Positions 1-64,000 of a stretch of DNA of 64,000 nucleotides are shown piece by piece. Source of the stretch: Herpetosiphon aurantiacus DSM 785 (GTDB lineage Bacteria; Chloroflexota; Chloroflexia; Chloroflexales; Herpetosiphonaceae); NCBI GenBank assembly GCA_000018565.1, contig CP000875.1:3797199-3861198 (forward strand). The letters run 5' to 3'. How positions within the stretch are numbered: position 1 is the first letter of the stretch; the number at the start of each line of letters is the position of its first letter. The notes below the pieces were generated by a model. That model was not told the DNA's origin. It saw only the letters and a program-made list of their open reading frames with translations, and searched no databases. Position numbers and translations under genes: made by a program.

Positions 1-510
1 TGGCTAGCCCAAAGCCATACATGGTTTTAGTGATGAGGCAAAAACCTCCTTAAAAGCCACATTCAACTCAAAGGTGCAATCATTGAACGACGGCTACCTG
101 CAATGGTAGCGGGTTGGATTGGGAGAAAGTAGAGGGTCTTATAGGGCGGTAGTGTACACAACGACCATGGTTTTGTCAAACAATCAGGGTAGGACAATTT
201 GAAAATCAAAAGGCAAAAGGCCGAAGGCAAAAGAGGTGTCCTGGCCAAGAATGAAGGGCAAGGAATTAACCTAGAGGCGCAGAGTTAAGCAGGATGAGGG
301 ATGAATTATGAGGGATGAAGAACCATAATCAAACAAATCTGTGCTCATCTGTGGCTAAATATACCTTCGCGTTCTTCATGCCCTGCGTGGTTTCGGCCTT
401 CGTGTCCTTCGTGGATCAAAATAAACTGGCCCCTAATACCTAATCCCTTTTTGCCGATTTTGCCTGTACAATACCAAGTACCTGAGTCGCAGTGGACGAA
501 AGGAGCAAAC
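1..510. other. Gene-free left edge with dispersed repeat fragments
   Basis: No ORF here has a credible start, domain or homology. The stretch holds pieces of intergenic repeats that recur elsewhere in the window. Near 288-320 is a 'gagggatgaa' type repeat, which reappears in reverse orientation near 55486-55511. Near 376-421 is a 'ccttcgtgtccttcgtgg' type repeat, which reappears near 4393, 12262 and 55218. The short minus-strand frame that reads HEGHEGRNHAGHEE is produced by this repeat and is not a gene. An upstream gene may end before position 1, but its end is not visible. Confidence 0.6.
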
Positions 511-2241
511 ATGCGACGGATTGTGATCCTGCTGGGCTTGATTTTGAGCCTGATTCTCATCCCCTCGAATTCGCCCTCAACCAGTGCCGCCGAGCCTTCG
601 CGTCCGGTTTTTGCCTACTACTATGGCTGGTGGGGCAGCCAAACTTGGTATCTCGACAAGATTCGCGACCGCCCGCTGGAACTCTACGAGAGCGACCGCG
701 ATAGCACCATGCTCAACCATATTCGCCAAGCCAAAAATGCTGGCATCGATGGTTTTATCTGTACATGGCGCTATACCTGTGCCCGCTTGTTGCAACTGGC
801 TGAGCAAGAAGGCAATTTCAACGTGGTTTTCAGCGTTGATCCGGTAGCTGATGGCACGCTCAACTCAACTCAGGCAATTGTCGATAATATGCGCGAAATG
901 GCTGGCCTCGCCAGCAGCAATGCCTATTGGCGCTGGGATGGCAAGCCAGTTTTCGTGTTTTGGAATGATACAATTTTGCCTGGTGGCCGTGGTTCGCTCA
1001 GCGATTGGACCGATCTGCGCAGTCGGGTTGATCCCAATCGCAATCAATTTTGGCTCGGGGGCGGGGTAAACTTCAGTCTGCTCGATGTGTTCGATGCGAT
1101 TCACTTTTTCGATATTACCTGGGAACGCAAGCAAGGCGATGCGATGATTTCGTATAGCCGCAATTTGCGCGAATATAACAGCAGCCGCAATAGTAACAAA
1201 CCATTTGTCGCGACTGTTATGCCTGGTTATGATGATTTGCTCTATCGCAACGGCCACTTCCGCGACCGCGAAAACGGCAACTACTATCGCGCTGGCTGGG
1301 ATACGGCGATCAATTATCAGCCCAAGGCGATCATTTTAACGAGTTGGAATGAATGGTATGAAGGCAGCCAGCTTGAGCCAAGCCAAGCATATGGCAACCT
1401 CTACCTCGATATTTCACGCGAAAAAATTAGTGCCTTCAAAAATAATGTGCCGCCAATTCCCGATGGCTTTGCCGATACCAACTTTGAAAAAACCTGGCAA
1501 CGCACTGATAAGCCCGTCCAAGATGGCCGCACCAGCCGCTCATGGGTTTGGGGGCCAGCAATCGCCAAAGGCCAGTACGAGCCATATGGTGGCAGCACGC
1601 GGCTCGTCCAATATTTCGATAAATCACGTATGGAAGTCAATAATCCCAATGGCGACCGCAACCAGCCATGGTTCGTTACCAACGGATTATTGGTGGTCGA
1701 GATGATTCGCGGCCAAGTCCAAATTGGCGATAGCTCGTTTGAGCAACGTATCCCTGCTGATGAAGCTTTGGGCGGCGATCCACGGGCAATTAACGATGTT
1801 GCGCCTGGCTATAGCTCACTGCGCAATGTATTGGCCAGCCAGCCCGATAAAACTGGCCAAACTATCAGCACCCAACTCAAGCGCGATGCGACGACCAGTG
1901 GTATTACTGCGCCAAGTGTTGTCACCAACGCCCATTATGTCAGCCAAACCCAGCATAATATTCCCGATGTCTTCTGGAATTTTATGAACCAAACGGGCAC
2001 GGTTTATGAAAATGGCCGCTTTGTCAACGATAAACAAGTTGTTGATTGGGTGTTTGCTTTCGGCTACCCACTAAGCGATGCCTACTGGATGCGGGCCAAA
2101 CTTGGTGGCACAGAAACATGGATGTTAGTCCAAGCCTTTGAACGGCGGATATTGACCTATACCCCAACCAATGCACCTGCCTTTCAGGTTGAGATGGGCA
2201 ATGTAGGCCAACATTATCGCCGCTGGCGCTACGGCAACTAG
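511..2241 (+). CDS. Secreted GH99/WbsX-like glycoside hydrolase family protein
   Basis: A 576-residue protein. I start it at 511, behind AGGAG at 501-505, not at the upstream in-frame ATG, because residues 1-26 then form a clean signal peptide. Residues ~28-315 begin FAYYYGWWG and contain NAGIDGFICTW and SWNEWYEGSQLEP (~277-290). That matches the TIM-barrel glycan-active proteins related to GH99 endo-mannosidases and the WbsX family; the two Glu of the WNEWYEG motif are candidate catalytic residues. Residues ~320-576 form a second domain ending NVGQHYRRWRYGN, a type I recall on many secreted Chloroflexota proteins without a known function. The enzymatic substrate is not decidable. A strong hairpin terminator follows. 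Confidence 0.8.
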   Translation: MRRIVILLGLILSLILIPSNSPSTSAAEPSRPVFAYYYGWWGSQTWYLDKIRDRPLELYESDRDSTMLNHIRQAKNAGIDGFICTWRYTCARLLQLAEQEGNFNVVFSVDPVADGTLNSTQAIVDNMREMAGLASSNAYWRWDGKPVFVFWNDTILPGGRGSLSDWTDLRSRVDPNRNQFWLGGGVNFSLLDVFDAIHFFDITWERKQGDAMISYSRNLREYNSSRNSNKPFVATVMPGYDDLLYRNGHFRDRENGNYYRAGWDTAINYQPKAIILTSWNEWYEGSQLEPSQAYGNLYLDISREKISAFKNNVPPIPDGFADTNFEKTWQRTDKPVQDGRTSRSWVWGPAIAKGQYEPYGGSTRLVQYFDKSRMEVNNPNGDRNQPWFVTNGLLVVEMIRGQVQIGDSSFEQRIPADEALGGDPRAINDVAPGYSSLRNVLASQPDKTGQTISTQLKRDATTSGITAPSVVTNAHYVSQTQHNIPDVFWNFMNQTGTVYENGRFVNDKQVVDWVFAFGYPLSDAYWMRAKLGGTETWMLVQAFERRILTYTPTNAPAFQVEMGNVGQHYRRWRYGN

Positions 2242-2262
2242 GTTAAATTGATCAATAAAAAA

Positions 2263-2291
2263 TGCGCCCACTTCGTTTTGAAGTGGGCGCA
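2263..2291. terminator. Bidirectional intrinsic terminator
   Basis: A 12-bp perfect stem (TGCGCCCACTTC at 2263-2274 with its complement at 2280-2291) has a 5-nt loop. It is flanked by an A-run upstream and a T-rich stretch downstream, so it can stop the hydrolase gene on the plus strand and the DUF3105 gene on the minus strand. Confidence 0.8.
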
Positions 2292-2306
2292 CTTATTTAA
2301 TTAAGC

Positions 2307-2921
2307 CTATTGAGGACAGCGCAAGTTAACGCACTCTGGGCCTTTGAGAATAAACTCATCGAAGAAGGCACGAATTGCGGTTTCATCAACACTATCAAGC
2401 AATTGGCGATGGTTCCAGGCAGTCATGGCAATTTTGGTATCCATATTTTCGCGGCTAACCAAAATCGTGCGATATTGTTCAGCGCTCAAAGCAGTAAACA
2501 ATTTAACCAATTGATCGTTTTCTGCGGCGCTGACTGCACTGGGCTTGAACCAAATAATTACCCCACCATGCTCCATGTTGTGCACAATTCGTTCATCTTC
2601 GGGGGGATTGGTTTGATAAAGTCCCCATTGAGCAGGGCCAGCCCAGTGGCTGCCAGAAGTTGGGGGATTCTGCTTGTAGGCGACTTTTTCGCCATCGGCA
2701 ACGTGTTGTTGGCCTTCATCGGGCAATTCTTGAACAACCCCAGTCGTTGAGGGTGCTGTCGTTCCTTCGGCAACCGTCACCTTGTCAACTTTATCTTCAC
2801 CACCATTAAGCACCACAACGGCAATCACCACAATCACCAATAGCACGGCTCCGATGCCAAAAAACAATGGCAAACGCGATTTTTGGCCTACTTGGCGACG
2901 ACCACGACGAGGTTGAGACAT
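2307..2921 (-). CDS. DUF3105 membrane-anchored protein
   Basis: A 204-residue protein with a basic N-terminus (RRGRRQ), one membrane segment at ~19-41 and an extracytoplasmic domain. The motifs PPTSGSHW, PPEDERIVHNMEHGG and VIIWFKP are typical of the DUF3105 family, whose function is unknown. Conserved His residues and a C-terminal Cys pair (CVNLRC) suggest a metal or redox role, which is inference only. It starts with ATG after GGAG and lies 21 bp downstream of psuG on the same strand, so the two are probably co-transcribed. Confidence 0.82.
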   Translation of the reverse strand: MSQPRRGRRQVGQKSRLPLFFGIGAVLLVIVVIAVVVLNGGEDKVDKVTVAEGTTAPSTTGVVQELPDEGQQHVADGEKVAYKQNPPTSGSHWAGPAQWGLYQTNPPEDERIVHNMEHGGVIIWFKPSAVSAAENDQLVKLFTALSAEQYRTILVSRENMDTKIAMTAWNHRQLLDSVDETAIRAFFDEFILKGPECVNLRCPQ

Positions 2922-2942
2922 GCGAAAAACTCCTTGAATAAC

Positions 2943-3854
2943 TTAAACTGATTGGAACAAAGCAACTGCAACTTGAGCAGCTACCTGAGCATTATTATTA
3001 AGTAAAGCGGTGTTGGTGGCGATGCTTTCGCCTTCGGTTTCGCGGGCCATGGCACTCAGCAAAAATGGCGTAACTGCTGCGCCACGAATGCCTGCTGCTT
3101 CGGCTTGGGCAATTGCCCGACCAATCGCCGCCTCGACAAATTGAGGATCAAGCGCTTTTTCGACCGGTGGTGGCACTGCCAAAACCATGCCACTGCCCCC
3201 GCCATACAAGCGATGAGCGGCCCATGCGGCGGCGGCTTGAGTTGGGTCATCAACACGGCGACCCAATTGCAAACCACTATGAGCACTATAGAAAGCTGGT
3301 AACTCTTCGGTCGTATAGCCAACCACGGGCACACCATAGGTTTCGAGCACTTCAAGCGTTGCTGGCAAATCAAGAATCGATTTAGCGCCAGCGCAAACCA
3401 CTAAAACTGAGCTTTTGCCCAACTCCCCAAGATCGGCTGAAACATCCCAGGTATCGCGAGCACCCCGATGCACGCCGCCAATTCCGCCAGTTGCAAACAC
3501 CTGAATGCCCGCCAACTCGGCGATGGCCATCGTTGCAGCGACCGTAGTAGCGCCATCGCGGCCAGCAGCTACCGCGTAGCCAATATCGCGGCGACTGAGT
3601 TTGAGCACATCCGTGGCCGTGGCAAAATGCTCAATTTGCTCGTTGGTCAGCCCAACATGCACTTGCCCTTGAATCACGGCAATCGTGGCAGGCACAGCTC
3701 CCCCGGCTCGTACAGTCGCCTCAAGCTGCAAGGCAATCTCACGATTATGCGGGTACGGCAAGCCATGGCTAATCACAGTAGATTCCAAGGCCACCACTGG
3801 TTGGCCATTGGCAAACGCTGCTTGCACCTCAGGTGCGAGAATTAACTTCGTCAC
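2943..3854 (-). CDS. psuG: Pseudouridine-5'-phosphate glycosidase
   Basis: A 303-residue full-length PsuG. It splits pseudouridine 5'-phosphate into uracil and ribose 5-phosphate, salvaging modified nucleosides from RNA turnover. Visible signatures are ALESTVISHGLPYPHN (catalytic Glu), KLSRRDIGY, GGIGGVHRGA, and CAGAKSILDLPATLE, which holds the Lys that forms the sugar adduct. The start is GTG at 3854, with GAAGGA upstream. The usual partner, a PsuK/PfkB kinase, is not in the window. The DUF3105 gene follows in the same direction. Confidence 0.93.
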   Translation of the reverse strand: MTKLILAPEVQAAFANGQPVVALESTVISHGLPYPHNREIALQLEATVRAGGAVPATIAVIQGQVHVGLTNEQIEHFATATDVLKLSRRDIGYAVAAGRDGATTVAATMAIAELAGIQVFATGGIGGVHRGARDTWDVSADLGELGKSSVLVVCAGAKSILDLPATLEVLETYGVPVVGYTTEELPAFYSAHSGLQLGRRVDDPTQAAAAWAAHRLYGGGSGMVLAVPPPVEKALDPQFVEAAIGRAIAQAEAAGIRGAAVTPFLLSAMARETEGESIATNTALLNNNAQVAAQVAVALFQSV

Positions 3855-4037
3855 AATGGATTTCCTTCTGTGTGAATCAAAAACGTGGGTCAGCCTCGAT
3901 CACTTCAATCAAAGCAAAACTATACCATAACTACATCTTCTAGATGCGTGCCGATAGTCCTAAATTAATATTCTAACTTAAGTTACTCAAGAACGAGGGG
4001 TGAGGGATCAGGAATCCTTACAAGGGTAAGTTTAAGA

Positions 4038-4147
4038 TCCCTCACCCCAACCCCTCTCCCACTGCGGTGAGAGAGGGGAATACCAATGGTCATGATAGGA
4101 TGGTTGCCCTCTCCTACTGGGCAGGAGAGGGGGCTAGGGGGTGAGGG
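4038..4147. repeat. REP-like GC-rich inverted repeat (copy 1)
   Basis: The left arm CCCTCACCCC-aa-CCCCTCTCCC and the right arm GGAGAGGGGG-cta-GGGGGTGAGGG can pair over most of their length. Related copies occur at about 23364-23640 (two), 36961-37050, 48968-49075 and 53529-53700, always between genes. Confidence 0.8.
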
Positions 4148-4157
4148 CATGTGTACG

Positions 4158-4285
4158 GATCAGGTACATCGTCGGTGAATCCATCCACATCGTCGGTATG
4201 GTCAGTCGGGTGTTCTAGCCTTGATTAAACACCGATAACTGCATCGCCGATGATGTCCCTGATCCATGTGACGATGTACCTGATC
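4158..4285. repeat. 128-bp element with perfect 16-bp terminal inverted repeats
   Basis: GATCAGGTACATCGTC at 4158-4173 is matched exactly by its reverse complement at 4270-4285. An inner imperfect pair (CATCGTCGG near 4189 and CCGATGATG near 4248) extends the symmetry. It has no coding potential. It could be a MITE-like element or the footprint of a structured RNA. No second copy is present in the window. Confidence 0.6.
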
Positions 4286-4641
4286 AGCACAGCATGCCAA
4301 TCGACGCTGAATCCAACCCCATGATTGTTAAAACCTACCCTTGTGAGGTCATGGATCAGGGGTCAGAAGCCTATAGCCTAATTACTCCGGGGGCTTCGTG
4401 CCCTTCGTGGATCAAAACTGACCCCTGACCTCTAGCCCCTGATCCCTATGCTATGTTCTATGCTCTTTGCTCTATGTTCTGCATAATCTACCACTAGACT
4501 ATGATTTTATGGCATAATAGGGCTACTCCACGTTTGAGCAGCGACATCGACCAGTAGCAGCATTTCCCCCATGCTTGTGGAAAGGCTACCACCCCACGTA
4601 TCCGCAGCGGTCTGACACTATCAAGAATTAGGGGGTTTGAT

Positions 4642-5733
4642 ATGGCCTCAATCGGACGGATTGGTCGGAATGTTTCGAGTTTGCCTCGCCCAGACGAATA
4701 TCCACCATCAAGTATCACCTTTGATTTTATGTCAATGGTCTTTGCAGCGTGGTGGCTGATTGGCTTGTTCGCTGATGGCGCAGCCCATGCTGCTAACGCC
4801 GTGGATACCTTCTTCACCCCATGGCACTTGATTCTCTACTCAGGCTTTTTGGCGGTAGCCTTGTGGATCGGTGGGCTGCAACTGCGCAATATGTACAAAG
4901 GCTATACACTTTGGCGAGCCTTGCCGCGTGGCTATTTGCTGGCACTCGTGGGCATCATTTTATTTGCGATTGCCGCCCCACTTGATTTTATTTGGCATGA
5001 TGTGTTTGGCTTTGAGTTGCGGCTTGATGCTTTGCTCAGCCCGCCGCACTTGATGCTAATTTCTGGCGCGATGTTATTTGGAACCGCTCCATTGCGCACC
5101 GCCTGGATTCGCATGCAGCAAGGCGAAAAATTAGCAGGCTGGAGGGGCGGATTAGCGCCAATGGTGATGTCGCTGTTTTTTCTCATGGTCACGACTGCCT
5201 TTATGACTCAATATGCCCATCCTTTGGCCTCACCCAAATGGCTCTCATTGCCCTATGTTGGTGCACCAGAAATTGAGATGTATCGGGCTGACCTGTGGGG
5301 CATCGCCTCAGCCCATATCAGCACCTTCGTCTTAATTAGCATTTTGCTGCTATCGTTGCGTTTCTGGCCCTTACCATTTGGCTCGATCACGCTGCTGGTC
5401 GGTGGCAGTATGTTCTTGCTGTGGGCGATGCGGGCCTCCCGCGTTATGCAATATTGGCCTGTTTTAGTGTGGGCCGTGGTGATTGGCCTTGCTGCCGATT
5501 GCGCTATGCACTATTGGAAGATCGATCGTCATAATCGCTTAGGCATTCGCTTGTTATGTAGTTTATTGCCCGCTGGCTTCTTCCTAGGCTATTACCTAAT
5601 TATTATGGCTGGGCCTGGCCTCACCTGGATTACCCATATGTGGACAGGCATGATTTTCGAGGTAGCAATTGTTGGCTTGATTCTGAGTTTCTTGGTGGCT
5701 CCACCCTACGAAGCACCGAGCAAAGCTGCCTAA
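4642..5733 (+). CDS. Polytopic membrane protein with conserved histidines (paralog 1)
   Basis: A 363-residue protein with roughly eight to nine hydrophobic segments. I do not recognise a characterised family. Together with the next gene it defines conserved blocks: GLF-x-DG-x-AHA, DTFF-x-PWH, WH-x2-FGFELRLDAL, SPPHLM-x-ISGAMLFGT, AMH-x-W and WITHMWTGM. At least six His are shared, several inside or beside membrane segments. That pattern would suit haem or metal binding, but this is inference. The encoded ATG follows 'gggggtttgat', a weak ribosome site. A strong terminator follows, so it is probably not in one operon with its paralog. Confidence 0.75.
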   Translation: MASIGRIGRNVSSLPRPDEYPPSSITFDFMSMVFAAWWLIGLFADGAAHAANAVDTFFTPWHLILYSGFLAVALWIGGLQLRNMYKGYTLWRALPRGYLLALVGIILFAIAAPLDFIWHDVFGFELRLDALLSPPHLMLISGAMLFGTAPLRTAWIRMQQGEKLAGWRGGLAPMVMSLFFLMVTTAFMTQYAHPLASPKWLSLPYVGAPEIEMYRADLWGIASAHISTFVLISILLLSLRFWPLPFGSITLLVGGSMFLLWAMRASRVMQYWPVLVWAVVIGLAADCAMHYWKIDRHNRLGIRLLCSLLPAGFFLGYYLIIMAGPGLTWITHMWTGMIFEVAIVGLILSFLVAPPYEAPSKAA

Positions 5734-5753
5734 ATCAATCGGTTAGAAAGTTC

Positions 5754-5785
5754 AAACGCACTCCATTCGTCGATGGAGTGCGTTT
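5754..5785 (+). terminator. Intrinsic terminator after membrane paralog 1
   Basis: A 13-bp perfect stem (AAACGCACTCCAT at 5754-5766, complement at 5773-5785) with a TCGTCG loop, followed by TTTAATTT. Confidence 0.85.
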
Positions 5786-5862
5786 AATTTAAGTGTAGGA
5801 AAACTAGGCTCAATAGCACCTTTTGGTTTACTTAGCGTTTACCTTTTGGCTATCGCCGATTG

Positions 5863-5891
5863 TTGAATCTATGCTACTATTGGCATATCTT
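5863..5891 (+). promoter_or_regulatory. Possible promoter of membrane paralog 2
   Basis: TTGAAT at 5863-5868, a 17-nt spacer and TATCTT at 5886-5891. The elements are only moderately close to consensus, but spacing and position, about 90 bp before the gene, are right. Confidence 0.35.
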
Positions 5892-5981
5892 ATGACAAGG
5901 CGGTCGAGCCATTCTTGCAATTAGCATCCAAGCTGCTAGCTCTTTATCGCCGCCGCACTATCAACCTCAAGGAGGCCAAGA

Positions 5982-7067
5982 ATGGCAACGGTCGGCCCAA
6001 CCAAAACCACTGCATCACGGCTGAATCCGGCCCCTACGGGCTATCCGCCATTCAGCAAGCGCCTTGATGTTTTGTGCATCGTCTTCAGCATTTGGCTACT
6101 GATTGGCCTGTTTATTGATGGTTTGGCCCATGCCGAGCAATTGATCGATACGTTTTTCTCGCCGTGGCATGCCGTGCTTTATTCGGGTTTTCTGGGCATT
6201 ACAACCGTGATTGGCACAGTCCAAATTCGCAATATGTACCGCCAATACCCGCTCACCAAAGCACTGCCGCAAGGCTATTTCCCCGCACTGCTTGGGATTA
6301 TCCTCTTTTCGTTTGCGGCTCCACTCGATTTGATGTGGCATGAATGGTTTGGTTTTGAGTTACGGCTTGATGCCTTATTCAGCCCACCGCATTTGATGAT
6401 TATCAGCGGCGCGATGTTGTTTGGCACTGCTCCGTTACGCACTGCCTGGCTCCAAACCCAAGCGGGCGCAAATCTGCGGGGCTGGCGTGATTTGGGCACA
6501 ATGGTGATGTCACTGTTTTTCTTGATGGCTGCCGTCAGTTTCTTTACCCAATATGCTAGCCCCATTGTGAATGCGCCATTTCTCTCCGAACCGTACCTTG
6601 AATCAACCATGTCGAATATTGATATGCGCGGCATCAGCACTGGCATTATCACCACGCTGGTGTTGATTGGAATTTTGCTGCTCTCGCTGCGTTTCTGGCC
6701 CTTACCATTCGGGGCAATGACGTTATTAATTGGTGGCAGCACTGGCCTGATTTGGTTTGTCCACAATCAAAGTTCGCAAGCCTATTGGCCAGTGGTCGTT
6801 TGGGCAGCAATTGTCGGCTTGCTCGCTGATATTGCAATGCATACGTGGCAGATCAATCAACAGCGACCCTTGGCGGTGCGCTTGGTCTGTAGCCTGCTGC
6901 CAGCAAGCTTGTTTCTTGGTTACTACTTGATCATTATGGCTAGTATGGGTCTAAACTGGATTACCCATATGTGGACTGGCATGGTCTTTGAGGTGGCTAT
7001 TTTGGGCTTTTGCTTGAGCTTAATCGCGATTCCACCCTATTCGAAGAACATAGCACATAGAACATAA
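5982..7067 (+). CDS. Polytopic membrane protein with conserved histidines (paralog 2)
   Basis: A 361-residue paralog of the preceding gene, similar from end to end and sharing all the His-containing blocks. Its start is supported by AAGGAGG at 5970-5976. Three invariant stretches stand out: FGFELRLDAL, ISGAMLFGTAPLRTAW and LSLRFWPLPFG. The last codons (SKNIAHRT and the stop) are written by a dispersed intergenic repeat ('agaacatagcacatagaac' at about 7045-7065), so the native C-terminus was probably replaced or trimmed when the repeat arrived; compare paralog 1, which ends YEAPSKAA. Function unknown. Confidence 0.75.
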   Translation: MATVGPTKTTASRLNPAPTGYPPFSKRLDVLCIVFSIWLLIGLFIDGLAHAEQLIDTFFSPWHAVLYSGFLGITTVIGTVQIRNMYRQYPLTKALPQGYFPALLGIILFSFAAPLDLMWHEWFGFELRLDALFSPPHLMIISGAMLFGTAPLRTAWLQTQAGANLRGWRDLGTMVMSLFFLMAAVSFFTQYASPIVNAPFLSEPYLESTMSNIDMRGISTGIITTLVLIGILLLSLRFWPLPFGAMTLLIGGSTGLIWFVHNQSSQAYWPVVVWAAIVGLLADIAMHTWQINQQRPLAVRLVCSLLPASLFLGYYLIIMASMGLNWITHMWTGMVFEVAILGFCLSLIAIPPYSKNIAHRT

Positions 7068-7150
7068 ACCATATTTGATTTGGCGATTGGCTTTATAAGT
7101 ATAACCTTTCGAGCCAATTGCCCTCTATAATTTATACTCTCTATGCTTGC

Positions 7151-7888
7151 TTACTCTACATCTTTTAAAGTACGCGAAGCCAAGGTCAATAAAAACAAGC
7201 CATAGCCAACCAGAATCGCCATATTCGTCCAAATCACACTGCTCGTAGGGGTTTTACCAATGATTTCTTGAATTGCATCGTTGGCATAAAACAATGGGAA
7301 GGCATGACCCAGCCAATTGGCCCATGTTGGCAGTTGTTCAGGATTAATCAACAAGCCCGAAAGAAACACCGACGGCAAGATAATCATCGGAATAAAGGGG
7401 AAAACTTGGCCTTCATGCCGCGCAAACGTCGAGATAAACATCCCGAGCATCACTGAGGTAATCGCCAGCAGCCAAATTACCCCAAACAACATCGCCAAAT
7501 CGCCCCACGCATAACTCAAATCGAATAACCACAAAGCTTGCGCCAAGGCAATTGCCGCCTGGAAAGTGGCGAGCAGAATATAACCCAGCACATAGCCACC
7601 AATAATTTCAATGCGCCGAAAGCCGTTGATAAACATACGTTCTAAAGTTCCGGCGGTGCGCTCTTGCACCAACACAATTGCACAGAGCAAAAATGCCAAA
7701 AAATGCACCATAAAGGCCGTGATCGGCATAATGTAGCGGGCATTATTAAAGCCCTTGGGCATGGTATCAAAGAAAATTTTCAACAGATAAATAATCAACA
7801 ACGGAGCCATAACCGACAAGCCAAGTAACCGCTTGTCATGGCGAAGTTGGGTTAATACCCGTTTGGCAACAACTAAAATTCGGCTCAT
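7151..7888 (-). CDS. ABC-2 type exporter permease
   Basis: A 245-residue permease with about six membrane segments, including VMAPLLIIYLLKIFF, MVHFLAFLLCAIVLV and FIPMIILPSVFLSGLL, and the loop QERTAGTLERMF that is typical of ABC-2 permeases of drug and lipid exporters. It is the last gene of a tetR-ATPase-permease operon. Its start overlaps the ATPase stop (ATGA, 7885-7888), so translation is probably coupled. The substrate is unknown; by family and TetR control an amphipathic drug or lipid is likely. Confidence 0.88.
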   Translation of the reverse strand: MSRILVVAKRVLTQLRHDKRLLGLSVMAPLLIIYLLKIFFDTMPKGFNNARYIMPITAFMVHFLAFLLCAIVLVQERTAGTLERMFINGFRRIEIIGGYVLGYILLATFQAAIALAQALWLFDLSYAWGDLAMLFGVIWLLAITSVMLGMFISTFARHEGQVFPFIPMIILPSVFLSGLLINPEQLPTWANWLGHAFPLFYANDAIQEIIGKTPTSSVIWTNMAILVGYGLFLLTLASRTLKDVE

Positions 7889-8739
7889 TGCGATACCTCG
7901 CTTTTTTGTAGCATGCGCAGCACAATCGTTTCCAACGAATCGGGGTGCAAGGTCAAAGCTTGGATCGTTGGATTCAGGCCATAGCTGTGCAAGGTTTCGG
8001 CTAAAGCGTTGGGTGTGCTGGCAATCTGCTGTTCGCTGGTTTGCTCAGCCTGTTTGATAGTTAATCGGGTTTGGCCATGCTCCAAAATCGCTTGCGGCGT
8101 ATCAACAATCAAAATTTTGCCAGTTTGTTGAATAGCGAGGCGGTCGCAGAGCAAAGCTTCATCCATCAGGTGCGTGCTGATAAATAAGGTTGTGCCAGCG
8201 TTGGCTAATTCGCGAAAGAGCTGCCACGAACGCACCTTAAGATGCGGATCGACTGCCGCAGTCGGTTCATCGAGAAAAAGCATGCGTGGTTTGTGCAACA
8301 GAGCGCAGGCTAACGAAACCCGTTTTTTCATCCCGCCCGAAAAACCATAGACTGGATGATCAGCGCGGCTGGTTAATTCGGTAAATTCAAGTGCTTCCTG
8401 AATCCGTTGCTCCAACGCGGGCACGCCGTGAGCACTGCCAAAAAATCGTAAATTTTCGCGGGCCGAGAGATCTTCATACAGTGCGACACCCTGCGGCATA
8501 TAGCCAATCAAGGCGCGGAGCTTGGCTTGATCGCGCAATGGGTTAAGACCAAGCACCTGCCATTCACCGCTATTGGGCTTGAGTGCACCAACCAAAGCCT
8601 TAATCAAGGTGGATTTACCTGCGCCGTTCGAGCCAAGCAAACCAAAAATCATGCCTTCAGGGACGGTCAAATCGACACCTTGAAGGGCTTGGACATTGCC
8701 GTAGCGTTTGGTGAGTCCCCGAACTTCAACTGCGTTCAT
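7885..8739 (-). CDS. ABC exporter ATP-binding protein (daunorubicin/CcmA type)
   Basis: A 284-residue ATPase. Walker A GSNGAGKST, signature SGGMKKRVS, Walker B MLFLDEPTAAVDP and the H-loop STHLMDEA are all intact. I start it at 8739 (MNAVEVRGL) because GAGGAG sits just upstream, inside the last codons of tetR; an ATG nine codons earlier lacks such a site. A ~75-residue C-terminal extension after the ATPase core is usual for this subfamily. It energises the adjacent ABC-2 permease. Confidence 0.9.
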   Translation of the reverse strand: MNAVEVRGLTKRYGNVQALQGVDLTVPEGMIFGLLGSNGAGKSTLIKALVGALKPNSGEWQVLGLNPLRDQAKLRALIGYMPQGVALYEDLSARENLRFFGSAHGVPALEQRIQEALEFTELTSRADHPVYGFSGGMKKRVSLACALLHKPRMLFLDEPTAAVDPHLKVRSWQLFRELANAGTTLFISTHLMDEALLCDRLAIQQTGKILIVDTPQAILEHGQTRLTIKQAEQTSEQQIASTPNALAETLHSYGLNPTIQALTLHPDSLETIVLRMLQKSEVSQ

Positions 8740-8743
8740 GGGT

Positions 8744-9352
8744 TTACTCCTCTGGCTTAAGTCCATTCAGAAAAATATCAATAACCGTGGCAATATGTTC
8801 GTCATCGGTTAATCCATCGGCCTGCAAACTTGGCAAAATCACTTTGCTCAACATTTGGGGCATGAGCATCCCCAAAAAAGCTCGGGTGCTGGCGCGGGTA
8901 TCGTGCTGGCGCATGCGGCCAAGCTGAATTTGATGAACCAAGTAGCGCTCAAGAAATTGCTTGATCTGCGGCACAATCTGTTGATTAAGCAACTCGGTTG
9001 GGTTGCGGCCCAGTAGCATTTCGCCCAAGAGCACCCGCATCATTTGCACAGTATGCGGATTATCACCTGCTTGCAGGTAGCCTTTGGCCAACATGCCCAG
9101 CAATTGCCGTGGCTGCTGATCGAACAACCCATCAAGTGATTGCATCTGTTGAAGCAGCGGCAGTTGGCCTTGCATCACGGCTTCCAGCAAAGCATCTTTA
9201 TTTGGAAAGTACCAATAGATCAAGGCAGGCGACTGAATCTTGGCCCGTGCTGCAATCGATTTGATCGTAGCTCCGCGAAAGCCTTTTTCAGCAAATTCGG
9301 CTCGCGCCGCCTCCAGAATTGCCTCGCGCCGCTCACGTTGTTCATCAGTCAT
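8744..9352 (-). CDS. TetR/AcrR-family repressor
   Basis: A 202-residue repressor starting at MTDEQRERREAILEAA (9352). The longer frame to 9520 runs through the promoter and operator and would add an unrelated hydrophobic stretch, so it is rejected. Residues ~8-55 form the HTH (EKGFRGATIKSIAARA, PALIYWYFPNKDALL), followed by an all-helical ligand-binding domain. It is the first gene of its own operon. A 22-bp perfect palindrome lies between the -10 box and the gene, so it should repress itself and the ABC exporter until a ligand binds. Confidence 0.93.
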   Translation of the reverse strand: MTDEQRERREAILEAARAEFAEKGFRGATIKSIAARAKIQSPALIYWYFPNKDALLEAVMQGQLPLLQQMQSLDGLFDQQPRQLLGMLAKGYLQAGDNPHTVQMMRVLLGEMLLGRNPTELLNQQIVPQIKQFLERYLVHQIQLGRMRQHDTRASTRAFLGMLMPQMLSKVILPSLQADGLTDDEHIATVIDIFLNGLKPEE

Positions 9353-9367
9353 ACCATACCCCAAAAA

Positions 9368-9389
9368 CTTGATTGAACGTTCAATCAAG
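9368..9389 (-). promoter_or_regulatory. TetR operator, 22-bp perfect palindrome
   Basis: The half-site CTTGATTGAAC at 9368-9378 is followed immediately by its exact reverse complement at 9379-9389. It starts directly after the -10 hexamer, covers the predicted transcription start and lies 16 bp before the repressor's ATG. The central GAACGTTC is common in TetR-family sites. Confidence 0.88.
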
Positions 9390-9418
9390 AGTATAACTAA
9401 ACCAAGTTTGACTGTCAA
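9390..9418 (-). promoter_or_regulatory. Sigma-70 promoter of the tetR-ABC operon
   Basis: Read on the minus strand: a perfect TTGACA (9413-9418), a 17-nt spacer and TATACT (9390-9395). It is the closest match to consensus noticed in the window and abuts the palindromic operator, a standard tightly repressed arrangement. Confidence 0.9.
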
Positions 9419-9440
9419 GGGGGATTTTTGGGCAAACAAA

Positions 9441-9475
9441 AACGCGATCAACCAAGTTAAGTTGATCGCGTTTTT
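9441..9475 (-). terminator. Intrinsic terminator after the subtilase gene
   Basis: AACGCGATCAAC (9441-9452) pairs with GTTGATCGCGTT (9461-9472) around an 8-nt loop. T-runs on both sides allow termination in either direction. It insulates the subtilase gene from the tetR promoter. Confidence 0.85.
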
Positions 9476-9488
9476 AGTCAGGCTTCGT

Positions 9489-11996
9489 TTATTTGCTCGC
9501 CCATGGTATCCAAACATCATACTCGTTTGTAACCGCTGTCGTGGTCACAGTTGGCAGATTGGTGGGGGTTGGCGAGTTGGTTGGTGTATTGGTCGCCGTG
9601 TTGGTTGGCGTATTGGTTGGCGTGTTGGTTGGCGTATTCGTCGCCGTGTTGGTTGGTGTATTGGTCGCCGTGTTGGTTGGCGTGTTGGTTGGTGTATTGG
9701 TTGGTGTATTGGTTGGCGTATTGGTTGGCGTGTTGGTTGGCGTATTCGTCGCCGTGTTGGTTGGTGTATTGGTCGCCGTGTTGGTTGGCGTATTTGTTGC
9801 GGTTGCTATAGCGGTTGGGGTTGGAGTTGGCGTACCGCCGCCAGTAGCTTCACGCAATGGGCCAGCGACTGACAAGCCATAGGCTTGGCTAGAAATAGGT
9901 ACATTATGGGCAGTAACTTCAATCTGATATGCACCAATTTGGGGATTATTAATGATCACACCTTCGGTATTATTCGTGCGATCGCCAGTGCTCTGATTAT
10001 TGCCATAATAGCGCGTACCATCAGGCCCAATCAACACCAAATCAAGATCGTTAACCAATTGTTGGGTGGCTGCCAACGAAGCTGGTGGATCAGTCCAGTT
10101 GAGCATAACTCGCAGCGGTTGGGTATTGGTCAACACGGTTAGGGGTTGGCTGGCAGTATGGTTATAGCTTACCATCTGGCCTGTATTCAAGCCAGTCGTC
10201 TGATCGGCAACCCACAAATGATAGGGCGCTGGTTTGGTAATAAAACTCAAATTGCTACGCCCCCAACCAGCCACACTATTGGGGCGGTTGTAAGGAATTT
10301 CTTGAGTTGCACCAGTACCATATTGGCCGGGCGCAATATCAACGGTCGTATTCAGAACAATTGATTTGATGACTGCGGCACTAGGATTAGGCAAGCCTTG
10401 GATACCCAGCCACTGGCGGATGAGGGCAACCGTACCAGCAACCAACGGAGTGGACATCGACGTACCACCCGAATAAAGGTAATTGGCATTGGTTTCATGA
10501 ACACCCCATAAGGCACCAGCCCCACTGCCATATGAGCGAGTTGAAAGAATATTCGTGCCAGGGGCAACCAAATCAGGCTTGATCCGGCCATCATCAGTTG
10601 GCCCACGTGATGAGAATGCCGCTATCCCATTAGCATCATCAGAAAGAGTATCCGTGTTAATTGGCGCGGTGGCAAAGCAAAAACTCAATAAAAGCCAAGG
10701 CACACCCGTATAACCACCCGTTGGGCGCGGGCTTTCACTAGCCCCAACCGTAATCACATTCTTGGCAGTCCCAGGTGCGAGCAACGAGTCCGGGTCAACA
10801 ACGCCATTACCACCAGTACAAAAGATTGCTTGGCTCGGGGTTCCATCGACCCCACTATTACCAGCCCCAAACAACATTGTATAATCGGGGTGTTCCCACA
10901 AAAACTGGTCGGTGCGTTGCGCATTATAGGGGTAGCCCCCAAATGCAGCTTCTGTATCACTGACTGGCCCGGTTGCATCGCCCCAGCTATTGCTATGAAT
11001 CCGTGCTCCAGCATCATAGGCTTGCTGATACATTGGGTAGAGGTCGGTTGGCAAGCCAATAATATCGCCGGTCGCAGTTGCTTCAAACGCTTGGACAACC
11101 AACTTGGCCTCAGGCGCAATCCCTGCCATCGAGTTGGTATAGGTATGGGTAGCTGGGTTTGAGCCAGAAAGTGCGCCGTTACCAGCAATCGAGCCAGCAA
11201 CGTGCGTGCCATGGCCATGGTTATCATCCCAATGCCCCCCAGCCGAGAGCACTTGGGTCGCAAGAATCCGATTGGTAAAATCGTTGTTGAGGGTTGTCAA
11301 GGAGCCAGTATCCAAACCTGTGTCAGTGTAGGCCACAATTTGATTTTGGCCATACAACTGCCGATCAGTCCAAACAGGCTCAACTTGCTGAACTTGCCGC
11401 GCATATTGGTCGAATAATTTCGGCGTACTCGCCACTTCGATCCAGCGCACTTCATTAATTTGGGCCAACTGAATCAGTTGATCGATCGTGCTAATGGCAT
11501 CAAGCTTCAAGCCTTGGGCTTTGACTGCTTGTTCAGCAGTGGTCAGTTGGTTATCCCAACCAATCGTCTGCAACGCCAAACCTTGATACGCACCAGTGCG
11601 CATCAGTTTCAACAACCCAGGATGAAACTTATCGGCCAACGTCCAATCGCCACGCGCATAAAAACCATCAATTCGGCTGGCAGCAGCTTGTTGGGCAGCT
11701 GAGCCACGAACTAAATAGGCGTAATCAGGGAGATACTCAATAATGCTCAACCCCGTAGCTTCAAGTGCTTGCCGCTGCTTGAGCAACACAGGCCCACTAA
11801 ATTGAATAACCGCATACCCCCCAACTGTCTGCAATAATGGATCAGCCTGGTTGGCTTGATTAACCACTTTGAGATCGATCGTGCCGCGTTGTAAATACAA
11901 CTTGGGTGGAATTGTGGTGCTAGGTGGTTTGCTAGCAGCACCGCCGAAGCTTAGCAAGACTAAGCTCATCAGTAAAAGACCATGAAATAATCGCAT
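9489..11996 (-). CDS. Secreted S8 subtilisin-like serine protease with Thr/Pro repeat tail
   Basis: An 835-residue protease. I start it at 11996 (MRLFHGLLLMSLVLLSFGG) behind GGAGG; residues 1-20 are a signal peptide. After a ~190-residue N-terminal region comes the catalytic domain. Asp in AYTDTGLDTGS (~222), His in HGHGTHVAGS (~264) and Ser in GGTSMSTPLVAG (~512) are all present. A beta-sandwich domain resembling a P/proprotein or jelly-roll domain follows (~600-720). Then comes a long NTPT/NTAT repeat linker, and the protein ends YDVWIPWASK, perhaps a surface-anchoring or sorting tail. It is expected to digest extracellular protein. It appears monocistronic, with its own terminator. Confidence 0.93.
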   Translation of the reverse strand: MRLFHGLLLMSLVLLSFGGAASKPPSTTIPPKLYLQRGTIDLKVVNQANQADPLLQTVGGYAVIQFSGPVLLKQRQALEATGLSIIEYLPDYAYLVRGSAAQQAAASRIDGFYARGDWTLADKFHPGLLKLMRTGAYQGLALQTIGWDNQLTTAEQAVKAQGLKLDAISTIDQLIQLAQINEVRWIEVASTPKLFDQYARQVQQVEPVWTDRQLYGQNQIVAYTDTGLDTGSLTTLNNDFTNRILATQVLSAGGHWDDNHGHGTHVAGSIAGNGALSGSNPATHTYTNSMAGIAPEAKLVVQAFEATATGDIIGLPTDLYPMYQQAYDAGARIHSNSWGDATGPVSDTEAAFGGYPYNAQRTDQFLWEHPDYTMLFGAGNSGVDGTPSQAIFCTGGNGVVDPDSLLAPGTAKNVITVGASESPRPTGGYTGVPWLLLSFCFATAPINTDTLSDDANGIAAFSSRGPTDDGRIKPDLVAPGTNILSTRSYGSGAGALWGVHETNANYLYSGGTSMSTPLVAGTVALIRQWLGIQGLPNPSAAVIKSIVLNTTVDIAPGQYGTGATQEIPYNRPNSVAGWGRSNLSFITKPAPYHLWVADQTTGLNTGQMVSYNHTASQPLTVLTNTQPLRVMLNWTDPPASLAATQQLVNDLDLVLIGPDGTRYYGNNQSTGDRTNNTEGVIINNPQIGAYQIEVTAHNVPISSQAYGLSVAGPLREATGGGTPTPTPTAIATATNTPTNTATNTPTNTATNTPTNTPTNTPTNTPTNTPTNTPTNTATNTPTNTATNTPTNTPTNTPTNTATNTPTNSPTPTNLPTVTTTAVTNEYDVWIPWASK
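9563..9812 (-). repeat. 12-bp coding minisatellite (NTPT/NTAT units)
   Basis: About twenty consecutive 12-bp units (gttggcgt-[ag]-ttg and variants) encode NTPT or NTAT in the subtilase linker. A higher-order block of several units occurs twice, pointing to growth by slippage or unequal exchange. The long frames on the opposite strand (VLVGVLVGVL and similar) come from this repeat. Confidence 0.9.
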
Positions 11997-12425
11997 GCCG
12001 ACCTCCAAGTGGTTGTGGTAGGGGTGTGCCCCGAGAGAACTATGAATATTGCACACCGTTGAGGGAAAATCAATTATATAATTATAAAAAATTTTTACTC
12101 AAATTGCTAGGGGGTAATTTGAGTAAAGGTAAAGGATGAAGAGCGAGGGTTCAGGGGCTAGGGATCAGGGGTCAGGAAGTGAGTGGGTTAGGTTTTAACG
12201 CAGCGGCGCAGAGGATGATAGGGGTTAGCTGTTGGGGGCCAGGGGTCAGAACTTTGGAATAAGCAGCCTTCGCGATCTTCGTATCCTTCGCGGTTTCAGC
12301 TTTCGTGTGAATTTATATCTTGCGAGGTTTAATCTGGGTCAAGTAACCTATCCCAACCAAGCAGAGAACGTGCTATCATAGGCGCACAATTCTACCCAGC
12401 CAATCTAGATAGGTTGCATCGTATT
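11997..12425. other. Gene-free gap with repeat fragments and a possible promoter
   Basis: There is no ORF of substance. Around 12145-12175 and 12235-12250 are 'aggggctagggatcaggggt'-like fragments, and around 12262-12320 a 'cttcgtatccttcgcgg' fragment; both families recur elsewhere. TGC-TATCAT at 12371-12379 is an extended -10 for the downstream CHASE4 gene. An A/T-rich patch (12065-12095) upstream of the subtilase probably holds that gene's promoter. Confidence 0.5.
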
Positions 12426-13958
12426 ATGACATCTGCGCCATCAACTGGCACGACCTCGCTGCGTCGCCAAACCAAAATTGTGCTAGGAGCCAGCCTCGTG
12501 CTGCTGGTAGCGGTACTCATTTTTCCGCTGCGTATCTTGTTGCTCCAATCGTTTGCCGAGCTAGAAACAACCTCAATGCAAACCGACCTTGATCGGGTGT
12601 TGAATGCTTTGCAGTTTGAGCAAAATCGCCTCGACACGGCCTTGGTTTCATGGTCAACCTGGGATGATACGTATGCCTTTATCGAGGCTCCCGATGCTGA
12701 TTACATTAGCAACAATGCTGGCGATGATGTTTTCGCGACCTATAAATTTAATATTATGGCCTTTCTCAACCAGCAACAAGCCTTGGTGTATGGACGAATG
12801 GCCGAGGCAGATACATTTAATGATTTACCAGCAAACTTTTTGCCATTTGTGCAGCAAATTCCGCAACTAACGACGTTTAGTGACCCCAGCCAACGTAATT
12901 TAGGCATTGTACGTTTTCAAGAGCGCATTGTCTTGGTTGCTGCCCGCCCGATTATTGATAGCCAAGGCCAAGGGCCAATTCGCGGCACAGTGATTTTTGG
13001 GCGCTATCTTGATCAACAGGTGCTTAATGATTTAGCTGCGGTCACTCTATTTCCTTTCAGCTTGGAAGATGTGCTGAATCCACCAAGCGATCTGACAAGC
13101 AGCATTCAGCAATTGAGTGATGTCAATCCCCGCCAAATCATCCCAATCGATGAGCATGCCTTGCGTGGCTTACAGCAAATCAACGATCTCCAAGGCAACC
13201 CAGCCCTGATTATCAACATTATTCGGCCACGCACAATCTACAACCAAGGCCATCATGCCTTGCAGTTTGTAGTAATTTTGACCTTTCTGGTAACCGCAGT
13301 TGGTGGCTTTGTGTTGTACTTTTTGCTCAATCGAGTGGTCATCAGCCGTGTGTTGCGCTTGAGCAGCGAAATCAAACACGTTGCCAATAATCTGAATGAA
13401 CGGGTAGCAGTGGTGGGCAACGATGAGGTTGCGGGTTTGGCGACCAGCATTAATCAAACCTTGAATGTGCTCGAACAAGCGCAACGAGCAACCGCAGCCG
13501 CTGAAGCCGAGCGCAACCAACTGCAAGCGAATACCCTGGCAGCCCAAACTGAACAACTAGCACTCCAAGAGCAATTAATCAAAGCCCAAGAATTTGTAAT
13601 CGCCGAACAAGCTACACCGTTGATTCCCTTCCGCGATGATATGTTGGTGATGCCCTTGGTCGGCGCGATCGATCAGGCACGGGCTAACCACATTTTGGGC
13701 ACATTATTGCAAGGAGTTGAGCAACAACGCGCTCGGATCGCGATCATCGATATTACTGGAGTCGCTCAAATTGATGGCTTTACCGCCGAAATGTTGCTCA
13801 AGGCCGCCAAGGCTGTGCGCTTGCTTGGTGCTCAATTGGTGCTAACCGGCCTCAGCCCAGAGATTGCTCAATCGTTAGTTGCCTTCGGCCAGCAGTTGAA
13901 CCAACTTACTACATTTAGCAGCTTGCAGGCAGGCATTGCTTGGAGTATTCGGCGCTAA
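12426..13958 (+). CDS. CHASE4-HAMP-STAS membrane sensor (RsbR-like output)
   Basis: A 510-residue protein. There is a TTG start four codons upstream; I prefer ATG 12426. It has a membrane segment at ~17-40, then a CHASE4 extracellular sensor (SWSTWDDTYAFIE, AGDDVFATYKFNIMAFL). A second membrane segment at ~280-302 precedes HAMP (~302-355), a coiled coil and a C-terminal STAS domain (~400-510) with IAIIDITGVAQIDG. The Thr of DITGV corresponds to the residue phosphorylated in RsbR-type stressosome proteins. It is therefore probably a membrane input to a partner-switching cascade. No RsbS/RsbT-like kinase lies next to it, so its partner is elsewhere. Confidence 0.85.
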   Translation: MTSAPSTGTTSLRRQTKIVLGASLVLLVAVLIFPLRILLLQSFAELETTSMQTDLDRVLNALQFEQNRLDTALVSWSTWDDTYAFIEAPDADYISNNAGDDVFATYKFNIMAFLNQQQALVYGRMAEADTFNDLPANFLPFVQQIPQLTTFSDPSQRNLGIVRFQERIVLVAARPIIDSQGQGPIRGTVIFGRYLDQQVLNDLAAVTLFPFSLEDVLNPPSDLTSSIQQLSDVNPRQIIPIDEHALRGLQQINDLQGNPALIINIIRPRTIYNQGHHALQFVVILTFLVTAVGGFVLYFLLNRVVISRVLRLSSEIKHVANNLNERVAVVGNDEVAGLATSINQTLNVLEQAQRATAAAEAERNQLQANTLAAQTEQLALQEQLIKAQEFVIAEQATPLIPFRDDMLVMPLVGAIDQARANHILGTLLQGVEQQRARIAIIDITGVAQIDGFTAEMLLKAAKAVRLLGAQLVLTGLSPEIAQSLVAFGQQLNQLTTFSSLQAGIAWSIRR

Positions 13959-14055
13959 ATTCGCTCTTCTCAACCAATTTTGGCCATGCTATGATGGGGA
14001 ACAGTGTTGTTCCCCATTATTAATGCTTGCCCCAAGCCAACCAAGGAGCAGAAAC

Positions 14056-14322
14056 ATGGCCGATTATCATGTTCCGCAAGCAGATCAAACCCACGCCAGT
14101 TTTGCTTGCCCTGAGTGTGGTAGCAAAAAACAGTCAATGCAACCGTTGCTGACATCTGGTATTCACATGTTCCGTTATTTTGTTCAGTGCATTGACTGTG
14201 GCTACGAATATACCTACAAAAAGCCCTTGCCCAATTTGAATCGTCAATTGCGCAAGGACCCTTTAGCATGGTTTATGTTAGCGGCAATGCTATTGCTTTT
14301 GGCCTTTATGCTCTTTGGTTAG
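14056..14322 (+). CDS. Small zinc-ribbon protein with C-terminal membrane anchor
   Basis: An 88-residue protein starting at ATG 14056 behind AAGGAG. Four Cys in two CxxC pairs (CPEC at 18-21, CIDC at 45-48) make a zinc ribbon, and residues ~68-87 (AWFMLAAMLLLLAFMLFG) form a membrane anchor. An extended -10 (TGC-TATGAT, 13987-13995) precedes it. Its stop overlaps the stop of the convergent metal ATPase by four bases. No function is known; the ribbon may mediate nucleic-acid or protein contact at the membrane. Confidence 0.72.
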   Translation: MADYHVPQADQTHASFACPECGSKKQSMQPLLTSGIHMFRYFVQCIDCGYEYTYKKPLPNLNRQLRKDPLAWFMLAAMLLLLAFMLFG

Positions 14323-16238
14323 CGTCGTAGCAAGCGCAAGCCGTTGGCAACCACCAACAAGGTGCTCCCTTCATGGCCAACCACGCCCAACGGCAAGGCA
14401 ATATTGCCAAACAAGGCTGAAGCAATCAGCACCACAATCACGCCGCCAGCAAAGGCAATATTTTGCCAAACAATCCGTTGGGTGCGGCGGCCAAGCCGTA
14501 ACGCTTCAGCCAATTTCAGCAAATCGTCGCTCAGCAACAACACATCGGCGCTTTGCACGGCTACATCAGTACCAGCAACGCCCATTGCCACACCAAGTTG
14601 GGCCGTGGCCAAGGCTGGGGCATCATTCACGCCATCGCCAACCATCGCAACTGGGCCATAGCGTTGTTGTAATTCTTCGATGATCTGGGCTTTATCGCCA
14701 GGCAACAGTTCGGCACGCACATCATCAATGCCAATTTGGCTGGCCACATGCTGTGCTACGGCTTGATTATCACCAGTCAACAGCACCACTCGTTCAACAC
14801 CCGCAGCGTGCAGCGCGGCAATCGCTTGCTTGGCATCAGGCCGAATCGTATCAGCCAAGGCAATTAAGCCCCAGGCTTGTTCGGTTGTGCCAACCCCGAT
14901 CACGGTTGCGCCTTGAGCTTCGAGTTTGGCAGCTTGGGCTAGCACAGCCTCACCCCACAAACGGGGCCGACCAACTTGCACCAATTCGCCATGCACATCC
15001 GCTTGGGCACCCATCCCAGTGATCGATTGGAAATCAACCGCAGTTGGGACATTCAGTTTCTGATCTTGAGCATGGGCGACAATCGCTTTGGCCAAGGGAT
15101 GTTCTGAGAAGGCTTCGACCGCTGCTGCGGCGATTAGCCATTGTTCCGTTGGGCGTTGACCAAGATCCACAGTTTGCATCACGCTCAATTGGCCTGTGGT
15201 CAGCGTACCAGTTTTATCCAAGGCCACGACCTTAATTTTAGCGGCAGCTTCAAGATAGCGCCCACCTTTGAACAACATCCCGTGGCGGGCAGCATTGGCC
15301 ATGGCCGAAAGCATCGCCGCTGGAATTGAAATCACCAAGGCACAGGGCGAGGCCACAACCATCAGTGCCATTGCGCGGTAGAGCGTGGTTTTAACGCTCC
15401 AATCGAGAAATAGCAAGGGAATCGCAATCGCCAACAAGGTCATCACGACGACAGCATAGGCATAATATTGACCAATCACCCGATCGGTAAAATCTTGGGC
15501 TTTGGCTTTTTGACTGCGAGCTTCAGCTACGGTCTCGATAATTCGCGCCAAGGTCGTATCGCCAACTGCTACTGTTACTTCAATGGTGAGAGCGCCAGTA
15601 GTATTGAGAGTACCAGCAAATACCTTGCTCCCCGCGCCTTTATCAACTGGCACTGATTCGCCAGTAATTGCGGCTTCGTTAATTGATGAAGCGCCGATCC
15701 GCACAATCCCATCAACTGGAATCCGTTCGCCAGGCCGTACCAATACCCGATCGCCAATCGCTAAATCAGCCACGGCCACGACTTGTTGCGTACCATCAGC
15801 AGCGATCAGGGTTGCTTGGTCGGGAGCCATCTCCAGCAGGGCATTGACGGCCCGATGAGTGCGACCCATGGCATAGGTTTCAAGCGTATTGGAAAGCGCA
15901 AACAAAAACATCAAAATTGCGCCTTCGCGCGGCTGACCAACTGCCGCCGCCCCGATTGCGGCCACAATCATCAAGAAATTAACATCGAATTCGCGTTGGC
16001 GCAGGCTTTCCCAGGCATTGCCCAGCGGAAACCAGCCGCCGCTGGCAAACGCTACCACATACAACAGCCAAGGCAACCATGTTGGCACGCCCGCAAAACT
16101 CCCCGCAACCCAGCCCAAACCTGTAGCGATCAAACAAATCGCGGTCAGGCGCATCATCCATGGCAATGCTGCGAGTTCATCAAGCTCAGCTTGGGCCTCA
16201 GCATGCAGGTGGCGGCTATTAACACTTGTGGTAGTCAT
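14319..16238 (-). CDS. P1B-4-type heavy-metal ATPase (Fe/Co/Zn efflux)
   Basis: A 639-residue pump, starting behind AAGGAG. It has no N-terminal heavy-metal-associated domain. The core motifs are TGES, SPCALVIS (membrane metal site), DKTGTLT (phosphorylated Asp), HPLAKA and GDGVNDAPAL. The C-terminal membrane motif HEGSTLLVV together with SPC is the signature of the P1B-4 subgroup, which includes CtpD/PfeT/CoaT-type exporters of Fe(II), Co(II) or Zn(II). Two Fur/PerR-like palindromes lie in the 139 bp upstream and the regulator gene is directly upstream, as for PerR-controlled iron-efflux pumps. The metal is inferred, not proven. Confidence 0.92.
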   Translation of the reverse strand: MTTTSVNSRHLHAEAQAELDELAALPWMMRLTAICLIATGLGWVAGSFAGVPTWLPWLLYVVAFASGGWFPLGNAWESLRQREFDVNFLMIVAAIGAAAVGQPREGAILMFLFALSNTLETYAMGRTHRAVNALLEMAPDQATLIAADGTQQVVAVADLAIGDRVLVRPGERIPVDGIVRIGASSINEAAITGESVPVDKGAGSKVFAGTLNTTGALTIEVTVAVGDTTLARIIETVAEARSQKAKAQDFTDRVIGQYYAYAVVVMTLLAIAIPLLFLDWSVKTTLYRAMALMVVASPCALVISIPAAMLSAMANAARHGMLFKGGRYLEAAAKIKVVALDKTGTLTTGQLSVMQTVDLGQRPTEQWLIAAAAVEAFSEHPLAKAIVAHAQDQKLNVPTAVDFQSITGMGAQADVHGELVQVGRPRLWGEAVLAQAAKLEAQGATVIGVGTTEQAWGLIALADTIRPDAKQAIAALHAAGVERVVLLTGDNQAVAQHVASQIGIDDVRAELLPGDKAQIIEELQQRYGPVAMVGDGVNDAPALATAQLGVAMGVAGTDVAVQSADVLLLSDDLLKLAEALRLGRRTQRIVWQNIAFAGGVIVVLIASALFGNIALPLGVVGHEGSTLLVVANGLRLLRR

Positions 16239-16259
16239 GATACCTGCTCCTTAGCAATG

Positions 16260-16338
16260 AGAATCATTCTAAATTGCTGATAAAAAAATTTCGGCTATTA
16301 AACCTGTTTTATTAGTTTTATTTAGAATCATTCTAAAT
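16260..16338 (-). promoter_or_regulatory. Two PerR/Fur-type boxes before the metal ATPase
   Basis: Box A (16260-16270) is AGAAT-C-ATTCT. Box B (16320-16338) is a perfect 19-bp palindrome, ATTTAGAAT-C-ATTCTAAAT. They flank the region where the ATPase promoter should lie. The sequence resembles the PerR consensus (TTATAAT-n-ATTATAA) more than a classical Fur box. Confidence 0.8.
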
Positions 16339-16349
16339 TGAGTGTAAAT

Positions 16350-16372
16350 AAAAAGTGCCGAAGCACTCTTTA
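16350..16372 (-). terminator. Terminator after the Fur-family gene (UUCG loop)
   Basis: On the minus strand AGTGC-TTCG-GCACT is followed by TTTTTA: a short stem closed by the very stable UUCG tetraloop. It separates the regulator from the ATPase gene, which then uses its own operator-controlled promoter. Confidence 0.7.
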
Positions 16373-16377
16373 CTGAT

Positions 16378-16812
16378 TTAATTTTTACAACGTTCGCAAC
16401 GCCCGTAGACCACCACATTGGCCGCTTCAAAGGTCGCTCCGGCGGTTGAGGCGATCTGCGCCAGCATCAAATCAAGCTGTGGTGCATGACAATCGATAAT
16501 CGCGCCGCATTGTGAACAGACAAAGTTCATATGCGGAGTTGTATCGAGATCATAGCGGGTATGCTCATCGGTATTCAACGGCATCGACTGAATAACCCCC
16601 AGCTTTTCCAAGGTTGTAATCGTGTTATAAACTGTGGCCTGACCAATGCCATGCTGCTTAACGACTTCGACAATCTCGGCAGCAGTAGGATGACCGCCAT
16701 GGCGAGCCAATGCCCAACAAACCGCCTCGCGCTGCGGCGTTGGCCGATAGCCATGATGTTCCAATTCGCGTAATAGGCGACGCGCCCGCTCTTCAGGTTG
16801 CATAATTGCCAT
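16378..16812 (-). CDS. Fur/PerR-family metal-dependent repressor
   Basis: A 144-residue repressor. The winged-helix N-terminal domain (GYRPTPQREAVCWAL, GQATVYNTITTLEKLGV) is followed by a dimerisation domain with two structural-zinc CxxC pairs (CSQC and CERC). Aligned by eye with Bacillus PerR, the regulatory site keeps His (HPTA), Asp (RYD), His (PHMN) and Asp (IIDC). The second His of the HxH motif is Asn here. The absence of Fur's H-rich HHDH motif favours PerR over Fur or Zur. It has its own box upstream and two boxes before the ATPase, so it is probably autoregulated and derepresses metal efflux under peroxide or metal stress. Confidence 0.88.
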   Translation of the reverse strand: MAIMQPEERARRLLRELEHHGYRPTPQREAVCWALARHGGHPTAAEIVEVVKQHGIGQATVYNTITTLEKLGVIQSMPLNTDEHTRYDLDTTPHMNFVCSQCGAIIDCHAPQLDLMLAQIASTAGATFEAANVVVYGRCERCKN

Positions 16813-16824
16813 TGTGCTTCAACC

Positions 16825-16839
16825 TTAGAATGATTCTAA
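16825..16839 (-). promoter_or_regulatory. PerR/Fur-type box before the regulator gene
   Basis: TTAGAAT-G-ATTCTAA is a perfect 15-bp palindrome 13 bp upstream of the regulator's ATG. It matches the two boxes before the ATPase and implies autoregulation. Confidence 0.82.
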
Positions 16840-17074
16840 CTACTATTCTAGCATCAGGATTCATTTTTAGCAATATTTACGGGTAACGTCAAGTTAAGCT
16901 TCGACAACAATTGATCAATATTTTGGTTCAGAACCTTAGTCATGCCCCACGCTTGAGAGCAGCATAGACAAAAACCCACCCTACAGTCGGGACTAAGGTA
17001 TTAGCAAAATCAATTCTATCAGCCATCGTAGCTGAGTACAATAGATGCATCATGGGCATTTGGGAGGGCCTGCT

Positions 17075-18970
17075 ATGCATTATCTTTTCGATCATCCAAC
17101 ATGTATTCGGCGTACATCGCCTCAACATTTAGCAAGTTATGCCTATGGCGTGCGGGCAAGCTGCTCGGTGCGCCATCCGGCTGGCGATGGAGTCGATGAC
17201 CCACGCTTTTTATTATTTGGCCCCCAACGTGGCAATTATCGCCATTGGTTCGATACCTATGAAATTAAGCCCGATAATGCGCCCGATTGGTATGCCCTGA
17301 CCTTTCCCAAGCCTACCAAATTAAATGTGGTTTATTGGATGCATGGCCCCATGTTTGATGATCATGGTTGGTGGACTTCGCTCCAGGTCGAATATCGCGA
17401 TGCTGAGGGCGCTTGGCATAAAGTTGACGATTTGCAGATCACGCCGAATTACCATTTTAGCCCGCAACGCGGCGATCGTAAGCCCTTCAGTGCTTATGCT
17501 GCTCATTTCAATCCAGTGCGAACCAGCGCGATTCGACTGATCGGCCAGCCCAGCGGCAAGCCGCAAATTACGACCATGGCCTATCTTGCCGCCGATTGGA
17601 GCACTTGCGAAGGCATCGCCGCCCACTTGCGCCATATTCAGCAACCATTGCCCGCTATTTTTGATCTGTTACCAGCCAATACCTTGTGGGATACCTTGGC
17701 CAGCCTGCGTGATTTAACCAAAATTGCCTTTGATCTACAAACCAGCGCGGGCTTGGGACTTGACCACTTCTTGGAGCCACAGCATTATCAACGGTTTCAC
17801 GAAAGCCAGCGTCAATGCTTCGCTGATGATTCGCTCTATCAATTAATTGGTCAGCATGCTGGTTGGCGCAAGCTGGGCCAAACCATCGAGCAAGCTCGCG
17901 AACAAGCCTATGAAACCAAACAACCAGTCATCGCCCAACATCATGGTGGTTTGGTCTGGCTGGTCGTGCCAGTCATTAGCAATGATCACGTTTTAGGCAC
18001 AATCGAAAATCGCAATTTTATCGCCCAAGAGCCAATCGATTGGCAATGGCATCGTTGTTATGCCCAAGAATTGGGGCTGGATTGGGAGCGTTATCGCACG
18101 GCGTTGGAGCAAATTAGCACATTCAGTCAACAACAAATCAATGCCACAATCAATCATGTGCAGCAGCTGGTACGCCTAGCTCAACAATTGCTCAAAGATA
18201 GCCAAGAAATTCATACGCTGAAAAGTAGCGCCTTGGCTGCCGAGGTGTTTAGTCGCTCCAAAAGCACCTTTATGAGCATGATGAGCCATGAATTACGCAC
18301 CCCGCTGAATGCCATTATTGGCTATAGCGAGCTGCTCATCGACGATCTGAGCGCAACCAACCAACAACAATCGACTGATGATGCCCGCCAAATTCGCAGC
18401 GCAGGTCGCCATTTACTGCATGTGATCGAAACAATTTTGCAGGTATCCAACTTAGAATCAGGCGCATCAAATGTACATTACGACGATGTTGATCTTGAAA
18501 TGCTGACCAATTCGTTGGAACTTAGTTTGCGCACCCAATTTCAAAAACGCAGCAATCAACTTGAAATTAAGATCGATCCTAATGCCTCGTGGGTCTATTC
18601 AGATAGCTCGAAAGTGCGTCAGATTATCTTCCAACTGCTGAATAATGCCAATAAATTTACCGATCATGGTCAAGTGCGGCTAACGATTGCCCCTGATAGC
18701 CTTGACCCAGAGATGCTCGCATTCGAGGTTTGCGACACAGGTATTGGCATCGATCATGAGCATTTGCCGCTCTTATTTGCTGAATTCAGCCAACTTGATG
18801 CCTCAAGCACTCGCCGCTATGATGGCACAGGTATGGGCTTGGCGCTTTGTCGCCACTTGGCGCGGCTGCTTGGCGGCGATATTCGGGTTTGGAGCGAGCC
18901 TGGCATTGGCTCGACCTTTACCCTCGCCATCCCACGTCAAAGCGTGATGACTCCAGTTAACGACCTCTGA
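17075..18970 (+). CDS. Soluble hybrid-sensor histidine kinase: discoidin-like + PocR + HisKA/HATPase
   Basis: A 631-residue kinase starting at ATG 17075 behind GGGAGGG. It has no signal peptide or membrane segment, so it is cytosolic. Residues ~20-185 look like an F5/8 type C (discoidin-like) sandwich: WYALTFPKPTKLNVVYWMHG, then TSAIRLIGQPSGKPQ. Residues ~195-370 match the PocR ligand-binding domain (HHGGLVWLVVPVISNDHVLG, then QELGLDWERYRTALEQI). HisKA has its His in MMSHELRTPLNAIIGY (~405), and HATPase_c has NNANKFTD, CDTGIGI and DGTGMGLAL. No response regulator is adjacent. The ligand may be a small diol or sugar-like compound by analogy with PocR, which is inference. Confidence 0.85.
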   Translation: MHYLFDHPTCIRRTSPQHLASYAYGVRASCSVRHPAGDGVDDPRFLLFGPQRGNYRHWFDTYEIKPDNAPDWYALTFPKPTKLNVVYWMHGPMFDDHGWWTSLQVEYRDAEGAWHKVDDLQITPNYHFSPQRGDRKPFSAYAAHFNPVRTSAIRLIGQPSGKPQITTMAYLAADWSTCEGIAAHLRHIQQPLPAIFDLLPANTLWDTLASLRDLTKIAFDLQTSAGLGLDHFLEPQHYQRFHESQRQCFADDSLYQLIGQHAGWRKLGQTIEQAREQAYETKQPVIAQHHGGLVWLVVPVISNDHVLGTIENRNFIAQEPIDWQWHRCYAQELGLDWERYRTALEQISTFSQQQINATINHVQQLVRLAQQLLKDSQEIHTLKSSALAAEVFSRSKSTFMSMMSHELRTPLNAIIGYSELLIDDLSATNQQQSTDDARQIRSAGRHLLHVIETILQVSNLESGASNVHYDDVDLEMLTNSLELSLRTQFQKRSNQLEIKIDPNASWVYSDSSKVRQIIFQLLNNANKFTDHGQVRLTIAPDSLDPEMLAFEVCDTGIGIDHEHLPLLFAEFSQLDASSTRRYDGTGMGLALCRHLARLLGGDIRVWSEPGIGSTFTLAIPRQSVMTPVNDL

Positions 18971-18991
18971 TCATTTAGTAAAACAGTGCTA

Positions 18992-19032
18992 TGCTATAAG
19001 GCGCAACGGGGCTACACGGAAGGATGTAGCCC
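18992..19032 (+). promoter_or_regulatory. zwf promoter (extended -10) and leader hairpin
   Basis: TGC-TATAAG at 18992-19000 is an extended -10 without a clear -35. Immediately downstream GGGCTACA (19009-19016) pairs with TGTAGCCC (19025-19032). With no T-run after it, this looks like a 5' mRNA hairpin and not a terminator. Confidence 0.5.
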
Positions 19033-19063
19033 TGTCATTATGCGTGGTTCCTAAGGAGGGCTT

Positions 19064-20590
19064 GTGGAACAGCCAAATCCTTTGCGAGCAGGTTTACGAA
19101 TTGCTCGCACCCCTGAAGCATGTACTGTGGTGATTTTCGGCGCGACCGGAGATCTCACTGCCCGTAAATTATTGCCTGCACTCTACAACCTCGCCCGTGA
19201 AGGCATGGTTCCAGCAGGCTTTTCGTTGCTTGGTGTTGGCCGTCGCCCATGGAGCGACGATGATTTTCGCGCTGAAATGCGCAAAAGTGCCGAGCAATTC
19301 TCACGCGTCCAGCCAATTAATGAAGAAGTTTGGCAAACCTTTGCTGAAGGTTTGTTCTGGGTTGGCGGCGAGTTTGGCGATATCAACACCTACGAGCAAA
19401 TCGCCAGTCGCCTCGAACAAATCGATCAGCAACGGGGCACTGCTGGCAATCGGCTCTTTTATTTGGCGATTCCACCATCGTGGTTTGATGATGCGATTAG
19501 CAATTTGCAAAAGGTCAATCTGACCAACCAAAGCCATGGCTGGTCGCGAATTATCGTTGAAAAGCCGTTTGGTCACGATTACAAATCGGCCCAAGAACTC
19601 AACGATCTGGTCAGTCGCGCTTTTGATGAAAGCCAAGTCTATCGAATTGACCATTATCTTGGCAAAGAAACCGTCCAAAACCTGTTGGTGGCGCGGTTTG
19701 CCAACGCCATTTTCGAGCCAATTTGGAACCGCAACTACATTGACCATGTGCAAATCACGGTCGCCGAAAGCCTTGGCATCGGCAGTCGCGCAGGGTTTTA
19801 TGAGGAAGCTGGGGCATTGCGCGATATGATCACCAATCATATGATGCAATTGCTGACCCTGACCGCCATGGAACCACCAGTTGAGTTTAACGAGCATGAA
19901 GTGCGCAGCGAAAAAGTCAAAGTGCTACATGCAATTCGCCCGATGAATGCTACTGATGTTGATCAATTTGCGCTGCGTGCTCAATATGATCATGGTACAA
20001 TCAATGGCGATGAAGTGCCCAGTTACTTGGCAGAGAAAGGGGTCAATCCAGCCTCACGCACACCCACATTCGTTGCACTCAAATTCGAGATCGACAATTG
20101 GCGCTGGGCGGGCGTACCATTCTACTTGCGCACTGGCAAACGGCTGGCTAAACGGGTCACCGAAATTGCGATTCAATTCAAAAAACCGCCGCTGCTGCTC
20201 TTCCCCGAAATCCGCGATGACATTGAATCGAACGTCTTAGCGCTGCGCATTCAGCCCAACGAAGGCATCACCCTCAAATTTAGCGCCAAACAACCAGGCC
20301 AACGCATGATCATCCATCCGGTTAATATGGATTTTCGCTATGGCTCATCGTTTGGGGTAGCTGCGCCCGAAGCTTACGAACGCTTGTTGCTCGATGCCAT
20401 GCTCGGCGACGCAACCCTGTTTACCCGCCGCGATGAGGTCGAAGCCCAATGGGCCTTGATGACTCCCATCCTTGAGCGCTGGGAAAACGACGGCGTTGAG
20501 CACTTGCCACACTACGAGGCAGGCACGTGGGGGCCAGAGGAATCTGATCAATTTATGCAACGTGATGGCCGTGAGTGGCGCAAATTGTAG
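19064..20590 (+). CDS. zwf: Glucose-6-phosphate 1-dehydrogenase
   Basis: A 508-residue enzyme of normal length that oxidises glucose 6-phosphate to 6-phosphogluconolactone with NADP, the first step of the oxidative pentose phosphate path. The nucleotide site IFGATGDLTARKL, the active-site RIDHYLGKE and VEKPFGHD are intact. The start is GTG at 19064 after AAGGAGG. opcA follows 12 bp later and pgl overlaps opcA, forming one operon. Confidence 0.97.
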   Translation: MEQPNPLRAGLRIARTPEACTVVIFGATGDLTARKLLPALYNLAREGMVPAGFSLLGVGRRPWSDDDFRAEMRKSAEQFSRVQPINEEVWQTFAEGLFWVGGEFGDINTYEQIASRLEQIDQQRGTAGNRLFYLAIPPSWFDDAISNLQKVNLTNQSHGWSRIIVEKPFGHDYKSAQELNDLVSRAFDESQVYRIDHYLGKETVQNLLVARFANAIFEPIWNRNYIDHVQITVAESLGIGSRAGFYEEAGALRDMITNHMMQLLTLTAMEPPVEFNEHEVRSEKVKVLHAIRPMNATDVDQFALRAQYDHGTINGDEVPSYLAEKGVNPASRTPTFVALKFEIDNWRWAGVPFYLRTGKRLAKRVTEIAIQFKKPPLLLFPEIRDDIESNVLALRIQPNEGITLKFSAKQPGQRMIIHPVNMDFRYGSSFGVAAPEAYERLLLDAMLGDATLFTRRDEVEAQWALMTPILERWENDGVEHLPHYEAGTWGPEESDQFMQRDGREWRKL

Positions 20591-20602
20591 GAGGTGGCAA
20601 CC

Positions 20603-21715
20603 ATGATGGGCGAAATTTCCAATAGCCCACGTCCAGCCAATGTTGCTGAGATTGAAGATCAACTGCGCGATTTGTGGCGTGAATTGGGCGATCAGCATCG
20701 CGATGAACATTATGTGATGACCCGCGTTTGCACCATGACTGTGATTGGCTATGGTGCAAACCAAACCCTCGCCAAACGAGTACGCACGGCCTTGCCGCAA
20801 GTGTTCGGCGTGCATCCATGCCGCGCAATTTTGATCGAAACTGGCAGCGAGGCCGAAGAACTCAGCGCATGGGTCAGCACCGTTTGTCAACCAAGTAGCG
20901 AAGAACACGAGCAAGTTTGTTGCGAACAAATTACCTTCTGTGTTGGCGAGCAAATGCGGCGACGTTTGCCCGGCACAGTGCTACCTTTGGTCGTTTCCGA
21001 TTTGCCCTTGTTTGTCTGGTGGCCTGGGCCGTTGCACCCTGCTAGCAATGTGCGTACCCAGTTGTTTGCTCATGCTGATCGCTGGATTATGGATTCGGCG
21101 GATTTTCTCGACCCGCTGCCCGATTTGGCGCGTTTGCACAAGATGGTTATCAGCGATCAAACCGATGCGGTCAGCGATTTGACTTGGGCACGCTTGACCC
21201 CGTGGCGCACTGCGTTTGCCCAAATTTTCGATGCAATGGCCATGCGCCCAGTGCTCGAAAACCTTAGCAACATCAAAGTAACCACCGGACGACATCAAGC
21301 AGCTGGCTTGCTGAGCATCGGCTGGATGGCAACCTGCCTTGATTGGCAGTTGATCAGCGCGAGTGGCAATAGCGAAACCTTGCTTTGCAATTTCAAACAT
21401 CGCAATGGCACGGTTACGATCAGCATGCAAACCAGCGATCGAACTGGCGAGGAAGTGCCATTTATCGAAGTACAGGCCGCCAAACATAAAGCCAGTATCA
21501 CCGTAGGCCGCAGCAGCAACAAACAAGCCTTGCTAGCCAATGTGCATCTTGATGGTGAAACTCGTTGTCAGATGAGCGAACTACCAAGGCCCAGCGATAG
21601 CCTGTTGCTCTTGAATGAACTAAATATGTATAGTCATGATCGAGTTTATGAACGGGCTTTAGCGATTGTCGCCGCAATTGCTCAAGCAACCGATCCCCAT
21701 GGAGCACATGTATGA
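20603..21715 (+). CDS. opcA: Glucose-6-phosphate dehydrogenase assembly protein OpcA
   Basis: A 370-residue OpcA, the protein required for assembly and activity of G6PDH oligomers in cyanobacteria and actinobacteria. I start it at ATG 20603 behind AGGAGGT, not at the GTG inside that ribosome site. Recognisable stretches are MTVIGYGANQTLAKRV, LPLVVSDLPLFVWWPG and DRWIMDSADF. Its stop overlaps the pgl start (ATGA). Its place between zwf and pgl supports the assignment. Confidence 0.93.
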   Translation: MMGEISNSPRPANVAEIEDQLRDLWRELGDQHRDEHYVMTRVCTMTVIGYGANQTLAKRVRTALPQVFGVHPCRAILIETGSEAEELSAWVSTVCQPSSEEHEQVCCEQITFCVGEQMRRRLPGTVLPLVVSDLPLFVWWPGPLHPASNVRTQLFAHADRWIMDSADFLDPLPDLARLHKMVISDQTDAVSDLTWARLTPWRTAFAQIFDAMAMRPVLENLSNIKVTTGRHQAAGLLSIGWMATCLDWQLISASGNSETLLCNFKHRNGTVTISMQTSDRTGEEVPFIEVQAAKHKASITVGRSSNKQALLANVHLDGETRCQMSELPRPSDSLLLLNELNMYSHDRVYERALAIVAAIAQATDPHGAHV

Positions 21716-22434
21716 CGCTTCAGATTGCCCCAAGCCGCGAGGAATTGATGATCCTCGCGGCTGATCGGCTAGTAGCCGAGGCTCAAACCGCCATCGCTCA
21801 ACGTGGCCGCTGGACAATCGCGCTTTCGGGTGGCTCAACGCCCAAAGCGTTGTTTGAGTTATTAGCCAGCCCACGCTACATTAATCAGATTCTTTGGGGG
21901 CGCTGTTTTTTATTTTGGGGCGATGAGCGCTGCGTCGGGCCTGACGATCTTCAAAGCAACTATCGCATGACCAAAATCGCCTTGATCGATCATATTCCAA
22001 TTCCCGTGGGTAATGTGTTGCGGATTCGCGGTGAGTTAGCGCCAGAAAGTGCCGCCAGCCTGTATGCTCATGAAATTAAACGCATTTTTGGGCTAGCTGA
22101 AGGCCAATTTCCTCAATTCGACACCATGCTGCTGGGCTTGGGCAACGATGGGCATACCGCCTCGCTCTTTCCAGCCAGCGATATTTTGGGTCGCAACGAT
22201 GTGTTGGTGGCCGAAACATGGGTCGCCAAACTCAAACAATATCGCATCTCGCTGACTGCGCCTGTGATCAACAACGCCCACAGCAAAATCTTTTTAGCGG
22301 CAGGCGACGATAAAGCTGGCGTTATTCGTGAGCTAATCGAGCAGACTGGGGCGTATCAAAGCTACCCCGCCAGTTTGATCAACAACGCCGACTGGCTGAT
22401 TGACCAAGCGGCGGCCAGCCAACTGCAACATTAA
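21712..22434 (+). CDS. pgl: 6-phosphogluconolactonase
   Basis: A 240-residue DevB-type lactonase that hydrolyses 6-phosphogluconolactone to 6-phosphogluconate, the step after Zwf. The motifs ALSGGSTPKALFELL, FFWGDERCVGPDD, SNYRMTK and GLGNDGHTASLFP are intact. It is translationally coupled to opcA by a 4-bp ATGA overlap. Confidence 0.95.
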   Translation: MTLQIAPSREELMILAADRLVAEAQTAIAQRGRWTIALSGGSTPKALFELLASPRYINQILWGRCFLFWGDERCVGPDDLQSNYRMTKIALIDHIPIPVGNVLRIRGELAPESAASLYAHEIKRIFGLAEGQFPQFDTMLLGLGNDGHTASLFPASDILGRNDVLVAETWVAKLKQYRISLTAPVINNAHSKIFLAAGDDKAGVIRELIEQTGAYQSYPASLINNADWLIDQAAASQLQH

Positions 22435-22499
22435 CGGATCGTTAACAGATTTTCGTGGCACAATACTAGGCATGCACCATAGCATCGAAAGGAATGTTC

Positions 22500-23366
22500 A
22501 TGACTGACCATCGACCAACCATTATGCTTGTGCATGCCCACCCTGATGATGAAGTGATTTCAACAGGCGGCATTGCGCTGAAATATCACGAGCAAGGAGC
22601 ACGGGTCGTTTTGGTGACCTGCACCCGTGGCGAAGAAGGCGAAATTGTTGATGCTGAATTGAATACGCCTGAGAATAAAGCGCGATTGGCCGAGATTCGC
22701 GACGTAGAGTTGGCGCGAGCGATTGCCCTGCTCAATATCACCGATTTTCATCAGTTGGCCTACCGCGATTCAGGCATGATCAATACGCCTGCCAATGAGC
22801 ATCCCGAATCGTTCAACAAGGCCGATTTGCAGGCTGCTACTGGTCGTTTGGTGGCCTTGGTGCGCCAATATCAACCAGATGTGTTGATTAGCTACGATGA
22901 AAATGGCAGTTATGGGCATCCCGACCACATTATGGCCCATAAAATTACGGTTGCGGCGTTTCATGCTGCTGGCGACCCCAGCCAATTTCCTGAGGCTGGG
23001 CCAGCCTGGGAACCGAAAAAACTGTATTACACCGCCTATCGCCGCTCGATTTGGCGCAAAGCGTGGGAATATATGCAAGCCCGCGGCGAAAAAACCCCGC
23101 TCGATGATCCCGAAGCAGATCTTTCGCGCTATGTTGATGATCCACGCACCACCACTGCGATTGAAATTGGCCAATATTTGCCAATTAAATTGCAATCGTT
23201 GTTGGAGCATCGCACCCAAATTGGGCCAACATGGGGCTTTTTGAGCTTGCCAGAGGAGTTACGCGGCGAGTTACTGAGCCATGAACATTTTGCCCTGATC
23301 GAATCACGAGTGAGTTTGCCTGAGCGCGAAGAATTTGAAACTGATCTTTTGCTTGGGATTCGATAA
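22500..23366 (+). CDS. PIG-L (LmbE) family zinc deacetylase, Mca/MshB-like
   Basis: A 288-residue metal-dependent N-deacetylase or amidase. The zinc motif AHPDDE appears near the start, and SYGHPDHIMAH carries the second metal His pair. The fold and the C-terminal YYTAYRRSIWRKAWEYM stretch resemble mycothiol conjugate amidase and the MshB deacetylase, so a role in a glucosaminyl-thiol (mycothiol- or bacillithiol-like) pathway is possible but unproven. ATG 22500 is spaced 7 nt from AAAGGA; the ATG two codons earlier sits on top of it. It follows pgl by 65 bp with a possible separate promoter. Confidence 0.88.
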   Translation: MTDHRPTIMLVHAHPDDEVISTGGIALKYHEQGARVVLVTCTRGEEGEIVDAELNTPENKARLAEIRDVELARAIALLNITDFHQLAYRDSGMINTPANEHPESFNKADLQAATGRLVALVRQYQPDVLISYDENGSYGHPDHIMAHKITVAAFHAAGDPSQFPEAGPAWEPKKLYYTAYRRSIWRKAWEYMQARGEKTPLDDPEADLSRYVDDPRTTTAIEIGQYLPIKLQSLLEHRTQIGPTWGFLSLPEELRGELLSHEHFALIESRVSLPEREEFETDLLLGIR

Positions 23367-23640
23367 TTTCCTCACCCCTAGAAAGCTCAGCTTTCAAGGG
23401 TAAGTTGTTAATAACGATTGGCATACCCTCACCCCCTAGCCCCTCTCCCGCACGCGAGGCGAGGGGGGAACCACCAAACCAAATGCCCGTCACCCGCCGC
23501 AGTGGGCGAGGGGTTGGGGTGAGGGATCTTAACCTACCCTTGTAAGCTAGCCCTCGCCCATCACCCGCACGCGAGGGGGAACCACCAAATCAAATGCCCC
23601 TCGCCCGCCGCAGTGGGCGAGGGGTTGGGGGTGAGGGAAC
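23364..23640. repeat. Two tandem REP-like GC-rich repeats
   Basis: Two inverted-repeat copies of the 'CCCTCACCCCCTAGCCCC ... GGGGTTGGGGGTGAGGG' family stand head to tail (about 23430-23526 and 23551-23638). They are near-identical in the segment 'cgccgcagtgggcgaggggt' and separated by 'cttgtaagctag'. A short arm 'agaaagctcagctttc' precedes them. No coding potential. Confidence 0.85.
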
Positions 23641-24387
23641 TCAGTAACTCGCCCAGCGCTCTTTGGGCCAATAGGTAAACCATGCCTTGCCAATCACATA
23701 TTCGAGCGGCAATGGCCCCCAACGGCGTGAATCGCTGCTAAATGGCCGATTATCGCCCATCACAAATACATGCCCCTCGGGCACAACCAACTCGCAATGG
23801 GTATCACAAAGCGTATCAACCTCGCCAATATAATCCTCGGTTAATTGCTGCTCGTTGACCCAAACCTTGCCCTCGCGAATTTTGATCGTATCGCCACCAA
23901 CCCCAATCACCCGCTTGATATAATCTTTATCGGGCAAATCGTGGGCCGCTGGTGGAGCCAGAAACACAATAATATCACCGCGTTCAGGTGGGTGCAGCAA
24001 ATAGAGGAATTTTTTGGGCAACTCAGCTTGACCAGGCCACAAACGCAGTGGGGCATTCAAATCGAGATGAGCATAGATCGCTTTGTTAACCAAAACATAT
24101 TGCTTGGTTTGCATGGTTGGTTCCATGCTAGTACCTTCAATTTGAAAATTTTGAATCAAGCTGCGCAGAATCAAAAAACTCAAAATCAAGCTAGCCAGCA
24201 TGTGCCATGAACGGCGTAAGCGTGGCCGTTGCAGTGCTGGAGTTGGGGTAGGCGGGGTAGGCAATGGCGCTTGTGATTGCTCCAACCAAGCAATTTCTTC
24301 GGCGCTTGGCGCAGCAACTGGCAGCGGTTGAGTCTGATCAAGCGCCAAGCGGGTGGTTTTTACTTCGGATTGCTCGAAATCGTTCAT
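23641..24387 (-). CDS. lepB: Signal peptidase I (paralog 2)
   Basis: A 248-residue type I signal peptidase. The start at 24387 overlaps the upstream paralog's stop (ATGA), indicating coupling. A ~60-residue Pro-rich cytoplasmic N-terminus precedes one membrane segment (MLASLILSFLILRSLIQNF). The catalytic Ser is in EGTSMEPTM and the Lys in KDYIKRVIGVGGD; VFVMGDNRPFSSDSR is box E. It cleaves signal peptides of exported proteins at the outer face of the membrane. Confidence 0.93.
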   Translation of the reverse strand: MNDFEQSEVKTTRLALDQTQPLPVAAPSAEEIAWLEQSQAPLPTPPTPTPALQRPRLRRSWHMLASLILSFLILRSLIQNFQIEGTSMEPTMQTKQYVLVNKAIYAHLDLNAPLRLWPGQAELPKKFLYLLHPPERGDIIVFLAPPAAHDLPDKDYIKRVIGVGGDTIKIREGKVWVNEQQLTEDYIGEVDTLCDTHCELVVPEGHVFVMGDNRPFSSDSRRWGPLPLEYVIGKAWFTYWPKERWASY

Positions 24388-25172
24388 TGGCCCGTTGGTG
24401 CTGCATAACTGGGCGTTTGCACAACACCCCAATCTTCTTTAGGCCAATACGAAAGCCAAGCCTTGCCAATCACATTATCTAAGGGCAATGGCCCCCACTC
24501 GCGTGAGTCGCTGCTGTTATTGCGATTATCACCCATCACAAAAACATGGCCAGCTGGAATATCGACGCTACAGGTAGAGGCATAGCCTTTACAACTGGTT
24601 TGCGTACCAGCATCAAGATATTCCGATTCGTCGAGGAGTTGGTCGTTGACATAGACTTGACCATCGAGCAAGGTAACTTTATCGCCCTCGATCCCAATCA
24701 CCCGTTTAATGTAATCTTTGTTAGGCTCGTCATGGGCCGACTCTGGAGCCAAGAATACGACAATATCGCCTTGTTGCGGCTTACGGAAGGGATAAACCAC
24801 ATTTTGCTCAAGATCGCCTCGGCCTGGCAAGAGTCGCAGCGGCGCATTTAGGTCAAAGTGCATATATAAAGCTTTATTAACCAAAATATATTGCTGATCG
24901 TGCATGGTTGGAAACATGCTCGAACCTTCGATGCGAAAATTCTGCAACAAGCCACGCACAATAAAAAAGACCAAAAGCACAAAAACGACCGTCTCGATAA
25001 TCTCTTTGACGACCGACCAGCCGCGACGTTGGGGAACGGTTTCAGCAGCCGCTTCCTCTAAATCCAGCGGTTCTTCTGGTGGTGGAGCTGGCTCAAGCCT
25101 GGTTGGTTTTAATGGATTTGGATCATGTTGAGCAGCTTGTTCAAGCCGATCCCGTAGCGGTGTTGAACTCAT
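24384..25172 (-). CDS. lepB: Signal peptidase I (paralog 1)
   Basis: A 262-residue signal peptidase starting at 25172 (MSSTPLRDRLEQ) behind AAGGA. It has an N-terminal Pro/Glu-rich cytoplasmic part and one membrane segment (VVFVLLVFFIVRGLL). The catalytic Ser is in EGSSMFPTM and the Lys in KDYIKRVIGIEGD; the final box is VFVMGDNRNNSSDSREWGPL. It is clearly a tandem duplicate of the following gene, with a Cys pair (QTSCKGYASTCSV) in a loop matching the pair TLCDTHCEL there. Confidence 0.93.
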   Translation of the reverse strand: MSSTPLRDRLEQAAQHDPNPLKPTRLEPAPPPEEPLDLEEAAAETVPQRRGWSVVKEIIETVVFVLLVFFIVRGLLQNFRIEGSSMFPTMHDQQYILVNKALYMHFDLNAPLRLLPGRGDLEQNVVYPFRKPQQGDIVVFLAPESAHDEPNKDYIKRVIGIEGDKVTLLDGQVYVNDQLLDESEYLDAGTQTSCKGYASTCSVDIPAGHVFVMGDNRNNSSDSREWGPLPLDNVIGKAWLSYWPKEDWGVVQTPSYAAPTGQ

Positions 25173-25587
25173 TGAATTATCCTTACACCCTGAATTATGT
25201 CGCTGCGCGGCATTATAGCATACCAACTTTGGCCAAACCTGCCCTAGAAGTCTTGATTTTAATTGACCAAAATGGGGATTGATGATCTAGTATGCCGCGA
25301 AGCGCAAGTGCTGTCAATTTAAAGCAAAGCTCATACCGTCAATCAGCCCATGTTAACGATTCCAAGCCGTTTGCAGCTGATAGGCAACTGATCAACGGCT
25401 GATACACGCCAATGGTTCCTGTGGCAACGGTTTCTCTCAGCATACCATAGCCCAAACCTTTCCAAGCCGTTTTTAATCTAGTGCTAATCCTAGCCACCCC
25501 AAGCCGCAAACTCCATCATGAGATTGATATGGCTAGCCGCAAAAATGTGCTATCATCAAGGTTGGCACCACTTACGAGAACTCTGCT
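25173..25587. other. Divergent intergenic region between lepB and tilS
   Basis: 415 bp without a gene. It must carry divergent promoters. On the tilS side TGC-TATCAT at 25548-25556 is an extended -10. A direct repeat 'ttccaagccgttt' occurs near 25355 and 25458. Nothing else is apparent. Confidence 0.5.
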
Positions 25588-27048
25588 ATGTCCCAACTAC
25601 TCGACATTGAAACAACCCTCATCCGCGATGGTCGCCTCGCATCGGCAGCATGTTTGGTGGTGGCGGTTTCAGGTGGCCCGGATTCACTAGCCTTGCTGCA
25701 TCGGTTGACGGCCTTGGCCACACCTTATGGCTGGCGTTTGCATGTGGCCCACCTTGATCATGGCTTGCGTGGCGAGCAATCAGCTGCCGAGGCCGCTTTT
25801 GTGGCCGAAATTGCCGCTGATTGGGGCTTAACTGCCACAATTGAGCTGCGTGATGTTGACCAAGTTGCCAAACAATATCATGTGGGCTTGCCTGCTGCGG
25901 CCCGAGCGACCCGCTATCGTTTTTTGGCTGAGGTGGCTTTGCAGCAACAAGCCGATGCGGTCGTACTCGGCCATCAATCCGATGATCAAGCAGAAACGGT
26001 GTTGTTGCATGTGTTGCGGGGCACAGGCCCGAGCGGCTTGAGCGCGATGCGACCACGCACCGAGTGGGTTGGCTGGCGAGTTACCGCAGGAATGCCCCAT
26101 CAAGCAGTTGGGCCAGCTTTGATTCGTCCGATGCTCAATATTACCCGCGACGAAATTGAGGCCTATTGCGATGAACAGCAATTGGAGCCACGCCGCGACC
26201 CAACCAATAATTCATTGGAATATACGCGGGGCCGCATTCGCCATCAATTATTGCCATTGCTCGGCGAATACAATGCGAAAGTTGTTTCGGCCTTGGCGCG
26301 AACGGCCCGTTTAGCGGCGATTGAAACCGACTACATGCAAAGCGAGCTTGATCGTCAATGGCAACATTTAATTGAGTTTGAGCCAGGGGCGATTACCTTT
26401 CATCGTGAGCAATGGAACCACATGCATCCAGCGTTGCAGCGCCATGCAATTCGCCGCGCGGTTTATTTATTGCGGCCTGAGCGCGACGAATTAACATCCT
26501 CGCAGCTTGACCATGCGTTAAGTGCCATGAACAGCCTGCAACTGTTTTGCCAAATGCCGCATAATTTGGTCTTGCATCGCAAGCCACATGGTTGGACAAT
26601 GACCGTAGCTACGACTATGCAGCCAACCAACGACGAACCGCAATTGAGCATCGATGAGTGGCCGCTCAATCAACAAGGCATGACTCCGTTGCCCGATGAA
26701 CGTTGGCGGGTGATTATGGAGCTGATGCCCAGCCGCCCTGAATATAATCTTTCGCGCTGGCAAGGCTTGCTCGATGCCAACGCAATTCAAGGCAGATTGA
26801 TGTTACGTCAACGCCGCCCAGGCGATCGCATGCGGCCCGCAGGTGGCATTGGCTCACGGCGCATCCAAGATATTATGGTTGATATGCGTTTGCCACGCGA
26901 ACTGCGTGCCCAATGGCCGTTATTCGTTGATGATGTTGGGATACTTTGGATTCCTGGCTTGCTGATGGCCGAACATGCCCACCCAACGCCAGAAACAACC
27001 AACTTTTTGCTCATAACTTTGGAGGATACTCACGCCGATGCATCCTGA
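25588..27048 (+). CDS. tilS: tRNA(Ile)-lysidine synthetase
   Basis: A 486-residue enzyme that attaches lysine to C34 of the CAU-anticodon isoleucine tRNA using ATP, so that it reads AUA. The PP-loop VAVSGGPDSLALLHR is near the N-terminus, followed by LDHGLRGEQSAAEA and GHQSDDQAETVLLH. A substrate-binding middle domain and the C-terminal TilS domain (LRQRRPGDRMRPAG) are present. It overlaps hpt by 11 bp. The tilS-hpt-ftsH order is widely conserved in bacteria. Confidence 0.95.
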   Translation: MSQLLDIETTLIRDGRLASAACLVVAVSGGPDSLALLHRLTALATPYGWRLHVAHLDHGLRGEQSAAEAAFVAEIAADWGLTATIELRDVDQVAKQYHVGLPAAARATRYRFLAEVALQQQADAVVLGHQSDDQAETVLLHVLRGTGPSGLSAMRPRTEWVGWRVTAGMPHQAVGPALIRPMLNITRDEIEAYCDEQQLEPRRDPTNNSLEYTRGRIRHQLLPLLGEYNAKVVSALARTARLAAIETDYMQSELDRQWQHLIEFEPGAITFHREQWNHMHPALQRHAIRRAVYLLRPERDELTSSQLDHALSAMNSLQLFCQMPHNLVLHRKPHGWTMTVATTMQPTNDEPQLSIDEWPLNQQGMTPLPDERWRVIMELMPSRPEYNLSRWQGLLDANAIQGRLMLRQRRPGDRMRPAGGIGSRRIQDIMVDMRLPRELRAQWPLFVDDVGILWIPGLLMAEHAHPTPETTNFLLITLEDTHADAS

Positions 27049-27580
27049 TCTTGAGCGAGTATTAATTGATACCGCAACACTCCAAAACCGAGTTCAAGCG
27101 CTTGGCACAGCAATTGCCCAAGCTACGGTTAACGCACCTGAGTTAGTGTTAGTTGGCATCTTAAAAGGTTCGTTGATCTTTATGGCCGATCTGATGCGCT
27201 CGATCGGGCGCGAGGTTTGCTACGATTGCATTGCGGTTTCGTCATATGGAGCCAGCACCGAAAGCAGCGGCGTAGTTCGTTTAAATAAAGATCTCGACCT
27301 TGATATCACTGGCAAGCATGTGATCATCGTCGAAGATATTATTGATAGTGGCCTGACATTAAAATATGTGCATGATCTGCTGTTGCGGCGCAACCCAGCC
27401 GCTTTAGAGATTTGTGCCCTACTAAATAAACCTGAACGGCGCAATGTCAATGTGCAGGTTGATTACCGTGGTTTCGACATTCCCAACGAATTTGTTGTGG
27501 GATATGGACTGGACTATGCTGAACGCTACCGCAATTTGCCCTATATTGGGGTGTTAAGCCCACGTGTTTATACACATTAA
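27038..27580 (+). CDS. hpt: Hypoxanthine phosphoribosyltransferase
   Basis: A 180-residue purine-salvage enzyme that converts hypoxanthine or guanine plus PRPP to IMP or GMP. The PRPP loop VIIVEDIIDSGLTL, LVGILKGSLIFMADL and the C-terminal FVVGYGLDYAERYRNLP are classic. It begins inside tilS, with GGAGG upstream, and is followed by ftsH with a separate promoter. Confidence 0.95.
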   Translation: MHPDLERVLIDTATLQNRVQALGTAIAQATVNAPELVLVGILKGSLIFMADLMRSIGREVCYDCIAVSSYGASTESSGVVRLNKDLDLDITGKHVIIVEDIIDSGLTLKYVHDLLLRRNPAALEICALLNKPERRNVNVQVDYRGFDIPNEFVVGYGLDYAERYRNLPYIGVLSPRVYTH

Positions 27581-27603
27581 CATATTGCTAATGGGCATTT
27601 CCC

Positions 27604-27632
27604 TTGCTAGGTAGGTAGCGCTTTGGTATAAT
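27604..27632 (+). promoter_or_regulatory. ftsH promoter
   Basis: TTGCTA (27604-27609), a 17-nt spacer and a perfect TATAAT (27627-27632) preceded by TGG (extended -10). It lies about 75 bp before the ftsH start. Confidence 0.75.
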
Positions 27633-27708
27633 TTTTGAAGGTCGCTGTACTCCGCATGGAGTGCAGCAAAATTTTATGAGCGTGTACGCACGTTCAGGAG
27701 ATACTGCG

Positions 27709-29664
27709 ATGGGTGAAAATCGCTTCTTACGCAACAGTTTTGTGTATTTGATCATCGTAGTGGCGGCGTTGGCGCTCTTCTATCAATACATCAATGGTAG
27801 TCCTGGCAATACCAGCGAAAAGAGCTACAGTGAAATTCTCGACTTAGCTCTCCAAGGTAAAATTGCCGAGATCGTCCAAACCGAAGGTCAAGTCGAGTTT
27901 CGGGCGACCACCAACGACGCGCCACCCACCACCTATATTTCTCGCAAGAACAGCACGACCGAAAGTATTGAAGAAATTCTTTCGCAAAAAGCCCAAGATG
28001 CTAGCAAATTAGCCGAGCTTAAAGATCCTGAGAATAAGACGGCAATTGCAGCACCGTTGGAAAACGCTGCCAAAGTTAAGTTCAACCCTAAATCGGCTCC
28101 AGCTTGGGGCGGTATTTTAGGCGCGGCCTTGACCTTCTTGCTGCCCACGCTTTTGCTGATTGGCTTTTTCGTCTTTTTCATGCGCCAAGCCCAAGGCTCC
28201 AACAACCAAGCGATGTCGTTTGGCAAGAGCAAAGCTCGCATGTTCACTGGCGACAAACCATCGGTAACCTTCGCTGATGTTGCTGGCCAAGAAGAAGCCA
28301 AACAAGACTTAACCGAAGTTGTCGAGTTTCTTAAATTTCCTGAGAAATTTGCCCAACTTGGTGCACGGATTCCACGTGGGGTTTTGATGGTTGGCCCTCC
28401 AGGTACTGGTAAAACTTTGCTCAGCCGTGCGGTTGCTGGCGAAGCAGGCGTGCCATTCTTCTCAATCAGCGGTTCGGAATTCGTGGAAATGTTCGTCGGG
28501 GTTGGCGCAAGCCGCGTGCGCGATTTGTTTGAACAAGCCAAACGCAACGCTCCTTGTATCGTCTTTATCGACGAAGTTGATGCCGTTGGTCGCCAACGCG
28601 GTGCTGGCCTTGGTGGCTCGCACGACGAACGCGAACAAACGCTTAACCAAATCTTGGTTGAAATGGACGGCTTCGATAGCAATACCAATGTGATTGTGAT
28701 CGCCGCCACCAATCGCCCTGACGTGCTCGACCCAGCCTTGGTTCGCCCAGGCCGTTTCGACCGCCAAGTTGTGCTTGATGCTCCTGATATGCGCGGACGG
28801 GTCGAAGTGCTCAAGGTCCATACCAAGGGCAAACCACTCTCCGAAGATGTTAATTTGGAAGCAATTGCCAAATTAACGCCTGGCTCATCGGGTGCAGACC
28901 TCGCTAACATCGTCAACGAAGCTGCGATCTTGGCTGCACGGCGCTCGAAAAAACGCATCGCCATGCAAGAAATGCAAGATGCCACCGAACGAATTATGCT
29001 TGGTGGCCCAGAACGCCGCTCACGCGTGATGACTCCTAAGCAAAAAGAGTTGACTGCCTTCCACGAAGCTGGTCACGCGATTGTTGCTAAAGCGATGCCT
29101 GGCGCAAACCCTGTGCATAAAGTGACGATTATTCCTCGTGGGATGGCTGGTGGCTACACCTTGATGATCCCCGATGAAGATCAAAGCTATATGAGCGTTT
29201 CGCAGTTTGAAGCCCAAATTGCTGTAGCCCTTGGTGGTCGCGCCGCCGAAGAATTGGTGTTGAGCGACTTTACCACTGGCGCTTCGGGCGATATTCAACA
29301 AGTGACGCGCATGGCACGAGCGATGGTTACCCGCTATGGGATGAGTTCAGAGCTGGGGCCAATTGCCTTTGGCGAAAAAGAAGAGTTGATCTTCTTGGGC
29401 CGCGAAATCAGCGAACAACGCAACTATTCGGAAGAAACCTCACGCAAGATCGATTCGGAAGTGCGGCGTTTGGTCAGCGAAGGCCACGAACGCGCCCGCG
29501 CAATCTTGGAACGCAACCGCGAGGTGATGAACCGCATGGCCGAAGCCTTGATCGAGCATGAAAACCTCGATGGTGAGCCATTGCGCCAATTGCTCGACGA
29601 AGTGATTAAGTATAACTCCAACAATGGGGTTTATAATGACGCTTTGCCCAAGCAACGCATCTAA
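27709..29664 (+). CDS. ftsH: ATP-dependent zinc metalloprotease FtsH
   Basis: A 651-residue membrane-bound AAA protease for quality control of membrane and soluble proteins. I choose ATG 27709 ([11 protein letters not shown]) because CAGGAG lies upstream; two earlier in-frame ATGs lack such a site. It has two membrane segments (~7-25 and ~137-157) around a periplasmic-type domain. Walker A GPPGTGKT, Walker [13 protein letters not shown], the arginine-finger region RPGRFDR and the zinc site HEAGHAIV follow. A hairpin terminator comes after the stop. Confidence 0.97.
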
Positions 29665-29689
29665 ATCAAAGCGTAGCGAATGATCGAAG

Positions 29690-29725
29690 AATTGGCGCAG
29701 GCAGTAATGCTTGCGCCAATTTTTT
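29690..29725 (+). terminator. Intrinsic terminator after ftsH
   Basis: AATTGGCGCA (29690-29699) pairs with TGCGCCAATT (29712-29721), with a small inner GCA/TGC pairing, and runs into T-rich sequence. Confidence 0.87.
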
Positions 29726-29753
29726 GCCAAGCTTCTCACGCATACGCTATAAT
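29724..29753 (+). promoter_or_regulatory. Promoter of the YebC-family gene
   Basis: TTGCCA (29724-29729), an 18-nt spacer and a perfect TATAAT (29748-29753), 70 bp before the start codon. Confidence 0.65.
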
Positions 29754-29822
29754 GGTCAACAAAAACTTATAATTGAGCGGCACACTGGGGTGTGCACAAT
29801 TGTTAACCGTAGGAGTTATCCG

Positions 29823-30581
29823 ATGTCAGGGCATACAAAATGGCATGAAATCCGCCGCAAAAAAGGGGTTCTTGATCAACGCCGAGGCCAACGCTGGACG
29901 AAAATCGCTCGTGATATTACGATCGCCGCCCGCGAAGGTGGTGGCAGCCCCGACATGAACTTCCGGCTGCGCTTGGCGATTGAAAAAGCCAAAGCCGATA
30001 ATATGCCAGCGGATAATATTCAACGAGCAATTGATCGCGGCACTGGCGTAAGCGGTGAAGCAGCGCTCGAAGAAGTCACCTACGAAGGCTATGGCCCAGG
30101 TGGCATTGCCGTTATTGTCGATGCTGCCACTGACAATCGTAACCGCACCGTTTCGGAAATTCGCACCGCCTTTAACAAAAATGGCGGCACGCTTGGCGAA
30201 GGCGGTTCAGTCGGTTGGATGTTTGATATCAAAGGTTTGATCAGTATTGATCGGACTGAAAAAACCGACCCCGATGAAGTAACCTTGCTGGCGATCGATG
30301 CCGATGCTGATGATGTAATTGTCAACGATGATGCAATTATTGTTTACACTGAATTTAGCAAATTGGCGGCGGTGCGCGATGCGCTCAACGAGCAAGGCCT
30401 AAAAATCAGCACTGCTGAAAAAACCATGCTCGCCAAAACAATCATGGAAGCCGATGAAGCGACCACCTTCCAGATTTTGCGGCTGATGGAGCGGCTCGAA
30501 GATCTCGATGATGTCCAAAAAGTCTATAGCAACCTAGAAGTATCCGATGAATTAGCCGAAAAATATGCCGAACAAGGCTAG
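29823..30581 (+). CDS. YebC/PmpR-family regulatory protein
   Basis: A 252-residue full-length member starting [15 protein letters not shown] at 29823 behind AGGAG; the longer frame reads through the promoter. The motifs [39 protein letters not shown] and GSVGWMFD are diagnostic. Family members act as DNA-binding regulators, and recent work on the family links YebC-type proteins to relief of ribosome stalling, so translation is also possible. A terminator follows. Confidence 0.94.
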
Positions 30582-30603
30582 CTCATTGGCTGGATGCAGC
30601 CCC

Positions 30604-30636
30604 AACCAGCACGGTTTTAACTGTGCTGGTTTTGTT
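30604..30636 (+). terminator. Intrinsic terminator after the YebC-family gene
   Basis: AACCAGCAC (30604-30612) pairs with GTGCTGGTT (30623-30631), with an inner GTT/AAC pairing, followed by TTGTTT. Confidence 0.85.
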
Positions 30637-30695
30637 TAAATTTGTGTTATCCCCACAAAATCCCAGCCAAATAGTAAAACAGAATAGGGCGATTC

Positions 30696-30910
30696 TGGTA
30701 TAATCAGGGACGATTATCCAAACTCTTACAGTACAGAAGTCCTATGGACAACCTACGCTACGCCTCAACTTCATGCCAAGAACACAGGGTATGAAGCTAG
30801 ATCTACAGGTTAAGCATCATGGTATACAGCGCAATTGCAGCAAGGGGCGCACACTCCCGCCCCATCCAGCACTATCCAGTACTATCCGCTAGCTCACGAG
30901 GAGACGCACG
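30696..30910 (+). promoter_or_regulatory. Promoter and 200-nt leader of the phospho-signalling block
   Basis: TGG-TATAAT (30696-30704) is a perfect extended -10; no good -35 is seen. The ~200-nt untranslated leader holds a hairpin (CTTCATgCC near 30769 with GGgtATGAAG near 30788) and ends in GAGGAG just before the FHA gene. The long leader leaves room for post-transcriptional control. Confidence 0.6.
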
Positions 30911-31747
30911 ATGACCGATTTTGAGTTCTGGCAAAAAGTTAAGGAAATGGGTCAGATCACATATGACTGGTGGTATCCTACGATTGCGCTTCCGGCTTTA
31001 ATTTGGGCAGTTTCGGTTCTCTTCTTGGCAATCTTTGCCGCACGAAAAATTAAAAAAGTCCATAATCGCTTTTTGACCCTCTTTCTATCAACTATTCCCG
31101 TGTTGTTGATCTTTCCATCGGCCTATATCGCCCAAGCCCTTGGCAGTGCACTCAATCGGGTTGGTTATACCTTGCCGGAGAACGTCAACGATTTCGCCAG
31201 CAACGATGCACTGGTATTGGGAAATTATCTGAATGCCTTTGGCTTATGGGGCGTGTTAGGCATCACCTTTACCTTACCGTTGATCTTAAGCAGCCTCTCG
31301 CGTAGCGAAGTGCCAGTGATCAGCCCAGCTATTCGCAATGCCACCAAAACCATCACCAATATTGCTACCCGCGCTTTTGGCCGACGTGGCGGGGCTGGCG
31401 GTGGCGGACGGATTAATGCACCCTATGGCTCGATCACAATCAACAATGGCTCGCGTAAAGGCTCAATCGAAGCCTTACGCCCCGATTTTACAATTGGCGG
31501 CAAGGGTGATATTCAAGTTAGCGATGTGATTGTTTCGCGGACCCATGCCAAATTTGTGTTGGAAGATAATCAAATTGCTGTGATTGACCTTGGGAGCACC
31601 AACGGCACCTTCTTGGTACGTGATGGTCAAGGCTTTATGCTCGATAGTCAGCCGGTGCCACTTGAACATGGCGATACGATCTATCTCGGCGACCCCAACC
31701 AAGATAATGCAGTAGAAATGGTATTTGAGTTTAATACAGGAGCATAA
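30911..31747 (+). CDS. Membrane protein with C-terminal FHA domain
   Basis: A 278-residue protein. Three hydrophobic segments (~20-43, ~52-77, ~105-127) are followed by a Gly-rich hinge (RRGGAGGGGR) and an FHA domain (~185-272). The FHA signatures are IGGKGDIQVSD, VSRTHAKF and DLGSTNGTFL, with the Arg, Ser/His and Asn that bind phosphothreonine retained. First gene of the block, so probably a membrane-tethered reader of proteins phosphorylated by the neighbouring kinases. A clear GAGGAG precedes ATG 30911. The next gene starts 4 bp after the stop. Confidence 0.9.
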   Translation: MTDFEFWQKVKEMGQITYDWWYPTIALPALIWAVSVLFLAIFAARKIKKVHNRFLTLFLSTIPVLLIFPSAYIAQALGSALNRVGYTLPENVNDFASNDALVLGNYLNAFGLWGVLGITFTLPLILSSLSRSEVPVISPAIRNATKTITNIATRAFGRRGGAGGGGRINAPYGSITINNGSRKGSIEALRPDFTIGGKGDIQVSDVIVSRTHAKFVLEDNQIAVIDLGSTNGTFLVRDGQGFMLDSQPVPLEHGDTIYLGDPNQDNAVEMVFEFNTGA

Positions 31748-31751
31748 CCTC

Positions 31752-32942
31752 ATGAAAACGTGGATTTTGCGTTGTAGCCTTGCGTTGCTGCTGCTCTCGC
31801 CAGTTTTGACGTATGCTCAAGCAGCCTATGAAGTTAAACTCACCGATGCCCAATTACTGCAAGATCGGGTGGTCAACTTCAAGATGCGGGTCACAAATAC
31901 GACGACTGGCCAAGATGTGCCACCGCTGGAACCTGGCGATATTGCAATTTATCAAGATGGTCAATTGCTGACTGATTCTCAATTGGTAATGCATGTAATG
32001 ACCACAGATGCAACCAACTCAGTCAGCCATACTATTCCCTTTGATAGCCAAAGTGTCTTACGCGCCTCGGGGGCAACGATTGGCTTGGTAACGGATTTAA
32101 GTGTCGCACTCGGTGATCCATTTATCGGCGAAGTCCGTACTGCTGCCGAAAGCTGGATCAACCTTGGTAACGCGGTTTCGCCCAATGACCCCGAATCAAT
32201 TGGCTTGTTTATCCCTCGCTCATCGAATAGCCAATCAACGCGTCCCGCCAATGCCCCCGAATTTGATCGCGACCACAACAGAATTATTGGGGTTTTGCGC
32301 ACTGAGCCACCACGCGATGGCGCAACTAATTTGTATGGGGCGATCTTAGAGGCCGTTACTGCCACTGCTGCTGAAGCCAAAAAACGCGGTACAGACAGCT
32401 ATGTGGTGGTATTTGGCGATGGCTCTGTTACACCCGATAGCGCTGGCTTGTTCAGCCAAATCGTCGATCTTGCCAATAAAAACAATACGATTATTATCGC
32501 AGTAGGCATTGGCAAGACCGAAAATTTGGATAAAGCCACCAATCAACTGCCCAATTTAGCCAGCAGTACCAACGGACGCTATGTTGCAGGGAACTCAGAA
32601 GAACGGCCAGGCAATATGGATCAAGCCTATAAAGCCTTGGTCAAACCAGTTAACCGTACTGGCTACGACTTGGCATTCGTCCATACCGCACCCCGCGACG
32701 ATAAACAACACACCTTCCAAGTTAAGGTGACGATTGCAGGCCAAACGTGGGAAAGCTCAACCTTACCAATACCAATTGGTGGGCTAGCCACCGAGTCTGA
32801 GTTCACCCCATTGAGCCAATTGCAAAAATTTTATCTACTGCGTGGTGTGCCCGCCGCAATTATTTTGGCAGCAGTCACAACCGCTTTAGCAACCGCCACC
32901 CGCCGTCGCCCAACTCGGATTGATCCAGGGGCTGGTAAGTAG
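31752..32942 (+). CDS. Exported VWA-like protein with C-terminal membrane anchor
   Basis: A 396-residue protein. I start it at ATG 31752 behind CAGGAG; residues 1-22 are a signal peptide ending TYAQA. A short beta-domain precedes a von Willebrand A-like region (~95-310) with GLVTDLSVALG at the metal-site position and DSYVVVFGDGSVTPD. The canonical DxSxS reads DLSVA, so metal binding may be weakened. A membrane segment at ~368-388 precedes a basic tail, giving an outside VWA domain. Its place between the FHA and kinase genes suggests an extracellular adhesion or sensing partner. Confidence 0.8.
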   Translation: MKTWILRCSLALLLLSPVLTYAQAAYEVKLTDAQLLQDRVVNFKMRVTNTTTGQDVPPLEPGDIAIYQDGQLLTDSQLVMHVMTTDATNSVSHTIPFDSQSVLRASGATIGLVTDLSVALGDPFIGEVRTAAESWINLGNAVSPNDPESIGLFIPRSSNSQSTRPANAPEFDRDHNRIIGVLRTEPPRDGATNLYGAILEAVTATAAEAKKRGTDSYVVVFGDGSVTPDSAGLFSQIVDLANKNNTIIIAVGIGKTENLDKATNQLPNLASSTNGRYVAGNSEERPGNMDQAYKALVKPVNRTGYDLAFVHTAPRDDKQHTFQVKVTIAGQTWESSTLPIPIGGLATESEFTPLSQLQKFYLLRGVPAAIILAAVTTALATATRRRPTRIDPGAGK

Positions 32943-32960
32943 GCTATCGGAGGAGCGACT

Positions 32961-34346
32961 ATGCATCTTGTTGCAGGTCAACAATATGGGCGCTACGAAA
33001 TTGTTGATGATCGTTTGGCCGAAGGGCTTTCCGGCCCGGTCTACCATGCGATCATCAATCACGATGATGGGCATCGTGAAGAAGTTGCGCTCAAATTTCT
33101 GACGAATAAACTTCCTCAAGTTCGTCAGTATTTTATGAATGAGGAACGTTTGCTGAAAAAAGCCGAGCACCCTCATGTGATCGGCTTTGTCCACAGTAAT
33201 GTCCGTGACGAGCCGTATACGCTGGCCACGACGTTCGTTTATGCCTACAGCAATAAAGAGTTATCGAAGCAAAAAAGCGAAACTATCGCGCTGCAAATCG
33301 CCGAACAAATTGGCAGTGCTTTGGATTATCTGCATATTGCCCACCCTGATAGCCCAGTTATTCATCGTGACGTAAAGCCCGATAACATTTTGGTCGATAA
33401 AGCCACGCACGATGCGATTCTGATTGACCTCAGTGTTGCTTCGCACGAACGCTTTGCCTTGGTCGATGAACGTGGTTTTGGTACGCCGCCGTATATGGCT
33501 CCTGAGCAATATACGGGGCATGAAGTGCCAGCAACCGACCAATATGCCTTGGCCTTGGTCGTCTATTATTTCCTGACAGGCGATACAATCCCCACGATCA
33601 AACCACCTAAAATCAAGGGGATGGAATCGAATGATCCTCAAGTATATCAAGCAGCTTTGGCGATTTGGAATACTGAATTTCGCCAGCAACTGGCGGCTCA
33701 AAACGAGCGGATTCGCAAAAACTTGGCCAAACATCCCACGGCCATCGAGGTTTTCTTAAAAGCGACTGCCTTTGAGCCACACGATCGTTATAGCTCATGT
33801 GCAGCCTTCAGCATGGCGATGCACGAAGCCTTACGCAATGATGGAGCCGCCTTTGCAGCCCCAAGCATGCCCATCAGCAACTCACGGCGCTCAACCATGA
33901 TCAGTATTGGGGCCATTGGTGCTCTGGTTTTAATTGCAGTGCTCTTTTTAGTCTTGGGTGGTGGCGATACGCCTGATGTCAATGGTAAAGCAACGCCAGA
34001 ACAAGCAGCGATGCAACCAACCTCAACCTTACCCGAAACCCCGACTACTGGTGGTATTCCAACGGTCACAATCGAAGCGGGTATTCCAACCTCAACCTTA
34101 CCACCAATAGTTTCACCAACTACTGGAGGCCGCGAGGTAACCCTGAGTCAAGGCTACATTTTGCGGGCACAACCTGGCGATGGTAGCGCGAATGCCCTTG
34201 GCAGTGGGCAAGCTCTCGAAGGCCAAAAGTTTCGGGTGCTTGATGAGAACCCCAGCACCATCAGTGGTGATCGACGCAAATGGTTCAATGTACAACGTAT
34301 CAACGGTGGAGAAACAGGATGGCTACCAGAAACAGTCTTACGCTAG
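32961..34346 (+). CDS. Membrane Ser/Thr protein kinase with extracellular SH3-like domain
   Basis: A 461-residue kinase. The domain (~10-290) has Lys in VALKFL, HRDVKPDNIL and the activation-segment TPPYMAPEQY. The DFG motif reads DLS (ILIDLSVAS); the Mg-binding Asp is kept. The glycine loop is loose (LAEGLSGPVYHA). A membrane segment (~312-334) is followed by a Pro/Thr stalk and a C-terminal SH3b-like domain (~388-461), VTLSQGYILRAQPGDG ... RKWFNVQRINGGETGWLP, which could bind cell-wall or glycan ligands. It starts behind GGAGGAG. The PP2C gene follows 19 bp later. Confidence 0.9.
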   Translation: MHLVAGQQYGRYEIVDDRLAEGLSGPVYHAIINHDDGHREEVALKFLTNKLPQVRQYFMNEERLLKKAEHPHVIGFVHSNVRDEPYTLATTFVYAYSNKELSKQKSETIALQIAEQIGSALDYLHIAHPDSPVIHRDVKPDNILVDKATHDAILIDLSVASHERFALVDERGFGTPPYMAPEQYTGHEVPATDQYALALVVYYFLTGDTIPTIKPPKIKGMESNDPQVYQAALAIWNTEFRQQLAAQNERIRKNLAKHPTAIEVFLKATAFEPHDRYSSCAAFSMAMHEALRNDGAAFAAPSMPISNSRRSTMISIGAIGALVLIAVLFLVLGGGDTPDVNGKATPEQAAMQPTSTLPETPTTGGIPTVTIEAGIPTSTLPPIVSPTTGGREVTLSQGYILRAQPGDGSANALGSGQALEGQKFRVLDENPSTISGDRRKWFNVQRINGGETGWLPETVLR

Positions 34347-34365
34347 GCCACCAAGGAGCATTGCA

Positions 34366-35949
34366 ATGAGTCAAGCTGCCAATCTGCCTAACCTCGTGGT
34401 CTATGGGCAAAGCGATGTTGGGCGACAACGGAATAATAACGAAGATAATTTGGCATGGCGACATGCCGATGAACGTAGTGTTGGCACAAAATTGGTCAAC
34501 GGGGTAACCGAACTTTTCGCCAAAATTCGCGGCGGCGGGGCAACCGGGTTTAGTGTCAAAATCGACCATAAATTGCTGGCCAGCCACGGGCGGCTCTATG
34601 TCGTTGCCGATGGGGTCGGCGGTAATGATGATGGCGAGTTGGCCAGCCGCGCTGTTGTCGAATATACGACCAAGTTTTTCTATAATAGCGATCCCAAAAA
34701 CTATAAAAGCAAACAAGATCAACTGAATGCGGCAATTCAATATGCCACCAAAATGGTCTATAAAGAGGCCGGCAATACCAATCGCGCCTCAACCTTGGTG
34801 TTAGCTTTGGTCTGGGATGAAGGCACATTCCGCAAGATTATTTTCTCGAATGTTGGCGATAGCAAAGGCTATTTGTTCCGCGCCAATAATACCGAATATG
34901 ATCGCGCCGTCCAAACCAAAGATCATGTCAACGCCATGAACAAAAGCCTCTGGCAATCGATGGGCGACCCCGAGGTAACGCCTCACTTCAGCGATGAGCT
35001 AGTTTTGGGCAAAGATGATGTGATTGTACTCTGCTCAGACGGGCTTTCTGATGGGGTGCAGGCCGAGGAAATTGGCAAAATTGCCACCCGCAATGCCCCA
35101 CAAAATGCGACAACTGAGTTAATTAGCCTTGCTAATGAGCGCGGCGGCCACGATAATATCACCAATGTGGTGGTACGCAACGGCCCTGCGCCCATTCAAT
35201 GGGGAGCCTTAGGCGGGATTCTCGGCGTTGTGCTGTTGGTTGCTGCTCTTTTAGGCGGGATTGTCTTCATCGGCGGCGATGATGTTAACCGGACACAGGG
35301 TGGTCGCAACGCGATCATGATTCCAACCCGACCAATCATCACCATGGTCGATGGTTCGTTTGCCACGGTTACTTTACCTGCTGAAACGGCAACAGCCGAA
35401 GCCGAATTGATTCGGCAAGCAACCGAAAACCCAGTGCCAACCGATACTCTTGGGCCACAGGCAACCAGTGTGCCAGGCACAAACCCAACAGCACGGCCAG
35501 CCGCCACGGCAACCAACCGCCCAGCGGCCAATAATCCAACGCCAATTCCAGCAACCAACCCGCCAGCTGTTCAGCCAACCAATCCACCAGTGGTCATTCA
35601 ACCAACCAATCCACCAGCCCCAGGCGATCGCGATGGCGATGGTGTAACTGATGACGTTGATCCATGTCCCGATGTGGCTGGACCAAACAATGGCTGTCCA
35701 GCGCCAGTTGAGCCAACCGCACCCCCAGCAGTTGTTGATACCGATGGCGATACGATTCCCGATAATGTTGATGATTGTCCAAATGAGCCTGGTGATCCGT
35801 CGCGGAATGGTTGTCCCAAGCCAGTTGAGCAGGCTACTAATACACCAAAACCGCCAACCGATACGCCACGGCCAACCGATACGCCTCAGCCAACGGCTGT
35901 GCCAACGTCACCAATTAATCCAAATGATCCACCAACACCACGTCCGTAA
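34366..35949 (+). CDS. Membrane PP2C phosphatase with extracellular TSP3 calcium repeats
   Basis: A 527-residue protein starting at ATG 34366 behind AAGGAG; the longer frame overlaps the kinase gene and is not used. The PP2C domain (~5-270) has metal-binding NNNEDN, VVADGVGG, CSDGLSDG and GGHDNITNV, with an extra ~45-residue loop after NEDN. A membrane segment (~279-304) is followed by a long Pro/Thr/Asn stalk. Two thrombospondin type-3-like repeats (~420-495) begin DRDGDGVTDDVDPCP and [15 protein letters not shown]. They would sit outside the cell and bind Ca. The same two-repeat tail occurs on the kinase at 40088. It should reverse the phosphorylation made by the block's kinases. Confidence 0.9.
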   Translation: MSQAANLPNLVVYGQSDVGRQRNNNEDNLAWRHADERSVGTKLVNGVTELFAKIRGGGATGFSVKIDHKLLASHGRLYVVADGVGGNDDGELASRAVVEYTTKFFYNSDPKNYKSKQDQLNAAIQYATKMVYKEAGNTNRASTLVLALVWDEGTFRKIIFSNVGDSKGYLFRANNTEYDRAVQTKDHVNAMNKSLWQSMGDPEVTPHFSDELVLGKDDVIVLCSDGLSDGVQAEEIGKIATRNAPQNATTELISLANERGGHDNITNVVVRNGPAPIQWGALGGILGVVLLVAALLGGIVFIGGDDVNRTQGGRNAIMIPTRPIITMVDGSFATVTLPAETATAEAELIRQATENPVPTDTLGPQATSVPGTNPTARPAATATNRPAANNPTPIPATNPPAVQPTNPPVVIQPTNPPAPGDRDGDGVTDDVDPCPDVAGPNNGCPAPVEPTAPPAVVDTDGDTIPDNVDDCPNEPGDPSRNGCPKPVEQATNTPKPPTDTPRPTDTPQPTAVPTSPINPNDPPTPRP

Positions 35950-35987
35950 AAATAAATAGATAGGTAGATTTACAAGGAGTTGTCTTA

Positions 35988-36959
35988 ATGGCTTTCAAAC
36001 GTTTATTAATCCTGATCATAGTAGCGATCGGCTTTGGGCCAACTGCGAGTTTGGCCCAAACAGCCCCAAACCCACAACCAGAGCTAAAGACGATTCAACC
36101 AGTGGTAGAACAGCCAACCGGAGTCGAGGCACTGCCATTGGTTAAATGGGATGCGATTGACGTGACAGTGGTAGAAGGTCAAGATGTATGGTTGGCGCTC
36201 CGCACTGACACACCAATCGAAACCACCAGTGGAATTAAAATTGATATTCAGCTCTACACCAGCAATGCTTCAAATGGAGCTGATATCAATGACGATTTTG
36301 AGAGCGAAATCACCCTGCCTCAAACCAATCAATCACGCAATAACCAGATAACCGGCTATATCACAGGGACTTCGCAAGTATTGTATATTCAACTGCGCAC
36401 CATTCCTGATACGATCATTGAGCCAAACGAAATCTTCTTTGTTGATGTGATTATCTCGAACGGGACTATTGAGTCACGCGGCAACCGTGCCACCATCACG
36501 ATCGCCAAAGACGAGAAATTCTACCCGGCCTTTGCCAATTGGCAAGGCTGCCAAGATGTCAATGAACCAGCCAATAATACCGCCGCTGGCAGTGGCATCT
36601 TAGCCATCTCGGGTGGCGCATGCACAAGTGATTTTGTTGGCGAAAATGCTGGTACTAGTAGTGCTGTTGACTATTATCGGCTCAGTTCAGCAACCAATGG
36701 AAACCTAAGTTTACGCCTAAAAAATACGACACCTGACCAACATAATTTCAATCTTTATCTATACAAATACAACCCAAGCACCACCCGCTATGATCTGGTT
36801 GCTCAATCAACCAATGATAATCAAGTGGATGATCTGATCAATCTTGCGATTGTAGCCAATACAAGTAACGACAACGGGCTGTATCTGGCTGCCGCCTATT
36901 GGGCTACTTCAACTGGCGATAAAACTCCAACCTATGAATTAACTGCAACAATGCAGTAG
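35988..36959 (+). CDS. Secreted Calx-beta + PPC-domain protein, paralog 1
   Basis: A 323-residue protein with a signal peptide (1-24, ending ASLAQ) and ATG behind AAGGAG. Residues ~45-165 form a Calx-beta-like domain (VEGQDVWLALRTD, EPNEIFFVDVIIS). Residues ~180-322 form a pre-peptidase C-terminal-like sandwich (CQDVNEPANNT, VDYYRLSS, TTPDQHNFNLYLY). Two Cys (GCQDV and GGACTS) may be disulfide-bonded. First of four paralogs that sit between the phosphatase and the downstream kinases. It has a fuller acidic N-terminus than the others. It is probably a soluble extracellular or surface-bound partner; the ligand is unknown. Confidence 0.82.
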   Translation: MAFKRLLILIIVAIGFGPTASLAQTAPNPQPELKTIQPVVEQPTGVEALPLVKWDAIDVTVVEGQDVWLALRTDTPIETTSGIKIDIQLYTSNASNGADINDDFESEITLPQTNQSRNNQITGYITGTSQVLYIQLRTIPDTIIEPNEIFFVDVIISNGTIESRGNRATITIAKDEKFYPAFANWQGCQDVNEPANNTAAGSGILAISGGACTSDFVGENAGTSSAVDYYRLSSATNGNLSLRLKNTTPDQHNFNLYLYKYNPSTTRYDLVAQSTNDNQVDDLINLAIVANTSNDNGLYLAAAYWATSTGDKTPTYELTATMQ

Positions 36960-36960
36960 G

Positions 36961-37050
36961 TTTAATGCCCTAAGCCCAAGCCCCTCGCCTGCCCAGCAGA
37001 CGAGGGGCAATCCCAATCTGCTACGACAATGAGCAAGGGCAGGGGTGAGC
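36961..37050. repeat. REP-like GC-rich repeat inside the block
   Basis: A diverged copy of the REP-like family ('cccaagcccctcgcc ... gacgaggggc ... gcaggggtgag') lies between Calx-beta paralogs 1 and 2. Confidence 0.6.
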
Positions 37051-37102
37051 GGCTAAAGCAGCTAGTTTTACCAACCATCAATGGCAGGGAGGATCATCAG
37101 GT

Positions 37103-37957
37103 ATGCGCAGGCTCACTCAATTTGCTCTTTTTCTTGGATTAATTTGTTTGTTTTCTACTGCTAGTTATGCTAACCCCAATGTGCCTACTGCCGCAACCCT
37201 CGCTTGGAGTAGCACCTTTGCTTCAACTGCCGAGGGCATTGATGTGTGGCTGCGGATTAATGTGGTCGGGGCCGCACCAACCGATAATGTCAACCTGTCA
37301 TTTATTTATCAAACTTTTGGGCAAACAGCACAAGCCTCTCATGACTATGAACAAACCGCTTGGCCAAATGGCACAAAAGGGACAATTACGGGCAATAAGC
37401 GGGTTGCTTATATCAAAATCAACATCAAAAGGAATGATTACTTTGAGCCAACCGAGACCTTCCAAGTTGAATTACGCTCAGATGCAGCCAACACTGTTAT
37501 TACTGGGCCAGCCCGAGTAATGGTGACGATAAGCCGAGCACGGCTGATGAATCCAATCGCTGGTATTCTGGAATCATGTTTGAATGGCGGCGAACCCAAT
37601 AATGATTTTCCCGTATCGGCAGGCCAAATTGCCATAAATGGCGGTTGGTGCAACACTACCTTTGATAAGGAAACGGTTAATGCCTTTGATTACTATCATT
37701 TGGTGCAATCGACCGCTGGGAGTATAACCATTCGGCTTGAAAACACCACCCCTGATCAACACGACATTGATCTTTATCTTTTCTATCGTGATGGTCAGGG
37801 CGATTACCAGAACTACCGCCAATCAATTAATGGCAATCAACAAGCTGAATATATTGAGGCTCCGCTTGCCGCCTATACCAATTATCTGATTGGCGTGCAT
37901 TGGGTCAGCGGTAGTGGCAGTAAAATTCCAACCTATCGCCTTAGCGTTTCTCGTTAA
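37103..37957 (+). CDS. Secreted Calx-beta + PPC-domain protein, paralog 2
   Basis: A 284-residue protein with a signal peptide (1-23, ending ASYA). The Calx-beta-like domain (~30-150) has STAEGIDVWLRINVVG and EPTETFQVELRSDAAN. The PPC-like domain (~160-282) has ESCLNGGEPNNDF, INGGWCNTTF and TTPDQHDIDLYLFYRDG. It is very close to paralog 3 in protein and DNA, so a recent tandem duplication. ATG 37103 follows GGGAGGATC. Same likely extracellular role as its neighbours. Confidence 0.83.
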   Translation: MRRLTQFALFLGLICLFSTASYANPNVPTAATLAWSSTFASTAEGIDVWLRINVVGAAPTDNVNLSFIYQTFGQTAQASHDYEQTAWPNGTKGTITGNKRVAYIKINIKRNDYFEPTETFQVELRSDAANTVITGPARVMVTISRARLMNPIAGILESCLNGGEPNNDFPVSAGQIAINGGWCNTTFDKETVNAFDYYHLVQSTAGSITIRLENTTPDQHDIDLYLFYRDGQGDYQNYRQSINGNQQAEYIEAPLAAYTNYLIGVHWVSGSGSKIPTYRLSVSR

Positions 37958-38100
37958 GCTCATTTGGCATTGGCAGCTCAGTTGTGGCCTAGTCATTGAG
38001 CGGCTCACATCAGCATAATTCAGATTGGGTTAGGCAGTTATCCAATCAACCAATACCACCCTGATCGACGTTTTCTTTCTATATAGGAGTATCAGTACTT

Positions 38101-38958
38101 ATGAAATTTGCGCGAATACTCATTCTACTGTTATTAATCCATGGTATTTTGCCACAAGCAAGCTTTGCCAACCCCGATGCACCAACCGCTGCAACGCTCG
38201 CATGGAGCAGTGCCTATGCTTCAACCGCTGAGGGCATTGATGTGTGGCTGCGAATTAATGTGGTTGGGGCGGCCCCAACCGATGATGTCAATCTTAAATT
38301 TATCTACCAAACATTTCAGCAAACAGCAGAATATAATCACGACTATGAACCAACCAATTGGCCAAGTGGCACCAAAGGGGCAATTGTTGGCAATAATCGG
38401 GTAGCCTATATCAAAATTCACATCAAAAAGAATGATTACCCAGAGCCAACTGAGACCTTTCAAGTTGAATTACGCTCAGATGCAGCAAACACCGTCATCT
38501 CTGGGCCAGCCCGAGTAACCGTCACAATTCGCCGCTCACGGCTGATGAATCCAATCGCTGGGATTATGGAATCATGTGTGAATGGCGGCGAACCCAATAA
38601 TGACTTTCCCGCATCAGCGGGCCAAATTGCGGTGAATGGCGGTTGGTGTAACACCAGCTTTGAAACAGAAGCTGTTCGTGATGTCGATTATTATCATGTG
38701 GAACAATCGACGGCTGGGAATATCACAATTCGGCTTGAAAACACCACCCCTGATCAACATGACCTTAACATTTATCTATATTACCGTGATGTGCAAGAGG
38801 GCTACAAATTATATTTACAATCTACCAATCCCGGTCAGCAGGCCGAGGTGATTAGTAATGCCCCGATTGCGGCGAATACCAACTATTTGATTGCCGTGTA
38901 TTGGGCTAGTGATACTGGCGATAAAATACCCACCTATCGCTTAAGTGTCTCACGCTAA
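38101..38958 (+). CDS. Secreted Calx-beta + PPC-domain protein, paralog 3
   Basis: A 285-residue protein with a signal peptide (1-23, ending ASFA), then a Calx-beta-like and a PPC-like domain that match paralog 2 in order and length (EGIDVWLRINVVGAAPTDD, EPTETFQVELRSDAAN, ESCVNGGEPNNDF, TTPDQHDLNIYLYYRD). Both conserved Cys are present. ATG follows TAGGAG. A 15-bp hairpin follows the stop. Confidence 0.83.
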   Translation: MKFARILILLLLIHGILPQASFANPDAPTAATLAWSSAYASTAEGIDVWLRINVVGAAPTDDVNLKFIYQTFQQTAEYNHDYEPTNWPSGTKGAIVGNNRVAYIKIHIKKNDYPEPTETFQVELRSDAANTVISGPARVTVTIRRSRLMNPIAGIMESCVNGGEPNNDFPASAGQIAVNGGWCNTSFETEAVRDVDYYHVEQSTAGNITIRLENTTPDQHDLNIYLYYRDVQEGYKLYLQSTNPGQQAEVISNAPIAANTNYLIAVYWASDTGDKIPTYRLSVSR

Positions 38959-38972
38959 TGGCGGTTGTTCAG

Positions 38973-39012
38973 GCTAAGCACAACCCTTGAAAACACCAGG
39001 GTTGTGCTTAGC
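38973..39012 (+). terminator. Strong hairpin between Calx-beta paralogs 3 and 4
   Basis: GCTAAGCACAACCCT (38973-38987) pairs perfectly with 38998-39012 around a 10-nt loop. There is no T-run, so it may be a weak terminator, a 3' stabiliser or a processing site that sets relative expression within the block. Confidence 0.65.
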
Positions 39013-39066
39013 TTCCATCATAACCCATACTCATACGTCGATTCTAGCAACAAGGATTTTTAGGTT

Positions 39067-39930
39067 ATGCACTACAAACGTTGGTCATTGTTCCTCTTAA
39101 TTCTGCTTAGTTGCGTAGCGTTCCCAAGCGCTCAGGCCGAAGAGGCAAGCCCGCAAGCAGTAACGGTATCGTGGGAACGCACGAATGTTCAAACCACCGA
39201 AGGCATAAATGTTTGGCTTAAAGTCGTCGTCAATGGCGCACTCAGCGACGAAAGCCTCAGCCTCAATCTACGCTACCAAACCTTTAACGGGACAGCAATT
39301 GCTGGGACTGATTACTCACCAACCACAGGGACTGGCAATGCCTTCACAATCACCGGATTACGTCGCTATGCCTTGATTAATATCGGGATTTTGCAAAACG
39401 CAGTGGCCGAACCCTACGAAACCTTCCAAGTAGAGTTGCGCTCGGAAAATGCGAATGTTGCCGTAGCTGGCCCAGCGCGGGTCACGATTGGAATCAATCG
39501 TAGCCGCTTGTTTAGCCCTGTCGTCGGGCAGCTTCAACCATGCATTAATGTTGGTGAGCCAGCCAATAACGCCTCAACGACCGCCGGATTCATCGCGCTG
39601 GCTGGGGGCTGGTGTCAAGGCGACTTTATTGGCGAGGTTCCGAGTAATTTCGATTACTATCAATTTAAGCTTGCGGTTGGGGGTAAAGTAACGATTCAGC
39701 TCGAAAATATCACCCCTGATCAACACGATTTTAACTTGTATTTATACTATCGTGATGGCAACGGCCAGTTTCAACCCTATGTTCAATCAGGCAATCCTGG
39801 CCAAAGCGCTGAATTATTGAGCAATATTCCGATTGCCGCCAACACCACCTATCTGATCAATATTATTTGGGCGGCCAAAACTGGCGACAAAACCCCAATT
39901 TATCGGTTTAGCGCCCAATACCAACCTTAA
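39067..39930 (+). CDS. Secreted Calx-beta + PPC-domain protein, paralog 4
   Basis: A 287-residue, more diverged paralog. Signal peptide 1-24 (ending SAQA). The Calx-beta-like domain has TEGINVWLKVVVNG, GTAIAGTDYSPTTG and EPYETFQVELRSENAN. The PPC-like domain has QPCINVGEPANNAS, LAGGWCQGDF and ITPDQHDFNLYLYYRDG. The GTDY and ETFQ motifs are the best visible match to a genuine Calx-beta fold. Last of the four secreted genes before the kinase pair. Confidence 0.83.
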   Translation: MHYKRWSLFLLILLSCVAFPSAQAEEASPQAVTVSWERTNVQTTEGINVWLKVVVNGALSDESLSLNLRYQTFNGTAIAGTDYSPTTGTGNAFTITGLRRYALINIGILQNAVAEPYETFQVELRSENANVAVAGPARVTIGINRSRLFSPVVGQLQPCINVGEPANNASTTAGFIALAGGWCQGDFIGEVPSNFDYYQFKLAVGGKVTIQLENITPDQHDFNLYLYYRDGNGQFQPYVQSGNPGQSAELLSNIPIAANTTYLINIIWAAKTGDKTPIYRFSAQYQP

Positions 39931-39972
39931 TCATCAGCAGGTAGCCATCGCTCAGATCGTTCTAGCTGCCGC

Positions 39973-40001
39973 TTGTCAAGGCTGACGAATGGTGTGATAA
40001 T
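39973..40001 (+). promoter_or_regulatory. Promoter of the downstream kinase pair
   Basis: TTGTCA (39973-39978), a 17-nt spacer and GATAAT (39996-40001) preceded by TGT (extended -10). It lies 86 bp before the kinase start, giving the last two kinases a transcript of their own. Confidence 0.7.
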
Positions 40002-40087
40002 GGGGCAGCAACGAAGTTGTCGAAAAATATTAATCTTTGGTACTGAAGAGAGCGGTCTTCCCGCTGTTTTCGTTGTAGGATGCTGCT

Positions 40088-42295
40088 ATGGAGTCGTTTG
40101 AACATACACAGTTGGGCGAGTATAGCTTGCAGGATGAAATAGGCCGCGGCGGGATGGCACTCGTCTATCGGGCGCATCACCCCGATTATGGCTCGGTAGC
40201 ATTTAAAGTGCTACCCCCCTATTTTGCCCACGATACCGACACGCTCCGACGATTCATGCTCGAGGCACGGGCAATTCGTGAACTGCACCACCCACATATT
40301 GTGCAGCTCTACGAAGCCAGTGATATTCCTGACCCAAATAATAGTCGTCAACGCATCCATTACATTGCAATGGAGTTTATTGGCGGTGGCACACTCAGCG
40401 AACGCTTACATACGCAACCACGCCAACAACTCAATCCAACGATTGAGATGGGCTTGCATATTGGTTCGGCCCTCGATTACGCTCACCGCAAGCAGTTTAT
40501 TCACCGCGATATTAAGCCAAGCAATATTCTGTATCGCCACGATGGTCATGCAGTTTTGGCCGACTTTGGGATTGCCCGGGTCAGCAATGAAGCCCGTATG
40601 ACCAAAACTGGTGGTTTTGCTGGGACGGTAGCCTACACCGCGCCCGAAATTGCTGAAGGCCAAATTGCCGATGCCCGCTCCGATATTTATGCCTTAGGCT
40701 TGATTCTCTATGAAGCCTTGGCAGGCAAAAACCCATATGCCAACATGCATGCCAATATTGCTGTTGCATTAAGCAAAATTATTAGCACACCTCTGCCGCC
40801 ATTACGCGAATTGGCTCCGCATGTGCCACCACTGACCGCCCAAATTATCGAGCGGGCAACCGCCAAAGACCCGGAACGACGCTTTGAGAATATGTCTGAT
40901 TTTGTTGAAGCCCTCAAACAGGCAAAGTTTGGGCGATCAGCAACCAAACCTGATGTGCAGTTGAATGCCCATGGCAAACCCATGATTCCAATTGCCCGAC
41001 CAAGTGGCAGTCGGACTGAACGTAGTTCTGAAGGCGATTCAACCCGCACCCAGGTGTTTAACCCAGTGGTTGGGGCTGCCAGCGCCGCTAATGTTGCAAT
41101 CTCAAAGCCAAACCAAGGTTTGGCCGGCCCAGCAAGTGGCGCAAACATGGCCTTGCCTGTTGAAGGAAGCCAAATTTATACGCCACCAGCAGGCAGTGGC
41201 CCTAACAGCCGCATCAATCAGCCCTTGAGTGGCGTAAATCAACCCTTACCAATGGGAGCCAACTCACAGGCCAATGTGGCGTTACCCAACGACGGGACCC
41301 AAATCTATACCCCTGAGCCAGTTGGCGCACTCAGTGGAACCAATATGGCACTCACTGGCGAGAGCACGCAAATGTATGCACCAGTGTCAGGAGTAAACCA
41401 ACCCTTATCAGGGGTGAATCAACCACTCACTGGCCAAAATCCAGTGCGTGGGCCAAGTTCACGGCCTAATCGCACCGTCAATGCACGGCCCATTGAGGTT
41501 GCCCGGCCTGGCACGGCGGTCAATCAAAATCTTGGCCCTAGCTCACAACCAAATCTCGGTTTTGACGGCGGCTCAGGCACATTTGCGGTTAATCGGCCAA
41601 ATAACAATAAAAAGAAGGCCTTGATCGCAGGCATCGGCGGCGGTATTCTCGGCCTGATATTAATTGGCGTGTATATGCTATCAAGCAGCAACACTGTCAA
41701 TCCCAACGATACCAATGGTACGACAAACGCCGTGCAATTTACCACCGATGGCAGTGCTACAGCCACCAGTGCAAGCACCAGCAATGGCAATGGCACACCT
41801 GTTGGTACTCAGCCAGCGGTTGTGGTTGATCCAGGTGTTGCAACCAGTACCTTGGCTCCAACACCTGAAAATAGCCCAACGCCTGAACCAACCGATACAC
41901 CTGTAGCCACGGCAACCTCCAATGCAGTTGTTGTAGCAACGACGCGTCCGCAAGCAACGAATCGCCCACGCCCAACTAATACGCCAAGCCAGCAACAAGC
42001 ATCTCCTGTCCCACCAACCAATACACCACCACCAGCCGATAGTGATGGCGATGGCGTGCCCGATGAAGTTGATGGCTGTCCTGGTGTGGCTGGGCCAAAT
42101 AATGGTTGTCCAATACCAACCGAAGTTCCACAGCCAACACCAATCCCTGACTCGGACGGTGATACAATTCCCGATAACGTCGATAATTGTCCCAATGAGC
42201 CTGGTGATCCAGCTCGGGGCGGGTGTCCAAAACCACCAGCAACCAATACACCACGGCCAACCGAAAAACCAACACCACCGCCGATTAATCCATAA
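40088..42295 (+). CDS. Ser/Thr kinase with FHA-ligand-like repeats, membrane segment and TSP3 calcium repeats
   Basis: A 735-residue kinase. The domain (~10-278) is canonical: [31 protein letters not shown] and TAPEIAEG. A long cytoplasmic linker (~283-510) contains four copies of a short motif, TRTQVFNP (~319), EGSQIYTP (~359), DGTQIYTP (~402) and ESTQMYAP (~425), and several SGVNQPL repeats. A membrane segment lies at ~511-533. Outside are a Ser/Thr/Pro stalk and two TSP3-like repeats ([15 protein letters not shown] and [15 protein letters not shown]), homologous to those on the PP2C phosphatase. ATG follows 'gtaggatgctgct'. Confidence 0.92.
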
Positions 42296-42384
42296 TGTTG
42301 TCGGACGATCAGGAGCAAAAGAGCGCACCCACCAGTGCGCTCTGTCTATGATCACAAGCTATGTTTAGCATTAGGTGGCCCTCT

Positions 42385-43491
42385 ATGCAAAACTTAAGTA
42401 ATCTTCAACTTGGGGAGTATCATCTAGCTGAGCAGATCGGCCAAGGCGGTATGGCGGTTGTCTATAAGGCTGAACATCCACAGTTTGGCACAACCGCATT
42501 TAAAGTCTTGCCTTCAATGCTGATCCATGTCGGCGAATTGTTAACCCGTTTTCTCAACGAGGCTGACGCTGTGCGGATTTTACATCACCCGCATATTGTC
42601 CAATCGTATGAGACCGGAGCAGTGCCCCATCCCCAACTAGACGAGGAGGTCTATTTTATTGCGCTCGAATACATCGAGAATGGTTCGTTATTGGAGCGCA
42701 TGATCGCTAGCTCGCTCGCCGTCGAAGATGTGATCAAAATGGGCATCGATATTGGCTATGCCTTGGAATATGCTCATAGCAAGGGGATTATTCACCGCGA
42801 TATCAAGCCCAGCAATATCTTATTTCGCAACAATGGTCAAGCCGTTTTAGCCGATTTTGGCATCGCCAGCACGGCCCAATATATTCGGCTCACCAAAACC
42901 GGCAATGTCACTGGCACAATCGCCTACATGGCCCCAGAAATTATGCAAGAAGTGCCAGCCTCGCCACGCTCGGACCTCTACTCGCTGGCCTTGGTGCTCT
43001 ATGAAACCTTGACCAATTCACGGCCTTTTGGCACCGATACAGCCTCACCACAGTTGGTGCAAAAAATCTTGCAAGAGCGAATTCCGCCACTGCAAGATGT
43101 TATACCGGATATTTCACCAACAATCGCCCACGTCATCGAACAAGCCTTGGCCAAACAGCCAAGCCAGCGCCAAACATCGGTTGGTGAATTTGTCAGCCAA
43201 TTGCAACATGCGCTGCAACGCCGTACCCCCAGCCAATTTACCATCCCATTGCCTGAGCCATCCGAGGATCTATTGGTCGATCAGTTTACCAAGCCCCAAC
43301 AACGTAAGCCCAAGGCTAAACCGATCGAGGTCAATCGACCAAATGCGGCTGCTTCATCAACGCTTGGCATTCAAGCCAGCAATGATCTCGCCAGCTCGCC
43401 ACGGGCAAAATTTACGACAACCCTCCAGTTTGTGTTAATCGCAGTTGTGACCTTCTTTTTAGTCCTAGGTATTTTTTTCATTTTTCAATAA
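42385..43491 (+). CDS. Tail-anchored Ser/Thr protein kinase
   Basis: A 368-residue kinase starting at ATG 42385 (MQNLSNLQLGEYHL) behind AGGTGG; the ATG 24 bp earlier has no ribosome site. The kinase domain (~10-275) is canonical ([35 protein letters not shown]). A ~60-residue basic linker leads to a C-terminal membrane segment (LQFVLIAVVTFFLVLGIFFIF) that ends the protein, so there is no outside domain. It is closely related to the preceding kinase and appears to be a duplicate without sensor tail. It may serve as an amplifier or a constitutive partner. Confidence 0.9.
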   Translation: MQNLSNLQLGEYHLAEQIGQGGMAVVYKAEHPQFGTTAFKVLPSMLIHVGELLTRFLNEADAVRILHHPHIVQSYETGAVPHPQLDEEVYFIALEYIENGSLLERMIASSLAVEDVIKMGIDIGYALEYAHSKGIIHRDIKPSNILFRNNGQAVLADFGIASTAQYIRLTKTGNVTGTIAYMAPEIMQEVPASPRSDLYSLALVLYETLTNSRPFGTDTASPQLVQKILQERIPPLQDVIPDISPTIAHVIEQALAKQPSQRQTSVGEFVSQLQHALQRRTPSQFTIPLPEPSEDLLVDQFTKPQQRKPKAKPIEVNRPNAAASSTLGIQASNDLASSPRAKFTTTLQFVLIAVVTFFLVLGIFFIFQ

Positions 43492-43573
43492 TTGACCCTA
43501 GGTATTTTTCTTAATTAATTTTTGACACAATTGCCTTAACCCAAGCCATTTCAAGCCAAAAATTGCCCATTTT

Positions 43574-43605
43574 AGCGCTTCATCGTAAAACAGCGATGAA
43601 GCGCT
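43574..43605 (+). terminator. Hairpin after the last kinase gene
   Basis: AGCGCTTCATCG (43574-43585) pairs perfectly with 43594-43605 around an 8-nt loop. The T-run is poor, but the 12-bp stem sits 83 bp after the stop and closes the block. Confidence 0.7.
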
Positions 43606-43633
43606 TGTAGTTAACCAGCCTGCCAAGTATATT
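43605..43633 (+). promoter_or_regulatory. Predicted promoter of the structured RNA
   Basis: TTGTAG (43605-43610), a 17-nt spacer and TATATT (43628-43633). The expected start, about 43640, coincides with the first bases of the long-range closing helix of the RNA candidate. The -35 is weak. Confidence 0.5.
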
Positions 43634-43639
43634 AACAGT

Positions 43640-44118
43640 GTAACCCGTATGGATACGGTTCAGCGGGAACAGCACCTAAACAAACCAAACCAAACCCCAC
43701 ATTGGTCACCGCTATCGACCAACGGAATGGCCGTTGGAAATAGTCGGTGGTGCGTCGAAACTAACACATTCATTAATTAGTGTTATGAGGAAACGCACAA
43801 AGACAGGCACGTGGCTCGGGCTGGTGGTGACTGATCACCGACGAACACCCATCTGCTGCTCGGCTATCAATGTGAAGCATTGTTATAGTTCTTGCGTGAT
43901 GTGACAATAACCGTAATTTTAAGGTCAGCCGCAAGGAACGCTAGCAAGCCCAGCCCCTGCGAGGGGTCTCCTCGGCAGGCAGCCGCTTCGCTTAGCCATA
44001 ACAGTTAGGAGTTTGTTTAGCTTTGAAGCTGTCGAACCGTATCCACGGGTCCTTTGGTTAGAGTGTATTGTTTGAAAAAAAGAATTGCCACCGTCTCGGA
44101 GGGGATGGTGGCAATTGC
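43640..44118 (+). ncRNA. Candidate structured non-coding RNA, class unknown
   Basis: No ORF covers this stretch. The ends pair over long range: ACCCGT (43643-43648) with ACGGGT (44045-44050), GGATACGGTT (43651-43660) with 44035-44044, then CAGC (43661-43664) with GCTG (44028-44031) and CTAAACAAAC (43676-43685) with 44011-44020. Inside are at least four local hairpins: 43707-43749 (three stacked helices, CACCG/CTAT/CCAACGG), 43750-43798 (GTGCGT/TAACAC), 43864-43888 and 43954-43966. A promoter-like sequence precedes it and a terminator ends it. I do not see the hallmark sequences of RNase P RNA, tmRNA, SRP RNA or group I introns. The strand is inferred from the promoter; the helices alone would also fit the complement. 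Confidence 0.62.
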
Positions 44119-44120
44119 GT
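44083..44120. terminator. Bidirectional terminator between RNA candidate and GT-C gene
   Basis: AATTGCCACC (44083-44092) pairs with 44107-44116. The plus side runs into GCGTTTTAG and the minus side into CTTTTTTTC, so it ends both the RNA candidate and the minus-strand membrane-protein gene. Confidence 0.85.
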
Positions 44121-44121
44121 T

Positions 44122-45585
44122 TTAGGGCTTTGGCACGTAGGTAAACACGATATCGGCAAATTCTAGTTGATAATGCTCGTCAATCAGGCGAATGCTCTCT
44201 TCAGTCCAGCGTCCCGTCGCATCGCGCCGATCAGTTTGCACGTTAAACGGCAGCATAATCAAGCTCCAACGGCGTTGCCGAATGCTTTCATAGAAGCCAT
44301 GAGCTGGCCAAACGCCACTCTCAATCGCTGGCCCCATCGTCGAAGGATCATCGAAAATCAAGGGTTTGCCCGCCGCAATCGCCAAGCCCGGGTTATCGAG
44401 CAATACATCGCCGGGCTTAGATTGAATATAGGGTACAAATCGCGCCAAATCGAGAATGCCAAACTCGCCCCCATACCAACTGGGGGTTTGGCGTAAACAC
44501 CAGCCTTGCAGCAACAAGCCACCGATCGCCAGCGCCGTCGCTGCCCGCCGCCAACCTTGCTTACTCAAACCAAGGTTAATCAGCAAACCAGCCGCCAAGC
44601 CACCAGCCAAGCACCACGCTAGCATTGTTTCTAAAAGATGATTATGGTGCGCCCCAACTTCGCCCGCTCCATACAACGAAATTGGAGCCAGCGTGGCATA
44701 CAAGGCCGCTTGGCGCATGGCATAATGTCGCCAGTACAAGCCCAAGCCCAGCAGCGCCAAGCCAACCAAAGGCAACGACCAGCCAAGCAATCGCACATAT
44801 TTCCACATCAGATCAAAGCTCCACCACTCCGAGCGATGCAAGCCCCAAATGTGGCGCGTCGCCCAGCCAGCGGTCACAAGATCCAACGCGAGATAGGGCA
44901 AGCCTGCCGCCAAAACGGCAAGCGTGCCAAATTTCAGGCCTTTGCGCCAATCGTGCAGCAGCAAATTAAGCCCAACCGCCAGCGGAGCCATCGCCAAGGT
45001 TTGTTTGGCTAAAAATGCCAAGCCAAAACACACTGCCGCCCAACCAAACCAACGCCCTTCACGCCAACTAGCCAACAGCAAACCCAGCGCCGTAAAGCTC
45101 AAGGCAAACAGATCTGGCTTGAGTCGCAAGGCCCATAATTGGGCTGGTGGAAAGGCCAGCCAACACGCCCCAACCGCTAAACCGAGCAACCAAATACGGG
45201 TATGGCTAGCCACAAACAGGCTGATAATCAGGCCAATCGCCAGCATTGAGAGCAGCGAAATCCAACGGCCTGCCGTAAAAGGCCGCTCAGGGTCAAACGG
45301 CATAAACGAAAGCAGCATCGGGTGCAAAGGGGTATAGGGAGCCGAAATAAATTCTTCGGCTACAATGGGGCGATACAACGAGCGATCACGCCGAATCAGT
45401 TGGGATTCGTGCAATAAGGTGCCTTCAAGCCCATCGTCGGGGGTTTGCAAGTTCAGCACAGGCCGCCGCGCCAAGCCTCGTTCAAAAGCTGGCCACATCA
45501 AGCCCAGCATCATCACCAACAAGAATCCGCCCAAACCAAGCCGCCACCACGCCTGTTTTTGCCCTTCAGTCTGCTGTTTTTCCAT
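44122..45585 (-). CDS. Polytopic GT-C-like membrane glycosyltransferase
   Basis: A 487-residue protein starting at 45585 (MEKQQTEGQKQAWW), the start that leaves one hydrophilic N-terminus before the first membrane segment. There are about ten to twelve membrane segments. An acidic loop after the first segment, LQTPDDGLEGTLLHES, fits the DD/DE metal-lipid site of GT-C (PMT/ArnT-like) enzymes. The C-terminal ~140 residues (GDVLLDNPGLAIAAGKPL, FDDPSTMG) are extracytoplasmic. The likely role is transfer of a sugar from a polyprenyl carrier to protein or lipid; the acceptor is unknown. It stands alone, with its own terminator. Confidence 0.75.
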   Translation of the reverse strand: MEKQQTEGQKQAWWRLGLGGFLLVMMLGLMWPAFERGLARRPVLNLQTPDDGLEGTLLHESQLIRRDRSLYRPIVAEEFISAPYTPLHPMLLSFMPFDPERPFTAGRWISLLSMLAIGLIISLFVASHTRIWLLGLAVGACWLAFPPAQLWALRLKPDLFALSFTALGLLLASWREGRWFGWAAVCFGLAFLAKQTLAMAPLAVGLNLLLHDWRKGLKFGTLAVLAAGLPYLALDLVTAGWATRHIWGLHRSEWWSFDLMWKYVRLLGWSLPLVGLALLGLGLYWRHYAMRQAALYATLAPISLYGAGEVGAHHNHLLETMLAWCLAGGLAAGLLINLGLSKQGWRRAATALAIGGLLLQGWCLRQTPSWYGGEFGILDLARFVPYIQSKPGDVLLDNPGLAIAAGKPLIFDDPSTMGPAIESGVWPAHGFYESIRQRRWSLIMLPFNVQTDRRDATGRWTEESIRLIDEHYQLEFADIVFTYVPKP

Positions 45586-45649
45586 CGGTTTCAATTCTTC
45601 CACAAGCCAACAAAAGCCCATGGATGATAGCAGATCCGCCAACTAACGT

Positions 45650-46801
45650 CTAGCAAGCTGAGCGCTCGTGCAAACTCTGTTGCAATTCGTTACGCACGCT
45701 TGGCTCGGTTTCAGTTTGCAAGGCTTGTTGCAGCAACATCACAGATGAATCATCGAAATTGCGGCCAATCGCCCAAGCGGCATGCTCACGCACAAGGCTG
45801 CTGGCATCGTGCAACAAGGGCGCTAGCAAGGGCAAAATTGCGGGGTCGCGCCAGTTGCCTGCCGCCACACAGGCGTTGCGCACTAAACGATCACGCTTGA
45901 GCCGACTAATCGCGGCCTCGCCATAGCGCTCACCAAAACCAGCAGGATCTAAGGTCAAAAGGCTGGCCAAGGGCGGAGCTGCCCGATCATGATCAATTGG
46001 AAAAAAGGCTGATTCTTGGCTTTGTACACCAAAACGCTGCCACGGACAAACATCCTGACAAACATCACAACCAACAATCCAATTGGCCATTTGCGGGCGG
46101 AGTTCACGCGCAATTGAGCCTTTATATTCAATTGTCAGGTAGGAAATGCAGCGCCGAGCATCGAGCACATGCGGTTTGGGGAAGGCCTTGGTTGGGCAGG
46201 CTTGCAAACAGCGGCTACACGAGCCACACATCGTCGGCGGGGCAGGCTGATCGTAATCAGCAAATTCGTAGGTCGTCAGAATTTCGCCCAAGAAGAAGAA
46301 GGAGCCACGCCGTGGGCTAATCAGCATGGTATTTTTGCCGATAAAGCCCAAGCCAGCCTGCTGGGCATGCGAACGCTCTAAAATCGCCCCAGTATCGACA
46401 TAGACCCGCTGCTGAACTGGCTCGGCAATTTGGGCTTGCAGCCAATTCGCCAGTTCTTGTAACCGTGGGGTCATCAGATCATGGTAATCGATGCCCCAAG
46501 CATAGGCCGCAATTCGGCCACGGCTGGGGTCATTCAGCAAACTGGCAGGAATCGGCTGAGTGCGATAATCCAGCGCCACGATAATCAACGAACGCACGTT
46601 CGGCACAATCACATTCAAATCTTGGCGACGCGCTTGGCGATCAGGCCGCGCCAAATAGCCCATCTCGCCATACATTCCGGCCTCAACCCAAGCTTGATAA
46701 GCAGCTAAAGTTGGTGATGGCTTGGCAGGCGTGATACCGACCAGATTAAAACCTAATTGAGCAGCCTGTGCTCGAACTGCCTCAGCAAGATTGTTCGTCA
46801 T
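45650..46801 (-). CDS. queG: Epoxyqueuosine reductase
   Basis: A 383-residue QueG, the cobalamin- and iron-sulfur-dependent last enzyme of queuosine synthesis in tRNA. The N-terminal part contains the cobalamin-binding region (VPNVRSLIIVALDY, GIDYHD). Two 4Fe-4S motifs are visible: CGSCSRCLQACPTKAF and CDVCQDVCPWQRF. The C-terminus carries HEAT-like repeats (VREHAAWAIGRNFDD). The start overlaps the stop of the methyltransferase gene (ATGA), so the two are coupled. Confidence 0.95.
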   Translation of the reverse strand: MTNNLAEAVRAQAAQLGFNLVGITPAKPSPTLAAYQAWVEAGMYGEMGYLARPDRQARRQDLNVIVPNVRSLIIVALDYRTQPIPASLLNDPSRGRIAAYAWGIDYHDLMTPRLQELANWLQAQIAEPVQQRVYVDTGAILERSHAQQAGLGFIGKNTMLISPRRGSFFFLGEILTTYEFADYDQPAPPTMCGSCSRCLQACPTKAFPKPHVLDARRCISYLTIEYKGSIARELRPQMANWIVGCDVCQDVCPWQRFGVQSQESAFFPIDHDRAAPPLASLLTLDPAGFGERYGEAAISRLKRDRLVRNACVAAGNWRDPAILPLLAPLLHDASSLVREHAAWAIGRNFDDSSVMLLQQALQTETEPSVRNELQQSLHERSAC

Positions 46802-47925
46802 AACTCACTTAAATCATCGGCGCTTGGAGTTTGTTCGCGTAAACGCCGCACCTCTTGGCGCAACACATCAATCGAAGTTAAAGTACCATCACTCGCCTGA
46901 AAAAACCAATGTTCCCAGCCATTGCAACTTGGTTGGCCTGTCAAAATTGTACCAAGCTTGTGAATCGATCCGCGTGTGCCATCGGACATGCGCAGCGAAG
47001 CATCAGCCAACAGCGTGGCAACCAAGTTTGGATCGCGGTTAAACCATAATTGTTGGCCCGCTTGCAACAAGCCATGCTCCAACAAATTGCCAAACGGAAT
47101 CCGTGGAATCCGCCGTTTGTTGCTTGGCAAGGCTTGCAGGGCATCGGTGCTGCTAGGCGACTCAATCGCGGCAATCCGGCCTCGCGCTGCTTCAACATAG
47201 CTGGGATCACGCTCGATGCCAATGTAGTGACGCGCCAAACGTTTGGCTACCGCGCCCGTCGTGCCCGTGCCAAAAAATGGATCAAGCACCACATCACCAA
47301 CATTCGAGCTTGCCAATAATACTCGATAGAGCAACGCTTCGGGCTTTTGGGTGCTATGCACTTTGTTGCCGTTGATCCGCAGGCGTTCGTTGCCAGTACA
47401 CAGCGGAAATTCCCAATCGCTGCGCATTTGCTTATCGTCGTTCAAATGGCGCAAGGCATGATAATTAAAGGTATACTTCTGGCCTGGCAATTTCGCACAC
47501 CAAATTAATGTCTCATGGGCATTGGTTAGGCGTACACCACGAAAATTTGGCATTGGATTACGCTTAATCCAAACAATATCGTTTAAAATCCAAAAGCCAA
47601 GGTCTTGTAAAATTGTACCAACCCGATAGATATTGTGATAACTACCAATCACCCACATTGTGCCATTATCTTTTAAAACACGCTGACATGCTTGCAGCCA
47701 AGCACGTGTAAACGCATCATAGGCAGCAAAATCACGAAATGAGTCCCAATCATCATCAACTGCATCAACATGCGTCATGTTGGGGCGTAATAAATCGCCA
47801 CGCAATTGCAAATTATAGGGCGGGTCAGCGAAAATGAGGTCAACGCTGGCTGGTGGCAGTAATGGAAGAACATCACGACAATCACCTAAAAGGATTTGAT
47901 CGTGGTTCAAGGTTAAATCGGCCAT
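46798..47925 (-). CDS. CcrM-type adenine-specific DNA methyltransferase
   Basis: A 375-residue beta-class N6-adenine methyltransferase: the catalytic DPPYN (FADPPYNLQL) comes before the AdoMet-binding DPFFGTGTTGAVA. The segment DLLRPNMTHVDAVDDDWD closely follows CcrM of Alphaproteobacteria, which methylates GANTC. A C-terminal RAMA-like domain (~270-355; IPFGNLLEHGLLQAGQQLW, CNGWEHWFF) also agrees with CcrM. No restriction enzyme is near, so it looks like an orphan methylase, possibly with a cell-cycle or gene-regulation role. The GANTC specificity is inferred by homology. Confidence 0.9.
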   Translation of the reverse strand: MADLTLNHDQILLGDCRDVLPLLPPASVDLIFADPPYNLQLRGDLLRPNMTHVDAVDDDWDSFRDFAAYDAFTRAWLQACQRVLKDNGTMWVIGSYHNIYRVGTILQDLGFWILNDIVWIKRNPMPNFRGVRLTNAHETLIWCAKLPGQKYTFNYHALRHLNDDKQMRSDWEFPLCTGNERLRINGNKVHSTQKPEALLYRVLLASSNVGDVVLDPFFGTGTTGAVAKRLARHYIGIERDPSYVEAARGRIAAIESPSSTDALQALPSNKRRIPRIPFGNLLEHGLLQAGQQLWFNRDPNLVATLLADASLRMSDGTRGSIHKLGTILTGQPSCNGWEHWFFQASDGTLTSIDVLRQEVRRLREQTPSADDLSEL

Positions 47926-48040
47926 AAGCAGTCCTCATGCGTGATAGTAAGATCGTATCCTACCAAAGAATCAATGCATGTGGAATATGCTAAATCGTTA
48001 GCATGGGCCTAATTCAGGTGTGAGCAACGATTGTACCTAG

Positions 48041-48910
48041 TTAGTCAGCAACTTTGCGTTGAAACAAGCCAGCTAAAGCATTTTTGCGCGGCGCAAGCAC
48101 CAATACCAGCAAAAAGATCGCTGTATGCGCCAAAACAATCGATGAGCCAGTTGGTACGCCATCGATATAGGCCGAAACGTAAATGCCAATCGTTGCCGCA
48201 ATCAGCCCTTGCACTGAACCCCAAACGATCATTGACCAAAAGCGTCGCACCACCAACGAAGCGGTTGCCGCAGGCGTAACCAACATCGCCACCACCAGCA
48301 CAATGCCGATGCTTTGAATTGCCACCACCACCGTGATCGCCATAATACTGAGCAGCAGATAGTGCAAAAATCCTACGGGCAAGCCTTGGGCCGCCGCCGC
48401 AGTGCGATCAAAGGTCATTAGCACTAATTCTTTGTAGAGCGCTGCAATCACCACCAGAATTAATCCGCCAACTCCCACAATCGTCCAGAGATCGCTCTGA
48501 CGCACCGCCAGAATATCGCCAAGCAGCAAGCCAAATAGTTCTTTGTTGTAGCCACGATCACGCGAAAGCAGGAAAATGCCCAAGGCAAACATGCCAGCAA
48601 ACAACACCCCGATGGCAGTATCAAGGCTAACTTTGGAGCGGCGAGTAATCCAGCCAACACCTAAGGCGGTAGCCACCCCAAAAATCGCCCCGCCCAAAGC
48701 AATATTCCAGCCGAGCATCGAGGCAATCACCACGCCAGGAAACGAGGCATGGGCCAAGGCATCGCCAATAAACGATAAATCTTGCAGCACCACAAATGCG
48801 CCCACGACCGAACACAGAATTCCAATCAGGATCGCGGCAAGCAGGGCGCGTTGAGTCGGCGCAAATTGTAAGGGAACCACGACACAGTTCCAAAAATCGG
48901 TACATTTCAT
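48041..48910 (-). CDS. znuB: Zinc/manganese ABC importer permease
   Basis: A 289-residue ABC-3 family permease with eight or nine membrane segments (ALLAAILIGILCSVVGAFVV, SFIGDALAHASFPGVV, SIGIVLVVAMLVTPAATA). The GDALAHAS loop is the family's coupling signature. It is the last gene of an SBP-ATPase-permease set on the minus strand, but is separated from the ATPase gene by ~190 bp that contain a REP-like repeat. The encoded ATG lies behind a modest AAGG. Confidence 0.9.
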   Translation of the reverse strand: MKCTDFWNCVVVPLQFAPTQRALLAAILIGILCSVVGAFVVLQDLSFIGDALAHASFPGVVIASMLGWNIALGGAIFGVATALGVGWITRRSKVSLDTAIGVLFAGMFALGIFLLSRDRGYNKELFGLLLGDILAVRQSDLWTIVGVGGLILVVIAALYKELVLMTFDRTAAAAQGLPVGFLHYLLLSIMAITVVVAIQSIGIVLVVAMLVTPAATASLVVRRFWSMIVWGSVQGLIAATIGIYVSAYIDGVPTGSSIVLAHTAIFLLVLVLAPRKNALAGLFQRKVAD

Positions 48911-48967
48911 GGGTTAGGAACCTTTTTTGAGTTGGGGATCGGTTGACAGGGGTCGGGGATCGGTATT

Positions 48968-49075
48968 TAGTACGCCCTCATCCCAAGCCCTCTCCCACTG
49001 ATCGGGCGAAAAGTTATCAGCCTCGTCGTTCCCCCTCGCCTCGCGGGCGGGAGAGGGGGCAAGGGGGTGAGGGCA
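48968..49075. repeat. REP-like GC-rich repeat inside the metal-import operon
   Basis: 'CGCCCTCATCCCAAGCCCTC' and 'GGGCGGGAGAGGGGGCAAGG' form the two arms of the same family as at 4038 and 23364. It interrupts the spacing between ATPase and permease genes and may shape the mRNA end there. Confidence 0.78.
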
Positions 49076-49103
49076 TAATTTCAGCCCAATCACAACCAAT
49101 CTA

Positions 49104-49964
49104 TTAATTATTCGCTGATCCGTCGCGGTTAATCAAAGTCTGTTTTTCGGTGCAATTGCCATGATTGCAATCGAGAATAATGCGCTCGGCGCTTGGCACT
49201 AAAACCAACGAACGCCCAAACGTGGCCTCAACTACTTCGCGAGTCATAACGGCGGTCGGCGGACCATAAGCAATCAGGCATTGGTTTAAGCAGAGCAAGG
49301 CATCAAAATGATGTTCGAGATGTTGCAAATGGTGAGTCGTCACCAAGAGGGTGCGGCCTGCACTGCTCAAATCACGCAGCAGATGCAAAATCACCTCTTG
49401 CGTGGGCACATCAACGCCGCTAATTGGCTCGTCGAGCAACAAGACATCGGGTTCTTGGGCCAATGCTCGCGCCAAAAAGACTCGCTGTTGTTGACCACCC
49501 GAAAGATCAGCGATTGAACGTTCGGCAAAATCTTGCATATTGACTTGTTCAAGCGCAGCATCGGCAAGCGCATAATCGGCTTTTTTCGGGCGACGCAGCC
49601 AACCAAGCTGGCCATAACGCCCCATCAGCACAACATCGCGCACACTGGCAGGAAAGCGCCAATTGACCGCGCTAATTTGCGGCACATAGGCCACTTTGCG
49701 CGAACGCTTGGCCAAAGCTTGGCCAGCCACCAAAATTTGGCCAGTTGAAGGAATTAGGCCTAAAATTGCTTTGATCAACGAAGTTTTGCCAGCACCGTTG
49801 GGGCCAATAATCCCAATTAATTGGCTCGATTGGGCCTGAAACGAAACATCACTGAGCACCGTGCGTTGATCATACCGAATATTAAGTTGACGAACTTCAA
49901 GCGCTGGGGCCAGGCTGGTGGCCGATTGAAGCCGAATATGCGCTTGGGAAGCAACCGCTGCCAT
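49104..49964 (-). CDS. znuC: Zinc/manganese ABC importer ATP-binding protein
   Basis: A 286-residue ATPase with Walker A GPNGAGKTSL, signature LSGGQQQRVFLAR, Walker B VLLLDEPISGVD and an H-loop (TTHHLQHLE). It starts behind GAAGGA. Unusually, the C-terminus carries a Cys/His motif (DCNHGNCTEKQ) that could bind the transported metal and serve as feedback; this is inference. It works with the permease and the His-rich binding protein. Confidence 0.92.
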   Translation of the reverse strand: MAAVASQAHIRLQSATSLAPALEVRQLNIRYDQRTVLSDVSFQAQSSQLIGIIGPNGAGKTSLIKAILGLIPSTGQILVAGQALAKRSRKVAYVPQISAVNWRFPASVRDVVLMGRYGQLGWLRRPKKADYALADAALEQVNMQDFAERSIADLSGGQQQRVFLARALAQEPDVLLLDEPISGVDVPTQEVILHLLRDLSSAGRTLLVTTHHLQHLEHHFDALLCLNQCLIAYGPPTAVMTREVVEATFGRSLVLVPSAERIILDCNHGNCTEKQTLINRDGSANN

Positions 49965-49989
49965 AGAAAAATCCTTCGTTAACGCAAGA

Positions 49990-50024
49990 AGCTATAGGCA
50001 ACAGCCGCTGCTGTTCCTATAGCT
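49990..50024 (-). promoter_or_regulatory. Hairpin between binding-protein and ATPase genes
   Basis: AGCTATAGG-c-AACAGC (49990-50005) pairs with GCTGTT-CCTATAGCT (50010-50024) around a 4-nt loop. No T-run follows on the minus strand, so it is more likely a processing or stabilising hairpin that raises binding-protein mRNA over the rest of the operon. Confidence 0.6.
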
Positions 50025-50046
50025 ACTGCCATACATCACGTGTGCG

Positions 50047-51057
50047 TTATTTGAGCGCAGCAACAATAGTATTCATATTGTACCGCATCATGTCGATATA
50101 GGAAGTTGCAGTATCGCTGCCTAAAGTGTCGGTATACAACACCGCAATGGTTTCAATCCCAGCTTCATCCGCCAGCAATTGGGCAGTTTTTTGGTTGAAC
50201 TGCGATTCAGAGAAAATTGCCGGCACGCCGCTGGCCTTAACGCTCTCGACCAAAGCCGCTAAATCGCCAGCCGAAAGCTCGGCTTCGGGGTTATCCAACA
50301 ACACGCCAGCAACTTCAAAGCCATAGTGGTGGGCAAAATACGGAAAGGCATCGTGGTTGGTCACGAGTTTGCGCCGTTCAGCCGGAATTTGGGCCGCCAA
50401 GCCTTGCAATTCTTGATCGAGCGCTTGTAATTGGCCAAGATAGGCTTCGGCATTGGCTGCATAGACATCCTTGCCACTGGGATCGATCGCACTAAGTTGG
50501 TCGCGAATCGTCAGGGTATACGACATCACATAGGTTGGGTCAAGCCAAAAGTGCGGGTTGCCTTCTTCGTGAGCATGCTCATCAGCATGTTCTTCATCAG
50601 CGTGTTCTTCTTCAGCATGTTCTTCTTCAATCACTGCAAAACCAGCAGATAATTCAATCCTTGGCTGCTCGCTGCCCCCAGCATTTTCGAACAAGGGTTC
50701 GAGCCATTCCTCAAGCGCATGGCCATTGAAAAACACAATATTGGCATCGGCAATTTTTTGGCTATCGCCAGGCGTAGCTTGATAATCTTCGGGGCCAGCG
50801 CCCAAGGGAATAATATTATCAACAAGCACCCGTTCGCCACCAACCTGCTTAATCACATCGGCCAAAATGCTCATGGTTGTAACGACGCGAATTTGGCTGA
50901 CTGGCGCGGTGCTAATTGCGGTTGCCGTTGGCATGATTTGATCAGCGGTGGTGGTTTGTTGTTGGCTTTGGCTCACTTGGCTTGGCTGAACTGTGGCTGT
51001 ACTTTGGCCACAACCAACCACCAATACCAGCAACAACCCTAAACTATATCGACGCAT
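50047..51057 (-). CDS. znuA: Zinc-binding lipoprotein of ABC importer
   Basis: A 336-residue cluster A-I binding protein with a lipobox (LLLVLVVGC, lipid on Cys16). It contains TTMSILADVIKQVGGERV, PGDSQKIADANIVFFNG and KLVTNHDAFPYFAHHYG. A His/Glu-rich loop (HAEEEHADEEHADEHAHEE, ~147-165) is typical of zinc rather than manganese carriers. It captures the metal outside and passes it to the permease. A dyad-symmetric element overlaps its promoter. Confidence 0.93.
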   Translation of the reverse strand: MRRYSLGLLLVLVVGCGQSTATVQPSQVSQSQQQTTTADQIMPTATAISTAPVSQIRVVTTMSILADVIKQVGGERVLVDNIIPLGAGPEDYQATPGDSQKIADANIVFFNGHALEEWLEPLFENAGGSEQPRIELSAGFAVIEEEHAEEEHADEEHADEHAHEEGNPHFWLDPTYVMSYTLTIRDQLSAIDPSGKDVYAANAEAYLGQLQALDQELQGLAAQIPAERRKLVTNHDAFPYFAHHYGFEVAGVLLDNPEAELSAGDLAALVESVKASGVPAIFSESQFNQKTAQLLADEAGIETIAVLYTDTLGSDTATSYIDMMRYNMNTIVAALK

Positions 51058-51080
51058 TGCATTGAAATCCTTAGCTAATT

Positions 51081-51112
51081 GATATTAATCTCATTATAAA
51101 AGAGATAATATC
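51081..51112 (-). promoter_or_regulatory. Operator-like inverted repeat before znuA
   Basis: GATATTAATCTC (51081-51092) and GAGATAATATC (51102-51112) form an imperfect dyad around an A/T-rich core that holds a TATAAT on the minus strand (51093-51098). A metal-dependent repressor covering the -10 would fit; it differs from the PerR-like boxes at 16.3 kb. Confidence 0.6.
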
Positions 51113-51133
51113 TCAATAAATGGTTTTTTGTCA

Positions 51134-51166
51134 AAAAAAAGCCCATTGCCTGGTGGGCAATGAGCC
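51134..51166 (-). terminator. Terminator after the small membrane protein
   Basis: CATTGCC and GGCAATG pair around a 5-nt loop and are followed on the minus strand by GGGC and a run of eight T. Confidence 0.85.
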
Positions 51167-51188
51167 GATGGATATCAGCACATCGGTA

Positions 51189-51365
51189 TCATAATACCGC
51201 AATAATGCTTAATGTGCTGAGAATTAACATCAAATAGACTGCCAATCGCCAAGTATAGAGGGAAATCGATTGGCTACTGGCTGGAACTCGCAGCATATGG
51301 GCTTCCCCCAGCACCAGCGCGAGTGCTCCAACGACACACAACATCACCATAAGTGTGATTTGCAT
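51189..51365 (-). CDS. 58-residue membrane protein downstream of sigma factor
   Basis: A small protein, MQITLMVMLCVVGALALVLG at the N-terminus and a second segment near VYLMLILSTLSIIAVL, so two membrane spans joined by a polar loop (VPASSQSISLYTW). ATG 51365 follows a near-perfect GGAGGT. The longer frame to 51506 overlaps the sigma-factor gene and has no such site. It lies 73 bp downstream of the sigma gene on the same strand and before a strong terminator. It may be a non-classical membrane regulator of that sigma factor; this is a guess from position. Confidence 0.65.
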   Translation of the reverse strand: MQITLMVMLCVVGALALVLGEAHMLRVPASSQSISLYTWRLAVYLMLILSTLSIIAVL

Positions 51366-51438
51366 AGGACACCTCCTTGCGGGAACTGCCGCCAGATGGA
51401 TGTTGCAGCAGCTATACGCCCCAAACCAAAAAGGTGTT

Positions 51439-52005
51439 TCACGCTTCGGCCATGTAGCAGGCCAAGGCGCGACGCAAGGTGGGGTAGGCTTGTTGCAAAT
51501 AGCCATACACGGTGTCGGGGCTAATCCCCAAAGAGCATGAGGCCTCTTGGGCAGTCATTCCTTGCAAATAACACAAATTGATCGCCATGCGTTGGCGGGT
51601 TGGCAGCGTTTCCAGTGCTGCATAAATATATTGGCTTAATTCAGCCGAAAGCGTGGCATCGCCCAAATCGCTAACACTCATTCGCTCATCGAGTTCATTC
51701 AAGTTGGTTTGGGGTCGTTGGCGACGGCGATAATCGAGCGCAGCGTTGATCGTAATACGATGCAGCCATGTGCCAAGGCTACTACGGCCTTCAAAACGAT
51801 TGATGTGCTCAGCCGCGCGAATAAAACTCTCTTGCACAATATCATCAGCTTCATCATCGGAGTAAACATAGCGCCGAGCTAAGCGTTGCAGCTGTGGTGC
51901 GAAGGTTTGCAAAAAATAATTAAAGGCTGCATCGTCGCGCTGGCGCAACCCAGCAACCAGACTAGCTTCATTTAATTCTTGGTTGCTAGGTTGAAAAGCA
52001 AGCAT
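51439..52005 (-). CDS. ECF-type RNA polymerase sigma factor
   Basis: A 188-residue sigma factor. ATG 52005 has AAGGA 8 nt upstream; a GTG one codon before it is an alternative. Region 2 (DDEADDIVQESFIRAAEHI, SSLGTWLHRITINAALDYR) and region 4 (LPTRQRMAINLCYLQGMTAQ, ASCSLGISPDTVYGYLQQ) are both present. It lacks a recognisable zinc anti-sigma partner; the 58-residue membrane protein downstream is the only candidate. Confidence 0.93.
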   Translation of the reverse strand: MLAFQPSNQELNEASLVAGLRQRDDAAFNYFLQTFAPQLQRLARRYVYSDDEADDIVQESFIRAAEHINRFEGRSSLGTWLHRITINAALDYRRRQRPQTNLNELDERMSVSDLGDATLSAELSQYIYAALETLPTRQRMAINLCYLQGMTAQEASCSLGISPDTVYGYLQQAYPTLRRALACYMAEA

Positions 52006-52284
52006 CACAACAATCCTTCGCTAGGAATAATCAGTATTTGTAAGCCCAATTCAGCGGTGTTGCAACTTTAGCACAAGCTATTGCTAAGCCTCATAGCAAA
52101 TAGCACGACTTTTGGATAGCCCCATCAGTAACATAGGTTCAGTCCAAAATAGCGCAATAGTCCTAGGTTAAAAAAGGCCTAGTTAAGTGGCTCGTAAGCC
52201 GATTCGTGATAGGCTTAATCCTATACCATTCAGTGGACTAATTGGGGATTCACTGGGCGCTACAATTTAATAGGAGGCGATGTC

Positions 52285-53511
52285 ATGCGACGACGCATTC
52301 GTTGGCTACTGTTAATCGGTGGAGTTGTTGGCCTCGGTTTGGCGGTTGGAATCGGCTGGTGGCAACGCGATCAACCAGCAGTTAAGCTCAATCGAACGCT
52401 CGTACAAGATCAAGCTGGCAATATTCAACTAATCGATAGTCATAATCAACAATTAACGTTGACAAATGATGCCTCATCAATCGTGCAATATATTCAGGTT
52501 ACGCCTGCACCCGATGGCCAACACGTAGCCTATATTCAACTAACACCCACAGTGATCGAGATTCGAGTGCAGGCCTTCGATGGCAGCCCAGCTCGCACGG
52601 TTTTCAGCGATTTTAATCTGCGCCCATTTTATCTTTCCTGGTCACCCAATAGCCAAATGCTGGCCTTTTTAGCATCAGGCACAACCATGGAATTATATGT
52701 TGTGCCCGCTGATGGCTCCGAAGTAGCGCATAAAGTGCGTGATGGACAACCATCGTATTTTGCTTGGAAGCCTGATAGCAGCGCTTTGTTATTGCACACT
52801 GGCGGCGGTACTCCGGTTGGCAACACCGCAGTCCACTCAGTTCAATCCAAAGATTTAACTTTTTTCAAGGAAACCGCTGGCGATTTTCAAGCGCCTGCTT
52901 GGAATGCTGATGGCTCAGCGCGGGTGGTGGTAGTAGCTGATGGCGAAATCAATCAACTGATGCAGATTGATCAGGCCGGGCAACAGGCCTTGAGCGAACC
53001 AACCAGCGAAGGCTTTATGTTTGTGCTTTCGCCCGACCGTGCCAAAGTTGCCTACCAAACCTTTGGCCTACAAACCCGCTCAGGTTTGATGATTCAAACG
53101 ATTGCTACTGGCAAAAGCCAAAGTTTCGAAACCGCCCGTCCCTTAGCATTTTTCTGGTCGCCAGATGGGCGTTCGGTGGCCTTATTGGTTGCCGATGCTC
53201 GGCCACGCGGCCCCAGCGGCGATGCTGGAATTGTCAAAGTCAGTCGCCAAGCCCAAAGCGGCGTGCAGGTGCATTGGGAAGTACTAGATGTCGAATCGGG
53301 CCAAGTTAAACGGCTCAAATCGTTTGTACCAAGTGGACCTTTTTTGAATGTATTGCCCTATTTCGACCAATATGCCGCCTCGTTAACCTTCTGGTCGAGC
53401 GATAGCCAATATCTGCTCAACAATAGCAGCGATGGGGTTTGGCAAGTGCATGTTGAAACAGGCGCAGAACAGCAACTAACCAAGGGCGCATTTGGGGTTG
53501 CCGTGCCATAA
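52285..53511 (+). CDS. Membrane-anchored TolB-like beta-propeller protein
   Basis: A 408-residue protein with one N-terminal membrane segment (~6-25, WLLLIGGVVGLGLAVGIGWW), which is likely an uncleaved anchor. Repeated blade motifs follow (SWSPNSQMLAFLASG, AWKPDSSALLLHTGG, LSPDRAKVAYQT, WSPDGRSVALLV, WSSDSQYLLNNSSDGVW), as in PD40/TolB propellers. It starts behind AGGAGG. It diverges from the sigma-factor gene across 280 bp and may be a target or a sensor partner. Ligand unknown. Confidence 0.83.
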   Translation: MRRRIRWLLLIGGVVGLGLAVGIGWWQRDQPAVKLNRTLVQDQAGNIQLIDSHNQQLTLTNDASSIVQYIQVTPAPDGQHVAYIQLTPTVIEIRVQAFDGSPARTVFSDFNLRPFYLSWSPNSQMLAFLASGTTMELYVVPADGSEVAHKVRDGQPSYFAWKPDSSALLLHTGGGTPVGNTAVHSVQSKDLTFFKETAGDFQAPAWNADGSARVVVVADGEINQLMQIDQAGQQALSEPTSEGFMFVLSPDRAKVAYQTFGLQTRSGLMIQTIATGKSQSFETARPLAFFWSPDGRSVALLVADARPRGPSGDAGIVKVSRQAQSGVQVHWEVLDVESGQVKRLKSFVPSGPFLNVLPYFDQYAASLTFWSSDSQYLLNNSSDGVWQVHVETGAEQQLTKGAFGVAVP

Positions 53512-53524
53512 AATATGGATATTT

Positions 53525-53710
53525 TGCGTGCCCTCACCCCCTAGCCCCTCTCCCGCAAGCGAGCGAGGGAGAACCGTCCATCATGATGCTTGGAACGCCC
53601 CTCGCCCGCCGCAGTGGGAGAGGGGTTGGGGGTGAGGGATCTTAGCCCCTTACCCCCGCTTCCGCCCTGCGAGGTGAGGGGGAACCTGCCCATCAACCGC
53701 CGCAGTGGGC
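53525..53710. repeat. REP-like GC-rich repeats between convergent genes
   Basis: One full inverted copy ('CCCTCACCCCCTAGCCCC' near 53530 to 'GGGGTTGGGGGTGAGGG' near 53637) and a partial second copy up to ~53710. Same family as at 4.0, 23.4, 37.0 and 49.0 kb. Confidence 0.82.
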
Positions 53711-53771
53711 CAAAGGAAAGGATTCGTAGAAGGCCGATGATAAAACTGATATGGCTCTTGAAAGAACAGGT

Positions 53772-55190
53772 TTAGCGAAAATACCAGCGTAACGCTCGTT
53801 GCAGCCATGGTTTTTCGAGCCAGCGGGTAAACGAGCGTTGGGCGGTCATTTTGAGACCTTGCGAGCGGGTTGGATAAACATTAATTAAGCCACCGAGTTT
53901 TGAGGCACTGACACCCGTGCCCATCGCTAGCACTGCGGCATTGATCATATCGCCAGCGCCTTGGCCGATAATATGCACGCCGACAATTTGTTCTTTGCGG
54001 CCAACCGCCAAAATTTTGGTAAAGCCCTGAGTTGCATCCTCGGTGCGAGCACGGTCGTTGGCGCTCCACGGCAATTCATACACCCGCAAGCTGCTGCCAT
54101 ACTTGGCCCGCGCTTGGTCTTCATTCAAGCCAACATGGCCAACTTCGGGGTCGGTAAAGGTTGCCCACGGCACTAATTCGTATTTCATGGCGCTTTGGCC
54201 TGGAAAAAGTGCATTGCGTAGCACCAAGCCTGCTTCTTGTGCCGCCACATGGGTAAATTGATAGCGCCCAATCACATCGCCACAGGCAAACACTCGTGGA
54301 TTACTGGTGCGCAAATAGTGGTCAACATGAATGCGCTGTTCAGGGTCATACAAAATGCCTGCTGCATCCAAACCCAAATTATGTAGATTCGGGGTACGAC
54401 CCGCTGCCACTAAAATTGCATCAGCAACGATGGTTTGGGGTTGGTTATTGGCAGTTTGAATCGTGAGCTGTTTTGCACCAGCCTGCAACTCGACCTTGAG
54501 GGTTTTGGTGTTGAGGTAAAGCTGTAAGCCCTCGGATTTAAGTGCTTGAGCCAAAGCCGCACCCATGGCATGGTCATCTTTGGGCAACAGGCGTGGGCCT
54601 TGTTGAATAATCGTCACTTCAGCTCCCAAGCGAAATAGTGCTTGGCCTAGCTCACAGCCAATCGGCCCACCACCAAGCACAACAATTCGCTTGGGCAATG
54701 CTTCTAGTAAAAAAACATCTTCGTTGGTGAGGTAGCCCGCCTCGGCCAAACCAGGGATCGTCGGAATTTTGGGATGCGAGCCAGTCGCGATGCAAAAGTG
54801 CTTGGCTCGTAGTAACTCGCCATTAACTTCCACCGTTTGATCATCATAAAAACGCGCACGCCCTTCGATTACCCGTGCACCCGCTTGACGCAGCACCTCA
54901 GGCGCATCATCGTGTTGATAAATTTGCTGCTGCACAGAATGCACATAGCCCATCACTGCGGCAAAATCGATGCTTGGCTGGGCGCTGATCCCATAACGGG
55001 CAGCAGTTGCCGTGGTATGAGCAATTTTGGCAGCGTGAATTAAGCTTTTACTTGGCACACAGCCCGTCCAAGTACAATCGCCACCGAGCTTGTTGGCCTC
55101 GATTACGGTAATTTTTGCCCCCAACGAAGCGCCAAATTTTGCAAAGGTAATCCCCGCCGAGCCGCCACCAATTACCAGTAAATCGTCCAT
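53772..55190 (-). CDS. FAD-dependent pyridine nucleotide-disulfide oxidoreductase
   Basis: A 472-residue flavoprotein of the lipoamide dehydrogenase/mercuric reductase class. FAD-binding GGGSAGITFAK is at the N-terminus. The redox Cys pair is GGDCTWTGCVPSKSL, where most relatives have TCVNVGC. NAD(P)-binding is GGGPIGCELGQALFRLGAE, and the dimerisation domain contains ATFTDPEVGHVGLNE. There is no heavy-metal-associated domain and no C-terminal Cys pair, so it is probably not a true mercuric reductase. The end is LQRALRWYFR and lacks the usual catalytic HxxxxE motif seen in E3 enzymes, so the substrate is uncertain. Confidence 0.9.
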   Translation of the reverse strand: MDDLLVIGGGSAGITFAKFGASLGAKITVIEANKLGGDCTWTGCVPSKSLIHAAKIAHTTATAARYGISAQPSIDFAAVMGYVHSVQQQIYQHDDAPEVLRQAGARVIEGRARFYDDQTVEVNGELLRAKHFCIATGSHPKIPTIPGLAEAGYLTNEDVFLLEALPKRIVVLGGGPIGCELGQALFRLGAEVTIIQQGPRLLPKDDHAMGAALAQALKSEGLQLYLNTKTLKVELQAGAKQLTIQTANNQPQTIVADAILVAAGRTPNLHNLGLDAAGILYDPEQRIHVDHYLRTSNPRVFACGDVIGRYQFTHVAAQEAGLVLRNALFPGQSAMKYELVPWATFTDPEVGHVGLNEDQARAKYGSSLRVYELPWSANDRARTEDATQGFTKILAVGRKEQIVGVHIIGQGAGDMINAAVLAMGTGVSASKLGGLINVYPTRSQGLKMTAQRSFTRWLEKPWLQRALRWYFR

Positions 55191-55530
55191 GCATGCTCCT
55201 TATATCGAGGGGCTAGGGTTATGATCCACGAAGGCCACGAAGATCGCGAAGCTTGAAACCGCGAAAAACGCGAAGATCGCTAAATATTCAAACTCAAAAA
55301 TGTATCTCCCAACCCCCGACCCCAACAACCGATCCCCTAATTCGTATGTTCTATGCTCTATGTTCTTTACTATACTGCCACTATTGCCAAGCAATTCTAA
55401 ACGATTGCGAAATATTTCTGGAGGCTATTGACTTTTGGCGTTTGGCATTCTACTTCATTCCCTCAGCCTATAGCCTTTTCGGCTTCATCCCTCATCCTTC
55501 ATCCCTCATACTTTATACTGCGCCGTGTTA
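55191..55530. other. Gene-free gap rich in dispersed repeats
   Basis: It holds fragments of four families: 'ccacgaaggccacgaag' near 55220, 'acccccgaccccaacaac' near 55310, 'tgttctatgctctatgttct' near 55349, and 'tcatccctcatccttcatcc' near 55489. No ORF has a domain or ribosome site. Confidence 0.65.
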
Positions 55531-55590
55531 TGTTATAATCAACGCCAATGCATGTCGCCATTCCCCACGCATTGCGGGTGACATGTTTTT
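55531..55590 (+). promoter_or_regulatory. Promoter and leader hairpin of the BMP-type importer
   Basis: TGT-TATAAT at 55531-55539 is a perfect extended -10. From about 55551 the leader folds: CATGTC (55551-55556) pairs with GACATG (55580-55585), followed by TTTTT. This is terminator-like and only ~5 nt after the expected start, too short a leader for a standard riboswitch. Confidence 0.6.
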
Positions 55591-55632
55591 GGGGAGCTAC
55601 AGATACACTTTTATTTTAGGAGGGTTCCTCCC

Positions 55633-56793
55633 ATGAACAAACGCATGATTGCGTTCATGATGCTGTTGGTCTTGATGATTCCGGTATTGGCTGCTTGTGG
55701 CACCGAAACCGCTGCAACCACAGCACCAGCGGCTACCGCCACCACCGCAGCCGCTGCCCCAACGGCAACTGCTGCTGCCGAAGTAACCGCCAGCCCAGCC
55801 ACCGAAGCAACCGCTGTGGCAACCGCTGCGGCAACCGCCGAAGCAACCACTGGTGCTAGCACCCCAAGCGACATCAAAATCGGTTTGGTTACCGACGTTG
55901 GTAAAGTCGATGACGGTACCTTCAACCAATTCGCGTTCGAAGGCTTGAAACGAGCCGAAACCGAACTTGGCGTGAAGATCGACTACATCGAAACCATCGA
56001 TCCAAAAGACTACGAAAAGAACATTGAACAATTCGCTAGCCAAGGCTACGATTTGATCATCGGCGTAGGCTTCTTGATGGGCGATGCAATCAAGGCCGCT
56101 GCTTCGAAGTACCCTGACTTGAAGTTTGCTATTGTTGACTTCGCTTACGAACCAGCATTGCCAAACGTCAAGGGCTTGGTCTTCTCAGAAGACGAATCAG
56201 CATTCATCGCTGGCGCTTTGGCCGCAATGGTTTCAAAGAGCGGCAAAATCGGTGCTGTTGGCGGTAAGGAACAAGTTCCTGCGGTCAAGAAGTTTGTACT
56301 TGGCTACGAAGCTGGCGCTAAATACGTCAATGCCGATATCCAAGTCAGCAAAGTTTACATCGACTCATTCACCGACCCAACCGCTGGCGGCGAAGCTGCT
56401 AAAACCCAAATCGCTGAAGGCGCAGACGTAATCTTCGGTGCTGGTGGCCAAACTGGCTCAGGCGCTATCAAGACCGCTGCCGACAACAATGTATTCGTGA
56501 TTGGCGTTGACCAAGACGAATACAACACCACCTTCAAAAAAGGCCCAGCCCCAATGTTGATCACCAGCGCTATGAAGCGCGTTGACAACGCTGTGTTCGA
56601 TGTGGTCAAGGAAGTTGTCGATGGCACCTTCGCTGGCGGCTTGTACTTGGGCAACGCTGCAAACGGTGGGATCGACTACGCTCCATTCCACGATGCAGAA
56701 TCAGCATTGCCAGCCGACGCTAAAGCCAAACTTGATGAAATCAAGAAGGGCTTGGCTGATGGTACGATCACCACTGGCGTTACCTTGAACTAA
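55633..56793 (+). CDS. BMP-family nucleoside-binding lipoprotein
   Basis: A 386-residue substrate-binding protein with a lipobox (MIPVLAACG, lipid on Cys21) behind AGGAGGG. An Ala/Thr-rich linker (~25-75) precedes the BMP (PnrA-like) domain: IGLVTDVGKVDDGTFNQ, PDLKFAIVDFAYE, SEDESAFIAGALAAM and GVDQDEYNTT. The family binds nucleosides for ABC import. The following three genes supply ATPase and two permeases. An intervening hairpin probably keeps binding-protein mRNA in excess. Confidence 0.94.
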   Translation: MNKRMIAFMMLLVLMIPVLAACGTETAATTAPAATATTAAAAPTATAAAEVTASPATEATAVATAAATAEATTGASTPSDIKIGLVTDVGKVDDGTFNQFAFEGLKRAETELGVKIDYIETIDPKDYEKNIEQFASQGYDLIIGVGFLMGDAIKAAASKYPDLKFAIVDFAYEPALPNVKGLVFSEDESAFIAGALAAMVSKSGKIGAVGGKEQVPAVKKFVLGYEAGAKYVNADIQVSKVYIDSFTDPTAGGEAAKTQIAEGADVIFGAGGQTGSGAIKTAADNNVFVIGVDQDEYNTTFKKGPAPMLITSAMKRVDNAVFDVVKEVVDGTFAGGLYLGNAANGGIDYAPFHDAESALPADAKAKLDEIKKGLADGTITTGVTLN

Positions 56794-56819
56794 TTGTTGC
56801 CGCAAGGCACAACCCCGTG

Positions 56820-56858
56820 GAAGGGCTGCGTTCATCATGACGCAGCCCTTCTACTTTT
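56820..56858 (+). terminator. Hairpin between binding-protein and ATPase genes
   Basis: GAAGGGCTGCG pairs with CGCAGCCCTTC around a 10-nt loop, then TACTTTTTG. It probably acts as a partial terminator that lowers downstream expression. Confidence 0.82.
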
Positions 56859-56995
56859 TGTGTGGTATTATCAGCATATACAGCACAGCAACTCGAACAA
56901 CCCGGGACACGTTTTGCCACCGTTTGGCAGCCAACAGCGTGGTTGTTCTGCATATTTGAGGCAATGCTGCCTCGTTGATTAACTAGGAGTCTTGT

Positions 56996-58531
56996 GTGAC
57001 AGCGAACGTCGTACCTGCGTTGGAAGTCCGCAATATCACCAAGCAATTCCCCGGGGTTTTGGCCAACGACCAGATCTCTTTTACCCTACTCCCCGGCGAA
57101 ATCCACGCCTTCCTTGGTGAAAATGGCGCGGGTAAATCCACCCTCATGAACATCTTGTACGGCTTGTATGACCCCGATCAAGGCGAGATTTTGATCAACG
57201 GCGAATTGGCCAAGATCAAAAATCCGGCTGATGCGATTCGGCTTGGTTTAGGCATGGTGCACCAAGAATATGCCCTCGTTGATACCCTAACCGTCACCGA
57301 GAACATTATTTTGGGCACCGAATTGCGCAATGGCCCAATTCTCAATGCCAAAGAAGCCAGTCAACGGGTGCGCGAGCTTTCCGAGCAATATGGCTTGGCC
57401 GTGCCACCCGATGCCATCGTCGGCGATTTACCTGTCGGGGTGCAGCAACGGGTCGAAATTTTGAAGGCGCTCTATCGCAATGTCAATATGTTGATTCTCG
57501 ATGAACCAACTGCCGTATTGACTCCCCAAGAGGCCGATGACCTCTTTCGGGTTATGCGTGAATTAGCCGATCAGGGCAAGGCGCTGATTTTTATTACGCA
57601 CAAATTACGCGAAGTGCGCGAAGTTGCCGACCGAATTACGGTGTTGCGCCGTGGTAAGGTTGTCGGCGGCGCAGACCCCAAAACTGCCAGCGAAGGCCAA
57701 TTAGCCGCGCTGATGGTTGGTCGCGATGTTGTCTTGAAAGTAGATAAAACTGCGGCCAATCCTGGCGATGCGGTGCTCAAAGTTCGTAATCTTAAACTGC
57801 GCGATGATCGCGGATTAACTGTGCTTGATGATGTCTCGCTTGATGTCCATGCTGGCGAAGTGTTGGGGATTGCCGGGGTGCAAGGCAACGGCCAAACTGA
57901 ATTGGTCGAGGCGATTACTGGCCTGCAACATCTGCCAACCGGCTCGATTGAGTTGCTCGGCAAAGATATTACCAATCGCCCGCCACGATCGATCACTGAA
58001 CAAGGGGTCGCCTACATTCCCGAAGATCGCAAAGGCACAGGCTTAGTGCTTGGCTATAGCATCCGCGATAATTTGGTGCTTTCAACCTATTACAAAGCGC
58101 CATTTACCAAAGGCTTGACCTTCAACGATGCCGCAATCGACGAAAATGCTAAAGAATTGATCGAAACCTTTGATGTGCGCACACCCAGCGCCACCACCAC
58201 GGCTGGCTCGCTCTCAGGTGGTAATCAACAAAAAATTATTGTAGCACGTGAATTTACCCGCGAAAACCGCTTGCTGATTGCTTCGCAACCAACGCGGGGG
58301 ATTGACGTTGGCTCGATTGAATTTATTCACAATCAAATTATTAAACAGCGCGATGCAGGGCTAGCGGTCTTATTGGTTTCGGCAGAGCTTGATGAAATTC
58401 TGTCCTTAGCCGACCGCGTTGCTGTGATGTACCACGGCAAAATTGTTGGCATTCTCCCGATTGCCGAAGCTACGCGCGAGCGCGTTGGCCTGTTGATGGC
58501 CGGTATTCAGGAGCAACCCAATGGCAAATGA
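56996..58531 (+). CDS. Nucleoside ABC importer ATP-binding protein (double ATPase)
   Basis: A 511-residue protein with two ATPase halves. The N-half has GENGAGKSTLMNIL and LILDEPTAVLTP. The C-half has GVQGNGQTEL and LSGGNQQKIIVAREF, then a degenerate Walker B (LIASQPTRGIDVG). This asymmetry is normal for the sugar/nucleoside (RbsA/YufO-like) importers. GTG start at 56996 after AGGAG. It overlaps the first permease by 11 bp. Confidence 0.94.
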   Translation: MTANVVPALEVRNITKQFPGVLANDQISFTLLPGEIHAFLGENGAGKSTLMNILYGLYDPDQGEILINGELAKIKNPADAIRLGLGMVHQEYALVDTLTVTENIILGTELRNGPILNAKEASQRVRELSEQYGLAVPPDAIVGDLPVGVQQRVEILKALYRNVNMLILDEPTAVLTPQEADDLFRVMRELADQGKALIFITHKLREVREVADRITVLRRGKVVGGADPKTASEGQLAALMVGRDVVLKVDKTAANPGDAVLKVRNLKLRDDRGLTVLDDVSLDVHAGEVLGIAGVQGNGQTELVEAITGLQHLPTGSIELLGKDITNRPPRSITEQGVAYIPEDRKGTGLVLGYSIRDNLVLSTYYKAPFTKGLTFNDAAIDENAKELIETFDVRTPSATTTAGSLSGGNQQKIIVAREFTRENRLLIASQPTRGIDVGSIEFIHNQIIKQRDAGLAVLLVSAELDEILSLADRVAVMYHGKIVGILPIAEATRERVGLLMAGIQEQPNGK

Positions 58532-59849
58532 GCAACAAGCCCCCGCTGAAACCAAAAAACCCGCTGAAGCTAAGCCGACCAAACGCAGTTTACCTTGGCT
58601 CAGTGAGGCAATCGTACCGCTCTTGGCAATTCTAACGGCGGTCTTGATCGGCGCGGTAATCGTCTTTATTTCGATTCCTAGCAATAAGCTGCCAGCCTTT
58701 GATCTAAGCCTGTATGGCAGCCGCAGCGATTGGTTTTTCAGTACCTTGCCCGAACGTTTACGGGTAACCCTCAGTGCCTTCACTGGTTTGTTCTCAGGCG
58801 CATTTGGCGATTGGAGCAAACCAAGCACAATTCCAGGCGCAATTAGCAATACCTTGGTTGAATCAACGCCCTACATTTTGGCTGGTTTGGCCGTTGCAGT
58901 CACCTTCAAAGCTGGCTTGTTCAATGTTGGCGCTGAAGGTCAATTGCTGATGGGCGCACTTGGCAGCGTCGCCGTTGCCGCCTTTATGCCGCAATGGTTT
59001 GGGGTTGCCTCAATCCCAGCGATCATTCACTTGCCAGCAGCCTTGCTGGCTGGGGTGCTAGCCGGAGCCATGTGGGGCATTATTCCTGGCTATCTCAGGG
59101 CCAAAACAGGGGCGCATGAAGTTATTACGACGATCATGCTCAACTATATTGCCCTGCAAATCATGGATTATCTGATCAATGGCGTGATGAAAGATAAAAG
59201 CGCCACCTTGCAACGCACGCCCTTCATCCACGAAAATGCCGCGTTGCCGCGCATTATTAGCAAAGCTACCGACCCAAGTTTGACGGGTGGGCAAGCTTAT
59301 CCGCGTTTATTTACCACAACGAGTAGCACCTGGGATCTACGGATTCATATGGGGATCATCATCGCATTTGTGATGGTTGGCTTTATTTGGTGGTTGATGA
59401 ATCGCACACCCAAAGGCTTTGAAATCAAAACTGTGGGCGAAAACCCCGAAGCCGCCCGTTATGCTGGCATGAACATTACTGGCACGGTGGTTGGCGCAAT
59501 GGGCATTTCGGGCGCTTTGGCAGGCTTAGCTGGCACAAGCCAAGTTGTTGGTTTGGAATATAACCTCAAGGCCGTGTTCTCCAGTGGCTTGGGCTTCGAT
59601 AGCTTGGCAATTGCCTTGCTAGCCAAAAGCAACCCAATTGCGATTGTTCCGGCAGCGCTGTTCTGGGGCGCGTTACGCACGGGCGCAGGCGCGATGCAAA
59701 TTAACACGGGTATTTCGATCAACCTAATCAATATCATTCAAGCTTTAGTGATTATGTTTATTGCTGCCGACCAAATTGTGCGCTGGATTTATCGTATCAA
59801 GCAAGCTGAAGGTGGCAAAATCACATTTAACCGTAGCTGGGGTAAGTAG
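58521..59849 (+). CDS. Nucleoside ABC importer permease 1
   Basis: A 442-residue BPD_transp_2 family permease (YufP-like) with a charged, Lys/Pro-rich N-terminal tail (~30 residues) and about ten membrane segments. Family marks are ALAVAVTFKAGLFNVGAEGQ, HEVITTIMLNYIALQ and GFEIKTVGENPEAARYAGMN. It starts inside the ATPase gene and is probably coupled to it. Confidence 0.93.
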   Translation: MANEQQAPAETKKPAEAKPTKRSLPWLSEAIVPLLAILTAVLIGAVIVFISIPSNKLPAFDLSLYGSRSDWFFSTLPERLRVTLSAFTGLFSGAFGDWSKPSTIPGAISNTLVESTPYILAGLAVAVTFKAGLFNVGAEGQLLMGALGSVAVAAFMPQWFGVASIPAIIHLPAALLAGVLAGAMWGIIPGYLRAKTGAHEVITTIMLNYIALQIMDYLINGVMKDKSATLQRTPFIHENAALPRIISKATDPSLTGGQAYPRLFTTTSSTWDLRIHMGIIIAFVMVGFIWWLMNRTPKGFEIKTVGENPEAARYAGMNITGTVVGAMGISGALAGLAGTSQVVGLEYNLKAVFSSGLGFDSLAIALLAKSNPIAIVPAALFWGALRTGAGAMQINTGISINLINIIQALVIMFIAADQIVRWIYRIKQAEGGKITFNRSWGK

Positions 59850-59897
59850 CGCCAGCGCCGTCGCTCTTGAATTTTTTAACCTTTACGGTGGATTTGT

Positions 59898-61235
59898 ATG
59901 AAATTTACACGCGCACGCGGGGTTGGCCTGCTCGGGATTTTCATCGCGATTGTCCTAATTTTTGCAGTCAATAACAGCCTCGGCAATAAAATCACTGAAA
60001 AAAGCAAAATCCAATCCATTTGGGATTTTACCAGCACGATTCGGATTCCCGATAGTGCCAACATGAAGGTAGATCCCAAAGCTCCACCAGTCGCCGCGAT
60101 CGAACTGCCCACCATGATCACGATTAGCTTGATCTGTGGAGCTTTAGTGATCGCAGGTGGCACGCTGATCGCCAAGAATCCTGAACGTGGTTGGGTTGCT
60201 CCCTATATGAGCAGCGTGATTGCCCTTGGTTTCTTTTCGATCTTGCTCTGGGCAGTCGCCAACAACAGCGTTGACCTCTCGGATACGCTTTCGCGGGTGG
60301 TACGGCTTGGCACGCCAATCGCAATTGGAGCGTTGGCAGGGATTGTCTGTGAACGCTCAGGTGTGGTCAACATCGGGATCGAAGGCATGATGCTGACGGC
60401 AGCCTGTTTTGGCTATGCTGCTGCCGCGATCTCAGCCCGCGCAATTTATGGCGATGCCTTACCCGAAAGCGCCGTCAGAGGCGTGGTTTGGATGCCCTTG
60501 ATCATCGGGATTTTGGGCGCAATCGTGACGGGCGGCATGATGGCGGCCTTGCATGCGTGGCTCTCAATTCGCTTCAAAGTTGACCAAGTGATCAGCGGTA
60601 CGGTGATCAACATTATGGCAGTTGGTATTACCGGCTTTACCCGCACCAACTTTTTGCTCAAATTTGAATCGCCACTCCGCACGGGCTTGCCACAAATGCC
60701 GCTTGGGCCATTGGCCGATATCCCATTGCTTGGGCCAATTTTGTTTGATCACAAACCAATCACCTATTTGATGATTCTGATGGTGTTTGGCTTAAACTTC
60801 TTCCTGTTTCGCACAGTGTGGGGCTTGCGTACCCGCGCGATCGGCGAACACCCCAAAGCTGCCGATACCGTCGGGATCAACGTCAATCGCATGCGCTATC
60901 GCAACGTGATTATTGGCGGGATGATCGCTGGGGTGGCTGGGGCTTGGTTCTCACTGGAAGGCTCGTTTGGCTTTGATGATGGTATGACCAGCGGTCAAGG
61001 CTTTATCTCATTGGCCGCGATGATCTTCGGCAAGTGGAATCCAATTGGCGCTTTTGGTGGGTCGTTGCTCTTCTCATCTGCCGATGCCTTGCAGCTCAAA
61101 GTGCAGGCTTATAGTTTCGATTTGCCCTCGCAATTTATGCAGATGTTGCCGTATGTGGTAACCCTGATTGTGTTGGCTGGGGTGATTGGCCGCGCCCGAC
61201 CACCAGCCGCCTCAGGCAAAGTGTACGAAAAGTAA
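59898..61235 (+). CDS. Nucleoside ABC importer permease 2
   Basis: A 445-residue permease (YufQ-like) with about ten membrane segments. Diagnostic stretches are GIVCERSGVVNIGIEGMML, FKVDQVISGTVINIMAVG, TRAIGEHPKAADTVGINVN and FGKWNPIGAFGGSLLFSSAD. It pairs with permease 1. The N-terminal ~100 residues before the core are longer than usual, with an extra membrane segment and a polar loop. Confidence 0.93.
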   Translation: MKFTRARGVGLLGIFIAIVLIFAVNNSLGNKITEKSKIQSIWDFTSTIRIPDSANMKVDPKAPPVAAIELPTMITISLICGALVIAGGTLIAKNPERGWVAPYMSSVIALGFFSILLWAVANNSVDLSDTLSRVVRLGTPIAIGALAGIVCERSGVVNIGIEGMMLTAACFGYAAAAISARAIYGDALPESAVRGVVWMPLIIGILGAIVTGGMMAALHAWLSIRFKVDQVISGTVINIMAVGITGFTRTNFLLKFESPLRTGLPQMPLGPLADIPLLGPILFDHKPITYLMILMVFGLNFFLFRTVWGLRTRAIGEHPKAADTVGINVNRMRYRNVIIGGMIAGVAGAWFSLEGSFGFDDGMTSGQGFISLAAMIFGKWNPIGAFGGSLLFSSADALQLKVQAYSFDLPSQFMQMLPYVVTLIVLAGVIGRARPPAASGKVYEK

Positions 61236-61259
61236 ACTGCTGTCAATGCAACGTTGTTC

Positions 61260-61291
61260 AATGCCATTCCGTAGTAACGCGGAGTGGCATT
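61260..61291 (+). terminator. Terminator after the nucleoside importer
   Basis: AATGCCATTCC (61260-61270) pairs, with one G-T wobble, with GGAGTGGCATT (61281-61291), then GGCGTTTAAG. A moderate terminator. Confidence 0.6.
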
Positions 61292-61387
61292 GGCGTTTAA
61301 GTGCATCGTTCTTGCTCTTCTCAGCAGCCAAGCCATCGTCTATACTAGGCTTGTAACGCAATTCTGTGTGTTCTTTGGAGGTATTTT

Positions 61388-61975
61388 GTGAGCAATCAAC
61401 CACCATATGGTCAACAACCGCCGCAACAACCAGGCTACCCACCACAGCAGCCCTATGGCCAACAACCAGGCTACCCACCACAACAGCCAGGCTACCCACC
61501 ACAGCAGCCCTATGGCCAACAACCCTATGGTTATCCACCACAACCCCAAAAACGTAGCGGGTGTCTCAAGTGGGGGATTATTGGATCGCTCGTCTTATTG
61601 TTGCTCTGCGGTGGTGGCGGTTTTTGGCTCTATAAATTCACCTTAAACACGATTGGCACAGTTAATACAAGCCTTGATGGCTTTATGAAAGCTGGAGCCG
61701 CCAATGATGTTAACGCAGCTAAAGCCTTTGTCGATAGCAGTTTTATTACCGATGAACAGCTTGAAAATTTATTTAGCCAACGTGAGTTGTTCGAAGGCTA
61801 TAGCAGCATCGAAGATCTACCAGCATCGACCAACGCCAATAGTAGCACAGGTCAGTCAACAACCCTCAGTCTGCAAGGAACAATCAATTATTCCGATGGT
61901 ATGGGAACCTACGACGTACAATATAATCTTGAAGGCGAGATCTGGAAAATTCGCTACGTCAATATCAAACGCTAA
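61388..61975 (+). CDS. PYQ-repeat single-pass membrane protein
   Basis: A 195-residue protein with a GTG start behind TTGGAGG. Residues 1-55 are a low-complexity Pro/Gln/Tyr/Gly tail of repeated PGYPPQQPYGQQ units. A Cys-preceded membrane segment (~60-81, WGIIGSLVLLLLCGGGGFWLY) leads to an extracytoplasmic domain (~85-195) with a DUF4878/lumazine-like fold look (FMKAGAANDVNAAKAFVDS, then NLEGEIWKIRYVNIK). Cytoplasmic PYQ-rich tails of this type occur on bacterial proteins that self-associate or are localised. Function unknown. A hairpin follows. Confidence 0.75.
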   Translation: MSNQPPYGQQPPQQPGYPPQQPYGQQPGYPPQQPGYPPQQPYGQQPYGYPPQPQKRSGCLKWGIIGSLVLLLLCGGGGFWLYKFTLNTIGTVNTSLDGFMKAGAANDVNAAKAFVDSSFITDEQLENLFSQRELFEGYSSIEDLPASTNANSSTGQSTTLSLQGTINYSDGMGTYDVQYNLEGEIWKIRYVNIKR

Positions 61976-61992
61976 ACCTCATCTTAAACTGC

Positions 61993-62020
61993 ACCAAGCC
62001 CTCTTCCACGAGGGCTTGGT
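61993..62020 (+). terminator. Hairpin terminator-like element
   Basis: ACCAAGCCCTC (61993-62003) pairs perfectly with 62010-62020 around TTCCAC. No T-run. Confidence 0.6.
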
Positions 62021-62118
62021 CGTATCCACAATGCAGCCTCACAACCTAGCCACAATTCAATAATTCCAATCCTCAAACGTTGATTTAATAAGTCACGCTG
62101 GATCATTGGGAGTTTGCT

Positions 62119-63966
62119 ATGTCGTCTAGGTCGATTAATCGCCGGCTATTGGTGCTTCAAGCAGGCTGGACAGTTGCTCAGGCCCAGTTATTGCTCGCCC
62201 ATAGCCAAGCCGAATATGTGGTTGTTCAACGCACTGAGCCACAAATCTACTGGTATGTCTACCCTCTCGAAGTTGTCCAAGAACGCTTAAGCTACCATCA
62301 CCCTGATATTGCGATCTACCTGGCGCTCAATTTGCAAGAAACCTCAGCTAGTTCGACTCTCAACAGCAATCAACTCGAAACCGCCGACTATTTAAGCGTG
62401 GTGCTTGATGATCAGCAACACTTGCAAGGCGTAGTTAATCCGAGTGCTCAAGCCAAAGGCACAGAATTTGATCCATTCTTCAAGGCCTATCCCTCAGTAG
62501 TTGCCCAAAACCAAGCCCAACTTAACCAAGCCTTTGATCTAGCGGTTGGCTTTCGCGATACGCCTGATGCTGGCTTAATCGGTGGCCATAACCCGATTGT
62601 CATTCATGGCTTGCAAACTGATGAACGTTGCACAATTATGCTCAGCGGCGATGGCTTGCAGTTTGATCGAGAGCAAGCCGAATTGGCCTTTGACATTCAG
62701 GCAACCGTATTTTTTAAGGCCACGCCAACCCGCACAGGTCGCTGTGTAATCTATGTCGATTATTATCGCCAACGCCAATTGGTGGGCCATGCCGAGCGGG
62801 TTGTGCTGGTCGATAGCAACGCTGAACCAGAACCTAGCAATGCTAGCCCGTTTGATTTTGGCTCAACTCCGGTCGATTTACTGATCAACCTGCGCCGTGA
62901 TGGCGATACGTTCAAATGGACGGCAATGCCGCATGATCAAGCCTTTACACCGGTGCACAATTTGCCGAGCCAACAAGCCTTATCCGAGCAGGCTGCCCAA
63001 AATTGTGCCGTTGATCTGTTGGGTGCGGCGGTTAATCCAAGTTTATTGTTGGCGCAACGCGAACTTGAAGCGCTTGCCAGCGATCTAGGCCAATTTGTCC
63101 CAAGCCCAATTTGGCAATTACACAGCGATTTGGCCCAGAAATTGCAGCGTCCACTCACGGTTTTGCTGCGCAGCAACGATTTGGCTTTGCCTTGGGAATT
63201 AGCGATGGTCGAAGCCCCTTTGCTAGCTGGCGATCAGCCGCTGTATTGGGCCGCCCAAACCCATTTTGCCCGTTGGTATATTCACCCCCAAGTTAGCCCA
63301 ATGCCACCCGATCAACTCAACATTAGCCAAATTAGCGCAATTGCCTCACGCTATGGCTGGGATTCAGGCCAAGCTGAATTGGTGCATGCAGTTGATGAGC
63401 AAACCATGCTGCAAAACCAATGGCAAGCCCAAGCCTACGAAGCCACGATTCAGGCGCTTGATCCATTGTTGAGCCAAGCCACGACCCAAGCTGGCCATCT
63501 TTTACACTTTGCCGTGCATGGCCGCAGCCAACCCAACGCCCGCATTCAAGAAATTATCTTGGCTGATAATAATGCGATTTCGGCCAAAGCCTTGGTGGGC
63601 AATACTCGCCGTCGCCCGCCCCAATTTAGCTTTGTGTTTATCAATGCCTGCCAAGTTGCGACCCCAGGCCAGAGCTTAGGCCAAGCGGCGGGCTTCCCCG
63701 CCGAAATTCTCAAAAGTGGTGCGGCGGGCTTTGTTGCACCATTGTGGGAAGCTGATGATCAAGCAGCCGGAACGTTTGCCGCTCAATTTTATAGCCAAGC
63801 GTTTCAAGCCCAACCGTTGGGCGCAATTTTGCAACAATATCGCCTAAGTTATGTGGCCAATAGCACCACCACCCGCCTTGCCTATATCTTTTATGGCCAT
63901 CCCGCCTTGCGTTTGGCCTATTCGAGCAAAGGAGCAACCCATGCCCAACAACCAAGTGCGGCTTGA
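62119..63966 (+). CDS. CHAT-domain protein (caspase-like)
   Basis: A 615-residue protein starting behind GGGAG. The C-terminal ~250 residues form a CHAT domain. The catalytic His is in LLHFAVHGRS (~468) and the Cys in FVFINACQVATPG (~514), followed by PAEILKSGAAGFVAPLWEAD and FYSQAF, all typical of caspase-like CHAT proteases. The N-terminal half has a ~115-residue domain of unknown type (LLVLQAGWTVAQAQLLLAHS) and a beta-rich middle (VGFRDTPDAGLIGGHNPIV) resembling a beta-sandwich or adaptor. CHAT proteases cleave partner proteins, sometimes in immune or death systems. Its target may be the overlapping next gene. Confidence 0.87.
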   Translation: MSSRSINRRLLVLQAGWTVAQAQLLLAHSQAEYVVVQRTEPQIYWYVYPLEVVQERLSYHHPDIAIYLALNLQETSASSTLNSNQLETADYLSVVLDDQQHLQGVVNPSAQAKGTEFDPFFKAYPSVVAQNQAQLNQAFDLAVGFRDTPDAGLIGGHNPIVIHGLQTDERCTIMLSGDGLQFDREQAELAFDIQATVFFKATPTRTGRCVIYVDYYRQRQLVGHAERVVLVDSNAEPEPSNASPFDFGSTPVDLLINLRRDGDTFKWTAMPHDQAFTPVHNLPSQQALSEQAAQNCAVDLLGAAVNPSLLLAQRELEALASDLGQFVPSPIWQLHSDLAQKLQRPLTVLLRSNDLALPWELAMVEAPLLAGDQPLYWAAQTHFARWYIHPQVSPMPPDQLNISQISAIASRYGWDSGQAELVHAVDEQTMLQNQWQAQAYEATIQALDPLLSQATTQAGHLLHFAVHGRSQPNARIQEIILADNNAISAKALVGNTRRRPPQFSFVFINACQVATPGQSLGQAAGFPAEILKSGAAGFVAPLWEADDQAAGTFAAQFYSQAFQAQPLGAILQQYRLSYVANSTTTRLAYIFYGHPALRLAYSSKGATHAQQPSAA

Positions 63967-64000
63967 TGGCAGCAGCCAAGCCCATGAAGTTGCCCCAAAT
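63941..64000 (+). CDS. Start of an unidentified gene cut by the window edge
   Basis: ATG 63941 follows AAAGGAG and opens a frame (MPNNQVRLDGSSQAHEVAPN and on) that overlaps the CHAT gene by 26 bp in a different frame. The tight overlap predicts co-translation. Only 20 residues are visible, so no function can be given. Confidence 0.7.
   Translation, partial: MPNNQVRLDGSSQAHEVAPN

Follow-up and report, generated by a model that had tools for sequence, protein, structure and literature searches.

A probable type VII secretion-linked phospho-control module of Chloroflexota, set apart from its ATPase in Herpetosiphon aurantiacus

Results

Ten co-oriented genes in H. aurantiacus

The window, i.e., the whole stretch of 64,000 nucleotides that was analyzed, is part of a 6,346,587-bp contig of the 6,785,430-bp genome of Herpetosiphon aurantiacus, whose strain 114-95T is a wolf-pack predator (PMC3368417). 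Ten co-oriented open reading frames are found on the plus strand at 30911–43491, in the order FHA, VWA, PK1, PP2C, S1, S2, S3, S4, PK2 and PK3, and all ten genes of the original prediction are present. The gaps in FHA-VWA-PK1-PP2C-S1 are 4, 18, 19 and 38 bp, and the later genes are 65–157 bp apart. A terminator-like hairpin of 12 pairs, which is a consensus match only, lies between yebC and the cluster (30604–30631, plus strand), and a promoter-like site is located 5′ of PK2 at 39973–40001. The genes downstream of the cluster have the opposite orientation. A start at 31752 is the more likely one for the VWA gene, and the PP2C start at 34180 was dropped in favor of 34366 because the longer open reading frame overlaps PK1.

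Domains were assigned with Pfam, and all transmembrane (TM) and topology calls were made by hydropathy. The FHA protein (30911–31747; FHA, 4e-13) is predicted to have three TM helices followed by an FHA domain (residues 199–260) on the cytosolic side. The VWA protein (31752–32942; VWA_3, 3e-7) is made up of a signal peptide, a beta domain, the VWA domain, beta strands and a C-terminal TM helix; its signal peptide agrees with the export claimed in the original prediction, and the C-terminal helix is predicted to tether the protein to the membrane in addition. In the AlphaFold model of this protein (pLDDT 85), the VWA domain is flanked by beta elements, and the model resembles the integrin-beta headpiece, TRAP and anthrax-receptor VWA folds; the MIDAS motif is incomplete. 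Three proteins match Pfam Pkinase (2e-25, 2e-42 and 2e-45): PK1 (32961–34346), with one TM helix and an ectodomain of ~130 amino acids; PK2 (40088–42295), with a TM helix at residues 512–530 and a TSP3 ectodomain; and PK3 (42361–43491), a cytosolic Ser/Thr kinase, as the other two are Ser/Thr kinases, with a C-terminal tail anchor (residues 357–375 of 376). The PP2C phosphatase (34366–35949; PP2C, 6e-9; Stp1 family, 7e-33) has one TM helix and an ectodomain with TSP3-like Ca-binding repeats. Kinase and phosphatase had been said to reach outside the cell, and this holds for PK1, PK2 and PP2C, each with one TM helix and a predicted extracellular tail, but not for PK3, which is tail-anchored and has no part outside.

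S1 (35988–36959), S2 (37103–37957), S3 (38101–38958) and S4 (39067–39930) are predicted to be secreted, with the signal peptide of S2, which is under the hydropathy threshold, judged by eye. Calx-beta and PPC domains were found in the paralogs S2–S4 by weak to moderate Pfam matches; S1 has no Pfam match and was recognized as a divergent paralog of this type by its 32–38% identity to S2–S4. The AlphaFold model of S4 (pLDDT 80) consists of a Calx-beta domain and a PPC-like domain, with fold matches to the Calx/NCX CBD and to the collagenase PPC type.

Active-site residues were compared across relatives. PK1 retains its lysine, APE and HRD, the last of which is HCD in a few relatives, with DLS/DFS replacing DFG, and all PP2C metal ligands are conserved; with these motifs and ligands intact, reversible phosphorylation by PK1 and PP2C is plausible. 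In the phosphothreonine site of the FHA domain, SRxH and NG are conserved; the GR motif is mostly GK, GS or GG, so that the phosphothreonine-contacting arginine is mostly K, S or G. The TSP3 ectodomains of PP2C and PK2 are homologous (51% identity), which suggests that the phosphatase and this kinase may watch the same outside signal.

A four-gene block travels with type VII secretion genes

The VWA protein was searched in 150 genomes of the class, which are a sample of its species, and is present in all six Herpetosiphon genomes and across the order Chloroflexales. Weak VWA matches also occur outside the order. Around the acidobacterial VWA matches (L095 and L096), no gene related to EssC, FHA, the kinase or PP2C was found. 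The order of all ten genes is unchanged in 6/6 Herpetosiphon genomes, and in each of them the secreted genes adjoin the kinase and phosphatase genes. The ten genes are a real unit, and the earlier claim of one transmembrane phospho-signaling unit is upheld by this shared order and by a sister-genus phosphatase, described below, that has Calx-beta/PPC fused to it.

Beyond the genus, the order FHA-VWA-PK1-PP2C is retained at 26–46% identity in nearly every relative within Chloroflexales and is conserved across three other families, its hosts including Chloroflexus islandicus, Roseiflexus sp., Oscillochloris, Candidatus Chloroploca and Candidatus Viridilinea. The FHA gene was not detected in two genomes (G010 and G046), and none was found beside the block in a third (G139). 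FHA-VWA-PK1-PP2C is an old four-gene block.

In most relatives, a protein of 1,380–1,555 amino acids is encoded directly upstream of FHA, often together with one of 92–94 amino acids. By Pfam, the former are ATPases of the FtsK/SpoIIIE type that contain three ATPase stretches (FtsK_SpoIIIE, three matches), and the latter are WXG100 proteins. An EssC/EccC ATPase of the type VII secretion system (T7SS) adjoins the block in 14 of the 16 non-Herpetosiphon loci, in one case via the joining of two contigs. In a fifteenth (G010), EspG-like and WXG100-effector genes flank the block as far as the contig edge, and in G121 the block lies away from EssC. The ATPase of the sister genus (G028) matches NCBIfam EccCb above the curated cut-off and EssC at 1e-181. 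WXG100 matches in the loci of relatives include L044_03 (2.5e-19) and L034_00 (4e-11), as well as one on contig C79 of the sister genus, and the other neighbors include effectors in which a WXG100 head is joined to a lipase or another tail. EspG-like (7.7e-5) and YukD-like (5.7e-5) proteins of the relatives are weak Pfam matches below the cut-off, and genes of both kinds are absent from the window. Across the 150 sampled genomes, an EssC-like ATPase occurs in all 21 with a strong VWA match versus 31 of the remaining 129.

The Herpetosiphon locus without an ATPase

No EssC/EccC or WXG100 gene is present in the window, and none of the six Herpetosiphon genomes has EssC at this locus; as it stands, the cluster is not itself a T7SS. 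The EssC-linked locus of the sister genus was obtained by joining two contigs, over which the FHA gene is split with its pieces abutting within the FHA domain: C79 carries WXG100, EssC and FHA residues 1–227, and C82 carries the FHA tail, VWA, PK1 and PP2C. In the concatenated tree, this locus and the Herpetosiphon block are sister groups (bootstrap support, 100%), and the Herpetosiphon block falls inside the tree of EssC-linked loci. Its nesting within ATPase-linked blocks indicates that Herpetosiphon lost the ATPase at this locus, as judged from these sequences. In the simplest scenario, the ATPase part was lost once, at the root of the genus, and S1–S4, PK2 and PK3 were gained.

H. aurantiacus has a single T7SS ATPase, a 2,958-amino-acid EssC-like protein encoded ~490 kb away. 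This giant-EssC locus has its own protein of VWA-TM-FHA architecture (L078_02, by local profiles; the architecture of its orthologue L064_03 was confirmed by Pfam) and a kinase-like protein, L047_16, with HFG instead of HRD; no PF00481 match was found near it. Both the block of the window and another T7SS are carried by 6/6 Herpetosiphon genomes.

Domain fusions and an exchangeable secreted cassette

Other T7SS loci in two Herpetosiphon genomes (G068 and G030) encode a single protein with an exported VWA, a TM helix and a cytosolic FHA domain; the fusion gene is followed by kinase and PP2C genes and lies beside EssC. WXG100 matches adjoin it as well, strong ones in G068 and weak ones in G030. 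The PP2C of the sister-genus block carries two TSP3 repeats, Calx-beta three times (8.7e-31) and PPC in its ectodomain, and this PP2C is the best S4 match outside Herpetosiphon among the 150 genomes. From this fusion and match, S1–S4 resemble pieces of the phosphatase ectodomain that have come loose. Calx-beta matches elsewhere in the class are mostly long proteins built of repeats and have no relation to the module; one such candidate (G133, contig C142) was discarded. Other families, too, have a secreted-protein gene immediately downstream of PP2C, with different domains: PPC in G010, with a weak match in G098, and DUF11 in Chloroploca and G070.

When H. aurantiacus was compared with G068 and G030, the enzymes were 90–99% identical and the S proteins no more than 46% identical. 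The DNA matches at 92–93% up to 35879 and at ~89% from 39971; between these points (35880–39970, plus strand) lies an exchangeable cassette with no alignable DNA, and both genomes break at the same points. In G018, G036 and G014, which are more distant, the alignment runs across the cassette, and their S4 shares 80% identity with the H. aurantiacus protein. The ectodomains of PP2C and PK2 are 74–84% identical, versus 97–99% for their enzyme domains. Judged from six genomes, the outer parts have been replaced, or have diverged very fast, within a fixed inner frame.

Discussion

We consider it probable that the core FHA-VWA-PK1-PP2C is a T7SS phospho-control module of Chloroflexota, which in Herpetosiphon has been separated from EssC and WXG100 and enlarged by S1–S4 and two kinases. 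This type VII secretion character of the core had been missed in the original prediction. The observations behind this reading are the T7SS linkage and descent of the core, its intact active sites, its topology and the VWA-FHA and Calx-beta/PPC-PP2C fusions; for PK2 and PK3, membership is suggested by their conservation within Herpetosiphon. Speaking against the reading are the lack of EssC and WXG100 genes in the window, the distant giant EssC with partners of its own, the block of G121 apart from EssC, the altered arginine of the FHA site, the incomplete MIDAS motif and the contig join behind the sister-genus locus. As to ligand sensing, phosphorylation targets and output, we infer a scheme in which the exported VWA, the Ca-binding ectodomains of PP2C and PK2 and the S proteins would sense contact or an extracellular ligand, this sensing would shift the balance between the kinases PK1, PK2 and PK3 and the phosphatase PP2C, and the membrane FHA protein would dock phosphothreonine targets and switch a membrane complex on or off.

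Two views of the output each stand somewhat short of an even chance, and other roles take up the rest. The module may act as a free-standing receptor for adhesion, matrix or the recognition of kin or prey, its tie to secretion having ended with the loss of the ATPase and the variable S proteins serving as ligands or co-receptors. This possibility, which we hold tentatively, fits the absence of EssC from the locus in every Herpetosiphon genome, the Ca-binding ectodomains of adhesive type, and a cassette and PP2C/PK2 ectodomains that diverge or swap around cytosolic domains of 97–99% identity; however, the core derives from a T7SS part, and 6/6 genomes keep another T7SS. Alternatively, the kinase and phosphatase of the window may control the giant-EssC T7SS in trans, for which we likewise see a real but less than even prospect. 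The giant-EssC locus has a VWA-TM-FHA protein, a kinase-like protein with HFG and no recognizable HRD, and no PP2C, so the enzymes of the window could serve it, and both loci occur in all six genomes; but they are 490 kb apart, the giant locus owns a VWA-FHA protein, and co-occurrence in six close relatives is uninformative. A more specific proposal, that a released T7SS control module has become a free-standing trans-membrane phospho-receptor for which exchangeable secreted Calx-beta/PPC ligands set self, kin or prey specificity, is speculative and, on balance, unlikely.

Two further explanations fare much worse. TerY-associated triads consist of a VWA protein, a kinase and a PP2C, and their VWA protein is cytosolic; we know of no link between them and T7SS. 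The window shares these three domain names, and its core could be read as such a cytosolic triad with incidental secreted neighbors. In the window, however, the VWA protein is exported and tethered, the block travels with EssC and WXG100, and the secreted domains occur fused to PP2C; with the VWA location and the gene neighbors contradicting it, the triad was rejected as highly improbable. That the genes are chance neighbors without joint function would be in keeping with the gaps of 108–157 bp among the later genes and with the promoter-like site, which allow separate transcription units, but the gene order is conserved across three other families at 26–46% identity and two independent fusions join the parts. 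Order conservation and fusions led us to reject chance neighborhood for the four-gene core, and we give it next to no credence.

Descriptions of T7SSs come almost entirely from Actinomycetota and Bacillota, and T7SS control by phosphorylation is an open proposal (PMC11217815). The finding of a conserved kinase, phosphatase, FHA and VWA set in a third phylum, together with membrane-spanning VWA-FHA fusions, makes contact sensing by T7SSs directly testable. The motor-less form in Herpetosiphon parts sensing from export; the exchange of its secreted cassette suggests that this wolf-pack predator has specific recognition, and the module is a concrete candidate, open to experiment, for the way in which the predator perceives other cells.

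Comparison with known systems

The original prediction had set the cluster beside the TerY triads, and closer counterparts are TscD, TscE and TscF of T7SSc and, as a functional analogue, PpkA-PppA-Fha1 of the type VI secretion system (T6SS). By gene and domain content, the T7SSc of Bacillota, rather than the TerY triads, is the nearest known system. It comprises TscA–TscG, among them the kinase TscD, the cytosolic VWA protein TscE and the cytosolic phosphatase TscF, together with an EspG-like protein, and Garrett, Higginson & Palmer (2024) proposed its control by phosphorylation on the analogy of T6SS (PMC11217815). In common with T7SSc, the Chloroflexota loci bring together, in a single cluster, a VWA protein, a PPM/PP2C phosphatase and a TM Ser/Thr kinase whose active site is conserved, with WXG100 proteins and an EssC without FHA domain matches; EspG-like and ubiquitin-like (YukD) partners are hinted at in the relatives by the weak Pfam matches below the cut-off. 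PK1 fits the kinase feature of T7SSc (K/HRD/D/APE and a TM helix). Unlike the cytosolic phosphatase and VWA protein of T7SSc, however, the PP2C described here has a TM helix and a long ectodomain, and the VWA protein has a signal peptide and a C-terminal TM helix; a separate FHA protein with three TM helices is added in Chloroflexota, and the Herpetosiphon locus lacks the ATPase and has secreted Calx-beta/PPC proteins.

In T7SSb, EssB/YukC, a TM protein of kinase fold, and FHA domains are membrane parts (PMC9600267; PMC11217815). There, EssB is a pseudokinase and FHA lies within EssC, whereas the kinase described here has intact motifs and its FHA partner is a separate protein, or is fused to VWA in some loci. 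The review of T7SSc covers Actinomycetota and Bacillota and does not mention Chloroflexi (PMC11217815), and WXG100 proteins were noted in Chloroflexi before, with no systems described (PMC3935865, PMC10765036). Within the open-access literature, we found no description of a Chloroflexota version of a T7SSc-type module, none that joins Herpetosiphon with T7SS and none that joins WXG100, FHA, VWA and PP2C.

In the T6SS of P. aeruginosa, the kinase PpkA, which carries an extracellular VWA, acts with PppA and Fha1 (PMC3224232). The resemblance lies in a TM kinase, an extracellular VWA, an antagonistic PP2C and an FHA target that switches a secretion machine. In PpkA, however, VWA and kinase are one protein of a proteobacterium, whereas here they are separate and the relatives are linked to T7SS; because of this linkage, linked T6SS structural genes are unlikely. 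The core may thus work like PpkA-PppA-Fha1 as a functional analogue, with no claim of membership in that system. Modules of the T7SSc type were already known; what is new here is a Chloroflexota variant of the T7SS control module and a derived form of it without the motor.

Ectodomains and the secreted cassette

The phosphatase PP2C and the kinase PK2 of the window cluster carry TSP3-type ectodomains (window 35400-35949 and 41700-42295, respectively) that are homologous, with 51% identity. The secreted S cassette of Calx-beta/PPC paralogs (window 35880-39970) appears to be replaced en bloc between close species, and the breakpoints are identical in two genomes.

Type VII secretion loci and related clusters

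An EssC-like ATPase of 2958 aa with extra ATPase domains is encoded in H. aurantiacus (G000:C1:3307389-3315356; extracted loci L047 and L048), and it is present in 6/6 Herpetosiphon genomes and in several other Chloroflexales. Its locus also encodes a WXG100 pair, a VWA-TM-FHA protein, a kinase-like protein with HFG instead of HRD, and an EspG-like protein; EspG-like proteins of Chloroflexota T7SS loci were called at L034:5198-5989 and L048:10596-11393, one by a weak Pfam match and the other by a local profile. In Chloroflexus islandicus, EssC (L042:3248-7670) consists of two ORFs, reflecting either a genuine split or a sequencing error.

A separate cluster in the relative G139 (contig C23, L046:4292-14207) lacks EssC and encodes a double-FHA protein, a long VWA protein, a histidine-kinase-like protein, kinases and PP2C. 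The complete EssC-FHA-VWA-PK1-PP2C set occurs on a contig titled uncultured Arenicella (L090) and clusters with Chloroflexus in a concatenated tree; this is probably a misbinned Chloroflexota contig.

WXG100 proteins

The genomes of H. aurantiacus and five Herpetosiphon relatives each harbor 17-24 places with WXG100 domains, many of which hold ORFs of 350-450 aa headed by this domain. A search of the open-access literature found no paper joining Herpetosiphon and type VII secretion. The Herpetosiphon WXG100 set is a candidate for a sizeable T7SS effector repertoire of a predator.

Follow-up and report, generated by a model that had tools for sequence, protein, structure and literature searches.

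Large, elaborately folded non-coding RNAs are, to our knowledge, few in bacteria, and we know of none described in the gliding, predatory Chloroflexota. Several of those studied are ribozymes, ribonucleoproteins or unusual particles. Here we ask whether an intergenic region of Herpetosiphon aurantiacus DSM 785 encodes such an RNA and, if so, of what kind and with which role. All positions given without a contig name refer to the whole 64,000-nucleotide stretch of DNA that was analysed (the window), which covers 3797199-3861198 of the largest contig. The region is flanked by a Ser/Thr kinase gene (42361-43491, + strand) and by a convergent gene (44122-45642, - strand), which encodes a membrane mannosyltransferase-like protein with a Pfam match below the cut-off. 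The original prediction had placed here a structured non-coding RNA of unknown class without an ORF, adjoining a block of signalling genes.

We located the core of the structured RNA at 43640-44050 on the + strand. It is noncoding and about 410 nt long. That this segment is a real structured RNA we regard as virtually certain. From the sequence we infer that it is transcribed; the transcript probably ends at about 44120, which would give a length of about 480 nt.

Homologues and covariation

By a DNA search of 60 relatives the RNA was detected in all six Herpetosiphon genomes, the five others being 87-98% identical, and a 39-base match was obtained in another genus, G007, where the whole RNA was recognised from collinear short matches. 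R1, a covariance model built on P5-P6 of the RNA, was run over 158 genomes of the class Chloroflexia; it gave 161 bits for G007 and revealed a third genus, G008 (117 bits, E = 7e-28), whose copy had been absent from model building. In total, eight homologues from three genera were available, the RNA having diverged in the two Herpetosiphonaceae genera beyond Herpetosiphon. G006, a genome of the same family that is 75% complete, gave no match. Outside the family, no convincing homologues were found with R1 and R2 in 158 Chloroflexia, 400 Chloroflexota and 36 relatives (laxer filters). The best matches there were weak, with 22-26 bits at most, and all three that were inspected (L062, L063, L065) lacked the conserved motifs. 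A match on a UBA1466 contig (L012) was dropped because it rested on one 37-base stretch. Filter-free scoring of the DNA on either side of the homologous downstream gene in sister families did not disclose the RNA, and viral contigs, plasmids and phages gave no match beyond chance. Within the H. aurantiacus genome (6,785,430 bases, three contigs) the RNA is single-copy. Between the Herpetosiphon clades it is 87% identical, as compared to 64-68% at the third codon positions of its neighbours.

The eight copies were aligned with MAFFT by sequence only (alignment A6) and then counted on a named model of 16 helices and 89 pairs. In this alignment 95.0% of the cells were paired. Double-sided changes affected 37 of the 89 pairs, while the shuffles had a mean of 12.4 (sd 2.4) and none out of 500 was as high; the covariation score was 0.292 versus 0.144. 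Sliding the partners by 1-3 columns reduced pairing to 31-43%, a control that is somewhat biased towards the model since the structure was drawn from the same eight sequences. More weight belongs to the double changes. With hand-registered helices, 674 of 692 cells were paired and 41 of 90 pairs covaried. Pairing was thus kept, not lost, among the homologues. The independent lineages are few (two clades of one genus and two other genera), and therefore the sequences of the proposed helices P1a, P5 base, P6a2 and P6b1 hardly vary.

The folding of the whole region gave a z value of -4.1, and none of 100 shuffles was as stable. The reverse strand, too, folds better than shuffles, which would suit a fold arisen by chance or an element that acts at the DNA level or as a repeat and has no RNA function. 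However, the covariation above all shuffles refutes this reading short of an alignment artefact, and the single copy, the conserved promoter and the G-U asymmetry for the + strand speak against it as well. We consider its probability practically negligible. The asymmetry, 38 G-U cells versus 8 A-C cells in the hand-registered helices, also identified the + strand as the RNA strand.

Closing helices and inner arms

The core is closed by P1, whose 5' strand (43644-43661, +) pairs with the 3' strand (44034-44049, +) in all eight sequences with five covarying pairs, according to the same alignment and the hand-registered counts. P1 is composed of 43644-43647/44046-44049 (CCCG/CGGG), a 2-nt bulge (TA) and 43650-43661/44034-44045 (TGGATACGGTTC/GAACCGTATCCA), exactly the 16-bp closing helix with a 2-nt bulge that had been predicted. 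Its strands GATACGGTTC/GAACCGTATC are replaced by GATACAACCA/TGGTTGTATC in G007 and by GATACGGCTC/GGGTCGTATC in G008. The prediction had also called the combination of perfect long-range helices and no ORF hard to explain by chance. The perfect arm of P1, 12 bp long, is more than chance would give: the longest perfect inverted repeat with a spacing of at least 250 did not exceed 10 bp in any of 60 dinucleotide shuffles.

Inside P1 follows P2. The 5' strand of P2a (43669-43673, +) pairs with 44028-44032 and shows two covarying pairs, the homologues having ACAGC/GCTGT, CCAGC/GCTGG or TCAGT/ACTGA. The second predicted helix, a perfect one of 10 bp about 15 nt inside the first, corresponds to P2b, which begins 14 nt inside the closing helix and is formed by CTAAACAAAC (43676-43685, +) and GTTTGTTTAG (44011-44020). 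It contains three covarying pairs and a nearly invariant UAAACAA, and is kept only in part in G008. In the stretch 44011-44032 (+), as judged from the sequence alignment and the hand-registered helices, the 3' strands of P2b and P2a are separated by a conserved UUGAA internal loop. Compensatory changes, proposed as a check of the two closing helices, were thus present in both.

The stacked hairpins predicted at 43707-43798 exist as well and are P3 and P4. The P3 apical hairpin (43719-43737, +) has 7 bp, three of them covarying, and the conserved pentaloop (A/G)(A/U)UGG. P4 (43750-43798, +) consists of P4a (43750-43755/43793-43798) and P4b (43761-43766/43781-43786) with three and five covarying pairs, respectively, and a conserved internal loop GAAA/G(A/G)GGA. 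The P5 arm (43802-43861, +) has an invariant base, GACA/TGCTC, conserved CGGGC and GACGA motifs and an apical loop of 7 nt, UGACUGA (UGCAUGA in G008). The P6 domain (43879-44005, +) is a three-way junction with five, five, four and three covarying pairs in its helices. It comprises, all on the + strand, the covarying P6 (43879-43886/43998-44005), P6a (43890-43896/43930-43936 with 43902-43905/43924-43927), P6c (43941-43944/43992-43995) and P6b (43956-43964/43970-43979). P6b has an invariant bulged G and flanking AGCC/AGCCGC, and its apex varies between GAGG/CCTC, GCAG/CTGC and AAAG/CTTT. A small hairpin predicted at 43864-43888 can be formed by the window sequence, but neither G007 nor G008 has it, and the covarying P6 includes its 3' part. 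Since it is not conserved and conflicts with P6, it was excluded from the conserved fold.

A search for further shared helices yielded only four 4-bp matches, three of which were without covariation. The sole match with a double change, between CGAA or CGAU of P5 and UUUG or GUUG of P2, is not firm. A GGGC-GCCC pseudoknot of P5 with P6b is possible in every copy; being invariant, it is unsupported.

Gene boundaries, neighbourhood and known RNA classes

The predicted pair of -35 and -10 boxes proved to be kept in three genera. By sequence, the window contains a sigma-70-type promoter at 43605-43633 (+), with TTGTAG (43605-43610), a 17-nt spacer and TATATT (43628-43633). The same spacing occurs in G007 (TTGACT/TATATT) and in G008 (TTGACT/TATAGT). 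Directly upstream of the -35 box resides a perfect inverted repeat, the 12-bp palindrome AGCGCTTCATCG-N8-CGATGAAGCGCT (43574-43605, without strand). Its core consists of an inverted ATCG/CGAT enclosing a TNAAA-type loop; G007 keeps this core, and G008 does so less exactly. Palindrome and promoter are 92-94% identical between the Herpetosiphon clades versus 78-79% in the adjoining upstream intergenic DNA. The palindrome is a putative operator or activator site. The pattern CATCGTNAAACNNCGAT occurs only once in the whole H. aurantiacus genome, which rules out a regulon site; together with the kept core, this single occurrence suggests a dedicated regulator.

At the other end, where a terminator had been predicted, an inverted repeat forms a terminator hairpin at 44076-44123 (+) with an A-run before and a T-run after it. 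In the window this T-run (GCGTTTTAG) is weak, while the terminators that G007 and G008 have at this position possess longer, strong T-runs. The A-run before and the T-run after the hairpin make it probable that the convergent downstream gene uses the same terminator. No conserved ORF was found; the frames in the window are short and differ between the homologous copies, in line with the predicted lack of an ORF, and a peptide gene was ruled out for this reason.

A link to the neighbouring signalling genes was not supported. G008 has the RNA between a glycosyltransferase-2 gene and a convergent homologue (59% identical) of the gene downstream in the window; in G007 the gene before it is a similar glycosyltransferase-2 gene, and a co-directional glgX-like gene comes after it. 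The kinase gene adjoins the RNA only in Herpetosiphon, and a glycosyltransferase gene takes its place in the two other genera, so that the signalling neighbourhood is incidental. The locus is most simply explained by vertical inheritance. In the window, the kinase gene 42361-43491 lies next to a longer one (40088-42295), in whose product a Ser/Thr kinase is joined through a long repetitive linker to thrombospondin type 3 repeats. The regions 38101-38958 and 39067-39930 encode two similar secreted proteins in tandem, which looks like a gene duplication; a domain scan of the second protein disclosed Calx-beta and pre-peptidase C-terminal domains.

The same data bear on the possibility that the RNA serves a neighbouring gene in cis, as a leader, a riboswitch or part of a 3'-UTR. 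The intergenic position beside glycosyltransferase genes and the co-directional glgX-like gene of G007 would be compatible with it. However, the downstream gene is convergent in the window and in G008, the upstream gene encodes either a kinase or a glycosyltransferase 2, and the RNA is separated from its neighbours by its own promoter and terminator. As no co-directional downstream gene is constant and the neighbours differ between the genera, we rejected a leader or riboswitch and regard a cis-acting element in general as highly improbable.

Known large RNAs had been considered not to match, which was affirmed by covariance-model searches with Rfam 15 (4227 models). At the gathering score of each family, no match was obtained in the 64-kb window, and relaxing the threshold to E<=10 brought up just two models, both for eukaryotic miRNAs, far below their cut-offs and attributable to chance. 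The diverged G007 copy likewise had no Rfam match. The genome harbors its housekeeping RNAs elsewhere: tmRNA (184 bits; ARAGORN finds none in the window), 6S RNA (RF00013, C1:5436559-5436726, L068, 63.9 bits, above the Rfam cut-off), SRP RNA (RF00169, C1:4494085-4494184, 58.8 bits) and RNase P RNA (RF00010, C1:6221844-6221946, 54 bits, one domain only). Thus, the RNA is not a missing housekeeping RNA. The RNase P RNA (L015:1501-1603) matched RF00010 only at model positions 111-207 (cut-off 100); by eye, its surroundings appear full but divergent, with, for example, GAGGCAACTTCCC instead of the usual GAGGAAAGTCC. A retron msr-msd RNA, a group II intron and HEARO were rejected because no RT or HNH gene adjoins the RNA and no Rfam match exists. 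In the open-access literature we found no description of a Herpetosiphon ncRNA, which does not mean that none was ever described, and the main text of two pipeline papers does not name Herpetosiphon or Chloroflexus.

Taken together, the compensatory changes, which affect the arms as well as both closing helices, the kept promoter and terminator hairpin, the lack of a conserved ORF and the lack of an Rfam family corroborate a structured ncRNA of unknown class. Judged from its sequence, the gene represents an RNA family that is new in sequence and structure and without detectable relatives. It belongs to the informal kind of large structured orphan bacterial ncRNAs (OLE, raiA, smtA motif), having a long, multi-branched fold with compensatory changes and no conserved coding frame.

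Proposed role

The best explanation overall, which we hold to be fairly probable, is an independent trans-acting structured RNA, most likely the core of a ribonucleoprotein, that serves a process specific to Herpetosiphonaceae. The RNA would be an independent gene that has a sigma-70-type promoter and a terminator of its own and is probably controlled through the palindrome as operator. Joining both ends, P1 and P2 close a multi-branched fold composed of the P3/P4 hairpin pair, the P5 arm and the P6 three-way junction. Since a constant co-directional neighbour is lacking, the RNA very probably acts in trans rather than in cis. The pattern of conserved unpaired nucleotides suggests that it would do so within a ribonucleoprotein, as its structural core: GAAA/GRGGA of P4, CGGGC/GACGA and UGACUGA of P5, the bulged G of P6b and ACC/UUGAA of P2 may be protein-binding or tertiary contacts. 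For a ribonucleoprotein or scaffold, as against an RNA-only complex, a ribozyme or a base-pairing regulator, we see slightly better than even chances.

Another conceivable role is that of a base-pairing sRNA, in which unpaired stretches such as the A/C-rich linker 43686-43705 would pair with mRNAs. This linker between P2 and P3 is single-stranded in all copies, and a gene with its own promoter and a possible operator would suit such a regulator. On the other hand, the linker sequence is not conserved between the genera, the conserved bases reside in internal loops, and sRNAs usually have a much simpler structure, making this role quite unlikely.

Comparison with known RNAs is informative for a machine made of RNA only, that is, a defined particle without an obligate protein, alone or as a homo-oligomer, or a ribozyme. 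OLE, ROOL and GOLLD are large and ornate RNAs of bacteria that covary extensively, mostly have no clear function and are homo-oligomeric by cryo-EM (PMC12286853); the size and the branched, highly covarying fold of the Herpetosiphonaceae RNA would fit this kind of particle. However, the helix search disclosed hardly any additional covarying contact, and size alone predicts nothing, as the raiA motif was monomeric in the same study and HEARO works with a nuclease. We therefore consider an RNA-only machine unlikely.

The individual RNAs also differ from the one described here. ROOL and GOLLD are linked to phages, and the latter is often longer than 800 nt, whereas the Herpetosiphonaceae RNA is chromosomal, syntenic and single-copy and was matched neither by Rfam nor in viral contigs, phages or plasmids. 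HEARO, the omega RNA guiding IscB/IsrB, is similarly a folded single RNA and comparable in size (343 nt in one example; PMC12286853), but no HNH nuclease or transposon gene is adjacent to our RNA in the three genera, and Rfam gave no match. The raiA motif RNA, ModT (Clostridioides difficile, Bacillota and Actinomycetota), is a highly structured, independent ncRNA that works in trans (PMC11706538). It resembles the Herpetosiphonaceae RNA in being highly structured and independently acting, action in trans being only presumed for the latter, but occurs in over 2,500 species, has about 205 nt (PMC12286853) instead of about 410 nt and shares no Rfam-detectable similarity. The smtA motif or 'Soda Lake RNA' of Thioalkalivibrio (>350 nt, multi-stem, covarying, one narrow lineage; PMC11109978) is likewise large and lineage-restricted. 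By its description it is set apart, being named for and found upstream of smtA and belonging to another lineage.

To return to the trans-acting RNA, we give somewhat less than even chances to an undescribed class confined to Herpetosiphonaceae whose function in trans, as a ribonucleoprotein scaffold, an RNA-only particle or a ribozyme, would be that of no known bacterial RNA. The process served by a ribonucleoprotein core would be particular to this family. The finding adds an RNA family whose secondary structure is backed by covariation, whose gene has a promoter and well-defined boundaries, and whose host range among gliding predatory Chloroflexota is narrow. It yields a ready covariance model, and the single-copy, syntenic locus makes a deletion directly testable if the host is tractable.
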